Positions 1 through 64,000 are shown, counted from the first letter of the stretch. The stretch is DNA of 64,000 nucleotides from Chlorobiota bacterium (GCA_013152535.1 JAADGE010000051.1:1-64000); one strand, 5' to 3'. Program-made: numbers and translations. The notes: generated by a model from the letters alone, not told the origin.

Positions 1-155
1 GTCGTTCAAACAGCTTTTATTTTTACGTTATTCTGCATTTGAAAACTACGAAATTTCTTTGAGGTCGAAAATTGCAACTTGCAAAATAACCAAATATTTC
101 AAAAGCTGCATTTCCTGAAAGTCACTAAATAACAAACTTGTATTTAGCAGATTTC

Positions 156-2717
156 TTATTTTCCGTTTTCCAATTTGTCTCTTAATAATTCGTAATCGTC
201 TGAGAAATAAAACGAAAATAAATTAGCAATTCGCAGTGCCGTTTGCTGATGTTTATAGGTTCCGTCGCTGTTTTGTTTTAACAGAAAATCTTGTAACGAA
301 GTTTGTTTTATTTCTTCAAAAACAGTTTCTTCAAAATCTCCGTTGAGAAAAACAGCTTTTACAGCCGAAGTTAAATTTCCGCATAAAAGCAAACCTGCTC
401 TGTCAGCTGTGTATTGCATTATTCCGGAAGCTGCCAGTAAGCTTTGTCGCTTCTCAGTTTTGGAACCTGTTTTTATTTTACCGTAAAATTCCGATATTTT
501 TAAAGCAGCATCATAAGCTGTTTTTCCTGTAGAAATTCCGGTTGCCGTTGCTTTAAAAATTTTACTGAGCAAATTAAGTCTCGGAACATTTTGAATTGTT
601 TTAGAAATTACACCTGCTGCAGGAATTACTGCCAAAGCAGCATCTGCAAATAAAGCTCCTTTATCCGTAAGCCCTCGCCAAACATCTTTACTTGTCAGTT
701 TTGTATGTTTAAAATAAATATGTGCTGATTCGGAAGCGACCGAAAAACGTAATTCTGCCAAATTCATATACAAACGAGAACTCCTGTCAGTATGTTCACA
801 GCCGATTAATATAAAAGGCGGATTTCCGGCATAGCCGATAATTTTATTTTTCCTTTCGCCTTTTGTTATGTAAAATTCAGTATCAGGAAGATTAAACACT
901 TCGCTTGTATTTTTTAATACAGCAAATAAAGTATTATGTGTTTCGGAAGTGATTTTTTCAGAATATTTTTTTACCGTTGAATAATCATCTTCTTTAACTT
1001 TAGAAATCCATTTTTGTAAATTATAAAATGTGTTATTTTTTTTACCCGTGTTAAGAACCAAATGTAATTTAAAATCTGTATCACTCAAAGGATGAAATGT
1101 TGTTTTACAAACAGGCTCAGCATCTGAAAATAAAGATTTACCGATTAAAATATCAAGTGCTTCTTCTGCTCTGCTTTTAATATCCGAAACCGTTGTCAGG
1201 TGTTCTATTCTGTTTTTATTTAAGGGCTGCAAAACACCGGTTTTTTGAATTTCCTTTGCTGAATTTTCAGTTCCTTTAACTTGTGCAAGCAAATCCAAAA
1301 TTCTTACTTTTAAAAATTGTCCGCTGTATTCTCCCGTTAAATCCAAATCTTGAGGCGGAAGTAATGCAGAAACTGTTTCATCAGGTAAATTTTTTAATAT
1401 TCTTTTTAATATTTTTTTTGCAGTATGTTTTCTCTTACTTTTTATTAAAAATTCGGCATATTTAACATCAAAAACAATTCTGTTAATTTGATTTTTGTTC
1501 TTTTTAAAAAATTTAGGTCTTATTGATTTATAAAATAAAAAAACTTTTTTCTGTGCTGCGTCTGTACTTGCTGTTTCCGAAAATAAATTCAAAAAAATAA
1601 TTCTGTCTTTAAACGAGATTTTAAATTTATCCGAAAATATATTTAAAAAATTATCGTCTTCCTTATTATTTAAAATGTTATTTATTGTTTCCGAAAGTTC
1701 ATTTTCGGAAATGAAATCCTGAAGACTTTGTTTGTTAGTTTTAAAATCACTCAATAACAATAAAAAATTATCATTCGGATTATTTTCTTGTTTTATCAGT
1801 TGTTTTAACAATTCTGCCGTTCCTTCATATTTTTTTTCGTAATAATTTAATTCGGCTGTTTTTCGAATACGTTCAATTCCTTGTACCTTCTGAATATCAA
1901 TTAATTTAGTAAAAAGATTTGAATTTTGACGTTTCGGAAAAATGGTATATTTTTCAATTTCTACAGTGGTTCTCAAAAAGTTTTTATTTATTGAAATCGG
2001 TTTAGTTACTTCAAAACAATCAATTATATCATCATTTTTATTCAGTAAAATCAGTAAAATATGATTTTCGTCCGCAACAACAAAACCCGAAGAAAGTTCT
2101 TTAATATCCTTTTTTTCTCCGTTTTGTTTTATACTTTGAAAATGAAGATTACATAAAATTTGTTCCTGCTTAACTATTTGTTTTCTTAATATTCGCTCAT
2201 TTAAAGCCGATGTTTCAACAAAAATATTTTTGGGTTCGTTCAATTCTCCGAAGTTCATTTTATCATAACCGGAAAATACCTTTTTTTCAGCAAATTCAAT
2301 AATACTTTTTCGATAAGAATTATTAAGCAATTTTGCAGGGTTGAATTTGGATTTTTGCTCTCCTTTTTCTAAAAATATGTAAGGAATAATTTCCGTCTTC
2401 AAAAATAAATTTCCTTTTAAAAAAAGGAGTGAGTATTTTTCAGCAACATTTAATTTTTCTGCTATACTTTTTTTTGCCTGAAAGTTAATTTGAATAATTC
2501 CGTCTTTTCTTTCTTCAACATCAGTTGAAAGTTTTAATTCATTGTGCAGGTATAATTTTAAAGAACTGATAAAGACTTCAAAATTAAAATTATCGTAAGT
2601 ATAAATTGTTTTGCCGTTTTCAACCAAAAATGATTTTAAGTTAAAAGCATCTTTATCGGTAACTTTAGTAAAAAGTGCTGTTTTTTCACTTTTAAGTTTA
2701 TTGCAGTATTCTGACAT
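156..2717 (-). CDS. Large hypothetical protein with a C-terminal degenerate M48-like metallopeptidase region
   Basis: 853-aa ORF. C-terminal region reads SVASESAHIYFKHTKLTS ... MQYTADRAGLLLCG, resembling the M48 HEXXH and E-x-x-x-D blocks with key residues replaced. Confidence 0.6.
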   Translation of the reverse strand: MSEYCNKLKSEKTALFTKVTDKDAFNLKSFLVENGKTIYTYDNFNFEVFISSLKLYLHNELKLSTDVEERKDGIIQINFQAKKSIAEKLNVAEKYSLLFLKGNLFLKTEIIPYIFLEKGEQKSKFNPAKLLNNSYRKSIIEFAEKKVFSGYDKMNFGELNEPKNIFVETSALNERILRKQIVKQEQILCNLHFQSIKQNGEKKDIKELSSGFVVADENHILLILLNKNDDIIDCFEVTKPISINKNFLRTTVEIEKYTIFPKRQNSNLFTKLIDIQKVQGIERIRKTAELNYYEKKYEGTAELLKQLIKQENNPNDNFLLLLSDFKTNKQSLQDFISENELSETINNILNNKEDDNFLNIFSDKFKISFKDRIIFLNLFSETASTDAAQKKVFLFYKSIRPKFFKKNKNQINRIVFDVKYAEFLIKSKRKHTAKKILKRILKNLPDETVSALLPPQDLDLTGEYSGQFLKVRILDLLAQVKGTENSAKEIQKTGVLQPLNKNRIEHLTTVSDIKSRAEEALDILIGKSLFSDAEPVCKTTFHPLSDTDFKLHLVLNTGKKNNTFYNLQKWISKVKEDDYSTVKKYSEKITSETHNTLFAVLKNTSEVFNLPDTEFYITKGERKNKIIGYAGNPPFILIGCEHTDRSSRLYMNLAELRFSVASESAHIYFKHTKLTSKDVWRGLTDKGALFADAALAVIPAAGVISKTIQNVPRLNLLSKIFKATATGISTGKTAYDAALKISEFYGKIKTGSKTEKRQSLLAASGIMQYTADRAGLLLCGNLTSAVKAVFLNGDFEETVFEEIKQTSLQDFLLKQNSDGTYKHQQTALRIANLFSFYFSDDYELLRDKLENGK

Positions 2718-2791
2718 TTCTCAAAATTTAAAAGTAAATAGAATACTCAAAATTATGAAAAAAACTATATATTAATCTAATTTAGCTGAAA

Positions 2792-3760
2792 TTAATTACT
2801 GAGAGCAGGAAAACCGGTTGTAAAAATACGAATTTTATGTGCATCACAAGAAACCAGATATTTCCCGTCTTTACTGAATGCCAAATCTAAAACAGGTGAA
2901 TCATGTTTTAATGTTTTAATCTTTTCGTGAGCCTCTAAATCCCAAATTATAACCGTATTATCATCAGCACCGCTTGCAATATATTTTGAATCAGGACTAA
3001 TAACAACTTTATTTATCCACCATTGATGTCCTCTCATTAGTGCAATATTATTAAAAGTGTCAAAATCCCAAATTTTAACTGTATTATCTTTAGATGCTGT
3101 AACAACATATTTTTGGTCAGCACTTATTGCAACGGAAGTAACATCGTTTTCATGTGCATGTACCGACTTGACTTGTAATTGTTTTGAAATATCCCATTTT
3201 TTCATAGTGCGGTCGCCTGAAACACTAATTACATATTTTCCGTCAGCAGTAATTTTTAAATCATAAACTCTGTTTTTATGCCCCCATAAAGTGCGATATC
3301 TTTGCCCCGATACTAATTCCCAAATGCTGATAACTTGGTCGGTGCCTCCGGTAACAAGATATTTTCCGTTAGGTGTAAATTCAGCTGTCCACACAGCATC
3401 TCCGCCGTAAAAAGTTTTCAATTGTTTCCCTGTTGCAACACTCCAAACAACTGCTGCACGATCTTGTCCGGCTGATACAAAATATTTTCCTGTTTTGTTA
3501 AAACTTATAGAATGAATGATATTTTGATGACGTTTGGTTTCATACACTTTTTTTCCGCTTACAGTTTTATATGCAATAATATCTCCGTCACTAAAACCGC
3601 ATATAACAAATTGATTATCAGGTGAAATATTTACAGCAGTAATCTGATTATTTTCAACAGTTATTGAATTTATTTCCTTGAAGTTTTGCCCGTTACTAAT
3701 TAACATACAGAAACTTAACAGTAATGTCATAATAATTTTTAGGGTGTTAGTGTTTTTCAT
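2792..3760 (-). CDS. Secreted WD40-repeat beta-propeller protein
   Basis: Signal peptide plus about 7 repeats ending in VWS/IWE/KWD/IWD (e.g. KYVVTASKDNTVKIWDFD). Confidence 0.9.
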   Translation of the reverse strand: MKNTNTLKIIMTLLLSFCMLISNGQNFKEINSITVENNQITAVNISPDNQFVICGFSDGDIIAYKTVSGKKVYETKRHQNIIHSISFNKTGKYFVSAGQDRAAVVWSVATGKQLKTFYGGDAVWTAEFTPNGKYLVTGGTDQVISIWELVSGQRYRTLWGHKNRVYDLKITADGKYVISVSGDRTMKKWDISKQLQVKSVHAHENDVTSVAISADQKYVVTASKDNTVKIWDFDTFNNIALMRGHQWWINKVVISPDSKYIASGADDNTVIIWDLEAHEKIKTLKHDSPVLDLAFSKDGKYLVSCDAHKIRIFTTGFPALSN

Positions 3761-4108
3761 GGGGATAAAAATTTTGTATAACCGCTAATTATAGTGTTTT
3801 TTTTTTAAATGACCAAGAAATATACTAAAAAGTTGCTTCACAGATTTAATTCGCACATGCAAAAATCACAATACTAATTTATAAGAATCATAATATAAGT
3901 TTATCTCTTAATTTTTTGTATATTTTTATCTGTAAAATGATTTTCTCGGGATATATTGTCTTATTAATCTTCTTTCCCGCAAGAATACGGATGCGGAAAA
4001 TAAAAATATAGATTTAATCTGTTATTAAATATAAACTCGGTTAGGAATAAAGGATTTGTTGAAATTTCTTATATTTTTGTTTGTTTATTCATAAGCTAAA
4101 GTAAAAAG

Positions 4109-5128
4109 TTGAAAAGGAATTTGTATATTTTATTCTTAAAAAAATTAAGCTTTAAAAAATTGCTGAATACTTGCCGTGTATATGCAAGCTATTATCTTTC
4201 GGTATTCTTTAAATACAGCAAACGCAGAGGTTATCCGTTGAGTATTTCTGTTGAACCTACAACAACTTGTAATTTGCAGTGTCCCGAATGCCCTTCCGGT
4301 AACGGTGAACTGACACGATTCAGAGGTGATATTGATTTGTCTTTATTTAAAAAAATTACGGATGAATTTGCACCGTATCTTTTAAATTTGATTTTGTATT
4401 TTCAGGGAGAACCGTTTTTAAATAAAGAAATTTTTAAACTTTTTGAATATGCTTCTGTTACAAAAAAAATATTTACTACAACATCAACCAACGGGCATTA
4501 TTTAAATTCTGAGAATGCTGAAAAAACCGTAAAATCAGGCTTGGATAAAATTATTATTTCAATTGACGGAACAACACAGGATATTTATGAACAATATCGA
4601 AAAAACGGACAATTAAACACTATTATTAAAGGGATTAATAATTTAGTTTATTGGCGGAAAAAACTTCAGTATTCAACACCGTACATTGTTATTCAATTTA
4701 TTGTTTTTCGGTTTAACGAACATCAAATTAATGATATTAAGAAGTTAAGCAAAGAATTAAAAGCAGATAAACTTGAGTTAAAATCTGCTCAAATTTATGA
4801 CTTTACAAAAAATTCACATCTTATACCGACGAACAGCAAATATTCTCGTTATAAAAGAAATACCGACGGGAATTATGAGATTAAAAGCAGGTTAAAAAAC
4901 AGATGTAAACGATTATGGGAATCGACTGTGATAACGAATACCGGCGATGTTTTACCTTGTTGCTTTGATAAAGATGCACAATATATTTCGGGGAATTTGA
5001 AGGATAAGGATTTTGCCGAAATAAATAATAACGAAACAATTATTTCTTTTAGGAGAAAACTCTTAAAAAATCGTAAGCAAATTGATATTTGCAGAAATTG
5101 CACAGAGGGTTTGTATAATACCAAATAA
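4109..5128 (+). CDS. Radical SAM / SPASM domain protein
   Basis: CNLQCPEC (CX3CX2C) motif near the N-terminus and C-terminal SPASM-like cysteines (CKRLW...GDVLPCCFD...ICRNC). Apparent TTG start. Confidence 0.88.
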   Translation: MKRNLYILFLKKLSFKKLLNTCRVYASYYLSVFFKYSKRRGYPLSISVEPTTTCNLQCPECPSGNGELTRFRGDIDLSLFKKITDEFAPYLLNLILYFQGEPFLNKEIFKLFEYASVTKKIFTTTSTNGHYLNSENAEKTVKSGLDKIIISIDGTTQDIYEQYRKNGQLNTIIKGINNLVYWRKKLQYSTPYIVIQFIVFRFNEHQINDIKKLSKELKADKLELKSAQIYDFTKNSHLIPTNSKYSRYKRNTDGNYEIKSRLKNRCKRLWESTVITNTGDVLPCCFDKDAQYISGNLKDKDFAEINNNETIISFRRKLLKNRKQIDICRNCTEGLYNTK

Positions 5129-5132
5129 AAAT

Positions 5133-5155
5133 GCCGGACTTTAATAAAGTCCGGC
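5133..5155. terminator. Hairpin between convergent genes (possible bidirectional terminator)
   Basis: Perfect inverted repeat GCCGGACTTT-AAT-AAAGTCCGGC. Confidence 0.6.
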
Positions 5156-5175
5156 AAATCAATATTACTCTTTCA

Positions 5176-5637
5176 CTACTTATTCATATTATTCATCATT
5201 CCGCCTTTCGGATGATTTTTTTGCATCATCTTTTTGTGCATTTGTCCTGCGTGCATATCAAAATATATGCGTTGATCATCGTTTAATATTTTTCTGATTT
5301 TTTGATGAGCGGCAGCTCTGTTTTTTGCCATTTTTGTTTTGATTACTCCAATTCCGTCAATAGTAGAATTAATCTCATTCATTTTCGGATTGTCAGCAGT
5401 TTGCAGAGTTTGCAGATGTGCTTGTTTTTCCTTTAATTCATTTTTTAAAGGTAACATTTCTTTCATTGTTGCTGTTCGAATTTCTTTTATTTGCGTTTGT
5501 TGAGCTTCTGTTAAATCCGGAATGTTCATAGACATACCGTTGCATTTTTTATTTTGAGGCATATTGCTTTTTTGAGCAAATAATCCTGCTGCAAGGAAAA
5601 TGAACAATGCTGTAATTACTAAATTTTTGTTTTTCAT
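5176..5637 (-). CDS. Spy/CpxP-like periplasmic protein (LTxxQ motif)
   Basis: Signal peptide MKNKNLVITALFIFLAAGLFA and DLTEAQQTQIKEIR. The ORF-track start at 5682 adds 15 aa before the likely signal peptide. Confidence 0.75.
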   Translation of the reverse strand: MKNKNLVITALFIFLAAGLFAQKSNMPQNKKCNGMSMNIPDLTEAQQTQIKEIRTATMKEMLPLKNELKEKQAHLQTLQTADNPKMNEINSTIDGIGVIKTKMAKNRAAAHQKIRKILNDDQRIYFDMHAGQMHKKMMQKNHPKGGMMNNMNK

Positions 5638-5727
5638 GTCGTTTGAATTTTGATTATTAATTTTTGTTTGCTTCTTTGACACAAAAAATTCTAAAAGGTT
5701 TAAAATTGAATTTAAAAACTTAAAAAG

Positions 5728-6783
5728 CTATCGTTTTTCGTATTGGTTTTCATAATATTTTTCGTAAGAACCATCGATTATCCGATTCATCCATCCTTCA
5801 TTTTGCAGATACCATTCAATTGTTTTTTCTATACCTTCGTCAAAAGTTACCGAAGGTTTCCAGCCGAGTTCATTTTGAATTTTAGAAGAATCTATGGCAT
5901 AACGTAAATCATGACCGGCACGATCTTTTACAAAGGTTATCAGTTTGGAAGATACGCCCGGTTTACGCCCGAGTTTGCGGTCAGCAATTTCACAAAGTTT
6001 ATGAATTAAGGCAATATTCGTCCGTTCGTTATTGCCTCCGATATTATAAGTTTCGCCGTTTTTACCTTTATGAAAAACTAAATCAACGGCATTTGCATGG
6101 TCAATAACATAAAGCCAATCTCTGATGTTTTCACCTTTTCCGTATATTGGAATGGGTTTGTTGTGTTTTATATTGTTAATTGCTAAAGGAATTAATTTTT
6201 CGGGAAATTGATTAGGCCCGTAATTATTTGAACAATTGGTAATTACAACAGGTAATTTGTAAGTGTGAAGATATGCTCTTACAAGATGGTCGGAGCTTGC
6301 TTTAGATGCAGAGTAAGGACTTCGAGGGTCATAAGCCGTAGTTTCGGAAAAAAAACCTTCATTACCGAGTGAGCCATAAACTTCATCAGTAGAAATATGA
6401 TAAAAACGTTTGTTTTCGAAATTATCTTTCCAAAAGTTTCTTGCAGCATTTAATAAATTAACCGTACCGAGAATATTTGTTTTAATAAATGTTCCCGGGT
6501 CAGAAATAGAGCGATCGACATGCGATTCGGCAGCGAGATGAATGACCCCGTCAAAAGCATATTTTTTAAAAAGGGTATTTACAAGTTCTGCATCTGTAAT
6601 ATCACCTTTTTCAAAACGATAATTATCTTTTGAACTGATATCTTCCAAATTTTCAAGATTACCCGCATAGGTTAAGGCATCAAGATTTACAATCTTATAA
6701 TCAGGATATTTATTTATGAATAATCGAATAACATGGGATCCTATGAATCCGGCACCTCCGGTAATAAGAATAGTTTTTTGCAT
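5728..6783 (-). CDS. rfbB: dTDP-glucose 4,6-dehydratase
   Basis: GGAGFIGSH Rossmann motif, HLAAESHVDRSI, STDEVYGSL, YSASKASSDHLVRAY, NCSNNYGPNQFPEKLIPL. Confidence 0.96.
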   Translation of the reverse strand: MQKTILITGGAGFIGSHVIRLFINKYPDYKIVNLDALTYAGNLENLEDISSKDNYRFEKGDITDAELVNTLFKKYAFDGVIHLAAESHVDRSISDPGTFIKTNILGTVNLLNAARNFWKDNFENKRFYHISTDEVYGSLGNEGFFSETTAYDPRSPYSASKASSDHLVRAYLHTYKLPVVITNCSNNYGPNQFPEKLIPLAINNIKHNKPIPIYGKGENIRDWLYVIDHANAVDLVFHKGKNGETYNIGGNNERTNIALIHKLCEIADRKLGRKPGVSSKLITFVKDRAGHDLRYAIDSSKIQNELGWKPSVTFDEGIEKTIEWYLQNEGWMNRIIDGSYEKYYENQYEKR

Positions 6784-7083
6784 TAAAAATACATTTTATA
6801 ATTTTTTACAAACATAAAACTTTCTTAATATTTAACGATAAAATAATCATTTTTTTACTTTTGCATAATTAAATATTTGAAACAGGCATTCAAACCATAA
6901 TTACAAGCAAATTTTTAAAAATTGTTATATGTGATTCTTGACATCCTTTGTGTAAAAAGAATAATTAATTTCACGCAAAGAGTATAAAGTGTTCGCAAAA
7001 CAACACAAAGATTTTTTGGTATTGCTTTATTTACAGCATATTGCCGTTATCAGTTAAAAGCCTAATTCAATTAAAAATTTTGT

Positions 7084-8658
7084 ATGATTCATAAATCAGA
7101 TTTTTTAGTAATCGGTTCAGGACTTGCCGGCTTAATGTATGCTTTGAAAGTTTCGGAATTCGGAAAAGTTATTGTTGTAACAAAAAGTAAAATTGATAAT
7201 ACCAACACAAGTTATGCCCAAGGCGGTATTGCTACGGTTCAAAAAGTTAACGATTCTTACGAAAATCATATTCAGGACACGCTTATTGCAGGTGACGGAA
7301 TTTGCAATGAAGATGTTGTAAGAACTGTTGTTACCGAAGGTCCGGAAATGATTAAAGAATTAATAGAACTTGGGGCAAAATTCGATAAAAAAGCAGACGG
7401 CACATATGATTTGGGAAAAGAAGGCGGACATTCCGATAACCGAATTTTTCATCATAAAGATAATACCGGTTTTGAAATTCAACGAGCATTAACCGAACAA
7501 GTTCTGAGAAATAAAAACATTACTGTTTTTGAAAATTACTTTGCCGTTGATTTAATCACACAACATCATTTAGGTTATACTGTTATTCGCAACAAGAGTG
7601 ATATTGAATGTTACGGGGCTTATGTCCTAAACCTGAAGACACAAAAAACAGAGCGATTTTTATCAAAAATAACGTATTTGGCAACCGGCGGATTAGGCAA
7701 TATTTATGATATTACAACCAATCCTCAAGTGGCTACCGGCGACGGTATTGCTATGGCTTACAGAGCAAAAGCGTTGATTACGGATATGGAATTTGTTCAA
7801 TTTCATCCCACGGCATTATACAATAAAAATGAGCGACCTTCTTTTTTAATTACTGAAGCATTAAGAGGTTTCGGAGCAATACTTCGTAATAAGCAGGGCG
7901 ATGCGTTTATGATAAAATATGATAAACGTAAAGATTTGGCTCCGAGAGATATTGTTGCTCGTGCCATTGATACTGAGATGAAAATAAGCGGTGATGAGTT
8001 TGTATATTTGGATGCTGCACATTTGGATTCGGAACAACTTAAATCACATTTTCCTAATATTTACGAAAAATGCCTGACTTTGGACATTGACATTACAAAA
8101 AATTATATTCCCGTTGCTCCGGCGGCTCATTATTTGGTAGGTGGCGTAAAAGTTGACTCTGAAGCTAAAACTTCCGTTAAGCATTTGTATGCTGCCGGTG
8201 AATGTTCTTCAACGGGTTTACACGGAGCTAATCGTTTAGCATCCAACTCCTTACTGGAAGCTTTAGTGTATGCTGATAAAGCGGCAGAATCTTCTTCAAA
8301 AATATTTAATACGGTTATAATTAATGAAAATATCCCGGTTTGGTCCGATGAAGATATGACTCACCCCGAAGAAATGATTTTAATTACGCAGGAATTTAAA
8401 GAGTTGCAACAAATTATGACTTATTATGTCGGAATTGTGCGTTCTAATTTGCGTTTAAACAGAGCTTTGGCACGTTTGGAAATTATTTTCAGAGAAACCC
8501 AAAAACTTTATGACAGGTCAAAAGTGTCGAGAGAAATTTGTGAACTGCGAAATGCAATTAACATTTCTTATTTAATTATAAAAATGGCAAAATCTCGCAA
8601 AGAAAGCAGAGGTTTGCATTATACAGTCGATTATCCCGAAAAAGGAAAAATATTATAG
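7084..8658 (+). CDS. nadB: L-aspartate oxidase
   Basis: FAD-binding GSGLAGL, SYAQGGIA, EGGHSDNRIFHHKD, EFVQFHPTAL, AAGECSSTGLHGANRLASNSLLE. Confidence 0.95.
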   Translation: MIHKSDFLVIGSGLAGLMYALKVSEFGKVIVVTKSKIDNTNTSYAQGGIATVQKVNDSYENHIQDTLIAGDGICNEDVVRTVVTEGPEMIKELIELGAKFDKKADGTYDLGKEGGHSDNRIFHHKDNTGFEIQRALTEQVLRNKNITVFENYFAVDLITQHHLGYTVIRNKSDIECYGAYVLNLKTQKTERFLSKITYLATGGLGNIYDITTNPQVATGDGIAMAYRAKALITDMEFVQFHPTALYNKNERPSFLITEALRGFGAILRNKQGDAFMIKYDKRKDLAPRDIVARAIDTEMKISGDEFVYLDAAHLDSEQLKSHFPNIYEKCLTLDIDITKNYIPVAPAAHYLVGGVKVDSEAKTSVKHLYAAGECSSTGLHGANRLASNSLLEALVYADKAAESSSKIFNTVIINENIPVWSDEDMTHPEEMILITQEFKELQQIMTYYVGIVRSNLRLNRALARLEIIFRETQKLYDRSKVSREICELRNAINISYLIIKMAKSRKESRGLHYTVDYPEKGKIL

Positions 8659-8659
8659 A

Positions 8660-8690
8660 GACTTTCCAAGTCTTTGAGACTTGGAAAGTC
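8660..8690. repeat. Perfect palindrome between convergent nadB and groES-like gene (terminator and/or REP-like element)
   Basis: GACTTTCCAAGTC-TTTGA-GACTTGGAAAGTC, 13-bp perfect arms. Confidence 0.8.
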
Positions 8691-8697
8691 AAAAAAA

Positions 8698-8985
8698 TTA
8701 AATAGCCTCAGTTTCAACCACTTTTGCCAAAACATCGACATAGGGAATAAATAAGAACTTTTTATCTTCAAATTCCATCTCATTTCCCGAAAATTCTTTG
8801 TATAAAACGGTATCTCCTACTGAAATGCCCGGATTTTCAATATTTCCTAAAGCAATAACTTTTCCTGTAAGTTCTTTTTCTTTTGCAGAATCAGGAATAA
8901 TAATTCCGCTTGCCGTTTTTTGTTCACCTGTTTTTTCGTTTAATTCGAGTAAAACATTTTCGTTTAAAGGTTGTAATTCTCTCAT
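8698..8985 (-). CDS. groES: GroES-type co-chaperonin
   Basis: 95 aa: LQPLNENVLLE...TASGIIIPDSAKEKELTGKVIALG...VGDTVLYKEFSG...FIPYVDVLAKV. Confidence 0.88.
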   Translation of the reverse strand: MRELQPLNENVLLELNEKTGEQKTASGIIIPDSAKEKELTGKVIALGNIENPGISVGDTVLYKEFSGNEMEFEDKKFLFIPYVDVLAKVVETEAI

Positions 8986-9031
8986 TTTTATATTATTTAA
9001 TTGTTATTAATATTTACGATTATTTATTTTT

Positions 9032-9613
9032 TTATAAGCCTAACAGAGTATCAATTTTTGTTTTATCAAAACCTACAATTACTTGTCCGGCAATAATACT
9101 TTGCGGAACACCCTGTTGACCACTCCTTTTTACCATATCTTCAGCGGCTTTTTGGTCTTTCGACACATCAATATTTTTGAATTTGATATTATTATCGCGA
9201 AGATAGCTTTTTAATCTGTTGCACCAAGAACATGTAGGTGTGGAATACACAGTTACACTTTTCTGAGATTTCTCACTTCCGGAATTTGATGCTGTGTAAA
9301 ATGAATCGGAAAATAATGTCAAATAGTATGATACGTCATTACATCCTTTATATATGCCTTTAAATTCAGAGTTTTCAAATTTAAGTAATGAAGGAACAGA
9401 AGTAACAGAATATTCAGGGTGAATGTCACGAACATTGTTAACATCGGCAAAAAATACATTCGTATCCTGACCTACTTTATCAACTGCCTCCGAAATGCTT
9501 CTGTGAGCACAATTACTTTGTTCCGAATTTGTTTTATAAATCAATAACCAAAAATCAGTTTGATTTCTTATTTTATTGTTAAAATCTTGTAGTGAATTTA
9601 CTTGAATCATCAT
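9032..9613 (-). CDS. Thioredoxin-like / glutaredoxin two-domain protein
   Basis: C-terminal glutaredoxin (TPTCSWCNRLKSYL, GVPQSIIAGQVIVGFD). N-terminal Trx-like fold with the VPSLLKF cis-Pro loop but no CXXC. Confidence 0.8.
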   Translation of the reverse strand: MMIQVNSLQDFNNKIRNQTDFWLLIYKTNSEQSNCAHRSISEAVDKVGQDTNVFFADVNNVRDIHPEYSVTSVPSLLKFENSEFKGIYKGCNDVSYYLTLFSDSFYTASNSGSEKSQKSVTVYSTPTCSWCNRLKSYLRDNNIKFKNIDVSKDQKAAEDMVKRSGQQGVPQSIIAGQVIVGFDKTKIDTLLGL

Positions 9614-9839
9614 TTTTAAAGTTTCAAATCCTACCGGTATTTTACAATTGGTATGCCGGATATAAAAAAATGAAGAAATGACAGTCTCTCTAAACAGTTA
9701 AAAATGCAAAGTTAAAAGTCGAGAATTTTACTGTCTGAATTTCAGAACATTAAACTTTTATGCTAATATTTGCTCAAAACAACTCAGAATTATTATTCTT
9801 AAAATAGTTATGCCGGAATGACGGAAATTGTCATAAAAA

Positions 9840-9868
9840 AACCCGCCGAAAATTCGGCGGGTTTTTAA
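9840..9868 (-). terminator. Rho-independent terminator downstream of the TonB receptor gene
   Basis: ACCCGCCGAA-AA-TTCGGCGGGT flanked by A and T tracts. Confidence 0.8.
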
Positions 9869-9882
9869 AATAATTCAAATAT

Positions 9883-12606
9883 TTAGAAAGTTAACACAAC
9901 ACCTGCATTGAAAGTTCTCGGTAAACCAAGATAAACTTCTGCAGAATTAACGGTATGTGAAAATCTATTATCATAACCGTAAAATCCGTTGTATTTACTG
10001 TTATCAACTGCATCTTGAATATACATTGTGTCAAATAAGTTGAAAACATGTCCGAAAACTTCAACACCGATTTTTCCTTGTAAAGGAAGTTTATAAGAGA
10101 AGTGCATATCAGCTAAGAAATATGCCGGTGCTTCCCAAACTTGTTTTGTGTCATTTACGTCTGTTCTGGTAAAAGGATTCCAGTCAGCATAATTTTTGGT
10201 ATAGTATCTGCCGTCAAATTGAAATCTTAATCCTTTAATCGGAATAATTGTTAACATTCCGCCGAATTGAGTTTGAGGAGCATCTCCTACTTTTAAACCG
10301 TTTGCAAAAATACTGTATGTCGTATCTGTTACTGTAGTTTCATTATAATATTTAAATCTGCCGGTAATATCATTAGTATATTCCCAATTTCCGAATGATG
10401 CCATAGCACCTATTGCAATAAAATCAACCGGATGATAGTTTCCTTCAAATTCAAATCCGCTGTGTTTTTGATCAATTCCGTTAATAAATATATTAATATC
10501 ATTATTGTCTAAATCTCGAGTTCTGTAGTTAAGTGCTCTGTTTTCCCAAGTTGTATTATAATAATTAACTTTTATATCAAGATCTTTTGTCGGTGTTTGA
10601 TAATTTACACCAAACTCATAAGCTTTAAAAATTTCATTCTTGGAATTATCAACAAATTGACCTATGTCATCACTTATTACATTATCAAATATAGGTGATT
10701 TTGAAATATATCCGTAATTTCCGAAAATACTGAATCCGCCTACAGGTCGATAGCTTACGCCGCCTTTAATTTGATAACCCGGAAGTGTTTTTGATTCTAA
10801 ATATAATTCCTTTCCGTCGGTTCCTTTCCTGAAATGGTTTGTATAAGTATATTTTATGAAAGAATGACCGAAAGTTCCGTAAGCCGTAAATTTATTCGTG
10901 TTGTATTCGGCTTGAGCAAAATAACCAAACCAATCTACAGTATTTGTAAAATGATAAGCAATTTTATCACCTAATACTTTATTATAATCAGAAGGACTGT
11001 CAAATTCATTCCCGCTATAAACAAAGAATTTGCCTCCTATTAAGTCTCTTACTTCTCTGAAGTGGTCAATTTTTGCTTTTCTCCAGTCAATACCGATTTG
11101 TCCTTTAAAATGATCGCTGAACAAAATTTGGGCTCTGGAAATAGCACCGATTGTCCATTGGTTATTAACACTGTTTCTTAAAATACCGAATGCGGTATCT
11201 GTTGCTGTATTATTTTTATACGTTTCGTCCCAACTTACAAATCTTGAAGGACTTGTAATCCCGGCATTATAATTCCATTTCATATCTCCGTATGTTCCTG
11301 AACCACCGCCTGTTCCTCCTGAATAGTATAAAGTAGTATATTGTTTTACTTTAGGAGACCAAGTAGCATACCAGTTTAAGTTTGCTAAAGGTTTGTGATA
11401 ATAATTTTCTCTTTCACTCATAAAGTTAGCGTTATTTCGGTTATGAGTTTTACCGCTCCACCATTGCTGACCATTATAATCAACAGTAATAGGACTCCAA
11501 TTTTCATTATAAAAACGACCTCCTTTGGCATCAGCAAATCCCGGATATTGTTCTTTTGCATCAGCTTCAGGAAATTTTAATAATGTACTGTCATCTGCAC
11601 CTATTTCTTTTGCATAATCATGACTGTATGCAGCTACATTTTGTTTATATAAATTTTGCCCGTGACGTTGAGCTGCACCCAAAACAAATAATTCCAATTT
11701 GTGATTTTTGTTCACTTTATAAGAAGAACCTAAATAGTATGCAAAAGCTTTTGTGAATGTTCCGTCAATAATACCGTTGCCTTGTTTTCCTACGAAACTT
11801 GCACTTAACGCAAATTTATCATTAATCAAACCGGTATTACCGCTTAATGACATTTTCATAAAATTGCCTGAGCCGTATTCTAATTTAGCTGAACCTCCGG
11901 CTGTTTTTTCAGCAGGGCTGGTAATAATATTCATTGTACCGCCGATAGAAGGTGTTGCTAAATTTACGGCACTTAAACCTCTTTGCATTTGTATGGATGA
12001 TGTTGCATCGGCTACACCATCCCAATTTGACCAATAAACCCAACCGTTTTCCATATCATTTACCGGAACACCGTTAATCATAATAGCAACATTTCTTTGG
12101 TTAAATCCGCGAACGTTGATACGAGCATCACCTGCACCGCCGCCGCCTGCTGTTGAATATACACTCGGAGTCATATTCATTACCAACGGTAAATCTCTTG
12201 AGCCGAGTTGTTGTTCAATTTCTTTTTTTGTAACATCAGAAAATGCTACCGGTGTTTCTCTTTCTTTGGCACGATCGGCTATAATCAATATTTCTGCCAA
12301 TTCAGCATTTTCAGGTTTCAATGTAATATTAATTGTTCCTGCTTTAACGGCAACTTCCTGTGTTGCCATACCCACATAAGAAAATACCAGAAATTGAGCA
12401 CCCGCAGGAACTTCAATTTTATATTTCCCGTCAGTTCCCGAAACTACAGCTACGGTTGTTCCTTTTACCATAATGGTTACACCCGGTAATACCGTACCGT
12501 CGTCAGCAGTTACAGTACCGTTTACACTTGTTTGAGCAAAAGTAAATGCCGTAAAAAAAACAAATGTAAATAACAATAAAAACTTGTTTAAATTTCTCAT
12601 AATCAA
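9883..12606 (-). CDS. TonB-dependent outer-membrane receptor with N-terminal carboxypeptidase-like regulatory domain
   Basis: Signal peptide, GTVTADDGTVLPGVTIMVKGT, plug motif NVRGFNQRNVAIMINGVPVNDMENGWVYWSNWDG, C-terminal beta-barrel ending in F. Confidence 0.93.
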   Translation of the reverse strand: MIMRNLNKFLLLFTFVFFTAFTFAQTSVNGTVTADDGTVLPGVTIMVKGTTVAVVSGTDGKYKIEVPAGAQFLVFSYVGMATQEVAVKAGTINITLKPENAELAEILIIADRAKERETPVAFSDVTKKEIEQQLGSRDLPLVMNMTPSVYSTAGGGGAGDARINVRGFNQRNVAIMINGVPVNDMENGWVYWSNWDGVADATSSIQMQRGLSAVNLATPSIGGTMNIITSPAEKTAGGSAKLEYGSGNFMKMSLSGNTGLINDKFALSASFVGKQGNGIIDGTFTKAFAYYLGSSYKVNKNHKLELFVLGAAQRHGQNLYKQNVAAYSHDYAKEIGADDSTLLKFPEADAKEQYPGFADAKGGRFYNENWSPITVDYNGQQWWSGKTHNRNNANFMSERENYYHKPLANLNWYATWSPKVKQYTTLYYSGGTGGGSGTYGDMKWNYNAGITSPSRFVSWDETYKNNTATDTAFGILRNSVNNQWTIGAISRAQILFSDHFKGQIGIDWRKAKIDHFREVRDLIGGKFFVYSGNEFDSPSDYNKVLGDKIAYHFTNTVDWFGYFAQAEYNTNKFTAYGTFGHSFIKYTYTNHFRKGTDGKELYLESKTLPGYQIKGGVSYRPVGGFSIFGNYGYISKSPIFDNVISDDIGQFVDNSKNEIFKAYEFGVNYQTPTKDLDIKVNYYNTTWENRALNYRTRDLDNNDINIFINGIDQKHSGFEFEGNYHPVDFIAIGAMASFGNWEYTNDITGRFKYYNETTVTDTTYSIFANGLKVGDAPQTQFGGMLTIIPIKGLRFQFDGRYYTKNYADWNPFTRTDVNDTKQVWEAPAYFLADMHFSYKLPLQGKIGVEVFGHVFNLFDTMYIQDAVDNSKYNGFYGYDNRFSHTVNSAEVYLGLPRTFNAGVVLTF

Positions 12607-12833
12607 TTAGTTTTAATTTATAAACATTTTAAATAATCAATTGCAATTTAATATAAACTTTTTAAAAAATAAAATTTTAACGAGTTAAGTTTTTAACATA
12701 AATTTTTTAAATAGCTTTTATTCAAATACAAAAAAATGATGTTTTACAATATCGACAGACATTTAAATGAATAAAATATATTAACTTCGCATTTTATACT
12801 ATTTATTTTATTAATAATTAAAACAGTTGTTTT

Positions 12834-15380
12834 ATGAAAAGAAATTTATTTACTTTTATACTTTTACTTATTCTGAGCGGAATAAGTACAGGTATTGTTG
12901 CACAACAAACCGTAAAAGGTATTGTAACAGATGCCGGGGACAGTACACCGATTCCGGGTGTAACCGTTATGGTAAAAGGGACTGATATAGGAACAATTTC
13001 TGATATCAACGGTAACTATAAAATTAATGTTCCTCAAGGTAAAGATTATCTTGTTTTTTCATATGTCGGAATGAAAACGATTGAAATGAAAATTACCGGA
13101 ACAGAATTGAATGTTGCTTTAGCTCCGGAAAATGAAGAAATAGCGGAAATTATGGTTATTGCAAGTTTTGCAAAAGACAGGCATACACCGGTTTCGTTTT
13201 CAACAATTTCACCTGAAATAATTACCGAAAAATTAGGAAATCAAGAATTTCCCGAAATTTTAAAATCTACACCAAGTGTTTATGCAACCAAAGAAGGCGG
13301 CGGATACGGTGACAGTCGTATAAATCTGAGAGGTTTTGATTCCAGTAATATAGGTGTGTTAATAAACGGTGTTCCGGTTAACGGTATGGAAAACGGAAGA
13401 GTATATTGGAGTAACTGGGCAGGTTTATCTGACGTAACTCGAACTATGCAGGTTCAAAGAGGTCTCGGAGCTTCAAAACTTGCTATTTCATCTGTCGGCG
13501 GTACGATTAATATTATAACAAAAACAACCGATGCTAAAAAAGGCGGTTCGGTTTATCTTGTAACCGGTAATAACGGATACAGCAAAACAGCATTCACTTT
13601 GTCAACAGGTATACAGGATAACGGTTGGGCTGTAACTGTCAGCGGAAGTAAAACGCAAGGCGACGGTTATGTTCGCGGAACAAACTTTAAAGGATATTCG
13701 TATTTTTTTAATGTGTCAAAAAGATTAACCGATAATCAAACATTAGCATTAACAGCTTTCGGTGCACCGCAATGGCACAACCAAAGAAGTTCGCAACATT
13801 TTATAAGTACTTATTTAAGCAAACCCGACGGAGTTTTGTATAACTCAGATTTCGGATACAGAAACGGAAAAGTTTACGGAGGCGGATATGCGTATAATGA
13901 ATACCATAAACCTCAAATTTCATTAAATCACAATTGGAGTATTAATTCTGTAACAAATTTATCTACAGCGATATATGCATCTAAATCTACCGGAGGCGGA
14001 AGACGTATTTCCGGAACACAATCAAATTTATTAACATTTCAATATCCTTCGGGTGAACCCAATGCAGAAACCCTGATAACTCCTGACGGACATTTAGATT
14101 ATGATTCCGTTATGAAAATTAATCAGGCATCGAATACCGGTTCACAGGCGATTGTTGCTATGTCTAATAACTCACACGATTGGTACGGAATACTTTCAAG
14201 TTTAAATACTAAAGTCGGCGATATTAATATTACGGCAGGTATAGACGGAAGATATTACAAAGGATACCATTATCAGGTAGTTGATGATTTACTCGGCGGA
14301 AAATACTTTTTGGACGGAGCAAATGTAAACAGAGATGCAAGTACTCCTTTATATAAAGGTGATAAATTTGCATATTATAGTTTGGGTGAAGTTCTTTGGG
14401 AAGGTTTTTTTGCACAAGGTGAATATGTTGCCGAAAGTTTTTCCGGTTTTGTGTCAGGTTCTGTTTCAAACAGTTCATACAGAAGAACAGATTATTTTGC
14501 CTATACTCCTGAAGAAGGTCAAGTAACCGACTGGACTAACTTTCTGGGATACAGTGGTAAAGCAGGTGTAAATTATAATATTAACGAGCATCATAATATA
14601 TTTGCAAACGGCGGTTATTTCACGCGTGCACCGTTTTTTAAATATGCTTTTATAGGTCATACAAATACGTTTAATGAAGGAGCTAAAAACGAACGTGTTT
14701 TATCATCCGAGTTAGGATACGGATATCGTTCCGTAAAAGTAAATGCAAATGTGGCTTTATATCGTACAAAATGGATGGATAAGGCTTTAACCAGAACATT
14801 GGGACAAGAAACTGCTAATATTACAGGTTTAGATGCTTTGCATCAAGGTGTTGAAGCCGAATTAACCTATAAACCTTCACATAAACTTACCGTTAAAGGG
14901 ATGCTTTCCGTAGGAGATTGGATTTGGGAGAAAGATGTTGCTGCAGCAGTTTATGATCAAAATCAAGTATTTATGGATTCTGTTTTTATTTATTCAAAAG
15001 GTATTCATGTGGGTAATGCGGCACAAACAACAGCTGCTTTAGGAATAGATGCTGAAGTTTTACCGAAATTAACAATCGGTGTTGATGTAAATTATTATGC
15101 TAATCTGTATTCTTATTTTGATATAAATTCCAGAGTTAAGGAGTCGGATATCGGTGTTGATGCATGGAAAATGCCGGATTATACTTTAGCAGATTTCAAT
15201 GTGAAATATAAATTTAAAGTAGCCGGTTTAAATGCGGCAATTTACGGAAAAATCAATAATATTTTAGATACAGAATATATTGCCGATGCAACCGACGGTG
15301 TAACTCACGATTATGCAACATCTCCCGTTTTTTACGGTTTCGGAAGAACATGGTCAATAGCTTTAAAAGTCAGATTCTAA
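12834..15380 (+). CDS. TonB-dependent receptor, paralogue of the 9883-12606 gene
   Basis: GIVTDAGDSTPIPGVTVMVKGTD; NLRGFDSSNIGVLINGVPVNGMENGRVYWSNWAG; terminal F. Confidence 0.93.
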   Translation: MKRNLFTFILLLILSGISTGIVAQQTVKGIVTDAGDSTPIPGVTVMVKGTDIGTISDINGNYKINVPQGKDYLVFSYVGMKTIEMKITGTELNVALAPENEEIAEIMVIASFAKDRHTPVSFSTISPEIITEKLGNQEFPEILKSTPSVYATKEGGGYGDSRINLRGFDSSNIGVLINGVPVNGMENGRVYWSNWAGLSDVTRTMQVQRGLGASKLAISSVGGTINIITKTTDAKKGGSVYLVTGNNGYSKTAFTLSTGIQDNGWAVTVSGSKTQGDGYVRGTNFKGYSYFFNVSKRLTDNQTLALTAFGAPQWHNQRSSQHFISTYLSKPDGVLYNSDFGYRNGKVYGGGYAYNEYHKPQISLNHNWSINSVTNLSTAIYASKSTGGGRRISGTQSNLLTFQYPSGEPNAETLITPDGHLDYDSVMKINQASNTGSQAIVAMSNNSHDWYGILSSLNTKVGDINITAGIDGRYYKGYHYQVVDDLLGGKYFLDGANVNRDASTPLYKGDKFAYYSLGEVLWEGFFAQGEYVAESFSGFVSGSVSNSSYRRTDYFAYTPEEGQVTDWTNFLGYSGKAGVNYNINEHHNIFANGGYFTRAPFFKYAFIGHTNTFNEGAKNERVLSSELGYGYRSVKVNANVALYRTKWMDKALTRTLGQETANITGLDALHQGVEAELTYKPSHKLTVKGMLSVGDWIWEKDVAAAVYDQNQVFMDSVFIYSKGIHVGNAAQTTAALGIDAEVLPKLTIGVDVNYYANLYSYFDINSRVKESDIGVDAWKMPDYTLADFNVKYKFKVAGLNAAIYGKINNILDTEYIADATDGVTHDYATSPVFYGFGRTWSIALKVRF

Positions 15381-15398
15381 ACCTTAAAATTAATAAAA

Positions 15399-16742
15399 AT
15401 GAAAAAATATATAATAGTATCATTTATTTTCGGCTTACTGTTTACGGCGTGTAATCCGAATAAGGATATTTATAATGATATAAATAAAAATGAAACACCG
15501 TATTCAGAAACCGGATTAGAGTACACATTAACATCCGACGATTATACATATGCAAAATCAACAATTGAAGCATCTGCAACCAATCACTCAGATACTCTTT
15601 GGGCATCATATATTAAACAATACAGCAGTTTTAATACAAAATTTTCGGCATATAAATATATCCCTTCAATTTTGGCAAAAAATTTCCCTGCTTTAAATGA
15701 CGGCTCTAATATTGTTGTAACTTTTAACCAATATATAGGTCAGATGTACGGAGATATTATCACTGTTGTTTTAAATGATAATGACTACATTAATATGGGA
15801 GGAGATATTGCTACAAATAAATATTTTTCAGTCCCTGATGATTTAAATAAGTTACCGGGATTTTTATTAAGTAAACTTTCCAATGCTGAAGCAAATGAGT
15901 ATACAGAAGTATTTTATAAATATCCTGATAATGAGACAATTGCCGGAAGTTTTTATAAATTTAACGGTTATCAATGGACACTTGTTGAGAATTCAATAGT
16001 ATTAGCTCCCAATGATTATAATGAAATGGGAGCACCGGGCGGTACCAAAAATTATTTTTCTGAAGATGCGATGCCGGGTAATTATTTGCCTGAATTTTTA
16101 AAATTACATTATCCGTATGCTCAAGAAAGTGATGAATTAACAGTAGTATGTCATTTATTTGATTTTGAAAGTATTGTTTATGCTATTTCCTGTAATTATG
16201 ACGGTTCTGATTGGAAAATTAATTTTCCCGGAGAGGAAAGAGTTTCTCAATTTAAACATGACGAAGAAAAATGGTATTTTGACCCGACAGTTATTTTTAC
16301 TATGTCTGCTTCTGATTATCAGTTGATAGTAGATTATGTTACAGGAAACCCGAGTATTCCGAACGGATATCTTGATAGTTCTCACCCTGAAAATACTGAA
16401 TATTACTACGGAGCAAGTTCTCATTATGGGAATTTTAATCTTAAGCTGTCATATCGAAGACCTAATGACCCGTTGGGCTTATTAACTGATTTGTCAGATG
16501 CAGATGCTACTGCAAATGTTTGGGAAAGAATGAAAGAAGGTATTGTAGTAATGTTACAACAAAAATTTCCGAATGCTGTACCGTCAATTGAAGGTGTTGA
16601 TGTGCATTATTTTGTAACTTTCAAAGTTTATGACGGGGCAAGCTACTGGTATGTAATAGAATACAAGTGTACTGCATCAGGTACTCCGCCTACATTTGAA
16701 TTGGTTACTGATGCCGAAGATATATCCGGAACTGTTCAATAA
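15399..16742 (+). CDS. Surface lipoprotein with 3-4 degenerate tandem repeats, probable partner of the TonB receptor
   Basis: Lipobox LLFTAC; repeated units of the form [VILT]xxxxxDYxxM...NYF...LPxFL. Starts 18 nt after the TonB receptor gene. Confidence 0.7.
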   Translation: MKKYIIVSFIFGLLFTACNPNKDIYNDINKNETPYSETGLEYTLTSDDYTYAKSTIEASATNHSDTLWASYIKQYSSFNTKFSAYKYIPSILAKNFPALNDGSNIVVTFNQYIGQMYGDIITVVLNDNDYINMGGDIATNKYFSVPDDLNKLPGFLLSKLSNAEANEYTEVFYKYPDNETIAGSFYKFNGYQWTLVENSIVLAPNDYNEMGAPGGTKNYFSEDAMPGNYLPEFLKLHYPYAQESDELTVVCHLFDFESIVYAISCNYDGSDWKINFPGEERVSQFKHDEEKWYFDPTVIFTMSASDYQLIVDYVTGNPSIPNGYLDSSHPENTEYYYGASSHYGNFNLKLSYRRPNDPLGLLTDLSDADATANVWERMKEGIVVMLQQKFPNAVPSIEGVDVHYFVTFKVYDGASYWYVIEYKCTASGTPPTFELVTDAEDISGTVQ

Positions 16743-16764
16743 TTTATAAAATAACTAAAACTCA

Positions 16765-16798
16765 AAAACCGCAGCAAAATAAATCGCTGCGGTTTTTT
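16765..16798 (+). terminator. Rho-independent terminator
   Basis: AACCGCAGC-AAAATAAATC-GCTGCGGTT followed by TTTT. Confidence 0.85.
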
Positions 16799-16866
16799 GT
16801 TATCTTACAGAACTTTAAACCACCTTATTAAGGTAAATCAGTTTTACCGACACGAAGCCTCAAAGC

Positions 16867-17073
16867 CTATATATTTTGAAATATTTTGACGTTTTGAAGT
16901 CGGTCGCCTTTGCTGCCGTATTTTGTACGTAATTTTTCAACGGTTTCTCCCTTTTTATCTCGAAGAATTTCAGTTAATCGAACTTTAAAATCTCTTAAGC
17001 TTTCATTCGGTTTTGATTCTGCTTTTAAAACCGTGCATTTATATAACTCCAGTTTATTTGAGCGATTCTTATT
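16867..17073 (-). pseudogene. Remnant of the C-terminal region of a HerA/DUF87-like ATPase
   Basis: Stop-to-stop frame without a start codon: NKNRSNKLELYKCTVLKAESKPNESLRDFKVRLTEILRDKKGETVEKLRTKYGSKGDRLQNVKIFQNI*. Resembles the LxLY+...LK..S.PxES..DF+.RL...+R+.....EKLR.KY segment of HerA-like ATPases. Not in the ORF track. Confidence 0.5.
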
Positions 17074-17381
17074 TTATTCTGTTTAATATCAAGGTCATTA
17101 AGTTCTAATACTATTTCTTCCGGAAAAAGACTTTTATAAAGCCTCGGTATTCCGGAAACAGCCCAACTGCCTTCGGTTAAATATTCAACTAAAAATAAAA
17201 TTTGCAGTTCTTTTGTAGTTTTCCAAACTTGGATATTATTTTTACTAAAAGCCATAGCAACAACATGTTTTGTTCCAAAAAACATTACATCAGAACATCT
17301 GTTGTCTTCATGTCCTCGAAATAGAATTGTATTTTTAGGAATAATGCAATAGCCGAATGTTTCAATTAACCTATCAGTCAT
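17025..17381 (-). CDS. Hypothetical protein, possibly ADP-ribosyltransferase-fold (ART/RES-like)
   Basis: 118 aa: NTILFRGHEDN...MFFGTKHVVAMAFSKN...LQILFLVEYLTEGSWAVSG. Small gap to the thiS-like gene, same strand. Confidence 0.45.
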   Translation of the reverse strand: MTDRLIETFGYCIIPKNTILFRGHEDNRCSDVMFFGTKHVVAMAFSKNNIQVWKTTKELQILFLVEYLTEGSWAVSGIPRLYKSLFPEEIVLELNDLDIKQNKIRIAQINWSYINARF

Positions 17382-17393
17382 TCTGCAATTTTT

Positions 17394-17597
17394 TTAACCG
17401 CCGCTTATTAAATGAATAATGTCAACATTATCTCCGTTTTTAACGACAGCGGTATCATATTGATTTTTCCGAATTAATTCTCTGTTTATTTTGATAACAA
17501 GAGCTTTAAAGGTAAATTTTTTTATTTTCAAAATTTCAGAAATTGTTAATTGCTCAAAATCAAAAGATTCACTTCTGTTATTTAATGTAATTGTCAT
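17394..17597 (-). CDS. thiS: ThiS-like sulfur-carrier protein (ubiquitin-like)
   Basis: 67 aa, NRELIRKNQYDTAVVKNGDNVDIIHLISGG with C-terminal GG. Confidence 0.82.
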   Translation of the reverse strand: MTITLNNRSESFDFEQLTISEILKIKKFTFKALVIKINRELIRKNQYDTAVVKNGDNVDIIHLISGG

Positions 17598-17607
17598 TTC
17601 CCCTGTA

Positions 17608-18186
17608 TTAATTTAATAATATTTCCAATACCAGATTAGCCTGCATATTTGACACTATTCCCACTCTCGGAGCAAGCGGCGGATTGTTATCCGAGATTTC
17701 GGATTTTTCATCACCGCAAATATATAAATTTTCAATCTGCTTCGAATGAAGTGAATTATTATCACCAAATCCCGCCATTCCCAGACCGGAAATTATCGGT
17801 TTATCCGGAAATTCAGTTAAAACAGTTTCAATCAACATTTTTTTTTCTTCAGCTTTATCAAATGCTTCAATAATAATATCGCATTCCGAGAAAATATACG
17901 GTATATTATATTCATCAACTTTTAGAATATGAATGCTAATTTGAACTTCCGGATTTATACGATTAATATTATCCTTTAACGCGTTCACTTTTATTTGCCC
18001 TATTTGGTCATAAAAATAATATTGACGGTTTAAATTACTTTCACTCACAACATCAAAATCAGCAATAATTAATTTCCCGATTCCTGAACGAGCAAGTGCA
18101 ACGGCACAATTAGAACCTAAACCGCCGGCTCCGGCAATTCCGACTGTTTTATATTTCAATGAATTTTTAATTTCTTCAAAAGTCAT
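17608..18186 (-). CDS. thiF: ThiF/MoeB/E1-like adenylyltransferase (short form)
   Basis: GIAGAGGLGSNCAVALARSGIGKLIIADFDVVSESNLNRQYYFYDQIGQIKVNAL. Confidence 0.88.
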   Translation of the reverse strand: MTFEEIKNSLKYKTVGIAGAGGLGSNCAVALARSGIGKLIIADFDVVSESNLNRQYYFYDQIGQIKVNALKDNINRINPEVQISIHILKVDEYNIPYIFSECDIIIEAFDKAEEKKMLIETVLTEFPDKPIISGLGMAGFGDNNSLHSKQIENLYICGDEKSEISDNNPPLAPRVGIVSNMQANLVLEILLN

Positions 18187-18335
18187 AAATATCTGTTATT
18201 ATGAAGTGCAAATTTAATTAAAAATTCAATATTGTAACTTATTGAATGTCAATATTAGTTTTGAAAATTGCGATATGCAAAAGATAACATATTGACATAA
18301 ATCATTTTAAATACACATTACAGAATATAAATTTG

Positions 18336-18343
18336 TATTTTTG
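18336..18343 (+). promoter_or_regulatory. Putative Bacteroidetes -7 box (TAnnTTTG) upstream of the AOR gene
   Basis: TATTTTTG at 18336-18343, 32 bp before the ATG at 18375. No well-spaced -33 TTTG was identified. Confidence 0.4.
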
Positions 18344-18374
18344 CATAAAATATGAAAATTTAAAATTATATAAT

Positions 18375-20525
18375 ATGAAATACGAAGAGTTAAGAAATAA
18401 ACACAAATTATTAGCAGATAAAAGCTATACATTCACACCTCCTGATAAAGGTTATACTGATAAAACTTTGTATGTTAATGTCGGCACAAATGAAATTGAA
18501 GAAAAAGATGTGCCGACTGAAATGAAAGAAAAATTTGTAGGGGGAAAAGGATACGGATTAAGATATCTTTGGGATGCAATAACACCAAAAACCAAATGGA
18601 ATGATCCGGAAAATGAAATAATAATTGCAGGAGGTCCTCTTTGCGGTATTACCCAATATTCCGGTACAGGTAAATCGTTAGTAGTTACTTTATCACCACA
18701 AACTCAATCCGTTATGGACAGTAATGTGGGCGGTTATTTTGGTCCGTTTTTAAAGTTCAGCGGTTTTGATGCACTTGAACTGCAAGGAAAAGCTGATAAA
18801 GATGTCATAATTTTTATTGACGGTGTTAACCATAAAATATCAATTTGTGAAGCACCTGCCGAAGCCGGTAACAGTCATATTTTGGCACATCAATTAACAG
18901 AGATGTATGCCGATGATGAAAAAGACAGAAAAAACATATCTGTTGTATCTGCCGGTGATGCTGCCGATCACTCATTAATTGGAATGTTAAATTTCAGTTT
19001 TTTTGATGTAAAAAGAAAAGAAGTTCGATTGAAACAAGCCGGAAGAGGCGGCATCGGAACCGTATTCAGAGATAAAAAAATAAAAGCACTTGTTGTAAAA
19101 ATTCCGGGAGTCAAAGGAAATTTGAATAATGTTGTTGATTTAAAAATAATTCAAGAACGAGGCAAAAATTTCAATGCGGAGATGAAATTTGACGAAGAGC
19201 AAAATCAAATGAAATCAAAAGGTACGGCTCACCTTACCAATATTATGAATGATTATGATTTGTTGCCTGTTAATAATTTTAAATTCGGGTCTTCTGAAGA
19301 AGCTGTTAAAATCCATTCGGATATTTACAGATCATATTTTTCACAAGGAATGCCGGACGGATGTTGGATTGGTTGTAATATGTCCTGTGCCAAAGGTGTT
19401 GATAATTATACATTAAGAACCGGACCGTATGCCGGAGATAAAGTTCTTGTGGAAGGTCCCGAATATGAAACAGCATCCTCTCTCGGTTCTGTCATGGGAA
19501 TTTTTAATCCTGAATTTACAATTGAAACTAACTTCTATTGTGATACTTACGGTATTTGTACGATTACTTGGGGAACCACAATGGGCTTTGTAATGGAATG
19601 CTACGAAAACGGAATTTTAAATGAAGAACGTACAGGCGGTATTAAATTAAATTTCGGGAATGAAGAAGGTGCAATGAAATTATTACATCAAGTTGCAAAA
19701 GGCGAAGGTTTCGGAAAAATTGCAGGACAAGGAGTTCGTAAATTAAAAGAATATTTTGCAGCACAAGGTTGGGGCGATGCTCAATTTATGCAAGATATAG
19801 GAATGGAAAATAAAGGTTTGGAATATTCACAATATGTTTCAAAAGAATCTTTGGCACAACAAGGCGGATATGCTATGACCAACAAAGGACCGCAACACGA
19901 TGAAGCTTGGTTGATTTTTATGGATATGGTTAATAACCAAATTCCGACCTTTGAAGATAAAGCCGAAGCATTGCACTATTTCCCTATTTTCAGAACTTGG
20001 TTCGGATTACAGGGACTATGTAAATTGCCTTGGAACGACATTGAACCGCAAAATAATGCAGAAACCGACGAACCTGCAAAAGTACCCGAACATGTCGATA
20101 ATTATGTGAAAATATACACAGCTGTAACGGGTAAAAAATTCAGTAATAAAGAATTAATTCTTCAGTCGGAACGTGTATATAATTTCCAAAGAATTTTCAA
20201 CCTGAGAATGGGATTCGGAACCAGAAAACACGATGCTCAGCCATACAGAGCTGCCGGACCGGTAACAGTTGAAGAATACGAATCAAGACAAGAAAGATAC
20301 GACGGACAGTTAAAAGAACTTATCGGTGTTGACCCGACAGGAAAATCTACAACTGAAAAAGTCGCAATACTTCGTAAATATAAAGAAGAACAGTATGAAC
20401 AATTATTAGATGCTGTTTATGAAAGAAGAGGTTGGACTAACAACGGAGTTCCGAAAATTGACTATCTGAAAAAAATAGAAATGGATCTTCCGGAATTGAT
20501 TGAAACTGTTAAGGATTATCAGTAA
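18375..20525 (+). CDS. Aldehyde ferredoxin oxidoreductase family (tungsten/molybdenum pterin, Fe-S) protein
   Basis: GGKGYGLRYLWD...AGGPLCGITQYSGTGKSLVVTLSPQT...GRGGIGTVFRDKKIKALVV; cysteine cluster GCWIGCNMSCAKG and distal GLCKLPW. ORF-track start at 18333 overlaps the promoter-like box. Confidence 0.92.
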   Translation: MKYEELRNKHKLLADKSYTFTPPDKGYTDKTLYVNVGTNEIEEKDVPTEMKEKFVGGKGYGLRYLWDAITPKTKWNDPENEIIIAGGPLCGITQYSGTGKSLVVTLSPQTQSVMDSNVGGYFGPFLKFSGFDALELQGKADKDVIIFIDGVNHKISICEAPAEAGNSHILAHQLTEMYADDEKDRKNISVVSAGDAADHSLIGMLNFSFFDVKRKEVRLKQAGRGGIGTVFRDKKIKALVVKIPGVKGNLNNVVDLKIIQERGKNFNAEMKFDEEQNQMKSKGTAHLTNIMNDYDLLPVNNFKFGSSEEAVKIHSDIYRSYFSQGMPDGCWIGCNMSCAKGVDNYTLRTGPYAGDKVLVEGPEYETASSLGSVMGIFNPEFTIETNFYCDTYGICTITWGTTMGFVMECYENGILNEERTGGIKLNFGNEEGAMKLLHQVAKGEGFGKIAGQGVRKLKEYFAAQGWGDAQFMQDIGMENKGLEYSQYVSKESLAQQGGYAMTNKGPQHDEAWLIFMDMVNNQIPTFEDKAEALHYFPIFRTWFGLQGLCKLPWNDIEPQNNAETDEPAKVPEHVDNYVKIYTAVTGKKFSNKELILQSERVYNFQRIFNLRMGFGTRKHDAQPYRAAGPVTVEEYESRQERYDGQLKELIGVDPTGKSTTEKVAILRKYKEEQYEQLLDAVYERRGWTNNGVPKIDYLKKIEMDLPELIETVKDYQ

Positions 20526-20590
20526 ATATTACAAACTTATTCGTGCCATGCTGAGCGTGGCACGATTATTTAAAAGGATTATCAGTAAAT
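20511..20590. repeat. 17-bp exact direct repeat (AAGGATTATCAGTAAAT at 20511-20527 and 20574-20590) flanking a hairpin-bearing 46-bp segment
   Basis: Both copies read directly; hairpin CGTGCCA...TGGCACG at 20542-20564 between them. Confidence 0.85.
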
Positions 20591-20607
20591 TTTAACTAAT
20601 ATATTCT

Positions 20608-20635
20608 GAGGCTGTCTAAAAAGGCAGCTTCTTTT
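20608..20635 (+). terminator. Hairpin plus T-tract, likely terminator
   Basis: GAGGCTGTC-TAAAAA-GGCAGCTTC followed by TTTT (two G-U pairs). Confidence 0.5.
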
Positions 20636-20674
20636 AATTTTAAGTGTTCAATTATTTAGTTAATTTCGGCAAAT

Positions 20675-21889
20675 ATGAAATTTACAGAATTAAAACTTAA
20701 TGAGCAATTATTAGAAGCCATTTCTTATATGGGTTTTGAAACAGCCACTCCTGTGCAGGAAAAGGCCATTCCTGCAATTCTTGAAAACAGGGATATGATT
20801 GCCTGTGCACAAACCGGAACAGGAAAAACCGGAGCTTTTGTTTTGCCTATAATTAATAAACTAATCAACAAAAAAGATTCTTCAACAGATACCTTAATAA
20901 TTGTTCCTACGAGAGAATTAGCTATTCAAATTGATGAACAAATACTCGGGTTCTCTTATTTTGTATCGGTTACATCAATTGCTGTTTACGGCGGCGGAGA
21001 CGGTAAAGATTGGGATAAACAAAAAACGGCTTTACAAAACGGAGCAGATATCATTGTAGCAACACCGGGCAGATTATTGTCTTATTTAAAATTAGGATTT
21101 GTAAATTTGGATACGGTAAAACATTTGGTACTTGACGAAGCTGACAGGATGTTGGATATGGGTTTTATTGATGACTTAAAAGCAATTATTTCATTTTTGA
21201 AGAAAGACCATCAAACGCTGATGTTCAGTGCAACTATGCCGAAAAGCATTAATCAGTTGGTTAAAAGAATTTTACATAACCCCGTTGAAATTTCTTTATC
21301 TGTTTCAAAACCGGCAGAAGGCGTAAATCATAATGTCTGTTTATGCTATGACGAGCAAAAAGGAAAAATATTGAATTATATTATTTCTGAGCGAAAACAG
21401 TATGACAGTTTTTTAATTTTCACTTCTGCAAAAAGCAAAGTTTCTGAAATTGTAAGATTACTTAATAAATCCGGATTTCCTGCAAAAGGAATTTCTTCCG
21501 ATTTAAAGCAAGATAAACGAGAAGAAGTAGTAACCGGTTTTAAATCCAAAAGGATACGAATTTTGGTTGCAACTGATGTAATGAGCCGAGGTATTGATGT
21601 AAAAGAAATTAATATGGTAATTAATTATGATGTTCCGCATGATGCTGAAGATTATGTACATCGTGTCGGAAGAACTGCCAGAAATAATGCTGCCGGTGAA
21701 GCCTTAACATTTGTAAACCCAAGGGACATGCATAAGTTAAGAAAAACAGAGCAATTAATTCAAATAACAATTCCTGAAATTCAGTTGCCCGATGAATTCG
21801 GGAAAAGACCAAATCGGGAAAGCCGAAAATTAAAAACAAAAACTAAAAGACCTTATTACCGGAAAAAGAAAAATTATAATAAGAAATAA
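20675..21889 (+). CDS. DEAD-box ATP-dependent RNA helicase (RhlE-like)
   Basis: Q motif, AQTGTGKT, PTRELAIQ, DEADRMLDMGF, SAT, HRVGRTAR; basic C-terminal tail. Confidence 0.95.
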   Translation: MKFTELKLNEQLLEAISYMGFETATPVQEKAIPAILENRDMIACAQTGTGKTGAFVLPIINKLINKKDSSTDTLIIVPTRELAIQIDEQILGFSYFVSVTSIAVYGGGDGKDWDKQKTALQNGADIIVATPGRLLSYLKLGFVNLDTVKHLVLDEADRMLDMGFIDDLKAIISFLKKDHQTLMFSATMPKSINQLVKRILHNPVEISLSVSKPAEGVNHNVCLCYDEQKGKILNYIISERKQYDSFLIFTSAKSKVSEIVRLLNKSGFPAKGISSDLKQDKREEVVTGFKSKRIRILVATDVMSRGIDVKEINMVINYDVPHDAEDYVHRVGRTARNNAAGEALTFVNPRDMHKLRKTEQLIQITIPEIQLPDEFGKRPNRESRKLKTKTKRPYYRKKKNYNKK

Positions 21890-22008
21890 TAATCACTGTT
21901 AATTTGGGTAAGAGCTTTGCTCATTATTTTCTAAATTGCAGTTTCATAAGCAGGTTCGTAATACTTTTCGTATTTTCAGTTGTTCGGCGGTTATAAGTTT
22001 TTCTTATT

Positions 22009-22053
22009 AATAACAAGAAGATAATACGGATAAAGCATTATCTTCTTGTTATT
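22009..22053. terminator. Long perfect AT-rich inverted repeat between convergent genes
   Basis: AATAACAAGAAGATAAT-N11-ATTATCTTCTTGTTATT, 17-bp perfect arms. Confidence 0.75.
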
Positions 22054-22071
22054 ATATAAAAAGTAATTATC

Positions 22072-22530
22072 TTATTGATTTTTTCCTACAAAAGACAATA
22101 TTCCTACTGCACAAGTTTTGCGCCTGCCTTTTCCTTGTTTAAATCTAATGGAAACATAATAAACTCCTGAACGTTTGCATATAAAGTCAAACATATTTCT
22201 GCCGCTTTTTTCAGTAGAATTCCATGGTCTCATTTCGGGATGTTTACTGTCAAACAGAGTTAATTTTACATCGTTACTGTGACCGCTGGGAGAACAAAGA
22301 ATAAAACGATATCTCGTTCCTCTGTTTAACACAACAGGCCATTTGGTTCCGTTAATACTTCTTTCTGATCTTACAGCTCTCAGTTTTGTATTAAAATCGC
22401 GCAAATATATTGCATTTCCTCCTTTTCTGGCACACTGATAAACTCTTTGTTGTTTACATTGTGCTTGAGCCTCCCCGGATGCAAATATAAAAAAACTTGT
22501 TATGGCTATAAGAATGGCTATCTTCTTCAT
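22072..22530 (-). CDS. Secreted hypothetical protein
   Basis: Signal peptide followed by a 120-130 aa basic, Cys-containing domain. Overlaps the upstream ORF by 1 nt. Confidence 0.6.
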   Translation of the reverse strand: MKKIAILIAITSFFIFASGEAQAQCKQQRVYQCARKGGNAIYLRDFNTKLRAVRSERSINGTKWPVVLNRGTRYRFILCSPSGHSNDVKLTLFDSKHPEMRPWNSTEKSGRNMFDFICKRSGVYYVSIRFKQGKGRRKTCAVGILSFVGKNQ

Positions 22531-23429
22531 TATAATGAGATTAAATTGTTACGAATTTTAATAATTTTATTTTCTATTTTATTTAAATTTTCTTCTGTAT
22601 AGATAATTTCGGTATGTTCTCCCGGTTCAATTACCTGAATAGAATCCTGAGTATAAGAAATTTTATCCTCTCCTTCAACTACCTTAATTTCAACAGTATC
22701 ATATAATTTTAATAATTCTCTGAATTGATCATTCATTTTTTTAAACTTCGGTTTATTATCAAAGAATTCTAAAACACTTAAAAGTTCTTTTACTATATCT
22801 TTTTGTCCTGCAATTATTTCTTCTGTTGTTGTATCTCTTTTAAATTGGTTTACTTTACAAGCAAGATATTGACCTTCAGTCCAAACACCCGTAATCATTA
22901 ACGCACTTAAATTACTTCTTCTTGTTTTTCTTAAATGTTCATCCATATCGTGATAACTGGTAACGGATAAAAACATTAACGAATCCAGATTATTACTGTT
23001 GGTAGCTAAACGTTTTAATGTTTGAAATTCGAAAAATTGATCAACATCCAATGCGTCAGCTAATCGTTTAATTGATGTTAAATATTCAACAATAGCATTT
23101 TTTCTGTTATAAACATTTAAATAACCCAAATCGGCACTTAACATACCCAATCCCAATGCTTTCTCAAAATTTGAATCAAAATCATTTGCCACATCTGTAG
23201 GGACAAGGTGTTTTTTCGAATAAGGCACTTTCATATCTTCAATTGTTGCTGCCATTTCAATCGGAGACGGGAAACTTTCAATTAACCCGTTAATTTTTGC
23301 AGGGTCAATTTGAACAGCTCTTGAAGTATCCTGTGTATCAGGTCCGGTAATTGTTGCATCATCACCGCCTCCGCCGCAAGAAGCAAAAACAATTATAACA
23401 GATATTATAAATATAAGTTTTTTTATCAT
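22530..23429 (-). CDS. Hypothetical lipoprotein
   Basis: Lipobox VFASCGGGG; otherwise no recognised domain. Confidence 0.65.
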   Translation of the reverse strand: MIKKLIFIISVIIVFASCGGGGDDATITGPDTQDTSRAVQIDPAKINGLIESFPSPIEMAATIEDMKVPYSKKHLVPTDVANDFDSNFEKALGLGMLSADLGYLNVYNRKNAIVEYLTSIKRLADALDVDQFFEFQTLKRLATNSNNLDSLMFLSVTSYHDMDEHLRKTRRSNLSALMITGVWTEGQYLACKVNQFKRDTTTEEIIAGQKDIVKELLSVLEFFDNKPKFKKMNDQFRELLKLYDTVEIKVVEGEDKISYTQDSIQVIEPGEHTEIIYTEENLNKIENKIIKIRNNLISL

Positions 23430-23508
23430 AATAAAACAGTTAAGAAAAAACTATCAACAATCAAAGATATTAAAATTTTTATATTTCAAAAAATATTGTT
23501 TGAATATT

Positions 23509-26500
23509 TTATTTTTCAACCTTATCCTGTAAAGCTTTTTTCTTTTCTTTTCCTCCTTTTTTATTAAATTTAATATTACCGAAAAACTCAACAAATTTCC
23601 GTAAATGATCAAAATATAACGGAAAATATAATAATAACGACATTGCCCAAATTACGAATATATTAAACCAAAATGTTTCATATACGTGTCCTAAAAAATA
23701 TTTATGCGGAGCGTAAAAATGAGCTCTGAAACCTATGAAATTAGAATCATCAGGTTCTAAATATATAGGTTCTTCCTGTCTTACTAATTTTTCATTAAAT
23801 CGTAATATTTTATTCTTTTCATATATATTTCTGACAATATCATCAAGATGCTCGTTGTGATATTTATTTCTGAATTTGATATAATATCCCGGTTTTTTAC
23901 TGTCCTGATAAGTAATTAAATTTTCTTTTAATTCATTGGCACTTGAATATACAGCAAGATAAAAGTCTTTCCATTTTTCAAGATAATCCATAAGGTCATA
24001 ACCTTGTTTTTCAGGATCGTAAGTGCTTACGTTCAATGAATTTATTAATTTTTCAGGAATAAATAATGAATCTTTTATTGTCTTATCGTCAGCAGCTAAA
24101 GCATCAAAATTATTGTAAAAAACATCAAAGTTTATCTTTCTGCCGTTTTTTCCTTTTTTATAATTCCTGAGTTCATGTGTCAGCTCCAATATTTCTCTGT
24201 TTCCTTTCGGAAGTTCATGTTTCAGTAAAGCTAATTCGTATGCAACTACTTTATTAACTGAATCAACATTATTTTTTCCTTTATTTTCTTCTTTAACTAT
24301 TTCAATAGCTTCAATACTTTCGGAAAGTTTGGGAATAAATTTATCCTGACTGAAATTAGCCGTACTTTTAACTTGATCAAAAGGAAAATATTGTTTTTCA
24401 AATTTATTTTCTTTAAACTGATGCACCATTAGTGCCTCATATGCCCAGCGAGATGCCATAATATCAGCAATAACAGGTACTTTATCAACACTTCCGATTA
24501 CTCTGTTTAATTTATTGAAACTAAACATAGCTCCGCCTAATGCCATTTGAGGAATCATTAACAGAGGAATAAGAATATATATTGTAACGGCAGAATTAAA
24601 TGCAGATGAGATGTTTAATCCCATAAAATTTGCAAAAACAAATGTTGAAAATAAAACAATCCAATATGCAAAATACATACCTTGAATGCCGAGAACAGCA
24701 TTTCCGATAATTACGAATAAAAAGGCCTGAATTGCTGAAATTGAAATCAATATCACAATTTTTGCCGTTAAATATGAAGAACGGCTTAAATGTAAAAATT
24801 TTTCTCTTTTCAGTATTTTTCTGTCTCTGAAAATTTCTTCGGCACTTACGGTTAATCCTAAAAATAATGCTACTACAATGGACATAAATATATAAGGCGG
24901 TATATTTTCATTATCGAAGAAAATATATACCGAAGAGGTGGGATCTGCAATGTATCGAATTAAAAATGCCAAAATAAAGCCTAAAAGAGGTGCTTCAACA
25001 AGATTAAGTACAATGTACTGTGTATTACTGATTTTAGATAATAAATCTCTTGTTAAAAAGATTTTAAACTGATTAAACCAATTCGGAATACTTAAATTTG
25101 CCGGCGGCTCATCACTGACTTCTTCAACTTCGTCTTGGGGAACTTTTTCGTGATAATGTTTTTCCCATTCTTGAGGAGTTACTTTTCGTTGTTCGGTATA
25201 TTTCCCGAATTCATCAACTACTTCCGATTCTATAATGTCAAAAATTAATTCCGGTGTTACATTTCCGCAAATCTGACATTCTCCGATATCTGCATTAATC
25301 TGATTGTCAAGGACTTTGAAGTGAACAACAGCGTCAACCGGATTTCCGTACCAGACGAGATAACCGCCTTGATCCAAAATCAACATACGGTCAAACATTT
25401 TGTAAATATCTGATGATGGCTGATGAATGACTACAAAAATTAATTTACCTTTTTGTGTTAATTCACTCAAGAGTTCCATTACATTTTCCGAATCTCTTGA
25501 AGATAAGCCGGATGTAGGTTCGTCAACAAAAAGAATTGCGGGCTCTCGGATAAGTTCTAAAGCAATATTCAGACGTTTTCTTTGACCGCCGCTGATAGTT
25601 TTATTCATTGAATTCCCGACTTTCAAATCCTTTTTATCAAAAAGTCCGAGATCTTTTAATGTTTTTTCTACAAGTACTGTTATTTCTGCTTTGTTTTTAT
25701 TTTTAAAACAGAGTTTTGCATTATAGTATAAATTTTGAAATACGGTTAATTCTTCAATTAATAAATCGTCTTGAGGAATATATCCGATAACGCCTTCGAG
25801 TTCTCCTTTGTTGTGGTGCAGATTAATACCGTTAATTTTAACTTCGCCTGAAGAAGGTGTTGTAATTCCTGATAAAGTATTAACTAAAGTTGTTTTACCG
25901 GAACCGCTGGCACCCATTATACCGACTAATTTTCCGTGATCAACAGAGAAACTGACGTCTCTGACTCCGATATCACCGGTTTTAAATCTATATTGCAGGT
26001 TATTTACTACAAATGATAATTTGGAAATTTCCAAATCTCTCATAAATCTGGCTGCAACATCGCTGTAATGGATTGGTTTGCCTTTTGGTAATTTAATAAC
26101 ACTTCCGGGAGCAAATAAATATATCCGATTGTTATAAACCGTTGTACTGTTCAGAAAAACATCTTGTTTTCCGGTATATTTTAAGAAATATAAATCGGCA
26201 CTTTTTACTTGTAAAATTAAGACACTTCCGTGAAGACTCTCTGAAAGAATATGTTGAGAGTGACTGTGAGTATTATCTTTATCATTTATTATTAATACAG
26301 ATTCGGAATCTAACTCGCGATAATCATTCTGTATAACAAAGTTTTCAATTTCTTTTGATTCTTTTGCAGCAAGATTAAAAGCATCGGCAACAACGGAAAT
26401 AATTTCCATTCTTTGCTCAGAAAGGTTCTTTTCAACATTAACATTAACAAGCTCAAATAAACGAGCCAGAACAATTACTTTTTGTTTGTGGTTAAGTGTT

Positions 26501-26778
26501 TTATTAATTTTACGGCAAATTCCCATTACTCTGACGGAATCGACCATTTTAACTTGTCCTGAAGAAGTATCTGCTCTGCCTTCTTTTCTTTTTCGTTTTT
26601 TTTCTTCTTTTTCAGAATGTTTGATGAACAAATCCATATATTCATCAACCTGAGATTTGCTTAGTTGAGAAGATAAAAAAGTTCTTACGAATTTTTCTTC
26701 CTGTTGGACAACTCCTTCGTCCTGCTTTGCAATAATAGCAAATAATTGCATTAATGCTTTTAATATCTCTTCACTCAT
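23509..26778 (-). CDS. ABCG-like ABC transporter with N-terminal TerB-like and FHA-like regions and ABC-2 permease domain
   Basis: Walker A GASGSGKTT, signature TISGGQRKRLNIA, Walker B LFVDEPTSGLS; TM helices after residue ~600; N-terminal TerB-like helical region; CQICG insert. Confidence 0.85.
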   Translation of the reverse strand: MSEEILKALMQLFAIIAKQDEGVVQQEEKFVRTFLSSQLSKSQVDEYMDLFIKHSEKEEKKRKRKEGRADTSSGQVKMVDSVRVMGICRKINKTLNHKQKVIVLARLFELVNVNVEKNLSEQRMEIISVVADAFNLAAKESKEIENFVIQNDYRELDSESVLIINDKDNTHSHSQHILSESLHGSVLILQVKSADLYFLKYTGKQDVFLNSTTVYNNRIYLFAPGSVIKLPKGKPIHYSDVAARFMRDLEISKLSFVVNNLQYRFKTGDIGVRDVSFSVDHGKLVGIMGASGSGKTTLVNTLSGITTPSSGEVKINGINLHHNKGELEGVIGYIPQDDLLIEELTVFQNLYYNAKLCFKNKNKAEITVLVEKTLKDLGLFDKKDLKVGNSMNKTISGGQRKRLNIALELIREPAILFVDEPTSGLSSRDSENVMELLSELTQKGKLIFVVIHQPSSDIYKMFDRMLILDQGGYLVWYGNPVDAVVHFKVLDNQINADIGECQICGNVTPELIFDIIESEVVDEFGKYTEQRKVTPQEWEKHYHEKVPQDEVEEVSDEPPANLSIPNWFNQFKIFLTRDLLSKISNTQYIVLNLVEAPLLGFILAFLIRYIADPTSSVYIFFDNENIPPYIFMSIVVALFLGLTVSAEEIFRDRKILKREKFLHLSRSSYLTAKIVILISISAIQAFLFVIIGNAVLGIQGMYFAYWIVLFSTFVFANFMGLNISSAFNSAVTIYILIPLLMIPQMALGGAMFSFNKLNRVIGSVDKVPVIADIMASRWAYEALMVHQFKENKFEKQYFPFDQVKSTANFSQDKFIPKLSESIEAIEIVKEENKGKNNVDSVNKVVAYELALLKHELPKGNREILELTHELRNYKKGKNGRKINFDVFYNNFDALAADDKTIKDSLFIPEKLINSLNVSTYDPEKQGYDLMDYLEKWKDFYLAVYSSANELKENLITYQDSKKPGYYIKFRNKYHNEHLDDIVRNIYEKNKILRFNEKLVRQEEPIYLEPDDSNFIGFRAHFYAPHKYFLGHVYETFWFNIFVIWAMSLLLYFPLYFDHLRKFVEFFGNIKFNKKGGKEKKKALQDKVEK

Positions 26779-26874
26779 AGTATCAGGTTATAACGAAACT
26801 GAAAATCAGTTAAATATTTTTTAAGAACATAAAGCATAAATTAAGAAACATTTTTTTGAAATAAACTTAAAATA

Positions 26875-27264
26875 TCAGTCAATTGAATAACTTACTTGTT
26901 CAAAAGGTACTTCAACAATGTCTTCGTATTCTTCTCCGGCTTCTTCCATATCTTCATCATCATCGGGAAAATGCCATCTTACTAATACATCATTTCCCGC
27001 TTCATGCATATCTTCAAGTTTTAATAAAATATCCAATAACAGTTTTGAAGATGCCGTATTAAAGTATTCTAATTTGATGTTGAGGACAGTTTTTTCTAAG
27101 GGATTTTCAGAATATTCATCCAGCCATTCTAAAATAGGGTCATAAAATGCAACAACATCTTCCGGTAATGAACGCCCGGAAATTTCCATAAATGGGTTTT
27201 CAGGATTAGCATCAAATGTAACCTGAGGAGTATCGTCTGTACCTTCAATTTTAATTACTCGCAT
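26875..27264 (-). CDS. SiaC-family regulatory phosphoprotein (DUF1987)
   Basis: 129 aa: TPQVTFDANPENPFMEISGRSLPEDVVAFYDPILEWLDEY...LNIKLEYFNTASSKLLLDILLKLEDM. Confidence 0.88.
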   Translation of the reverse strand: MRVIKIEGTDDTPQVTFDANPENPFMEISGRSLPEDVVAFYDPILEWLDEYSENPLEKTVLNIKLEYFNTASSKLLLDILLKLEDMHEAGNDVLVRWHFPDDDEDMEEAGEEYEDIVEVPFEQVSYSID

Positions 27265-27272
27265 AATATCTT

Positions 27273-27851
27273 TTATTTTGTTCTGAATATAGTTGATGTT
27301 AATATAAAGTACGATTTTTTATCATTTAAATCTAAAAATGTATATATTAATTGTTCACCGGTTTTTCGTACCATATCAATAAATCCCAGTCCGGCACCGC
27401 CTTTTTGAGATAATTTTCCGAATTTAATTTTTTCTTTGTAAAGATCTTTCAGTATTTTTTTATTTCCTGAATTAATTTTTTCTATATGTTCTTTTAATGC
27501 AGGAATATTTTCATTAAATACTACATTTCCTGTTGTTATGTTGTATTCTTTGTCATTTTTTGTTACTAAAAAAATACCTTGTCCGTTTGTAATTGAATCA
27601 GGATTTATTCTTTCAGATGAATGTTTACTGATATTCTGTAAAGATTCAACCATTACATGAAAAACTCTTTTTTGCAAAGAATTTGATTCATTACTTAAAG
27701 CAATATGACTTTCGGCCAATGAACTGAATGCTTTTGTAATTTCATGTGTTATTTCCCCTTCATAGGCAAAAGTAACATCACTATTCTTCATGATGTTAAA
27801 AAAATCGAAAGCAAAATGTAAATTTTCATTAATATTTTGATTTTCTGTCAT
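27273..27851 (-). CDS. SiaB-family protein kinase (GHKL/DUF6272-like)
   Basis: VMVESLQNISKHS...GGAGLGFIDMVRKTGEQLIYTF; next to the SiaC homologue. Confidence 0.8.
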   Translation of the reverse strand: MTENQNINENLHFAFDFFNIMKNSDVTFAYEGEITHEITKAFSSLAESHIALSNESNSLQKRVFHVMVESLQNISKHSSERINPDSITNGQGIFLVTKNDKEYNITTGNVVFNENIPALKEHIEKINSGNKKILKDLYKEKIKFGKLSQKGGAGLGFIDMVRKTGEQLIYTFLDLNDKKSYFILTSTIFRTK

Positions 27852-27861
27852 ACAAAGATTT

Positions 27862-30471
27862 TTAAAATTCGATACCTATAAATAGTATGTCATCGATTTG
27901 TTTATAATTCTTCTTCCAATTTTCAAAATCATTGACAAAGTAATGATAATATTCTTTCATTGAAAAATTATTTTTTTCAATAATAATATCTCTTACCCTG
28001 CTTGCTTGGTATTTTCTGCCTTCTTCACCGCCTATTTGATCCGGTAATCCATCGGTAAATATAAATATTTTATCTTTTTTTGCAATATCTATTTTATAAT
28101 TTGTAAATTTAGCTTCTTCTTTTCCGCTTCTTGAGGCAACGGATTTACCTCCTATAGACATTCTGTCTCCTTTATATCTGTCTAATTTATCGCCTCTTAA
28201 AAAAAATAAAGGGCGATGTGCACCGGCATATTCTAATTTGTTTATTTTATAATTTATTTTTACGAGTGCAATATCCATGCCATCCCGTGCTTTTGAATCC
28301 GGAGAATCTTGTTTTAATGTTCGTCTGACTTGTATGTGAAGTGCATCAAGAATTTCTGCCGGCGTTTTTTTCTCTTTGCTGTTTAGAATACTGTTTAAAG
28401 AAAAATAGGCAATAAATGAAATTAATGTTCCCGGAACACCATGACCCGTACAATCAATTGCTGCTATATAAATCTCATCTTCAGTAACATAAAACCATGG
28501 TAAATCGCCGCTTACGACATCACGCGGTTTATAAAACATAAATGATTCCGGTAAGTATCTTTTTATAATATCAAAATCCGGTATAATTGCAGATTGAATT
28601 CGTTGAGCATAATTAATACTTTCAGTAATATTTTTATTTTTATTCTCAATTTCAATTTCAATTTCTTTTCTTTCGGTAATATCATGAACTACAAAAAGAA
28701 TTGTGTTTAATATATTGTTTTCTCCGAATTCAGGAATTGCATTAAATTGAACAATCCTCTTAGATTTGTCGATTTTAAAAATTGTTTCTTTTTGAATTTC
28801 TTTTTGGTCGGTATTTATTTCTGCTGTTAAAGATTTGATAAAATCTTGAATTGTTTTTTCGATTTCAACATTTTCAATGGTTTTGCCGATTAATAATTTC
28901 GGGTTAATTCCGAGAAATTTTTGAGTTGTAGGGTTTGCATAAAAAATTGTTCCGTCAGTATCAATTCTGATAATCATATCGGGACTGTTTTCAGAGAGTG
29001 CCTGCATTTCACTACTCAGCCTTTTAATGGTTTCTGCCTCTTTACGTTCGGTAATATTTCGAGTGTTAAATATAATTCCGTTAATAGCAGGGTTATCAGT
29101 AAGATTTCTGCCGCTTGTTTCTAACCAAAGGCGTTTATTGTTTTTATTTGTATATTGATATTCAAAGGTTCTTGCTTCATTAGGATTTTGCAGTAAATAT
29201 TGAAAAACTTCTTTGAGTATTTTGTCTCCTCTTTCAAATCTGTTAACACCGATCATTTCTTCGGGTTTAAAACCTAATATTTCTTTTACCGAAGGACTGA
29301 CATATTGAATAATTCCCTTTTGATCATATATAGTAATAACTTCAGAGGCATTTTCTAACAGGGCATGAAGCCTTTTTTGCCCTTGTTCAACTTCAGAAAT
29401 TTTTTGAGCAAGCTCGATATTGTATTTTTTCAATTCAATTTGTGTTTTTTCCGTTAATTTGGCATTTTCTCTTAATTCGGCTTCGTTATGTTTTAATTCT
29501 TCGGTTAATTTTTGAGAATCGGAAAGAAGTTTTTTAGTTATCGTATTTGCTTTAATATTAAATAAAGTTTGCCCTATAATTTCACTTAATTCTTCAAATA
29601 AAAAAAGAGTATTTTTATTGATATTGTTTTTTAAAAATGCTATTTCTATTGCACCTTGTATTTTTTCGTCTCCCAGTAAAGGTAATACAACAAGGGACTT
29701 CGGTTTTTGTTCACCCAGTATTCCTGAGGTTACTGTAATAAATTCATCCGGTAAATTTTTTCTGTAAAGAACTGTTTTTTCATAGGATGCTTGTCCTATC
29801 AAGCCTTCTCCGATTTTGTATTCTGTTTGTAAAAATTTTTCTCTTCCGTATGCGTAGGATGATACAGGTTTCAATTTTTGTATTTCGTTATCAAAAACAT
29901 AAAATATGCCCTGAACTGCATCGGTATATTCAATGAGTTTTACCAAAATATCATAGGACAAAGGTTTTATTTCATTATATTTTATTAATATATCGTCAAT
30001 AATATTTTTTCCTTCCGAAATCCAATTTTGTTTTTCTTCAGTTTGAGATTTCTGAATCAAATTGTCTTTCATTTCAATAAGCGATTGACCTAAGTCATCT
30101 TCAAAGTAATAATTTTCAACCTCAGAATAATTTCCGTTTCCTATTTTTTTGATATATCCGGAATATTTCTGAATTAAATTTTCTTTTGATAATAATTGGT
30201 TATAAATTTCTTTCCTTTCTTTTTGAAATTTCAGAGTTAAAAAATAAGAAAATCCGGCTAATAAAAACGGGAAGAAATCAATAAAAAATATAATCGGATT
30301 GTTTAAATGGATGTTTTTTATTTCAGAAATATTAAAAGGAATATCTTTTATCAGAAAAAAATAAAACCCTGCCGAAAGAGGGAAAAATATACCCAATACA
30401 AATCCGTATAATACTGATTTATATGTAGTTATATTTTCCGAGAAGATATCAGATATTTGTTTAGTGTTCAT
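27862..30471 (-). CDS. Membrane PAS/GAF sensor with SpoIIE/PP2C phosphatase domain (SiaA-like role)
   Basis: N-terminal TM helices, GAF, two PAS, then VVSGDLPWF...AAIDCTGHGVPGTLIS...ARDGMDIALV...FIFTDGLPDQIGG. Confidence 0.87.
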   Translation of the reverse strand: MNTKQISDIFSENITTYKSVLYGFVLGIFFPLSAGFYFFLIKDIPFNISEIKNIHLNNPIIFFIDFFPFLLAGFSYFLTLKFQKERKEIYNQLLSKENLIQKYSGYIKKIGNGNYSEVENYYFEDDLGQSLIEMKDNLIQKSQTEEKQNWISEGKNIIDDILIKYNEIKPLSYDILVKLIEYTDAVQGIFYVFDNEIQKLKPVSSYAYGREKFLQTEYKIGEGLIGQASYEKTVLYRKNLPDEFITVTSGILGEQKPKSLVVLPLLGDEKIQGAIEIAFLKNNINKNTLFLFEELSEIIGQTLFNIKANTITKKLLSDSQKLTEELKHNEAELRENAKLTEKTQIELKKYNIELAQKISEVEQGQKRLHALLENASEVITIYDQKGIIQYVSPSVKEILGFKPEEMIGVNRFERGDKILKEVFQYLLQNPNEARTFEYQYTNKNNKRLWLETSGRNLTDNPAINGIIFNTRNITERKEAETIKRLSSEMQALSENSPDMIIRIDTDGTIFYANPTTQKFLGINPKLLIGKTIENVEIEKTIQDFIKSLTAEINTDQKEIQKETIFKIDKSKRIVQFNAIPEFGENNILNTILFVVHDITERKEIEIEIENKNKNITESINYAQRIQSAIIPDFDIIKRYLPESFMFYKPRDVVSGDLPWFYVTEDEIYIAAIDCTGHGVPGTLISFIAYFSLNSILNSKEKKTPAEILDALHIQVRRTLKQDSPDSKARDGMDIALVKINYKINKLEYAGAHRPLFFLRGDKLDRYKGDRMSIGGKSVASRSGKEEAKFTNYKIDIAKKDKIFIFTDGLPDQIGGEEGRKYQASRVRDIIIEKNNFSMKEYYHYFVNDFENWKKNYKQIDDILFIGIEF

Positions 30472-30473
30472 TC

Positions 30474-32561
30474 TTAAAATTTAACATCTTTAAGCCATTC
30501 GGCATATTTTTTTTCTGTGGGTGTTTCAAAACTTTGCAGAATTTTGTCTTCTCTTTGTTTTAAAAGTAAAATTTTATCATCCGTAATGAGTTCATTCTTT
30601 TTTACTTTATTAAAAACGCTGTTTATTTCTTTTTCTTTTTCGCTGATAATTCTGACTTTCGCAATTAATTCTTCTTTTAAAAGTTCATTTTTCTTTTGTA
30701 ATTCTTCTCTGAAAGAAGTGTTATCAGCCAGCATTAAAATTCTGATAATTTCACCTTTTTCATTTCTCACGGCAGAAAATAAAGAATTTGTTTTTATTTC
30801 ATTATTGTCTTTTGTCGTAAATATAATTTCTTTATGAGTAAAACTGTTTTTTGAGATTTCGCTAAAAACATCTTCCGTAATTTGCCTGTTTTTATCTTTT
30901 ATAAATTCCGAAAAAGTTTTATTTCTCATTTCTGTCAGTCTGTAGCCGAGCCTGTTTAGGAATAAATTATTAATTGAATTAATTTTTCCGGCTGTTGTAA
31001 GTTCAATTTTAAATAATATTTTATCAATGACTGAAATTAGAGCATTTATTTCCGATTCACTCCTTTTTGTTTCTTTTTGGGCATCTTTTAATTCATTTAT
31101 TTTTTCAGACATTTCAGTATCTCTCATAGCTAATTCTTGAGATTTTTTCTGAGTTTCTTCCAACAATTCAGCTGTTTTGTATGTAATTTTTGTAGTTTCT
31201 AAAGTTTTAGCAATATCTTCTGCAATATTTTCAATAAATTCAATTTCTGTTTTTTTGAACTCATAGAATGATGCAATTTCAACAACACCGAGGATATTAT
31301 CTTCAGTTTTTAAAGGAAATATTAGGATGTTAGTCGGAGTTGCTTCTCCTAAGCCGGATTCAATTTGCATATAATCATCCGGGACATCTGTAATTACAAC
31401 AGTATTTTTTTCAACGGCACACATCCCGACAAGTCCGTCTCCGAATTCGATTCTTTTAGTAAGCATCTTTATTCGATCATAAGCAAATGCCGATGTAAGT
31501 TCGAGAAACGGAACTGTTTCATTGTCGTTAACAATAAAAAAACCGCCTTGAGCTGCGTTTAAAAATTTTACCATATTTATTAATGCTGTTTCGGCTAAAT
31601 TTTCAATTCCGGAACTTGCTTCGCGTAAAATATCGTTAAATTTTGCCTGTCCTTCGGCAAACCACTGTCTGCGGCGTTCATCTTCAAGTCTTTTATCATT
31701 AATTTCAATATTTTCTTTCAGTTTATCCCTTAAGTCAGTAAGTGATTTTTGAACAGGGTCTTTTTGTTCTTCGGTTTTAAAATTTACACTGTAATTATCT
31801 GATAATAAATTATTAATAAAATCTGAAATTTCCTTAAATTTTATGTTAAATGATTCTATTCCGCTTAAAACCGGTGCAAATTCTTCACTGTTTTGAAATT
31901 TTGAAATTTCTGAAGTATTTGTCAGACTCTTAAGATTTAATTGTAAATTTTCAATATTTTCGGAAAGTTCTTTTTTTATTTTCAAATAAATTAATATTGC
32001 AGAGACAAGAATTAACAGAAGTGTCAGAATATCCGTAATATTTTTTCTGACTGATAAAGATTGAATTGATTTATTATATGAATTCTCGGTATTTTTTAAA
32101 TTATGTATTATAAAACTTAAATTTGATACGAATTCCTTTTTATATTTTTCAAAATAAAGCAAATCCGAATCGGAGTATTTTTTTAATATTTCGTTATTCT
32201 TTTTTATTCTTTTTTTAATATCAGAAAATGTTTGAGAAAAAACTTTTTCAACAGGAGAAATTTTATTTGTAATAATTAAACCGTTAATTTTTCCGCCTTC
32301 TGTAAGTATTGAAACGGATGATTTTATATCAGAAAGATAAGATGTTATTTTATCGAAATTAATATTTTCGGAAGAATTAAATTGATTAAAAATCTGTTCT
32401 GTTAAAAATAAACTTTTATCAATAAGAATCACTTTGTTCTCTTTATCTATTATTTTTTTGTTGAAATAATTTGTTAAAAAATAATTCAGAATACTCAATA
32501 CAAAAATTATTGATAAGAATATCTTTATTCCGCTGATTATTGATTTTTTTTTAAATGCCAT
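30474..32561 (-). CDS. Membrane sensor protein with GAF and PAS domains, no recognised output domain
   Basis: Two TM segments bracketing a periplasmic region, GAF (AAQGGFFIVND...GDGLVGMCAVEKNTVVITDVPDDY), PAS, coiled coil. 2 nt upstream of the SpoIIE gene. Confidence 0.8.
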   Translation of the reverse strand: MAFKKKSIISGIKIFLSIIFVLSILNYFLTNYFNKKIIDKENKVILIDKSLFLTEQIFNQFNSSENINFDKITSYLSDIKSSVSILTEGGKINGLIITNKISPVEKVFSQTFSDIKKRIKKNNEILKKYSDSDLLYFEKYKKEFVSNLSFIIHNLKNTENSYNKSIQSLSVRKNITDILTLLLILVSAILIYLKIKKELSENIENLQLNLKSLTNTSEISKFQNSEEFAPVLSGIESFNIKFKEISDFINNLLSDNYSVNFKTEEQKDPVQKSLTDLRDKLKENIEINDKRLEDERRRQWFAEGQAKFNDILREASSGIENLAETALINMVKFLNAAQGGFFIVNDNETVPFLELTSAFAYDRIKMLTKRIEFGDGLVGMCAVEKNTVVITDVPDDYMQIESGLGEATPTNILIFPLKTEDNILGVVEIASFYEFKKTEIEFIENIAEDIAKTLETTKITYKTAELLEETQKKSQELAMRDTEMSEKINELKDAQKETKRSESEINALISVIDKILFKIELTTAGKINSINNLFLNRLGYRLTEMRNKTFSEFIKDKNRQITEDVFSEISKNSFTHKEIIFTTKDNNEIKTNSLFSAVRNEKGEIIRILMLADNTSFREELQKKNELLKEELIAKVRIISEKEKEINSVFNKVKKNELITDDKILLLKQREDKILQSFETPTEKKYAEWLKDVKF

Positions 32562-32680
32562 AACCGATTTCGTAAACCTGAACGATACAAAAAAATACAG
32601 TATTAATTGTTTTTATTAACTATAAGAATTCAAAAATAGTATTTTTTTTAATTTTGTGAAAATCAGAGAGAAGAAATATG

Positions 32681-33328
32681 TTAAAGTTCAATCTTTTTTC
32701 TTATTAACATTAGTCCGTCTCGTACAGGAAGTATCATATTTTCAACCGATAAATCTTTTTGAACATAATCATTAAAAGAAATTATGCCGTGAGTAGATTT
32801 GTCATCTTCTGAAATATCTTTAATTACTTTTCCGCTCCATAATACGTTATCGGCAATAATAAATCCTCCCGGTTTTAATATAGGCAAAACTGCTTTATAA
32901 TAATTTAAATAATTCGGTTTATCTGCATCAATAAAAATTAAATCAAATATTTCTTTTAATTCCGGAATAATTTCAATTGCATTTCCGATAATCAATTTTA
33001 TTTTATTTGTAAAACCTGCTTTTTTAATAAATTCATTAATAACGGCTTCTTTTTCGTCATTAATTTCAATTGTGTATAATAATCCGGTTTTAGTGAGTCC
33101 TTTTGCCAAACAAATTGCCGAATAACCGGTAAAAGTACCGATTTCTAAAATCCTTTCAGGGTTAAGCATCTTACTGATAAATTCTAAAAATTTGCCTTGG
33201 ATATTTCCGGATAACATTCTCGGATGCAATGTTTCTAAATGTGTACGGCGTGTTAACTCCGATAAAACAGAATCTTCTTTATCGCTGTGATTTATAATGT
33301 ATTTAAGAATATCTTTTGATGTTTCCAA
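32681..33328 (-). CDS. SAM-dependent O-methyltransferase (caffeoyl-CoA OMT type)
   Basis: RILEIGTFTGYSAICLAKGL...IFIDADKPNYLNYY...ADNVLWSGKV. Confidence 0.9.
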   Translation of the reverse strand: METSKDILKYIINHSDKEDSVLSELTRRTHLETLHPRMLSGNIQGKFLEFISKMLNPERILEIGTFTGYSAICLAKGLTKTGLLYTIEINDEKEAVINEFIKKAGFTNKIKLIIGNAIEIIPELKEIFDLIFIDADKPNYLNYYKAVLPILKPGGFIIADNVLWSGKVIKDISEDDKSTHGIISFNDYVQKDLSVENMILPVRDGLMLIRKKIEL

Positions 33329-33386
33329 ATTATATTTTTTTGATGATACGTAAAATAATTACTTTTGAATTTTAAACCAAAGATAA

Positions 33387-34535
33387 ATGTTTTTTACAGA
33401 TATTGCCGGACATACAGAAATTAAGCAAAATTTGATTAACTCCGTAAAACAAAACAGAGTTAGTCACGCAATATTATTTGCAGGACCGGAAGGAAACGGC
33501 AAACTCTCTTTGGCAATTGCCTTTGCACAATATCTTTCCTGCAAAAATAAAACAGAAAATGATTCCTGCGGAACTTGTACTTCTTGTGTAAAATATCAAA
33601 AAATTATTCATCCGGATTTGCATTTTGTTTTTCCGGTAGTAAAACTAAAAACGGCAACTAAACCCGTAAGTGATAATTTTATTAAGGAATGGAGAGAATT
33701 TGTTTCTTCGTCGTCTTATCACGGCTTTAAAAAGTGGCTGAAAAAGATGGGAACCGAAAACCAGCAAGCCGGAATTTTTGCACAGGAAAGTGAAGAAATA
33801 ATTAAAAAATTAAATCTGAAATCATACGAATCGGATTATAAGGTTATGATTATTTGGATGCCCGAGAAAATGAATATTTCTGTATCTAATAAATTGCTTA
33901 AAATGATTGAAGAGCCGCCGCCGAAAACTGTTTTTATTTTAGTAGCAGAAGATACCGAAAATATTATAAAAACAATACTTTCACGTACACAGCTGATTAA
34001 AATACCTAAAATCGGCGAACAAATAATGTATGAAAGTATTAAAGAAAGATATAATTTTGTCGATGAAAAAATAAAAGAAATCGTAAGAATTGCTGACGGA
34101 AATTTTTTAAAAGCCGAAGAACTGATTCAAAATATTGAGGGACTTTCTGAAAATGAAAATTTTAATCGCTTTGCATTTTTTATGCGTAACGCATACGGTG
34201 TTAAAATTCCGGAACTTACGCAATGGGCTGAAGAGTTAGCAAAATCAGGCAGAGAGACACAAAAAGATTTTCTGAAATACGCTTTAAAATTATTAAGAGA
34301 AAATTTAATATTAAATATCAGCCCGGAAAATCAAAATAAAATTATATTTTTGACGGATAAAGAAGAAAATTTTTCAATTAAATTTAACAAATTTATACAT
34401 AAAACCAATATAGTACAATTAACAAATGAGTTTAACGAAGCTTATAATCACATAGAAAGAAACGGCAACGGGAAACTTATATTTTTGGATCTTGCTTTGA
34501 AAACAGCACGATTGTTAAAAGTCAAACCACAGTAA
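33387..34535 (+). CDS. holB: DNA polymerase III delta' subunit-like ATPase
   Basis: GHTEIKQNLINSVKQNRVSHAILFAGPEGNGKLSLA, zinc-binding CGTCTSC, LLKMIEEPPPKTVFILVAEDTENIIKTILSRTQ. Confidence 0.85.
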   Translation: MFFTDIAGHTEIKQNLINSVKQNRVSHAILFAGPEGNGKLSLAIAFAQYLSCKNKTENDSCGTCTSCVKYQKIIHPDLHFVFPVVKLKTATKPVSDNFIKEWREFVSSSSYHGFKKWLKKMGTENQQAGIFAQESEEIIKKLNLKSYESDYKVMIIWMPEKMNISVSNKLLKMIEEPPPKTVFILVAEDTENIIKTILSRTQLIKIPKIGEQIMYESIKERYNFVDEKIKEIVRIADGNFLKAEELIQNIEGLSENENFNRFAFFMRNAYGVKIPELTQWAEELAKSGRETQKDFLKYALKLLRENLILNISPENQNKIIFLTDKEENFSIKFNKFIHKTNIVQLTNEFNEAYNHIERNGNGKLIFLDLALKTARLLKVKPQ

Positions 34536-34681
34536 AAAGTTGGTTGTTCCAAAATTTCAGATTAACAAATAATATAGTTTATTTAATATTAAAAATATAC
34601 AAAATTGACAGAGTTTATTAAATAGATACATAATATATAAAGGAACGCATACTTTTTTTACTGTTATAAAAAACAGTAGAA

Positions 34682-35860
34682 ATGAAAACAGAAGAAGATT
34701 ATACACTAAGAGGATGTGCTTCGCAGGCAGTGAAGAACGGAAAGTATTGTAACCCCCACAGTTGCAATAAATTAAATGTTTTTAATGATTTAAGAAATTT
34801 TCCTAAAACTGCAAATACTCCCGATATTATTGAAGTTCGTTTTAAGAACACAAGAAAAGAATTTTATAAAAACGTAAATCAGCTTATACTTACCGAAGGC
34901 GATATGGTTGCCGTTGAAGCTTCTCCGGGGCACGACATCGGAACGGTATCTCTTGCGGGAGAACTTGTACGTGAACAAATGAAACGAAAAGGTATCCGCA
35001 CGGATGATAATCTGAAGATTGTCTATCGTAAAGTAAAACCTGCGGATATTGAAAAATGGGAGGCTGCTACAGCTCGGGAACATGATGTTATGCTTAACTC
35101 AAGACGAATATCAAAACGCTTGAATTTGAGTATGAAAATAGGAGATGTTGAATTTCAGGGTGACGGAACCAAGGCTATTTTTTATTATATTGCTGATAAA
35201 CGTGTTGATTTTCGCGAACTGATCAGAATTTTAGCAGATGAGTTTCGTATTCGAATTGAAATGAAACAAATCGGAGCCAGACAAGAAGCCGGCAGAATCG
35301 GAGGTATCGGTTCTTGCGGAAGAGAATTATGTTGCTCATCCTGGATGAATGATTTTAATTCCGTAACCACCGATACAGCCAGAGAACAACAGCTTTCAAT
35401 GAATCCTCAAAAATTGGCGGGACAATGCGGAAAACTCAAATGTTGCCTTAATTTTGAGAAAGCAAGTTACAAAGATGCGATTGCTGCATTTCCTCCGAAA
35501 ATTAACCTTCAGACACAAGACGGAATTGCAAGATATATTAAAATTGATGTGTATAAAAAACTAATTTGGTATTCGCTAAAATCTGATAATCATGAATCTC
35601 TGATTTCAGTTCAAACTTCACGTGCTTTTGAGATTATTGAAATGAATAAAAACGGAGAAAAACCTGATAATTTGAAGGAACAAGGATTTACGTCTCCGAA
35701 AATTAAAGGTTATAAGGATCTTGCAGGACAGGAAAGTATTACACGTTTTGATAAAAAACCTAAAAAACGCAGAAAAAAACGAAATAATTATCACTCTAAA
35801 AATAAACATGTTTTCAGTAAAAACCCAAAAAAAAATAACAACAAAAAAGATGAAAAATAA
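34682..35860 (+). CDS. PSP1-domain / RicT-like protein
   Basis: IEVRFKNTRKEFYKN...GDMVAVEASPGHDIGTVSL...GRIGGIGSCGRELCCSSWM...KLAGQCGKLKCCLNFE. Confidence 0.87.
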   Translation: MKTEEDYTLRGCASQAVKNGKYCNPHSCNKLNVFNDLRNFPKTANTPDIIEVRFKNTRKEFYKNVNQLILTEGDMVAVEASPGHDIGTVSLAGELVREQMKRKGIRTDDNLKIVYRKVKPADIEKWEAATAREHDVMLNSRRISKRLNLSMKIGDVEFQGDGTKAIFYYIADKRVDFRELIRILADEFRIRIEMKQIGARQEAGRIGGIGSCGRELCCSSWMNDFNSVTTDTAREQQLSMNPQKLAGQCGKLKCCLNFEKASYKDAIAAFPPKINLQTQDGIARYIKIDVYKKLIWYSLKSDNHESLISVQTSRAFEIIEMNKNGEKPDNLKEQGFTSPKIKGYKDLAGQESITRFDKKPKKRRKKRNNYHSKNKHVFSKNPKKNNNKKDEK

Positions 35861-36326
35861 AACAATACTTTTTATTATCGGCAGTTTGTTTATACTGTCT
35901 TTTTTAAATTCTTGTAAAAATAAAGTATTGTATGAAAATACGCTTAAAATACCCGAAAATATATGGCAAATAAATGATACACTTGTTTTTAATATCAACG
36001 TTCCTGATACAATTAATCATTATAATGTTTATATAAAAATTAAAGTTCAGGATAATTATTTAACCGATAATTTATGGTTGATTATTAATTCAAAATCTCC
36101 GTCAGGAAATGGTTTGAGGGATTTGGCAGAATTTTATTTAACGAATCAAAACGGGAAATGGTACGGGAAAAAATACAGACATTCAGTAAGCAACATATTT
36201 CTGTATAAAGCCAATATCCTTTTTCCGGAAAAAGGAATCTATACTTTTAAAATTCGACACGGAATGCGAGAAAATGATTTGCCGAGAGTTTCATCTGTGG
36301 GAATGAGGATTGAACGAGTGAAATAA
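35850..36326 (+). CDS. gldH: Gliding motility lipoprotein GldH-like
   Basis: Start ATGAAAAATAAAACA overlaps the 3' end of the RicT-like gene; lipobox LSFLNSC; NIWQINDTLVFNINVPDT...YNVYIKIKVQDNY...IRHGMRENDLPRVSSVGMRIE. Confidence 0.82.
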   Translation: MKNKTILFIIGSLFILSFLNSCKNKVLYENTLKIPENIWQINDTLVFNINVPDTINHYNVYIKIKVQDNYLTDNLWLIINSKSPSGNGLRDLAEFYLTNQNGKWYGKKYRHSVSNIFLYKANILFPEKGIYTFKIRHGMRENDLPRVSSVGMRIERVK

Positions 36327-36365
36327 GACTCGGATAAAAGACAGATATTTGTACAGAAAGTATCT

Positions 36366-36968
36366 TTAAAAACCGGCATTTTTATATTTTTTTCTGTAAA
36401 TCCAAGCTGCAAGTGCTCCGGCAAGTGCTCCGAATAAATGCCCTTCCCACGAAATACCTTCTTGACCCGGAATAATACCTTTAAACAATGCACCGCCATA
36501 CAGTATAATTATTATTACGGCAATAATAATTGATTTTACACTTCTTCTGAATATTCCGCTGAAAAGTAAAAATCCGATATAAGCAAAAATTAAACCGCTG
36601 GCACCAATGTGATTAGTTTCGGTTCTGCCGAAAAGCCATACGGCAAATCCTCCGACAATTATTGAGAAAATACTTACCCTAACATAAAGTTTATTGTAAA
36701 ATTGCAGAATAACAAAAGTTAAAATTAAAAGCGGAATAGTATTTGAAATTAAATGTAACCAATTCAAATGCAAAAACGGTGAGAAAAGAATTCCAAGTAA
36801 ACCGTTGACAGTTCTCGGTCTTATTCCGAACTGATTAAAATCAACAAAAAAGAAAAGTTTATTTAAAATAAAAACAATCCAGATACTTGCGGTAACCCAT
36901 AAAGTTGTGAGTAAATTTTTTTTCATTGATACGGTATTAATTGACGTTAAGCATTTATTATAATTCAA
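36366..36968 (-). CDS. Rhomboid-family intramembrane serine protease
   Basis: Six TM segments, HLNWLHLISNTIPLL, GASGLIFAYIGFLLF, WEGHLFGALAGAL. Confidence 0.88.
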   Translation of the reverse strand: MNYNKCLTSINTVSMKKNLLTTLWVTASIWIVFILNKLFFFVDFNQFGIRPRTVNGLLGILFSPFLHLNWLHLISNTIPLLILTFVILQFYNKLYVRVSIFSIIVGGFAVWLFGRTETNHIGASGLIFAYIGFLLFSGIFRRSVKSIIIAVIIIILYGGALFKGIIPGQEGISWEGHLFGALAGALAAWIYRKKYKNAGF

Positions 36969-37043
36969 ATATAGATATTTTTAGCAAAAACGAAATATTT
37001 TTTTAATATTTGTTTTTTACATTTAAAAATAAATTTCATACAC

Positions 37044-40000
37044 ATGAAAAAGATATTATTATTAACTGTATTTTCATTTTCTTTACTTTTATTAACAGCA
37101 CAAACAAATCCGCTTTGGATGCGTTACTCTGCAATATCTCCTGACGGGCAAACAATTGCATTTTGTTATAAAGGTGATATTTATAAAGTTTCTGTTAACG
37201 GCGGAACTGCAAGTGCAGTAACTCAAAATGATGCTTATGATTTTAAACCGATTTGGTCGCCCGACAGTAAATCAATAGCCTTTGCATCAGACAGATATGG
37301 CGATTTTGACATCTATACAGTTTCGATTAACGGCGGTATTCCGAAACGTTTGACCTATTATTCCGGAAAAGAAATTCCGAGTTCGTTTACTCCCGACGGT
37401 TCAAAAATATTATTTAAAGCAACAATTACGGATCCTCCCGATAATGTAAGTTTTCCGAGGTCATACCTGAGTGAATTGTATGAAGTTTCTATAAACGGAG
37501 GTAAGATAACACAAATTTTATCAACACCTGCAGAAGAAGCAAAATATTCAAAAGATAAAACTAAAATCATTTATCAGGATGTTAAAGGTCCTGAAAATTA
37601 TTGGCGAAAGCATCATACATCTTCTATAACCAGAGATATATGGGTTTACGATGTAAAAACCGGAAAACATTCTAAACTGACAAGTTATAAAGGTGAAGAT
37701 CGATTACCGAGTTTTTCTTCTGACGGAAAATATGTTTATTACATAAGCGAACAATTTAATAATACATTTAATGTATGTAAATTTGAATATGCAAATCCGA
37801 AAAATATAACACAAATAACACATTTTGAAAAAAATCCGGTGCGATTTTTAACGGTTTCAAATAAAGATGATTTATGTTTTGGTTACGACGGAGAAATTTA
37901 TGTAATAAAAAAAGGACAGAAAGCTAAAAAACTTAACATCACTGTTTTTTCCGATATGAAAGAAAAACCGGAAGAATATACTGTTGCAACTTCAGGGGCA
38001 ACAGAATTTGAAGTTTCACCTGACGGCAAAGAAGTTGCTTTTATTGTTAGGGGTAATGTTTTTGTAAGCTCAACTGATTACGCTACCACCAAGCAAATTA
38101 CATATACTCCGGGGCAAGAGCGTTCGGTTAGTTTCAGCCCTGACGGAAGATCAATTTTATACGCTTCGGAACGCAATAACAGTTGGAATGTTTACCAAAC
38201 GAAAATTGTTAAAAAAGATGAAAATAATTTCATTTTTGCAACAGAATTAAAAGAAGAACCGCTTTTAACTTCAAAAAAAGAAGAATTTCAGCCGACATAT
38301 TCTCCCGACGGTAAAGAAGTAGCATTTCTTGAAGAACGCACCACTTTACGTGTTCTTAATTTGAAAACAAAAGCTGTTCGTACGGTTTTGAACGGAAACT
38401 ATAATTACTCCTATGCCGACGGTGACCAAGATTATCAATGGTCGCCCGACAGTAAATATTTTTTGGTAAGTTACTCTCCTAATACTTTATTTTCAAATGA
38501 TATCGGTTTGGTAAAAGCTGACGGAACCGGACAGCCGGAAAATTTAACCCAAAGCGGTTATTCCGACACTAATCCTAAATGGGTTTTGAAAGGCAAGGGA
38601 ATGATTTGGGAATCAGACAGAAACGGATATCGAAGTCATGGAAGTTGGGGTTCTTATCGTGATGTATATGCTATGTTTTTTACCCAAGATGCTTACGATA
38701 AATTTCGATTATCGGAAGAAGAGTATAAATTTATGAAAGAAAAAAATAAGAAGAAAGATGATGTGAAAGATTCCGAAAAAAAGAAATCGAAAAAGAAAAA
38801 AGGCAGTGAAACAAAAAAAGATACAAAAAAAACGCTTACTCCGGTAAACATTGAAAAAAACGGTTTGGAAGATCGAATTGCCCGTTTAACCATTAACTCT
38901 TCGTCAATTTCGGATATGGTTTTATCTCCGGACGGAAATAAATTATATTATCTGACACGCTTTGAAAAAGGTTTTGATTTATGGGTAAATGATTTGCGTA
39001 AACATCAAACAAAATTAGCGGTAAAACTTTCCGGTTACGGAGGTAATTTGCAAATTGATAAAGACGGGAAAAATTTATTTCTGTTTTCAGGAGGCAGAAT
39101 GATGAAGATTAAAACTTCTGATTTTTCTAAAAAACCGATTTCGTTTAAAGCAGAATATTATTTAAATAAAAGTGCCGAACGTGCCTATATGTTTGAACAC
39201 GTATGGCGAGAAGCATATAAAAAGTTTTATAAAAAAGATATGCAGGGTGTTGACTGGGCATATTACAAAACAGTTTATAAGAAATTTTTACCCTACATAA
39301 ATAACAATTACGATTTTGCAGAAATGTTAAGCGAAATGCTTGGCGAATTAGATGCTTCGCATACCGGCAGCGGTTATAGACACAATGATAAAACAGGAGA
39401 TAAAACAGCTTCGCTCGGAATTATTTATGACATAAACTATACAGGGCAAGGCATTAAAATTCAGGAAGTTATCGATAAAAGTCCGATACTGAGAACTAAG
39501 CATAAAATTAAACCCGGATTTATAATCGAAGAAATAGATAATCACCGGATTAAAGATAATCAAAGCTATTTTAAACTGTTAAATCACAAAGCAGGAAAAG
39601 ATGTTTTATTGAAAATAAAAGATGTTAAAAATAATAAAACTTATATTGAAAGAGTTCAGGCAATTTCTTTGCGTAAAGAAACTGATTTGCTTTATGAGCG
39701 TTGGGTAAAAAATCGCAGAGCCGAAGTTGACAAGCTCTCGGGCGGTCGATTGGGTTATGTGCACGTAAGAGGTATGGACAGCAGAAGTTTCAGAAAAGTA
39801 TATTCGGATTTACTCGGAAAAGAATTCCATAAAGAAGCCATTATTATTGATACCAGATATAATCACGGGGGATGGCTGCACGATGATTTGGCAACACTTT
39901 TAAGCGGAAAAAAATACATTACTTTCAGTCCGCGAGGACATAAATTCGGATACGACCCTTTGGGAAAATGGATAAAACCGTCAATTTTACTTATGTCCGA

Positions 40001-40307
40001 AGGCAACTATTCTGACGGTTACGGATTTCCTTATGTTTATACGGTACTAAAAATAGGTAAATCTGTCGGTATGCCTGTCCCCGGAACTATGACTGCCGTT
40101 TGGTGGGAAACTTTACAGGACAAAAGTTTGTATTTCGGCATTCCTGAAGTAGGGTCTATTGATATGACCGGTGATTTTTTGGAGAATAAGCAGTTAGAAC
40201 CTGATTATAAAGTGCGTAACGATTATGATATTATGATAAAGGACAGAGATCAGCAACTGGAAAAGGCAGTTGAAGTGATGCTGAAAGATTTAGACAGTAA
40301 AAAATAG
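37044..40307 (+). CDS. Tricorn-like S41 protease with N-terminal beta-propeller
   Basis: WSPDSKSIAFASDRYG-type repeats, PDZ region, RLGYVHVRGMDSRSF...IIDTRYNHGGWLHD...NYSDGYGFPY. Confidence 0.88.
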   Translation: MKKILLLTVFSFSLLLLTAQTNPLWMRYSAISPDGQTIAFCYKGDIYKVSVNGGTASAVTQNDAYDFKPIWSPDSKSIAFASDRYGDFDIYTVSINGGIPKRLTYYSGKEIPSSFTPDGSKILFKATITDPPDNVSFPRSYLSELYEVSINGGKITQILSTPAEEAKYSKDKTKIIYQDVKGPENYWRKHHTSSITRDIWVYDVKTGKHSKLTSYKGEDRLPSFSSDGKYVYYISEQFNNTFNVCKFEYANPKNITQITHFEKNPVRFLTVSNKDDLCFGYDGEIYVIKKGQKAKKLNITVFSDMKEKPEEYTVATSGATEFEVSPDGKEVAFIVRGNVFVSSTDYATTKQITYTPGQERSVSFSPDGRSILYASERNNSWNVYQTKIVKKDENNFIFATELKEEPLLTSKKEEFQPTYSPDGKEVAFLEERTTLRVLNLKTKAVRTVLNGNYNYSYADGDQDYQWSPDSKYFLVSYSPNTLFSNDIGLVKADGTGQPENLTQSGYSDTNPKWVLKGKGMIWESDRNGYRSHGSWGSYRDVYAMFFTQDAYDKFRLSEEEYKFMKEKNKKKDDVKDSEKKKSKKKKGSETKKDTKKTLTPVNIEKNGLEDRIARLTINSSSISDMVLSPDGNKLYYLTRFEKGFDLWVNDLRKHQTKLAVKLSGYGGNLQIDKDGKNLFLFSGGRMMKIKTSDFSKKPISFKAEYYLNKSAERAYMFEHVWREAYKKFYKKDMQGVDWAYYKTVYKKFLPYINNNYDFAEMLSEMLGELDASHTGSGYRHNDKTGDKTASLGIIYDINYTGQGIKIQEVIDKSPILRTKHKIKPGFIIEEIDNHRIKDNQSYFKLLNHKAGKDVLLKIKDVKNNKTYIERVQAISLRKETDLLYERWVKNRRAEVDKLSGGRLGYVHVRGMDSRSFRKVYSDLLGKEFHKEAIIIDTRYNHGGWLHDDLATLLSGKKYITFSPRGHKFGYDPLGKWIKPSILLMSEGNYSDGYGFPYVYTVLKIGKSVGMPVPGTMTAVWWETLQDKSLYFGIPEVGSIDMTGDFLENKQLEPDYKVRNDYDIMIKDRDQQLEKAVEVMLKDLDSKK

Positions 40308-40327
40308 CAGAAGACCTGCAAAATCAG

Positions 40328-40356
40328 ACCTGCCAAGTTTTTAAAACTTGGCAGGT
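40328..40356. repeat. Perfect palindrome between convergent genes (terminator and/or REP-like element)
   Basis: ACCTGCCAAGTTTT-T-AAAACTTGGCAGGT; shares the CCAAGT/ACTTGG core with the palindrome at 8660-8690. Confidence 0.8.
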
Positions 40357-40361
40357 ATTTT

Positions 40362-41840
40362 TTATTCGTCTTCCGAGAATTTGGACGGTAACGATTTTTG
40401 AGCTTTTGCTCCGAGTTCTTTTAATTTTTTTACCTGACCGATAATATTCCCTCTTCCTTCCGTTAATTGATTAAAAGCAGAGTCGTAACTTTTTTGAGTA
40501 CGTTTAATGTTACTGCCGATATCTTCGAGATTTTCTATAAAAGACACAAATTTATCGTGTAAAAGTCCGCCGCGTTCGGCAATTTCCAACGCATTTTTAT
40601 TCTGCTTATTGCGTTTCCATAAGTCAGCAACCAGTTTAAGAGCAGCAATAAGGTTTGTCGGACTTATCAACAACACTTTTTTGTTATAGGCATAATTCCA
40701 AAGCTCCGGTTCTTGCTTCATAGCAGATAAATAAGCCGGTTCTACGGGAACGAACATCATTACAAAATCCAGAGAATCCGTATAAGAATCGTAGCTTTTT
40801 GCACTCAATTCGTCAATATGGCTTTTTACGGAACGGATATGAGCCTTTAAAAATGTTTGCATATCATTTTCGTTCTCGGCAGAAATATATCGTTCATAAG
40901 CTGTTAAACTTACTTTGGAATCAATAATAACCGTTCTGCCGTCCGGGTATTTCAACATTACATCGGGCTGCAATTTTTTACCTTCGGGAGTTTTTATTGT
41001 TCTGCCGGATTCGTCGCGTAAAAATTCCTGAACAAAAAATTCTCTTCCTTTTTCTAATCCGGATTTTTGCAAAATGTTTTCAAGAATCATTTCGCCCCAG
41101 TCGCCTTGTGTTTTTGAAGAACCTTTCAGAGCTTTTGTAAGATTATTGGCTTCTTCGCTGATTTTGTTATTTAATTCAACAAGCTCTTTAATTTTTTCTT
41201 CGAGTGAAAAACGTTGTTTAGATTCTTTATCGTAAGTTTCTTCAACGCGTTTTTTAAATTCTTTGATATTTTCTCCGAGCGGGTCTAAAAGAGTTCTTAA
41301 ATTGTCTCTGTTTTGTTCTGTAAACTTCTTGCTTTTCTCCTCTAATATACTATTTGCCAGAACCTTAAACTCATTACTGAATTTTTTACCGATATCTTCG
41401 AGTTCGGCTTTTTGAGTTTCCAGTTTTTCATTCAGATATTTGTTTTTTTCTTCAAGACTATTTTTTTCGGTTGAAAATTGATTTATTTTTTTATTTAAGA
41501 ACTCTATATTTTCAGACAACTCTCTGATTTCATTTTTTAATTCTTCCGTTTCACGTTCTCTGTTTTGCAAATTGGTTCGGAACGAAGCTGTTTTTTGTTT
41601 GAGTTCACTTATTTCGTTATTTAAAAAATCTGTTTGTGTTTTTTCTTCTTTTAAAAAATTTTCGGTTTTTTGCAGAAGTTCGCCGGATGTTAACAATTTA
41701 TAATCGGAAATTTCTTTTTCTTTTTTCAGATTTTCAAATTTTGATTTAGATACCGTCGTATTTTTCAAAAAAAATCGAAACAGAAAAAATCCGGCTGTTA
41801 TTCCGAGAATGAGGGTTATTACAGGTAAAACAGTTTCCAT
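40362..41840 (-). CDS. rmuC: DNA recombination protein RmuC
   Basis: Coiled coil followed by SSKTQGDWGEMILENILQKSGLEKGREF...RTIKTPEGKKLQPDVMLKYPDGRTVIIDSKVSL. Start likely METVLPV, since the first 12 codons of the ORF-track model lie in an upstream hairpin. Confidence 0.92.
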   Translation of the reverse strand: METVLPVITLILGITAGFFLFRFFLKNTTVSKSKFENLKKEKEISDYKLLTSGELLQKTENFLKEEKTQTDFLNNEISELKQKTASFRTNLQNRERETEELKNEIRELSENIEFLNKKINQFSTEKNSLEEKNKYLNEKLETQKAELEDIGKKFSNEFKVLANSILEEKSKKFTEQNRDNLRTLLDPLGENIKEFKKRVEETYDKESKQRFSLEEKIKELVELNNKISEEANNLTKALKGSSKTQGDWGEMILENILQKSGLEKGREFFVQEFLRDESGRTIKTPEGKKLQPDVMLKYPDGRTVIIDSKVSLTAYERYISAENENDMQTFLKAHIRSVKSHIDELSAKSYDSYTDSLDFVMMFVPVEPAYLSAMKQEPELWNYAYNKKVLLISPTNLIAALKLVADLWKRNKQNKNALEIAERGGLLHDKFVSFIENLEDIGSNIKRTQKSYDSAFNQLTEGRGNIIGQVKKLKELGAKAQKSLPSKFSEDE

Positions 41841-41856
41841 AATGTCTATATAAAAT

Positions 41857-41881
41857 AAGGATTGCCTTAATGACAATCCTT
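41857..41881 (-). terminator. Hairpin between gcvH and rmuC
   Basis: AAGGATTG-N9-CAATCCTT. Confidence 0.45.
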
Positions 41882-41979
41882 TAAAATTTTAGTATTTTTT
41901 CGATTTTACCGGATTAAAATAAAAGAATTTTATTCAACTCTAAATCAATTAATACGTAAATCTTAATATTTAAATTATT

Positions 41980-42360
41980 TTAAGAATTAATCATTGAAGC
42001 ATATTCGGAATCTGATAATAAACTGTCGGCTTCCGAGGCATCTTTAAGTTTAATTTTAATAATCCAACCTTCACCGTAAGGGTCAGAATTAATTAATTCC
42101 GGAGTATCTTCCAACTTTTGATTAAATTCCGAAACTTCACCGTTTACAGGCATAAACATATCAGAAACGGTTTTTACGGCTTCAATAGTTCCGAAAGTTT
42201 CTCCTTGTGCAATTTCATCGCCTACGGTTTCAACTTCAACAAAAACAATGTCTCCGAGTTCTCCTTGTGCAAAATCCGTAATACCCACAAACGCTTCATT
42301 CCCTTCAATTCGTAACCATTCGTGGTTTTTTGTATATTTTAAATCTTTAGGTATATTCAT
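41980..42360 (-). CDS. gcvH: Glycine cleavage system H protein
   Basis: [35 protein letters not shown]...[24 protein letters not shown]...[11 protein letters not shown]. Confidence 0.96.
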
Positions 42361-42490
42361 AATTTCCTCTGTTTAAGATTTTTATAGATTTACTTGAGTA
42401 TTTAATTGTTTTTCAAAATTAGAAAATCAATTTTAATAAAAAAAATAATACTGCAATTATTAAGTGTTAAAAATGATGTTTAAAAATAGC

Positions 42491-45400
42491 TTAAATATTT
42501 GCCAAATTAAATCGTAAGCTGAAACCGACATGTGTATTAGAAGTTTTAAAAGCTGTTGAAACTCTCGGTGTATTAACAATTCGGTCATAAAATAAACGTA
42601 GGGTAACTTTATCTAAATTATAATCTATACTCACTTTTACCGCCAGATTTTTTTGTCCTGCAGAAAGTTGATTATCGGCTTCTTTTATCCTTCGTATAAC
42701 CGCAAAATTATCGCTGTAAGTAAAATCAAATCTGAAATTCAAATCACTTTTAAATAATTTTTGATTGCCTTGTATCATCATCGGAATTTCAAGATCAGGA
42801 ACTTTATAACCTAAACCGATTACATATTCTTTACGTATGAGTTCTGTTATGGTGTTATTGCTGAAACTTAAAGTTAACATTCTGGATTGTTTGTATTCCA
42901 GTTTTGTTGACATATCATTACGCCACTGCATATCAATTCCTGCTAAAGGCGTAAATTTCTCATCAAGCGTAACAGCATCAGCAAGTAATTCGGTAACATA
43001 ATAAGTGCTTGTAAGTTGGTCTTGTATATCGGTAAATCCTGTTTCTTTGTAATTTTCAAATGCAGAATTTGATTGAAAAGAAGAAATAGAATAGCTTGAT
43101 CTGTATCCGTGATTTATAGTTATTCGTTTAAAATATTTTTTAATACCGTCGTAGTAGGTTAATCCGTCGTACTTCAAACGCCAATTCGGAAAAGGAATTA
43201 CTCTGAACAATTTCATTCCTATTGAATTTACATCTTGTCCGGAATATGCCGCTAAAAATGCAGGCAGCATCACATCCTGAGAAGTCGGGTTATATCCGTA
43301 AGGGAATTTATTTACATAATCAGCAAGCGAATCGGGATTATTTAATTGATTTCGATTATACGGAATGTCGGCATTTTGTCGATTATCGGCTAAGCGATTT
43401 GCTGTTATCTCTCTGTTTGCCAGAAATTGGTCGTAAACATCGGATTGGTATGTTGTGTCATTAATTTTGTCAAATGCTGTTTTTATACTTAAGAAACTCA
43501 TTGAAAACGAACCTTCATAAGATTGATTTTGAGCATGTAATTTTCCGAAATTATCAGAAACCCAAAATTCTTGATTTTGATGACTTTTTCTGCGTTCGGC
43601 TGTTACATCAATTCGTAATCCTTTTATTGGTTTTAAAGTGGCTCTGAAGTTATAAGTTATATCTCCGTTTTGAATCAGCGGAGTATTGAGTAAAGTATCT
43701 CCGGATAACCAATGATTTGCAGCAGCAGTTTCTGCAAAATGAGTGTCGGGAACTCCGGTTATAAATTTCCAACCGGGTGCATTAGTGTTCAAATTATTTA
43801 TACTGAATTTTTCAAAACCCATATAATTTGATTTTCTCATATATCCGGGCACAACTGTTCCGTTATTTTGTGAATATGTGAGGGAAACATTCCTGACAGA
43901 CATTAATGCATACAGTGTATAATCAGAAATAACATTGAAAATATTTTCTTTAACTTCTCTTTTTCCCGTAACTTCTATTCTTGTTTTCTTTGCTGATTTT
44001 TCAGCATAAAATTTTACTTTGTTTTCATTCACAATTACTGTTCGTCCTTTTATTTCATTTCCTTTGCTGTCGGTAACTTTCAGTTTAACATTTTCAGTTT
44101 TAAGATTATGCGTTATGCTTCGAGGTTTGTTCTTTTTTAGAGTTACGCCTTCTTTTGTGAATTTAACATTTTTAAATTTCTTTTTTGCTTTCTTTTTTCT
44201 GCCTTTAAATTTGTTATCGACATTTTTTAAAAATTTCACTTTTCGGTACAAACGCTCAAAATTTGCTTGCGAAGTTAATTGTATCCGTTGATTATTTCTG
44301 ATAGTGTTACCTAGATTTATCGCGGTATCGGCAGTACGCGGACCTATAGTCCAATAATAATCAGCATCATAGCGTGCATTTGCATTTATCCAATCGAGCA
44401 AAGGCAGTTGGTTTACCGGAATGTTCCAAGTTCCGCTTAATTTTTGATGAAAATCGGTAGTTCTTCCGAAATTTTGTATGCTGTCAAGTACGCTGTTCTT
44501 ATAATCATTCCATTTTTGCTCATCTGTTTTATCAATTTTTCCTTCAGGTTCGCCTATCCATGCAACATTATTAGCACTGTATGTAAATTTAAGATTTCGT
44601 GATAAATTATATCTTAAATCATAATTTCTGTTCCATATAAATTGTTTGTCATAGGTTTCATCTAACATAACATTGGGATTTTCAATGTTCCGAAGCAAAA
44701 CTTCATTATATGATTTTCTCATATCCGTTCTGAAAGCAATCATGGACGGCATGTAATAGAAATTGAAATCTTTAATAATTCTGAATGCTTTTTTTCTGAA
44801 TAGTTTAATTTTTGAGAAGGGTTTAATATTTTTAGGCGTAATGTTATAATTATATGTAATGGCTCCCGTATGAATTTTTAAAAGATTGTGATCGGTGTTT
44901 ATATTTCTCGAAAGAAGTTCATTATATCCATAGCTTGCAGTCCAGTTAGACAAAGCCCAAATAGGAGTAATTTTTCTGCCTCTTGAACTGTTTCTTGCTT
45001 TGGGTTTCTTAGTTTCTCCTTTCAGAATATTTTTCTTTTTTCTTTTTTTCTTTTCGGAATTACCTGAAATACGGATATTTGTGATATTTATAGATTTTCG
45101 TTTAATATAATCCTGACTTATTTTAAGATAGTCAATACGTTCCTTTTGCGACATGTTTCTTAAGGTTGCCGTCATTTTAATATCGGGATTTAAAGGATCG
45201 TATTCGGGATTGTTTTTTGTTTCGGAATAACCGAAATATAAGGGAACACGAATTCCGTATTTTTTAGGAAAAAATTTACCGAGTTCGGTACTTACAGAAA
45301 AATCGTAATTAAAATTGGTTGATTGTTGTCTTTGATCTACCGATTGTTCCAGTCCTCCGAAACCCGGAGTGCTGTATTCTGTTGCGAGTGCAAGTGTAGA

Positions 45401-48400
45401 GAAATCGGCAAGATTTGCCTGCAGGCGTCCGCGTGTTGCCCATCCTCCGTGTTCATTGAAGCCTGCAAGTCGCAGTTCATTCATCCAAACATCAATAGAT
45501 TTCGGTAAGCCGTCGTCAGACAGAATATTGTTTTCTTTTTTTCGGTTTCTGATACCGATCATTATTGTTCGAATATTACTTAAATTCGGTGTTCCCGTAA
45601 TACTTATTCTTCTGCCGCTTTCATCAATATATTCGGAATATTCGGAAGTTAAATTAATATCAGCACCTTCTCTTATTTTTTTGTTTCTCTCTTGTTTTAA
45701 TGCTTGGAACACGTCAAAATCAACATCCAGCATATTTTCAGGACGCCAAACAAGTTCTCTGTCAGGGTCGTTTTTATCTTTACTTGTACTGTAATATCCC
45801 GGTTTTGTTAATTTTAAAGGTATTTCATATTCGTAATAATTTTCTTTATAATCAGATCCTAACCGGATGAAAGCACATAAATCATCGTCATTTAATACAT
45901 CGCCTTCAATAGCTTCGGCATGAATAAACATTTGCAGTTTTTTGTATTGCCTTACGTCTAAATCTACATTTTTGTATGCAGCCCTTGCATCACCGTCACT
46001 TAAATTAATAACTTTTAAAGAAATTGATTGTTCATTAAGTTGTTGAAGATAGGGATTTCCGGGCGATATTTCGCGTGTAACACCGGGCGGCAAAACATAA
46101 TTTACAGGTTTTCTTGATGAATTTTCTTCAACATTTACCGTGTTGACATCAAATTGAGCATCTGTATATTCGGGAGTTCCGGAACCTTCCGTTCCTTCCA
46201 ATAATGATAAACGGTATTTTCTCCAATCGCCTCTTACTAAATCCATTTCCGCAAAACGCAAAACAATGTCTTTTTGCCAATCTTTCATAAATAAACGAAT
46301 AAAACGAACGGATTTAAAATCTTCGATATTCCCTATTTTTTTTTGATAATCGGCTAAGGGTATTTTAAAATGATACCATTTTACGGTTTCTTCGTTCTTA
46401 TTTCTTAATTTAACATTTGCTTCCCTTATATCGGTAATGTAATTCTCTCCTATTTGCATATCATTAGGAGCAATATGCACTTTGTACTGGAAATATGCTT
46501 CGTTTTCTGTAAGAGTATAATCTCTGTTTATATCTTCCATATCAGGACGTAATTCGGATGCAGTGGCTATATTTCCGGTAGAATATGAATTCCCTTCCTG
46601 GTTGTTATATTTTTTATATCTGTCGAGAATACCGGTTTTATTTTCATCATAAGAAGGATCTTTGAAAAATAAATAATCGTCATCCGACGGATCTGCCGTT
46701 GCTTTTTGATATGCAACGGATCCTGTTCCGTATGCAGCAGCAATACTTTGTAAATAATCGGAAAAGAATGTTCTTTCATTTTTATCTGATAAGCCGTCTA
46801 AACCGACATCCTGAAATTCTCTTGCATTTGCAGGCTGGGTAGCAAATGCTTCCGTTATTCTGGGTAATACCGGAACTCTCCCCCAAGCAGTTGTATCAAC
46901 ATTTACAACATTGGCAGTAGGCGGTAATCCATTTTCAAATGCTTGACGTGAATCTCTTAAAATATCTTCTGAAATATTGCCGAGATTGAAATAGATGTCT
47001 CCGCCGTTTTGGTTTTGGTTATTAATAAACGGATCGAGCATCCAAAATTCGATAAACTCAATATTGGCTTCTTCAAAATCATTTGTTGTTAATGCCTGAC
47101 TGATGCCTGCCCAACGACTTCCGGGGTCGTTCAGGTTTCCGTTTTCACTAATTCCCGCGGAAATTCCGGGTATTCCGGCGGGTGTGTCAAAATTATACGG
47201 CCCTTTTTCGTTCGGGTAATATCCTAAATTCAAAACGTAAAGAAATTGAGGAATATCATTTTCGGGGTCTCTGTCAGGAAAAATTTCTTGTTCCGGAATT
47301 TCTCTTATTCGATTGTCGGAAAGGTCATCAACGGTTAAATAACTTAGAGATCCGGAACCTGTTAAAAAATCACGACTGACATTATACCAAGCTAATTTTG
47401 CTCTGTTGTAACCATAGGATAAGGCATTTATTGAGTCTGCTTCCGGAAATAAATCGGGTTGCCCTTGCGGTGTACTTGAGATTTTCCAGCGAGAAGGTGA
47501 TTTTAAATCGATGGTAACTTTTGCTCCTTCAAAATCATCAATATTTGCATATCCTTGATCTCCGAGAATTTTAGGGTGACCGGGAATTAATTGTGCAAAT
47601 TCTCCGGAGAAATCTATGTGTGAGGGTGTTTTTGTTTTTACAAAAGGGATAAATTTATCGACAAATTTTGTTAAAAAAGGAACTTCCTGATTAAAGTTTA
47701 CATCAGTTCCCCAAATGGTATTTGAAACAGGGATATCTCCTATATTAACTTTGGTTGTGAGAGGCTTTTGATGCAGATGCATAAGTGTTGCTCCGATGTT
47801 AAAATTATCTGATATTCGGTAATCTAAATGTGTCCCGATCATTGATTTTGTTCCCACTTCAAACATAGAATTGCTTTCGAGTGAAATTTTTATCGGTGTT
47901 CCGGATTCAAGTAAGCTTTGATTGATAATTGTTACTCTTCCGAGATTGTAATCAACCGTATAATCTTTATTTTCGCTAAGAATGGCACCCCCGGCGGTTA
48001 CCGTAACAGAACCTTCAGGAATATTCATTGCATTTAAATTAATTTCCGAACCGCCTGCCGAGCGATATTCTCCTTTTAAAAAGAACTTATTTTTTTCCGC
48101 ATTTTGTCTTGCCTGACTTTGTGTTTCATCGTATAATTCAGTGAAAGCATATTGTTCTGCAATTCTGTTAATTTCAGGATTGGTGCTGCCTCCGGTAATT
48201 TTTTCTTTCAGATACGAACCGAAAGGTTCTGTAACAGGGAAAAATATTTTTCCGTTAGAAGCATTAATTGTGATTTTATCAATAAAATCAAAATAACCGT
48301 CTGCTCCGGGTTCGTTATTTTTATTTAAGTTATCCAAACCCATTACTTTCAGTAAAGTTTGTCCTTGGATTTCTCCGGCAGGTAAATAATTTATTGAAGA

Positions 48401-50050
48401 ACCCGTTTTATCGTTACGATACATAATGTCAAGTTTAAAATCTTGACTGTTAACCTGATATGCATTAATTGAGTACACATTCTTCATCATTAAATTCCAC
48501 ATCGGATTTTTTGTTGATAATGTTGTGGATTTCAATAATTTTAAAAACAATGCTTCGGGTGCTGACGGTTCTTCGTTTGAAAACTCTCCGACACGATATG
48601 TTTTTCCGTCAGCGGTATTTTCGTATTCAAAAGCTACGGCAAGAACTTCATCGTTGTTTAATGCAGAATTTAATGAAATATAACCTAATGTAGGATTAAA
48701 AGTATATTCGGAAGACTGTAATAAACGTGCATTTTGAACTTTTTCATAATCATCACCTGCTTCAAAATTAATATATGCGGATAATATGGTTCCGGCATTT
48801 GAGATATCTCTTAAGCCGGGTTGATTTGTCATTTTTTGATATAAATCATTTGTATTATTATCCGGAATAAGTTGCCCTGAAGGAGAAAAGTTATCGGTAG
48901 AATAAATATGGTTTCCGTTTTCTCCTAAATCGGTAAATGCAATGATATTACGTGAATTATCAAATTTTCCGCTTCGGTTTGTAACCCAAACTTCTATTCT
49001 TCGAATATTAATATTTGAACTTATTACAGGTAAGTTTTTTAATGCTTCGTTGTAGCGGTCTCTGAAATACTGGGAAATAAAATAATGCCTGTTTGCATCA
49101 TAATCATCTGCCGTAATTTCAAACGGGGTTGTTGTTGCTCCGCCTTGGACTTCAACGGTTTTACTTTGTCCTTTTTGTTGAGAGAAAACATTGGTTACCA
49201 ACAGATTACCAAATTTTAATTCGGTTTTTATACCGAATAAACTGTGGCTTCCGGTAATTAATGAGCCGGAAAGCGGCATCGTTACATTTCCTGCTTCTAT
49301 TTTTTGAATAATTTCATCTTCTTTTCCTTCGTATGCTAATTTCGCATTATTTTCAAATTCAAAAGTGGCATCGGTATCAAAATTAATACCTAATTTCATT
49401 TTATCCCCTATTTGTCCGGCAACACCCATTTTAATATTCATATTAAAATCAAAATTGACATTTTTTTGAAGGTCTTTTGTTAATGCCGGATTTTCTGTAT
49501 TATTAATTTTCAGACCAAAAATAAGTTCGGCTGTTCCTTGCGGTTTAATGTTTATTGTATTGCTTCCGAAAATTTTATCAAAACCTTGAATCGGGACAAT
49601 TAAATTTTTATTTACCAATCGGTCAACCAAACTGCTTTCACCTTTAATATTTTCAAGAGCAGAGCGTTCCATCCAATATTTATGAATTTCCTGTTCGTTG
49701 CTGTAGTGCATAAAATCATTAAAAGACATATAATAGGGATTTCGATAATTGAAATTACCTATTTTATCATAAAACACAAATTCTCCTGTTTCCGGATCAT
49801 ATTTTACCGTTGATTTTATTATTGACGGATTTTTCAAGAATAAAGGAGAGGTTTTATGAATTGATAAAGGATTATTTATATAATCATCAAAAGGAAAAAT
49901 GAGAGAATCTCCGTCAATGGTATCTTTAATTCCGGGAATGTAATATCCTTTTGAGATGTTCTTATACGGTGATGCCGAAAACGACATAATGAGAAAAAAA
50001 CTGCTGATTATCAGAACACCTTTAAATAAAGAATTTAAGAATGATTTCAC
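42491..50050 (-). CDS. sprA: SprA-family (Sov) giant outer-membrane T9SS/gliding protein
   Basis: 2519 aa; NINIKPQGTAELIFGLKINNTENP, HLDYRISDNFNIGATLMHLHQKPLTTKVNIGDIPVSNTIWGTDVNF, FTYSDNFAVIRRI..., C-terminal HVGFSLRFNLANI. Confidence 0.9.
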   Translation of the reverse strand: MKSFLNSLFKGVLIISSFFLIMSFSASPYKNISKGYYIPGIKDTIDGDSLIFPFDDYINNPLSIHKTSPLFLKNPSIIKSTVKYDPETGEFVFYDKIGNFNYRNPYYMSFNDFMHYSNEQEIHKYWMERSALENIKGESSLVDRLVNKNLIVPIQGFDKIFGSNTINIKPQGTAELIFGLKINNTENPALTKDLQKNVNFDFNMNIKMGVAGQIGDKMKLGINFDTDATFEFENNAKLAYEGKEDEIIQKIEAGNVTMPLSGSLITGSHSLFGIKTELKFGNLLVTNVFSQQKGQSKTVEVQGGATTTPFEITADDYDANRHYFISQYFRDRYNEALKNLPVISSNINIRRIEVWVTNRSGKFDNSRNIIAFTDLGENGNHIYSTDNFSPSGQLIPDNNTNDLYQKMTNQPGLRDISNAGTILSAYINFEAGDDYEKVQNARLLQSSEYTFNPTLGYISLNSALNNDEVLAVAFEYENTADGKTYRVGEFSNEEPSAPEALFLKLLKSTTLSTKNPMWNLMMKNVYSINAYQVNSQDFKLDIMYRNDKTGSSINYLPAGEIQGQTLLKVMGLDNLNKNNEPGADGYFDFIDKITINASNGKIFFPVTEPFGSYLKEKITGGSTNPEINRIAEQYAFTELYDETQSQARQNAEKNKFFLKGEYRSAGGSEINLNAMNIPEGSVTVTAGGAILSENKDYTVDYNLGRVTIINQSLLESGTPIKISLESNSMFEVGTKSMIGTHLDYRISDNFNIGATLMHLHQKPLTTKVNIGDIPVSNTIWGTDVNFNQEVPFLTKFVDKFIPFVKTKTPSHIDFSGEFAQLIPGHPKILGDQGYANIDDFEGAKVTIDLKSPSRWKISSTPQGQPDLFPEADSINALSYGYNRAKLAWYNVSRDFLTGSGSLSYLTVDDLSDNRIREIPEQEIFPDRDPENDIPQFLYVLNLGYYPNEKGPYNFDTPAGIPGISAGISENGNLNDPGSRWAGISQALTTNDFEEANIEFIEFWMLDPFINNQNQNGGDIYFNLGNISEDILRDSRQAFENGLPPTANVVNVDTTAWGRVPVLPRITEAFATQPANAREFQDVGLDGLSDKNERTFFSDYLQSIAAAYGTGSVAYQKATADPSDDDYLFFKDPSYDENKTGILDRYKKYNNQEGNSYSTGNIATASELRPDMEDINRDYTLTENEAYFQYKVHIAPNDMQIGENYITDIREANVKLRNKNEETVKWYHFKIPLADYQKKIGNIEDFKSVRFIRLFMKDWQKDIVLRFAEMDLVRGDWRKYRLSLLEGTEGSGTPEYTDAQFDVNTVNVEENSSRKPVNYVLPPGVTREISPGNPYLQQLNEQSISLKVINLSDGDARAAYKNVDLDVRQYKKLQMFIHAEAIEGDVLNDDDLCAFIRLGSDYKENYYEYEIPLKLTKPGYYSTSKDKNDPDRELVWRPENMLDVDFDVFQALKQERNKKIREGADINLTSEYSEYIDESGRRISITGTPNLSNIRTIMIGIRNRKKENNILSDDGLPKSIDVWMNELRLAGFNEHGGWATRGRLQANLADFSTLALATEYSTPGFGGLEQSVDQRQQSTNFNYDFSVSTELGKFFPKKYGIRVPLYFGYSETKNNPEYDPLNPDIKMTATLRNMSQKERIDYLKISQDYIKRKSINITNIRISGNSEKKKRKKKNILKGETKKPKARNSSRGRKITPIWALSNWTASYGYNELLSRNINTDHNLLKIHTGAITYNYNITPKNIKPFSKIKLFRKKAFRIIKDFNFYYMPSMIAFRTDMRKSYNEVLLRNIENPNVMLDETYDKQFIWNRNYDLRYNLSRNLKFTYSANNVAWIGEPEGKIDKTDEQKWNDYKNSVLDSIQNFGRTTDFHQKLSGTWNIPVNQLPLLDWINANARYDADYYWTIGPRTADTAINLGNTIRNNQRIQLTSQANFERLYRKVKFLKNVDNKFKGRKKKAKKKFKNVKFTKEGVTLKKNKPRSITHNLKTENVKLKVTDSKGNEIKGRTVIVNENKVKFYAEKSAKKTRIEVTGKREVKENIFNVISDYTLYALMSVRNVSLTYSQNNGTVVPGYMRKSNYMGFEKFSINNLNTNAPGWKFITGVPDTHFAETAAANHWLSGDTLLNTPLIQNGDITYNFRATLKPIKGLRIDVTAERRKSHQNQEFWVSDNFGKLHAQNQSYEGSFSMSFLSIKTAFDKINDTTYQSDVYDQFLANREITANRLADNRQNADIPYNRNQLNNPDSLADYVNKFPYGYNPTSQDVMLPAFLAAYSGQDVNSIGMKLFRVIPFPNWRLKYDGLTYYDGIKKYFKRITINHGYRSSYSISSFQSNSAFENYKETGFTDIQDQLTSTYYVTELLADAVTLDEKFTPLAGIDMQWRNDMSTKLEYKQSRMLTLSFSNNTITELIRKEYVIGLGYKVPDLEIPMMIQGNQKLFKSDLNFRFDFTYSDNFAVIRRIKEADNQLSAGQKNLAVKVSIDYNLDKVTLRLFYDRIVNTPRVSTAFKTSNTHVGFSLRFNLANI

Positions 50051-50119
50051 TGCAAATATTATTTAAAATTTGAAAGGTAAAATGTGGTTCATAGGCAAAA
50101 ATATATTGTGTAAACGAAT

Positions 50120-50701
50120 TTATAATATTTTTAGTGCATTTTTAACAAGTTCTTCAACTGTTATATCTGAGTTTGAAGTGTAAATTCTTTTGACAGCTTT
50201 TTCGGCTTTTATTTTTGGAAAGCCGAGCATTGTTAATGCTGACAAAGCTTCTTCGGGAATTGAATTCGTGAAAGCAATACCGCTGTCATCATCAGTTTCG
50301 GCTTTATTTATTTTATCTTTTAAATCAATAATAACACGTTGGGCGGTTTTTGCACCTATTCCTTTTACACTTTGTAAAGTTGTAACATCATCTGTTCTGA
50401 TTGCATTTTTAACTTCATTTGCCGATAAAGAAGACAGCATTATTCTTGCTGTGTTAGCACCAATTCCGGATACCGAAATTAATAATCTGAAAATGTTTCT
50501 TTCTGATTTATCGGCAAAACCGTACAGGGCATTTGTGTCTTCCCGAATAATTTGGTGTATATAAATTTTGAACCGGTCTTTTCCCGAGAGTTTTGAATGT
50601 GTTTGTAACGAAATATTTACAAAATAGCCGATATTTCCGGTTTCAATAATAATATATGTGGGAGTGATTTCGGTAATGTTTCCGTTTATATATTCAAACA
50701 T
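50120..50701 (-). CDS. ruvA: Holliday junction branch migration protein RuvA
   Basis: MFEYINGNITEITPTYIIIETGNIGYFVNIS...VSGIGANTARIMLSSLS...VKGIGAKTAQRVIIDLKDK. Start corrected from 50722. Confidence 0.94.
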   Translation of the reverse strand: MFEYINGNITEITPTYIIIETGNIGYFVNISLQTHSKLSGKDRFKIYIHQIIREDTNALYGFADKSERNIFRLLISVSGIGANTARIMLSSLSANEVKNAIRTDDVTTLQSVKGIGAKTAQRVIIDLKDKINKAETDDDSGIAFTNSIPEEALSALTMLGFPKIKAEKAVKRIYTSNSDITVEELVKNALKIL

Positions 50702-50805
50702 AAAATGTATTTTAACTTGCAAATATAAAAAAGTAATCGGAAATATTTGAAAAATATACTCTTTTGGCTTATTTCAAATAAAATGCAAAAAAGTATAAAA
50801 ACTTT

Positions 50806-50835
50806 TTTGCAGTGAAAAAATTATCATTACTTTTG
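50806..50835 (+). promoter_or_regulatory. Bacteroidetes-type promoter for the tRNA gene
   Basis: TTTG (50806-50809), 18-bp spacer, TACTTTTG (50828-50835), 26 bp upstream of the tRNA. Confidence 0.65.
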
Positions 50836-50861
50836 CTGACCTGAAATTTAAGAATTTCACG

Positions 50862-50935
50862 GGGCCGATAGCTCAGCCGGTTAGAGCATCTGACTCATAA
50901 TCAGAGGGTCCGGGGTTCGAGTCCCTGTCGGCCCA
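50862..50935 (+). tRNA. tRNA with CAT anticodon (Met, or Ile2 if lysidine-modified)
   Basis: GGGCCGA...TCGGCCC acceptor stem, TCTGA-CTCATAA-TCAGA anticodon arm, GGTTCGAGTCC T-arm; CCA not encoded. Confidence 0.93.
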
Positions 50936-50971
50936 CATATTAACAATAAAGATTTAATAATCTTCGATAAA

Positions 50972-51003
50972 ATGCCTGAATAATTTATTCGGGCATTTTT
51001 TTG
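50972..51003 (+). terminator. Terminator downstream of the tRNA
   Basis: ATGCCTGAATAA-TTTATTCGGGCAT followed by TTTTTTT. Confidence 0.8.
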
Positions 51004-51179
51004 TACATATATATATTGAAAATACGATATTTTTTATCTGTTTTTGTTTATTTGTACGAGTCTCAATGTTTATTTTTTTGCCGGTTGCCTTTTTCTTTTA
51101 CAAAAACAGCAACGTTTACTTGAGTTTCCTTAAAAAACATTCTTTAGAGTTTGATGCCGTTTTTCCGTCAGAGTCTTTT

Positions 51180-52088
51180 TTATTGTGTCAAACTTCTGAA
51201 AATATCTTCCATACTTTCTTCTTTTTGGTGCAAGGTAAGAATAGTGAGTTTTTGATTTACTGCAAAACGGTATAATTCCGGTCGAATGTCTTCTTCATTA
51301 TTACTTTCAAAAATAAATAGTCCGCCTTCAGAATTATATACAGAAATATTCTTTTGTAATGAATTAAAGAAGTCAATTTTAACGTCTTCGGCAAATTCCA
51401 TTAATACGGATTGTTTTTTGCTTTGAGTAAGTTTCGTAAGTTGCCCCACAGGTTTATCGGCAATTATTTTTCCTTTATTGATAATTATCACACGATTACA
51501 TATTGCTTCAACTTCCTGCATAATATGCGTTGAGAGCATCACGGTTTTTTCTTTACCGACTTCTTTTATCAAATTCCGTATTTCAATAATTTGATTCGGG
51601 TCAAGTCCTGTTGTGGGTTCGTCTAAAATTAAAACTTCCGGATTGTGAATTAATGCTGCTGCAAGCCCCGTTCTTTGTCTGTATCCTTTGGATAAAGCTC
51701 CTATTTTTTTATTTCTTTCCGCTGTTAAACCGGTTCTTTCAATAATAGTATCAACTTCTTTTTTATAATCTTTAACAGAATACAATTTTGCAACAAAGTT
51801 CAAATATTCTTTCACATACATATCATAATATAAAGGATTGTGTTCCGGCAAGTAACCGATTTGCTTTTTCACTTCTGTGATATGGTCTTTTATATTTAAT
51901 TCATTTACAAAAACATCACCGCTGTTTTGAGAAATAAATCCGGTAATAATTTTCATCATTGTTGATTTTCCGGCACCGTTGGGACCTAAAAAACCTACAA
52001 TTTCTGCGGTTTTTATATCAAAACTGACATTGTCGAGTGCTTTTTGACTGCCGTATTTTTTTGTTATGTTTTCTGCTTTTAATGACAT
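51180..52088 (-). CDS. gldA: Gliding-associated ABC transporter ATP-binding protein GldA-like
   Basis: MSLKAENITKKYGSQKALDNVSFDI, GPNGAGKSTMMKIITGF, LSKGYRQRTGLAAALIHNPEVLILDEPTTGLDPNQ. Start corrected from 52145. Confidence 0.82.
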   Translation of the reverse strand: MSLKAENITKKYGSQKALDNVSFDIKTAEIVGFLGPNGAGKSTMMKIITGFISQNSGDVFVNELNIKDHITEVKKQIGYLPEHNPLYYDMYVKEYLNFVAKLYSVKDYKKEVDTIIERTGLTAERNKKIGALSKGYRQRTGLAAALIHNPEVLILDEPTTGLDPNQIIEIRNLIKEVGKEKTVMLSTHIMQEVEAICNRVIIINKGKIIADKPVGQLTKLTQSKKQSVLMEFAEDVKIDFFNSLQKNISVYNSEGGLFIFESNNEEDIRPELYRFAVNQKLTILTLHQKEESMEDIFRSLTQ

Positions 52089-52219
52089 TGTATTCTTTAA
52101 TAAGTAAAACCCGATTATAAAATTAATATTATAATATATTTGCAAATTAAGTTAAAAGTTTAGAAATTTAAAAGTTTCAATCTTAAATTTAAGTTTTTGC
52201 TTTTTAAAAAAACACAATA

Positions 52220-54103
52220 ATGTTTAAAGATAATTATCTGAAATATAAAAGAAATAAAACACACAAAGTATTAATCGGAAATATTCCTTCGGGTGAAAAT
52301 GAGCCTGTGAGAATTCAGTCGATGACTAATACCGATACCAATGATATTGAAGCAACTGCTACACAAATTATTGAAATAGCTGATGCCGGTGCGGATTATG
52401 TTCGATTAACGGTTCAAACAAGTTTTATTGCCGAAAAACTTAAAGATATAAAAAAATTGTTAGAAGAAAAAGGATATGATATTCCCTTAATTGCCGATAT
52501 TCATTTCAGCCCGAAAGCAGCCGAAGTTGCAGCAAAAATTATAGATAAAGTGCGTATTAACCCGGGGAATTATACTGATTTAAAGCAATTTAAACATATA
52601 GGATATACAGATGAAGAGTATCAAAAAGAAGTTGAAAATTTAAAAATAAATTTTGTTCCGTTATTAAACATTTGCAAAAAATACAATACAGCAATTCGTA
52701 TCGGTACAAATCACGGTTCTTTGTCCGACCGCATTTTAAGTTATTACGGTGATACGCCGGAAGGAATGGTTGAGGCCACAATGGAATTTTTGCGGATTTG
52801 TAAAGAGGAAAATTTTACGGATGTCGTAATTTCAATGAAAGCCAGTAATCCGATTGTGATGATTTATGCAAATCGTTTGTTGGTTCAAAAGATGCAAGCA
52901 GAAGATATGTATTTTCCTTTGCATTTGGGCGTTACCGAAGCCGGCAATGATTTAGAAGGCAGAATAAAATCAGCACTCGGTATCGGCACTTTATTGGCTG
53001 ACGGAATAGGAGATACAATACGTGTTTCGTTAACGGAATCACCGGCAAAAGAAATTCCCGTTGCAAGAAAAATTACCGAAATATTTAAGTCGGCAAAATT
53101 TAAAGATTTTTCCTTGCCGATTAAAGTTAATATGCCTGAAAGAAGTTTTTTTGACTATGAAAAACGAAAATCGTTTGAAATTCTCAATATCGGAGGAAAA
53201 AATGTTCCGGTTGTAATTTCTGAACTGTTCGGAAAGCAAATTACAAATGAAATTACAGACAGCGGATTTATTTTTAATAAGAAAAAGAAACAATTCTCAA
53301 AAACAGATTTATCGGCAGATTTTCTTTTCGTGAATACTGATATCAACGATATTAAATTACCTCAGGGAATTAAAATTATTTCTTTAAAAAAGAATTTAAC
53401 TTCAAATAATTTGATTTTAGTTAACTTTGAAGATTATAAATTGATTGAAAATAAGGATGATAAAATTTATTTTGTGAAATTTGATGCCTCTGAGCCTAAA
53501 AATATTGAGTTTGAAGATTTAAAAAAAATGCCGAAGGCTGTTTTTGTATTGGATTTGACAAATTCTGATTCCCCCGTCCGTTACGGCAGAGCATTTTTTC
53601 TGAAACTTGGAGAACTCCGAATAAAAAACCCCGTAATTATTCAACAAAATTTCAAGCAAATAAATGAATATGCTATATTAAAAGCTTCCGCAGAAATCGG
53701 TGCATTATTTATTGACGGCTTTGGTGACGGAATTATGATTTCGGGCAGCGAAAACGACATTTCAAAAGCAAATGAATTGAGTTTTGGAATTTTGCAGGCA
53801 TGCCGAACACGTATTTCCAAAACAGAATATATTTCTTGTCCGAGTTGCGGCAGAACATTATTTAATTTAGAAGAAATAACAGCAAAAATTAAAGCAAAAA
53901 CAGCACATTTGAAGGGAGTGAAAATTGCCATTATGGGATGTATTGTCAACGGATTAGGCGAAATGGCAGATGCCGATTACGGTTATGTAGGAACCGGAAA
54001 AGGAAAAGTTACATTATATAAAAACAAAGAAGTAATTCGGAAAAATGTTCCCGAAAATGAAGCAGCTGATGTTTTACTGCAATTGATAGAACAATATTTA
54101 TAA
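52220..54103 (+). CDS. ispG: 4-hydroxy-3-methylbut-2-enyl diphosphate synthase (large form with insert)
   Basis: PVRIQSMTNTDTNDIEAT, PLIADIHFSPKAAEVAA, RIGTNHGSLSDRI, C-terminal SCPSCGRTLFNLEE...IAIMGCIVNGLGEMADADYGYVG. Confidence 0.95.
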   Translation: MFKDNYLKYKRNKTHKVLIGNIPSGENEPVRIQSMTNTDTNDIEATATQIIEIADAGADYVRLTVQTSFIAEKLKDIKKLLEEKGYDIPLIADIHFSPKAAEVAAKIIDKVRINPGNYTDLKQFKHIGYTDEEYQKEVENLKINFVPLLNICKKYNTAIRIGTNHGSLSDRILSYYGDTPEGMVEATMEFLRICKEENFTDVVISMKASNPIVMIYANRLLVQKMQAEDMYFPLHLGVTEAGNDLEGRIKSALGIGTLLADGIGDTIRVSLTESPAKEIPVARKITEIFKSAKFKDFSLPIKVNMPERSFFDYEKRKSFEILNIGGKNVPVVISELFGKQITNEITDSGFIFNKKKKQFSKTDLSADFLFVNTDINDIKLPQGIKIISLKKNLTSNNLILVNFEDYKLIENKDDKIYFVKFDASEPKNIEFEDLKKMPKAVFVLDLTNSDSPVRYGRAFFLKLGELRIKNPVIIQQNFKQINEYAILKASAEIGALFIDGFGDGIMISGSENDISKANELSFGILQACRTRISKTEYISCPSCGRTLFNLEEITAKIKAKTAHLKGVKIAIMGCIVNGLGEMADADYGYVGTGKGKVTLYKNKEVIRKNVPENEAADVLLQLIEQYL

Positions 54104-54131
54104 ATAATTTTCAGTTTTTAATTAAAACCGG

Positions 54132-54139
54132 TATCTTTG
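54132..54139 (+). promoter_or_regulatory. Putative -7 box TATCTTTG
   Basis: Matches TAnnTTTG 29 bp before the ORF at 54168. Confidence 0.4.
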
Positions 54140-54167
54140 TCAGTTGATTTAAAAAAATCTTTTAATA

Positions 54168-54989
54168 ATGTCACATTCCTGCAAATTGCTGAAATATTTT
54201 TTAACCCTTTTAATTTTGACAGGCAGTTTGTTTGTTACAAAGTTGTATGCAGGTAAAATTGTTTTAGACGGAATTTACAGAGGCGAAAATTTGTATATTG
54301 AAAATCCTTATGCTTCAACAGGTGTCGGATTTTGTGTTTCGGAAGTATCAGTAAACGGCAGAACTACAACTGATGAAATAAACTCTTCTTTTTTTGAAAT
54401 TGATTTAAGTATTTATAATTTTCGTTTCGGAGCAATTCTTCACATTGTTATAAAACACAAAAACGGCTGTAAACCTCGTGTGTTAAACCCTGAAGTTCTG
54501 ACACCCGAAAGTACTTTTGTAATTAAATCCATAAGTATCGACAAAGACGGTTTTTTAAATTGGTCAACCTTGAAAGAACACGGAAGTTTGCCTTTTATTA
54601 TAGAACAGTTTCAATGGAATAAATGGATAAGATTGGGTTCTGTTAAAGGAAAAGGAAAAGGAACATTAAATCATTATCGTTATAGTGTACAATTTCATTC
54701 CGGTAATAATAAATTTAGAATTAAACAAATCGGGAATAATAAAAAACCGCATTATTCTCAAAATACGGAATATTTTAATGATATTCCGGAAATCACTTTT
54801 ATTCCCGGAAATGGCGGAAAAGCAACAAATAAAATATATTTTTCGAATTTAACCCGTTATGAAATATACGATTATTACGGAAAACTTGTAAAAACCGGAA
54901 CAGATAATGATATTGATATCAAAAGTTTAAAGTCCGGCACATATTTCCTTAATTACGACAACAAAACGGAAACTTTCATTAAAAAATAG
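54168..54989 (+). CDS. Secreted protein with T9SS type A-like C-terminal sorting domain
   Basis: Signal peptide; C-terminus NKIYFSNLTRYEIYDYYGKLVKTGTDNDIDIKSLKSGTYFLNYDNKTETFIKK. Confidence 0.72.
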   Translation: MSHSCKLLKYFLTLLILTGSLFVTKLYAGKIVLDGIYRGENLYIENPYASTGVGFCVSEVSVNGRTTTDEINSSFFEIDLSIYNFRFGAILHIVIKHKNGCKPRVLNPEVLTPESTFVIKSISIDKDGFLNWSTLKEHGSLPFIIEQFQWNKWIRLGSVKGKGKGTLNHYRYSVQFHSGNNKFRIKQIGNNKKPHYSQNTEYFNDIPEITFIPGNGGKATNKIYFSNLTRYEIYDYYGKLVKTGTDNDIDIKSLKSGTYFLNYDNKTETFIKK

Positions 54990-55077
54990 AATAAATTTCG
55001 GCTTATTTTGTTATCATCTGAAAAATCATGAAATATTCATTACCTTTGTCCGTTAAAGTCGAAACAAAGATAAACGA

Positions 55078-56997
55078 ATGGAAGAATATAAATATCTCTC
55101 TCATATAAATTCCCCCGAAGATTTAAAGAAGTACAAATACGAAGAATTAATCGCAATTTCAAAAGAACTTCGACAATATATTATTGATATTGTATCATCA
55201 AATCCCGGACATTTTGCATCAAGTTTAGGGGTAGTGGAATTAACCGTCGCTTTACATTATGTTTACAATGCACCTTATGATAAAATTGTTTGGGATGTGG
55301 GACATCAGGCATACGGTCATAAAATATTAACCGGCAGACGGGATATATTTTGTACCAACAGACAACTCGGAGGAATTTGCGGTTTTCCGTCAATTTTTGA
55401 AAGTGAATATGACGCATTCGGAGTCGGACATTCTTCAACTTCTATTTCTGCTGCTCTCGGAATGGCTGTTTCGGCAAGTTTAAGAGGAGAAGAAGACCGA
55501 CATGTGGTTGCTGTAATCGGAGACGGTGCTATGACCGGCGGTTTAGCATTTGAAGGTATGAATAATGCAGGGGTGCAAAAATCTAACTTATTGATTATTC
55601 TGAATGATAATAATATGTCGATTGACCCTAATGTAGGGGCACTAAATCAATATTTACTGGATATTACAACTTCTAAAACTTATAATAAAGTTAAAGATGA
55701 AGTTTGGAATAAATTGGGAAAAATTAAAAAATTCGGACCTAATACAAGAGCTTTTATTCAAAAAGTTGAAGGCAGCATAAAGTCTTTAATAATGAAGCAA
55801 AGCAATATGTTTGAATCTATGAATTTACGTTATTTCGGACCTGTAAACGGACATGACGTAAACCAATTAGTGAAAATTCTTGACGACTTAAAAGATATAA
55901 AAGGACCTAAACTGTTACATGTTTTAACGAAAAAAGGAAAAGGCTTTGAAGCTGCCGAAAAAGACCAAACAACTTGGCATGCACCCGGGAAATTTAATAA
56001 AAAAACAGGAGAACGCTTTTCTGTAAAATCCGATACTCCGCAAGCACCTAAATTTCAAGATGTTTTTGGCAGTACCATTGTTGAGTTAGCTGAAAAAAAT
56101 GAGAAAATTATAGGAATTACTCCGGCTATGCCTTCGGGTTCTTCTATGAAAATAATGATGAAAACAATGCCTGAAAGAGTATTTGATGTGGGTATTGCCG
56201 AGCAACATGCAGTAACATTTTCAGCAGGACTTGCAGCGGACGGGATGATGCCTTTTTGCAATGTGTATTCTACATTTATGCAACGTGCTTATGATCAAGT
56301 AATTCATGATGTTGCTTTACAGAAATTAAATGTGGTATTTTGTTTGGACAGAGGCGGACTTGTCGGTGATGACGGAGCCACACATCACGGAGCATTTGAT
56401 TTGGCTTATATGCGTATTATTCCGAATATGATTGTTTCGGCACCGATGGATGAACCCGATTTACGAAATTTAATGTACACGGCACAGCTAAAAAATCAAG
56501 GACCGTTTTCAATTCGTTACCCGAGAGGACGAGGTATTACGCCCGATTGGAAAACCGAAATGAAAGAAATTAAAATCGGAACCGGACGAATTATAAAAGA
56601 AGGTAAAGATATTGCCGTTTTAAGCATCGGAGCAATCGGAAATTTAGTTTCGGAATTGACAGATGATTTTGAGAAAGAAAAAATAAGTGTCGCACATTAC
56701 GATATGCGTTTTGTAAAACCGCTTGATGAAAAATTGCTGCATGATGTATTTCAAAAATTTGATAAAATAATAACTTTAGAAGACGGTGTTATTAAAGGCG
56801 GTTTCGGAACGGCTGTTTTGGAATTCAAAAACGAGAATAATTATACTTCAAAAGTAAAACGGCTCGGAATTCCCGACACATTTATTGAACACGGAACCCA
56901 GCGTGAATTATATCATATTTGCGGATATGATCCCGAAGGTATTTTGAAAACGGTTAAGGAAATGCTTAATGGAGTAGTTCAAAAGAATAAAAGATGA
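55078..56997 (+). CDS. dxs: 1-deoxy-D-xylulose-5-phosphate synthase
   Basis: [15 protein letters not shown]...[18 protein letters not shown]...[18 protein letters not shown]...[17 protein letters not shown]. Confidence 0.96.
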
Positions 56998-57437
56998 ATA
57001 AAGAAAAACAATATAAATTAGATGAACGTTACTTGCGAATGGCTCATATTTGGGCAGAAAATTCGTACTGTAAAAGACGTAAGGTCGGTGCAATTATCGT
57101 AAAAGATAAAATGATTATTTCCGACGGTTACAACGGAACTCCTTCCGGATTTGAAAATGTTTGTGAAGAAAAAAATAATACCACTAAGCCATATGTGCTT
57201 CATGCAGAGGCAAATGCAATAACAAAGGTGGCAAAATCTCATAACAGCAGCGAAGGCTCTACACTTTATGTTACAACTTCTCCGTGTATGGAATGTTCAA
57301 AATTAATTATTCAGGCAGGAATAAAACGTGTAATTTTCGATGAGAAATACAGAATAACAGACGGTCTGGATATTCTCGAAAGAGCCGGTATCGAACTTGT
57401 TAATCTTAAAATAAAAAATATTATATCTGATTATTAA
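56994..57437 (+). CDS. dCMP deaminase family protein
   Basis: [11 protein letters not shown] and [11 protein letters not shown] zinc motifs; overlaps dxs by 4 nt. Confidence 0.9.
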
Positions 57438-57453
57438 ACTATTTACTGAAATA

Positions 57454-59073
57454 ATGGAATACAAAAATTCAAAAAGAGCAATCTATACGCCGATAATAAT
57501 CGCATTAATCTTAGTTGCGGGAATGTTTATAGGTCGCAATATTTTCCCGCAAAAAACGGATGGTTTTATTTTCACTACGACAAAAAAATCTTCGTATAAT
57601 GATAAAATTGACGCTATTTTACAATTGATTCATAATAACTATGTTGAAAAAATTTCTATTGACAGCTTAACGGAAATTGCCATACCGCAAATTCTTCATA
57701 ATTTAGATCCGCATACATCTTATTTGCCTTCTAAGGTGAATGAAGAAGCACATGAGAGTCTTGACGGAAATTTTGACGGAATAGGGGTACAATTTAATAT
57801 TCAGAATGATACAGTAATGATTATAAATACTATTTCCGGCGGACCTTCTGCTAAAATCGGGGTTTTGGCGGGTGATCGTATCGTTACGGTTAATGATTCA
57901 TTAATTGCCGGAGTCGGTATTACGAATAACGGTGTTATGAAAATATTAAAAGGACCTGCAGGGTCAAAAGTCAGAATAGCCGTGAAAAGAAAAGGAATAA
58001 AAGATTTAATTGATTTTGAAATTATCAGAGGTAAGATTCCGCTTTACAGTGTTGATGTATCGTATATGTTAAATAAAAATACAGGCTACATAAAAATAAG
58101 TCGTTTTGCCGGTACTACGTATGCTGAATTTATGAAGGCTGCCGAGAAATTAAAGGCAAAAGGAATGACTGAATTAGTTATGGATTTACGCGACAACGGC
58201 GGCGGATATTTAAATGAAGCAGTGAATATTGCAGATGAATTTCTTCCTGCCGGAAAAATGATTGTTTTTACAAAAGGAGCATTCAGGAAACGTACCGAAT
58301 ATAAATCAACCGGAAATAATGAACTTATTGATATAAAGTTAGCAATATTAATAAATTCCTGGACAGCATCGGCAAGTGAAATTGTTTCGGGTGCAATTCA
58401 GGATAATGACAGAGGTATTATTGTAGGACGACGTTCATTCGGAAAAGGCTTGGTACAGGAAGAATTTGATTTTAAAGATCATTCGGGAGTTCGAATTACC
58501 ACGGCAAGATATTATACCCCGGTCGGCAGATGTATTCAAAAATCCTATAAAGACGGCTATGAAAATTATTATACCGATATTTATAAAAGAGCTTATGACG
58601 GTGAATTATTAACCGCTGACAGTACGAAATTTCCTGACAGTTTAAAATATACGACCCCCGGAGGCAAAATTGTTTACGGCGGCGGAGGTATTATGCCTGA
58701 TTATTTTGTACCTGTTGATACATCGGGGGTTACACCTTTTTACAGAGCCGTTACCAAAAAAGGATTAATCTATAAATTTGCTTTAACTTATGCCGATAAT
58801 CACAGAAAAGAATTACAAGCACTCAAAAATTATGAGAAAATTAATAATTTTCTTAATGAAAAAAATGTTTTGAAACAATTTACAGCTTATGCCGCAAAAC
58901 AAGATATTACTCATAAAAACAGTGATTTAAAACTTTCCGGCAAAATAATTAATACTCGTTTAAAAGCATATATTGCCAGAAATATTATTGATAATGACGG
59001 CTATTATCCGATAATTAGAGAAATTGATACCGATTTAAAAAAAGCAACAGAAATTTTAAATGAGAATAAATAA
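57454..59073 (+). CDS. S41 carboxy-terminal processing peptidase
   Basis: PDZ GVLAGDRIVTVNDSLI, LVMDLRDNGGGYLNEAVNIADEFL, LINSWTASASEIVSGAIQDNDRGIIVGRRSFGKGLVQ. Confidence 0.93.
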   Translation: MEYKNSKRAIYTPIIIALILVAGMFIGRNIFPQKTDGFIFTTTKKSSYNDKIDAILQLIHNNYVEKISIDSLTEIAIPQILHNLDPHTSYLPSKVNEEAHESLDGNFDGIGVQFNIQNDTVMIINTISGGPSAKIGVLAGDRIVTVNDSLIAGVGITNNGVMKILKGPAGSKVRIAVKRKGIKDLIDFEIIRGKIPLYSVDVSYMLNKNTGYIKISRFAGTTYAEFMKAAEKLKAKGMTELVMDLRDNGGGYLNEAVNIADEFLPAGKMIVFTKGAFRKRTEYKSTGNNELIDIKLAILINSWTASASEIVSGAIQDNDRGIIVGRRSFGKGLVQEEFDFKDHSGVRITTARYYTPVGRCIQKSYKDGYENYYTDIYKRAYDGELLTADSTKFPDSLKYTTPGGKIVYGGGGIMPDYFVPVDTSGVTPFYRAVTKKGLIYKFALTYADNHRKELQALKNYEKINNFLNEKNVLKQFTAYAAKQDITHKNSDLKLSGKIINTRLKAYIARNIIDNDGYYPIIREIDTDLKKATEILNENK

Positions 59074-59165
59074 AAAAATTATTTAAATTCCGTTTGATAA
59101 ATTAAAAATTATTATAACATTTGCGGAAAATTTTAAACATTATTTGACAATTTAAATTAAAAATT

Positions 59166-59342
59166 ATGGCTTATTACATTAATCCTGATGAATGTACCGC
59201 TTGTGGTGCTTGTATTGACGAATGCCCTGTTGAAGCAATTGCGGAAGGTGCAGATTTTTATACAATCGACCCCGAATTATGTACTGATTGCGGTGCATGT
59301 GCAGATGTTTGCCCTGTTGAAGCAATAGCTCCGGCAGAATAA
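59166..59342 (+). CDS. 2[4Fe-4S] ferredoxin (58 aa), absent from the supplied ORF track
   Basis: MAYYINPDECTACGACIDECPVEAIAEGADFYTIDPELCTDCGACADVCPVEAIAPAE*; two CX2CX2CX3CP clusters. Confidence 0.95.
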   Translation: MAYYINPDECTACGACIDECPVEAIAEGADFYTIDPELCTDCGACADVCPVEAIAPAE

Positions 59343-59365
59343 ACATTTTTTCAAGTAAAAACACA

Positions 59366-59398
59366 AAACGACTCATACTTATTTGAGTCGTTTTTTTA
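59366..59398 (+). terminator. Rho-independent terminator downstream of the ferredoxin gene
   Basis: ACGACTCA-TACTTATT-TGAGTCGT followed by TTTTTT. Confidence 0.85.
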
Positions 59399-59455
59399 TT
59401 TTATTATATCGAATTCAACCTGTGTAAATTTGAGTTATCTGTATGAAGAAACAGT

Positions 59456-62101
59456 TTAAACTTTAATTCCGATAACTGTAATATCATCGTTTTGGATATT
59501 TTTACCTTGCCAGTGATTTATTGTTTTCATCAGTCGGCTTCTTTGAATATTAAATTGCAGATTGCCTAATTCCTGCAGGAATGATCTGAAATTTTTCTTC
59601 ATAAATTTAGTGTCATTTTCTCCGCCGAATTGATCCTGATAACCATCCGTAGCCAAATATAAAATATCTCCTTTTTTAAGCTGTATTTTATAATTTTTAA
59701 AAGTCTTGTTTTTTAATTTTTCATGTAATTCTGCACTTATTGACAGCCTGTCTGCTTTTACTTCTGTTAATTTATTATTTCTGAAAATCAATAAATCTAT
59801 TTTAGCTCCGGCATATTCAAGCATATAACTTACAGGATTAAAATTAACAACAGCCATATCCATTCCGTCTCTTACTTTTTTATCTTCTTCGGTTTGTCCT
59901 AATTTATAATTTATTTCTTGTTGAATATGATTTAAAATATTTGACGGTTTTATAATTTTATTATTAATTACAGTGTTGCTTATCAAGTCATTACCTATCA
60001 TAGACATTAACACACCCGGTACACCGTGTCCGGTACAATCGGCAAGTATAAAAATAATATTTTTCTCTCCTGCTTCATTTACTACTTCATTGACTCTGTA
60101 AAAATCACCGCTTACTATTTCTTTAGGTCTGAACAAGATAAAATGATCAACAAATAATTTTTGAAGATAATTTTTGGGAGGTAATAATTCTGCCTGTATC
60201 AATTGAGCAGATCTGATATTTTCGGTTAATATTTCATTTTTGCTTTTAATTTCTTCTAATGTATCCGACAGCTGATTATTAATTGCCTCTATTTCATCTT
60301 TTTGCGATTCAAGTAAATCTTTCTGGTTTGAAACATCTTTTGTTCGGGCTTCAATTATTTGCTCAAGATTTTTTGTAATATTTTCAGTTTCAGTATATAA
60401 ATCGGAATTATCAATTAAGCCGATTATTTGTGCGGCAATTTCTTTTAAAACCTCTCCTTCATTTTTTACGAAAGGATTTTTTTTATCAATTCGTTCAAAA
60501 TATGCAACAGCTCTTACTTTATTTGACACTGAAAACGGTACTGTTAATGACGATTGAGGTGAATATTCATTAATATATTCTTTATCATAATAAATATTTC
60601 CTGAAAATTTCTGATAAATAAGTGTCTGTTTTTTTTCAAGAGTGGTCAAAATCAATCTGTCAGGATATAGCTTTTTGAATTTATCAAACGGTTCTTTCGG
60701 AAAATTTGCTTTAAAAACAAGTTCATTTTTTTCATTTACAGAAAACAGAACAGCTCTGTGAGCATTTAATTTTTCTGAAAGAACTTTAAATGAATTATAA
60801 ATGTCAAAACTTTTATGAATTAAAAGTTCATTTTTAAATTCTTCAACATTTGAAATTAAACTGTTTAATTCTTCTTCGTGTTTATAGAGTTTAGAAAAAT
60901 TAAATGACAGCAGATACGATTGTGAAAATATAAATACAAATAACCCTACCGGCACTAAATAAACAGAATTAGTTAAGCCGGAAACCAATAATGTATCATT
61001 TACTGCAGTAAGTAATAAAACGATATTTCCTATTAACGGAATCAGTACACCTTCTTCTTTAGCAATTAATGCTGTTATTTGAGCTGTAAGGACATAAATT
61101 AAAGTAACAGCAGAAATGGCAATGAAAATAAACAGCGTAAATGCAAATATTTGTAAATTTGTTAATAAAACAAATAGTGTCAACAGAATATTAATTCCCG
61201 AAATTGCATAAATAAAATATTTATGAATATAAGTTTTATAAATATGATAAAAGAATAATGCAAAAAAAGTAACTCTTGCAAAATTGCTTATGTAATCAAT
61301 CCGCTTCAGAGTCAGCCAATCAGTATTAGGGAAGTAATAAGTTAACAGTGTTTCGCCGTTTATTGACATACTGAATATTTCGGAAATAAGTAATAAAGCG
61401 AAAAAAAGCAGAGAAAAATCTTGTTTTCTAACGGCAAATAATCCTAAATGAAAAATTGCCATAATAAACATAACTCCGATAATGAAAAGTTCATACATGC
61501 GAGCTTTCTTTGTTTGCATCATTACTGCATCTGCACTGCCGAGAATAACAGGGTCGGCAATTCCGCCTTTTCGATGTTTAAAATTACTGACTTGTATGAT
61601 TAAGGAAATTGTTTTTTTGTCAACTGAAAATATTTTAGCGATTGTTTTTTGTTCGGGAACAGCACTTTTAATATCGGTTCCTACTTTTCCCGTTTCAACA
61701 ATAAGTTTGCTGTTTACCCAAAGTTTGTATGAACTTTCAATACGTTTCAGCCTTAAAGCAAATATTTTAATACTGTCCGGGATTTTAATTTTGAGCCTGT
61801 ATGTTCCGTATCCGATATTAGGGTTTTTACTTTCGGGAAATAAATTTTTATTCCATAATGAAGGAATTGATACAAATTTAGGAAATTCGGAAATTCCTTT
61901 TTGAAAATCAGAAGGGCTGTATAATTTTGACGGATAAAACTCCCATACACCGTTTAACTCAATTGTTTGATTATCAGAAAACAGATTCTTACTTAAATCA
62001 AGTTTGCCTTCATATGCCTTTAATTGACTTATTCCGTTAATTGCAATAAGGTTAAAAAGCAGAAACAAGATTAAATAATATTTCGGTCTTTTTTTCAACA
62101 T
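59456..62101 (-). CDS. 7TMR-DISM-type receptor with GAF-like region and SpoIIE/PP2C phosphatase domain
   Basis: DISMED2-like N-terminus (ELNGVWEFYP...IPSLWN), 7 TM helices, coiled coil, IVSGDFYRV...ILADCTGHGVPGVLMS...RDGMDMAVV...YLATDGYQDQFGG. Confidence 0.87.
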   Translation of the reverse strand: MLKKRPKYYLILFLLFNLIAINGISQLKAYEGKLDLSKNLFSDNQTIELNGVWEFYPSKLYSPSDFQKGISEFPKFVSIPSLWNKNLFPESKNPNIGYGTYRLKIKIPDSIKIFALRLKRIESSYKLWVNSKLIVETGKVGTDIKSAVPEQKTIAKIFSVDKKTISLIIQVSNFKHRKGGIADPVILGSADAVMMQTKKARMYELFIIGVMFIMAIFHLGLFAVRKQDFSLLFFALLLISEIFSMSINGETLLTYYFPNTDWLTLKRIDYISNFARVTFFALFFYHIYKTYIHKYFIYAISGINILLTLFVLLTNLQIFAFTLFIFIAISAVTLIYVLTAQITALIAKEEGVLIPLIGNIVLLLTAVNDTLLVSGLTNSVYLVPVGLFVFIFSQSYLLSFNFSKLYKHEEELNSLISNVEEFKNELLIHKSFDIYNSFKVLSEKLNAHRAVLFSVNEKNELVFKANFPKEPFDKFKKLYPDRLILTTLEKKQTLIYQKFSGNIYYDKEYINEYSPQSSLTVPFSVSNKVRAVAYFERIDKKNPFVKNEGEVLKEIAAQIIGLIDNSDLYTETENITKNLEQIIEARTKDVSNQKDLLESQKDEIEAINNQLSDTLEEIKSKNEILTENIRSAQLIQAELLPPKNYLQKLFVDHFILFRPKEIVSGDFYRVNEVVNEAGEKNIIFILADCTGHGVPGVLMSMIGNDLISNTVINNKIIKPSNILNHIQQEINYKLGQTEEDKKVRDGMDMAVVNFNPVSYMLEYAGAKIDLLIFRNNKLTEVKADRLSISAELHEKLKNKTFKNYKIQLKKGDILYLATDGYQDQFGGENDTKFMKKNFRSFLQELGNLQFNIQRSRLMKTINHWQGKNIQNDDITVIGIKV

Positions 62102-62102
62102 A

Positions 62103-64000
62103 TCAGAATTTTATTCCTGTTATTAATACATCTCCGATTACTTTATTATCAAAATATTCGAATAAAAGATCAGACACTTTTGAATTGTCAAAATCAGAGA
62201 TGCGAATTAATAAATTCAGCAATTCTTTCTTTTGAGTTAATCCTTCCTCCGTTTTTTTTCTGCATCCCGAATTTCCGGAACATATGAAAATTTTTGCTCC
62301 GGGTTTTATGTTTATTCTTTTATTAGAGAAAAAATGTTTTTGTTTTTCAAGATTATTATTCAGACTTTCGAGCGACTCATCAGATGATTTGTACTCAATC
62401 AAATGGTTTTCATAGGAATAAAACAGTGAATTATTAGCTCCGGAATATAAAATTTCCTGTTTTTCTTTATCATATAAAAAAATTGCGGTATCAACTGCAC
62501 CGATGTTTTCATTATATATTTCAAAATTTTCCTGAATGTAATTTAATATAATTTTAGGCGAATAATTTTGTTTGTATATAATAATATCATTCAAAAGTTG
62601 ATTCATTAAAATTGAAATTAAAGTACTGCTCACATCCGAACCATGAGAATTTACAGAGGCACAAATAATTTTATTCTTTGTAACTTGATGAAACCAATAA
62701 AAAGTGCTGATAAGTTTATCGCTTGTTTTGTGCCAAATAAAACTGTTCGGAAACAGATTTTGAAATTGAGTTTTGTCAAGTAATAATGCTTTTTGTATTT
62801 TTTCGGAATAATTAATACCGTCATTAATTTGTTCGGTTTGTTTTTTTAACTTTTGAGAAGTTTCAAAAATTTGGACATTTTGTTTCTCCAATTTTGATCT
62901 TACAATTTTCAACTCTTCTGTGCGTGCTTCAATTTCTTTTATTTTATATTCAACTTCCTTTTCTAATTTTGTATTTAAATGTGTTAAATCATTATATGAA
63001 GTATAATTATCCATAAAAACAAGTATTTGAGGTTTTATCTCCTCCAATATTTCAATTGTAAGTTTATCAAATTTTTTCCTTTCCCGGAAATTCTCAAAAT
63101 ACAGCAGCCCTTGAACAATTCCGTCTTTTATAAGCGGATAAGATAAAATGGATCGAATTCCGGATCCTTCTAAATACTTCATATCTTTTGCCTTTACCGC
63201 TTCATTTACAACGGTATAAACAGGTTTTTGTGTTGATATTGTTTTTTTTACGTTAAACGAAGAAAAATAGATATGCTCTTTTCCTGAGAATATTTTAATT
63301 TGCACTTTATTGGTAGTGTCAGTTTTTTTCAGATATTCATTTGTGGCAACCCAATCATTATCGGTATATATAAAAATTAATGAACGATCGGTATCAATTA
63401 CCTGCGATATTGCTTTTAACGGCTCCGTTAAATCGTATGAATTTGCCGAAAAAAGAGCATTCTTAATTTGACTTCTGATGCCTATATTTTTTGTAATTCG
63501 TTTAATAACTTTGTAGGAATAAGCATTTTGTAAAGTAATTAAATACGAATGGAAAATGATGAATATAAAGATTCCGAAAATCGTAAGTGATATAGAATCA
63601 ATAACTTGCATTTCTTTTAAAATATCATTTACTGCTGTCGCTATTAAAACTATAACACCTGCAAAAGAATATATTGCTCCCGGACGTTTTCTTATAATTG
63701 CTTTAATCTGCCCGAAGATTATATATATTAAAGTTATTCCGGTTAAAACTAAAAACACGATTAAAGTTTTAGTGTATATAATTGCCGGAGTTGCAAGAAT
63801 AAAAATAATGACAGCTGTTATTATAATAGCTAATATCCTAAAATACAGCTTGTTCAGTTCTTTTGGAAAAGCGTAATAGATAAACAATGAGAAAAACAGA
63901 AGCCTTAAATAATTAGAAATATAATTTGTTTTAATAAGAATTTCCCAATTTAACGACGGCAGTAAATCCGGCAATAAAATTTCTCCGACTGTAGTTGAAA
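62103..64000 (-). CDS. Paralogous 7TM/GAF protein with degenerate SpoIIE/PP2C domain; 5' end lies outside the window
   Basis: Aligns with the neighbouring gene (DLLPSLNWEILIKTNYISNYLRLLFFSLFIYYAF versus FPNTDWLTLKRIDYISNFARVTFFALFFYHIY). The frame stays open past the ORF-track TTG start to the window edge. Confidence 0.8.
   Translation of the reverse strand, partial: STTVGEILLPDLLPSLNWEILIKTNYISNYLRLLFFSLFIYYAFPKELNKLYFRILAIIITAVIIFILATPAIIYTKTLIVFLVLTGITLIYIIFGQIKAIIRKRPGAIYSFAGVIVLIATAVNDILKEMQVIDSISLTIFGIFIFIIFHSYLITLQNAYSYKVIKRITKNIGIRSQIKNALFSANSYDLTEPLKAISQVIDTDRSLIFIYTDNDWVATNEYLKKTDTTNKVQIKIFSGKEHIYFSSFNVKKTISTQKPVYTVVNEAVKAKDMKYLEGSGIRSILSYPLIKDGIVQGLLYFENFRERKKFDKLTIEILEEIKPQILVFMDNYTSYNDLTHLNTKLEKEVEYKIKEIEARTEELKIVRSKLEKQNVQIFETSQKLKKQTEQINDGINYSEKIQKALLLDKTQFQNLFPNSFIWHKTSDKLISTFYWFHQVTKNKIICASVNSHGSDVSSTLISILMNQLLNDIIIYKQNYSPKIILNYIQENFEIYNENIGAVDTAIFLYDKEKQEILYSGANNSLFYSYENHLIEYKSSDESLESLNNNLEKQKHFFSNKRINIKPGAKIFICSGNSGCRKKTEEGLTQKKELLNLLIRISDFDNSKVSDLLFEYFDNKVIGDVLITGIKF

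Follow-up and report, generated by a model that had tools for sequence, protein, structure and literature searches.

Which protein does a SiaC-type phosphoprotein control when its operon encodes an exporter and no diguanylate cyclase? In the literature searched, SiaC (DUF1987) is known as the switch for one diguanylate cyclase. In Pseudomonas aeruginosa, residue T68 of SiaC is the target of SiaA and SiaB, and unphosphorylated SiaC binds helices of the cyclase SiaD (PMC8457831, PMC7647112). The operon addressed here lies in a 64,000-nucleotide stretch of DNA from a Chlorobiota bacterium (the window), which corresponds to contig 39 of a 3.3 Mb, 98%-complete genome. The best-matching named relatives are mostly metagenome assemblies of Bacteroidales. 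ORF analysis exactly reproduced the arrangement described in the original prediction, i.e. seven open reading frames on the minus strand at 22072-32561, which are separated by successive gaps of 2, 10, 8, 96, 79 and -1 nt (Table 1). Likewise, the family assignments of the five upstream genes were supported by Pfam and NCBIfam matches, and the lipoprotein and the small secreted protein belong to no Pfam or NCBIfam family. The sensor encoded by the first gene, which has equivalents at the same position in the loci of relatives, contains no kinase or phosphatase domain.

Table 1. Features of the operon and their positions in the window.
Feature	Coordinates	Strand	Basis
GAF/PAS sensor, membrane-anchored, coiled coil	30474..32561	-	first operon gene; GAF_2 2.1e-15, PAS_9 1.2e-06
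SiaA-like GAF/PAS/PAS/PP2C (SpoIIE) phosphatase	27862..30471	-	SpoIIE 2.2e-14 (Pfam)
SiaB-like GHKL-type protein kinase (DUF6272)	27273..27851	-	NCBIfam "SiaB family protein kinase", 157.5 bits
SiaC-like phosphoprotein (PF09345/DUF1987)	26875..27264	-	Pfam 1.4e-39; acceptor Thr70 in YFNTASSK
TerB-FHA-ABCG exporter, 1089 aa	23509..26778	-	Pfam, Foldseek FHA matches, conservation
Transporter residues 75-98 including DSVRVMGICRKINKTL, candidate helix for SiaC docking	26485..26556	-	S81-V82 signature
Possible separate promoter, TTTG-N17-TATCTTTG	23462..23490	-	pattern match only
Lipoprotein, lipobox Cys18, all-helical	22530..23429	-	Cys18 nearly invariant, 67 homologues
Small secreted protein, beta-rich by sequence	22072..22530	-	signal peptide in sequence

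For the phosphatase, the best NCBIfam match was the SiaA model, whose phosphatase part aligned with residues 604-866 at 163 bits, i.e. below the equivalog cut-off; the SpoIIE Pfam match exceeded its cut-off. The DxxGHG core, present as DCTGHGVPG, and the other core residues are conserved in 65 sequences. The DUF6272 protein, a family not found in the literature searched, scored 157.5 bits with the NCBIfam SiaB family kinase model (cut-off 85 bits) and 62 with the SiaB equivalog model, short of the required 225. Its SiaB-like N-box (MVE.LQNISKH) and G-box (KGGAGLGfID) are conserved in 78 sequences. SiaC matched PF09345 with 134.9 bits (cut-off 24.5) and the SiaC equivalog model with 83, the cut-off of 150 not being reached. 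Alignment with 6kko equated T70 of this SiaC with T68 of P. aeruginosa SiaC, and the SiaC part of an AlphaFold2 (AF2) model matched solved SiaC structures with a TM-score of about 0.9 (Foldseek). With their catalytic motifs and the acceptor Thr preserved, the SiaA/B/C-type enzymes appear to be intact.

The absence of a cyclase, originally read from the window, extends to the whole genome, including any dedicated SiaD encoded elsewhere. A genome-wide profile search returned zero GGDEF matches, whereas matches were obtained in 8 of the 14 control genomes, and a search for PilZ, also with working controls, returned zero matches genome-wide. Thus, no SiaD was found in this 98%-complete genome. Among 119 genomes of the order, which represent one genome per family with one exception, 51 carry SiaC and four carry GGDEF proteins, while both co-occur in a single genome. 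Therefore, SiaC in this order does not, as a rule, act through diguanylate cyclases. One could still envisage an ordinary SiaABCD system, in which SiaC controls a diverged SiaD or another nucleotide enzyme missed by the GGDEF profile, as strongly diverged members can escape a profile search and the assembly is not closed. However, with neither GGDEF nor PilZ detectable here and GGDEF lacking in 115 of the 119 genomes, we regard this idea as hardly credible.

The operon SiaC is one of 14 SiaC domains in the genome, which also encodes 11 SiaB-type (DUF6272) domains; some relatives possess up to 21 SiaC. In almost every SiaC of this genome, the acceptor position is occupied by Ser or Thr. Many SiaC paralogues have no adjoining transporter, and another copy in this genome is located next to a propeller-SpoIIE protein. 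Elsewhere in this genome, at least three hemerythrin-like proteins are encoded in a row between SiaC and a TPR-GAF-SpoIIE phosphatase (L025:777-2622), a possible oxygen or metal input to the SiaC switch. The same locus encodes a natural SiaB-SiaB-SiaC fusion of 507 aa beside an ion-channel protein and polyphosphate kinase (L025:12888-14411), and tandem SiaB-SiaB proteins were seen at L023:8639-9724 and L026:8223-9371.

To learn whether the SiaC-transporter linkage is conserved beyond this genome, on which the original prediction hinged, the regions surrounding the best transporter match in relatives were retrieved. Indeed, the linkage turned out to be widespread. Of the conditions named as refuting the original prediction, two were thus checked, a linkage confined to this genome and a dedicated SiaD elsewhere in it, and neither applied. 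Counting the window, 33 loci have a co-directional SiaC immediately upstream of the transporter, and almost every one of them comes from a different family of the order. Mostly, SpoIIE and SiaB precede the pair, and lipoprotein and secreted protein follow it, with median gaps from SpoIIE onward of 30, 14, 45, 55 and 2 nt. An equivalent block is present in three genomes of one family belonging to another order of the class. In named genomes, SiaC preceded the transporter in all 78 loci with upstream sequence, in 76 as called and in two with a spurious or split ORF intervening; as this set was chosen by similarity to linked transporters, it indicates range rather than frequency. Cultured hosts of the operon are Alkaliflexus, Natronoflexus, Carboxylicivirga, Labilibacter and Geofilum. 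Among the order's 295 genomes, SiaC and the transporter occur together in 111 and are both missing in 164, with SiaC alone in 11 and the transporter alone in nine (Fisher p 2.5e-56, ignoring phylogeny, of which these counts are not independent). Of 198 genomes surveyed across the phylum, five carry the full-length transporter, all five together with SiaC, while the transporter is missing from eight SiaC-bearing genomes outside the class. Individual loci deviate from the common layout: in one, SiaB directly precedes the transporter and SiaC is absent from the block but present elsewhere in the genome (L074, G090 contig 51, transporter at 5837), and in Carboxylicivirga (L164:4158-9963) a SpoIIE phosphatase gene was not detected next to the SiaB-SiaC-transporter genes. 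A 1074-aa open frame antisense to a transporter gene (L067:5746-8970, plus strand) is most likely a composition effect.

A second layout was detected in 19 loci, in which another SiaB-SiaC pair and a second transporter are encoded on opposite strands and converge. Eight of the 19 loci also encode a lipoprotein homologue upstream of the second transporter, and a small protein of ~140 aa in between. The SiaC proteins of the same-strand and convergent layouts form separate groups, and so do their transporters. In the present genome, the second transporter and its lipoprotein are on contig 45 and the corresponding SiaC is on contig 92, i.e. they are now apart. Through these two mirrored pairs, the transporter gains support as the partner of SiaC. 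They also bear on the view that SiaABC and exporter merely share a condition of expression, with no contact between SiaC and exporter and the true partner of SiaC encoded elsewhere in the genome. The many paralogues without an adjoining transporter would fit such a scenario. So would a possible promoter ahead of the lipoprotein gene, at 23490, where a Bacteroidetes-type pattern (TTTG-N17-TATCTTTG) raises the possibility that lipoprotein and secreted protein are, in addition, transcribed from a start of their own. However, the pairing survives in two unlike layouts, and the convergent one cannot be a single transcript, so that co-transcription alone is insufficient to explain it.

We then considered where on the transporter SiaC might dock. 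The protein combines ABC_tran (1e-33) and ABC2_membrane (4.5e-20) domains in one chain (Pfam). A TerB-like region (residues 1-150) and an FHA-fold region (~151-245) are followed by the nucleotide-binding domain (about 260-490) and the membrane part (about 570-790). A large variable region at about 795-1020 looks like an insertion preceding the last membrane helix; it is probably extracytoplasmic and, from its position in the sequence, could plausibly be where lipoprotein and secreted protein contact the exporter. The TerB match (residues 8-144) scored 22.3 bits, just under the Pfam cut-off of 24.4; a helical fold is predicted, and no TerB structure was among the Foldseek matches listed for the model of SiaC plus head. 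The same search matched many FHA domains (best 5yyx, E 0.006, probability 1.0), and the FHA fold was placed by sequence order and a strand-rich stretch of the model. A role of the locus in defence was dismissed, as PADLOC matched the ATPase domain only.

The original prediction had named the TerB-like or the FHA-like region as a plausible docking site, and the data favour the former. Rv1747 of Mycobacterium tuberculosis, an FHA-ABC transporter regulated by kinase PknF, is activated by Ser/Thr phosphorylation (PMC3908365). Following this example, the FHA fold rather than TerB could read phospho-SiaC, the phosphorylated form being the active one, and the Foldseek matches are in keeping with this. 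However, no Pfam FHA match was obtained for the transporter and the canonical phosphothreonine-binding motif GR...S..H was not seen in the sequence of the FHA-like region, for which reason phosphothreonine reading is not favoured and TerB is the better docking candidate. In addition, the FHA region is more variable than TerB among linked transporters (identity 0.49 vs 0.60) and differs less between the transporters of SiaC-bearing and SiaC-less genomes. Recognition of phospho-SiaC by the FHA fold is therefore very improbable in our estimation.

The TerB-like head carries a signature that tracks SiaC. S81 and V82, located near the start of a predicted helix (75-94), are each kept in 72 of 76 transporters of SiaC-bearing genomes and in none of nine from SiaC-less genomes, a difference found post hoc by comparing the groups. 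When a tree was computed without the head, from the nucleotide-binding and membrane parts, the SiaC-less transporters came out at two or three positions, and deep paralogues between these branches, which derive from SiaC-bearing genomes, keep Ser-Val. Exceptions come from one family with SiaC present (f5), in which two transporters have A81-A82 and a third S81-A82. A second transporter in one SiaC-bearing genome (G085) lacks the signature, which is thus not a genome-wide habit. Some transporters in SiaC-bearing genomes have the signature without an adjoining SiaC, which may point to sharing of partners or to action in trans. Divergence of the whole head was weaker with nine SiaC-less genomes (z 0 to -4) than with four (z -6 to -9), and therefore the Ser81-Val82 signature alone was used. 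Q99 was dropped as signature residue, since E99 occurs in some paralogues of SiaC-bearing genomes. As the diverged TerB-FHA head is retained in SiaC-less genomes, it must have a further role.

In P. aeruginosa, the T68-bearing helix of SiaC packs on the stalk helices of SiaD, where T68 hydrogen-bonds Ser and Gln (PMC8457831). By analogy, Ser81 may be likened to the stalk Ser contacted by T68. AF2 prediction of SiaC joined to the transporter head as an in-frame read-through chain folded both parts (pTM 0.57) and gave no readable interface; the pTM value is consistent with unconnected domains. Taken together, the proposal that the transporter is the output of SiaC was strengthened by the mirrored pairs and the Ser-Val signature and received no confident interface from AF2, and we consider the transporter the probable target of SiaC. 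Although the missing interface would also suit mere co-expression without contact, a head signature that follows SiaC presence speaks against it, and we judge that scenario unlikely, if the most serious of the competitors.

Next, we turned to the two envelope proteins, which had been called orphans and proved to be conserved operon members in most relatives. The lipoprotein was modeled with a pLDDT of 82 and a pTM of 0.79; its fold has no PDB counterpart by Foldseek (best E 0.17), and a sequence search of the PDB gave only one weak kinetochore match. In three of four SiaC-less genomes examined, it still adjoins the transporter, which suggests that lipoprotein and exporter are the core output and SiaABC an added control. 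In almost every locus of the same-strand layout, the lipoprotein gene is succeeded by that of the secreted protein, with 33 homologues in place and 66 in genome-contig loci. A paralogue was noticed beside polyphosphate kinase (L025:18535-18999).

In many families, genes for CheR, a HAMP/GAF/PAS sensor, a second CheR, CheB and a small GAF membrane protein precede the operon, which points to adaptation of the input by methylation; the operon of this genome contains neither CheR nor CheB. Such a block ahead of SpoIIE-SiaB-SiaC-transporter is seen at L077:1-5294, with equivalents in other relatives, and no chemotaxis kinase was noticed in it. Signal flow could also be reversed: exporter and lipoprotein would form a co-sensor whose head controls SiaC or the phosphatase, the true output being another protein. 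Flux sensing by BceAB-type systems is a precedent for a transporter as co-sensor. Persistence of the lipoprotein-exporter pair without SiaC and the room that 14 SiaC leave for many outputs agree with this model, and the head could bind SiaC in either role. We nevertheless consider it improbable, since in P. aeruginosa SiaA/SiaB act on SiaC, and SiaC in turn on its partner, and the operon already has dedicated sensors (GAF/PAS here, and also CheR/CheB in many relatives).

We therefore lean, with modest confidence, towards a SiaABC partner switch that operates independently of c-di-GMP and gates an ABCG-type exporter through unphosphorylated SiaC on its TerB-like head. The phosphorylation chemistry would follow that of the Pseudomonas homologues: the GAF/PAS sensor and the GAF/PAS/SpoIIE phosphatase would sense a signal and dephosphorylate SiaC at Thr70, and the DUF6272 kinase would phosphorylate it. 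We infer that the unphosphorylated form would bind the exporter directly, at the head helix around Ser81-Val82, comparable to P. aeruginosa SiaC on the SiaD stalk helix, and that the effect would run from SiaC to the exporter, which would be switched by binding; phosphorylation would release SiaC. Together with lipoprotein and small secreted protein, the exporter presumably works on a substrate. More tentatively, and not quite as readily as the switch itself, we propose that the SiaC family of Bacteroidales has evolved into a general c-di-GMP-free phospho-switch, one old branch of which directly gates the TerB-FHA-ABCG exporter via the TerB head, and that SiaC copy numbers from 1 to about 20 per genome reflect many further non-cyclase targets. 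The operon thus offers a concrete, widely conserved candidate target of the SiaC family outside c-di-GMP signalling, with named residues (SiaC T70, transporter S81-V82). If true, an ABCG-type exporter would be under post-translational partner-switch control, and this would help to explain a dozen SiaC copies in genomes without any c-di-GMP cyclase. A general role of the family in modulating neighbouring proteins was considered possible by the authors of the SiaC structure (PMC8457831).

The closest known system is SiaABCD of P. aeruginosa (PMC8457831, PMC7647112), which shares the PP2C phosphatase, SiaB-family kinase and SiaC in one operon, the acceptor Thr, the SiaC fold and a downstream gene as presumed partner. 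Here, however, no SiaD/GGDEF was found in the genome and the downstream gene encodes an ABCG-type exporter; an extra sensor, a lipoprotein and a secreted protein are added, and SiaA, SiaB and SiaC fall below the NCBIfam equivalog cut-offs. Partner switches of the STAS type such as RsbU/RsbV/RsbW also employ a phosphatase/kinase pair that sets the phosphorylation of a small protein, and the SiaC-containing model weakly matched the RsbV/RsbW entry 6m36 (Foldseek). Nonetheless, SiaC gave no STAS match in Pfam, and the operon has no sigma factor gene. With Rv1747/PknF of M. tuberculosis (PMC3908365, PMC5549992) the operon shares an ABC exporter that has an FHA regulatory region and is encoded next to a protein kinase of its own. 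Rv1747/PknF is controlled by phosphorylation, and the likeness lies in the control proposed here, whereas the present exporter has a TerB-like head with a degenerate FHA fold and belongs to a different operon, in which a SiaB-type kinase, a separate SiaC substrate and a PP2C phosphatase are encoded.
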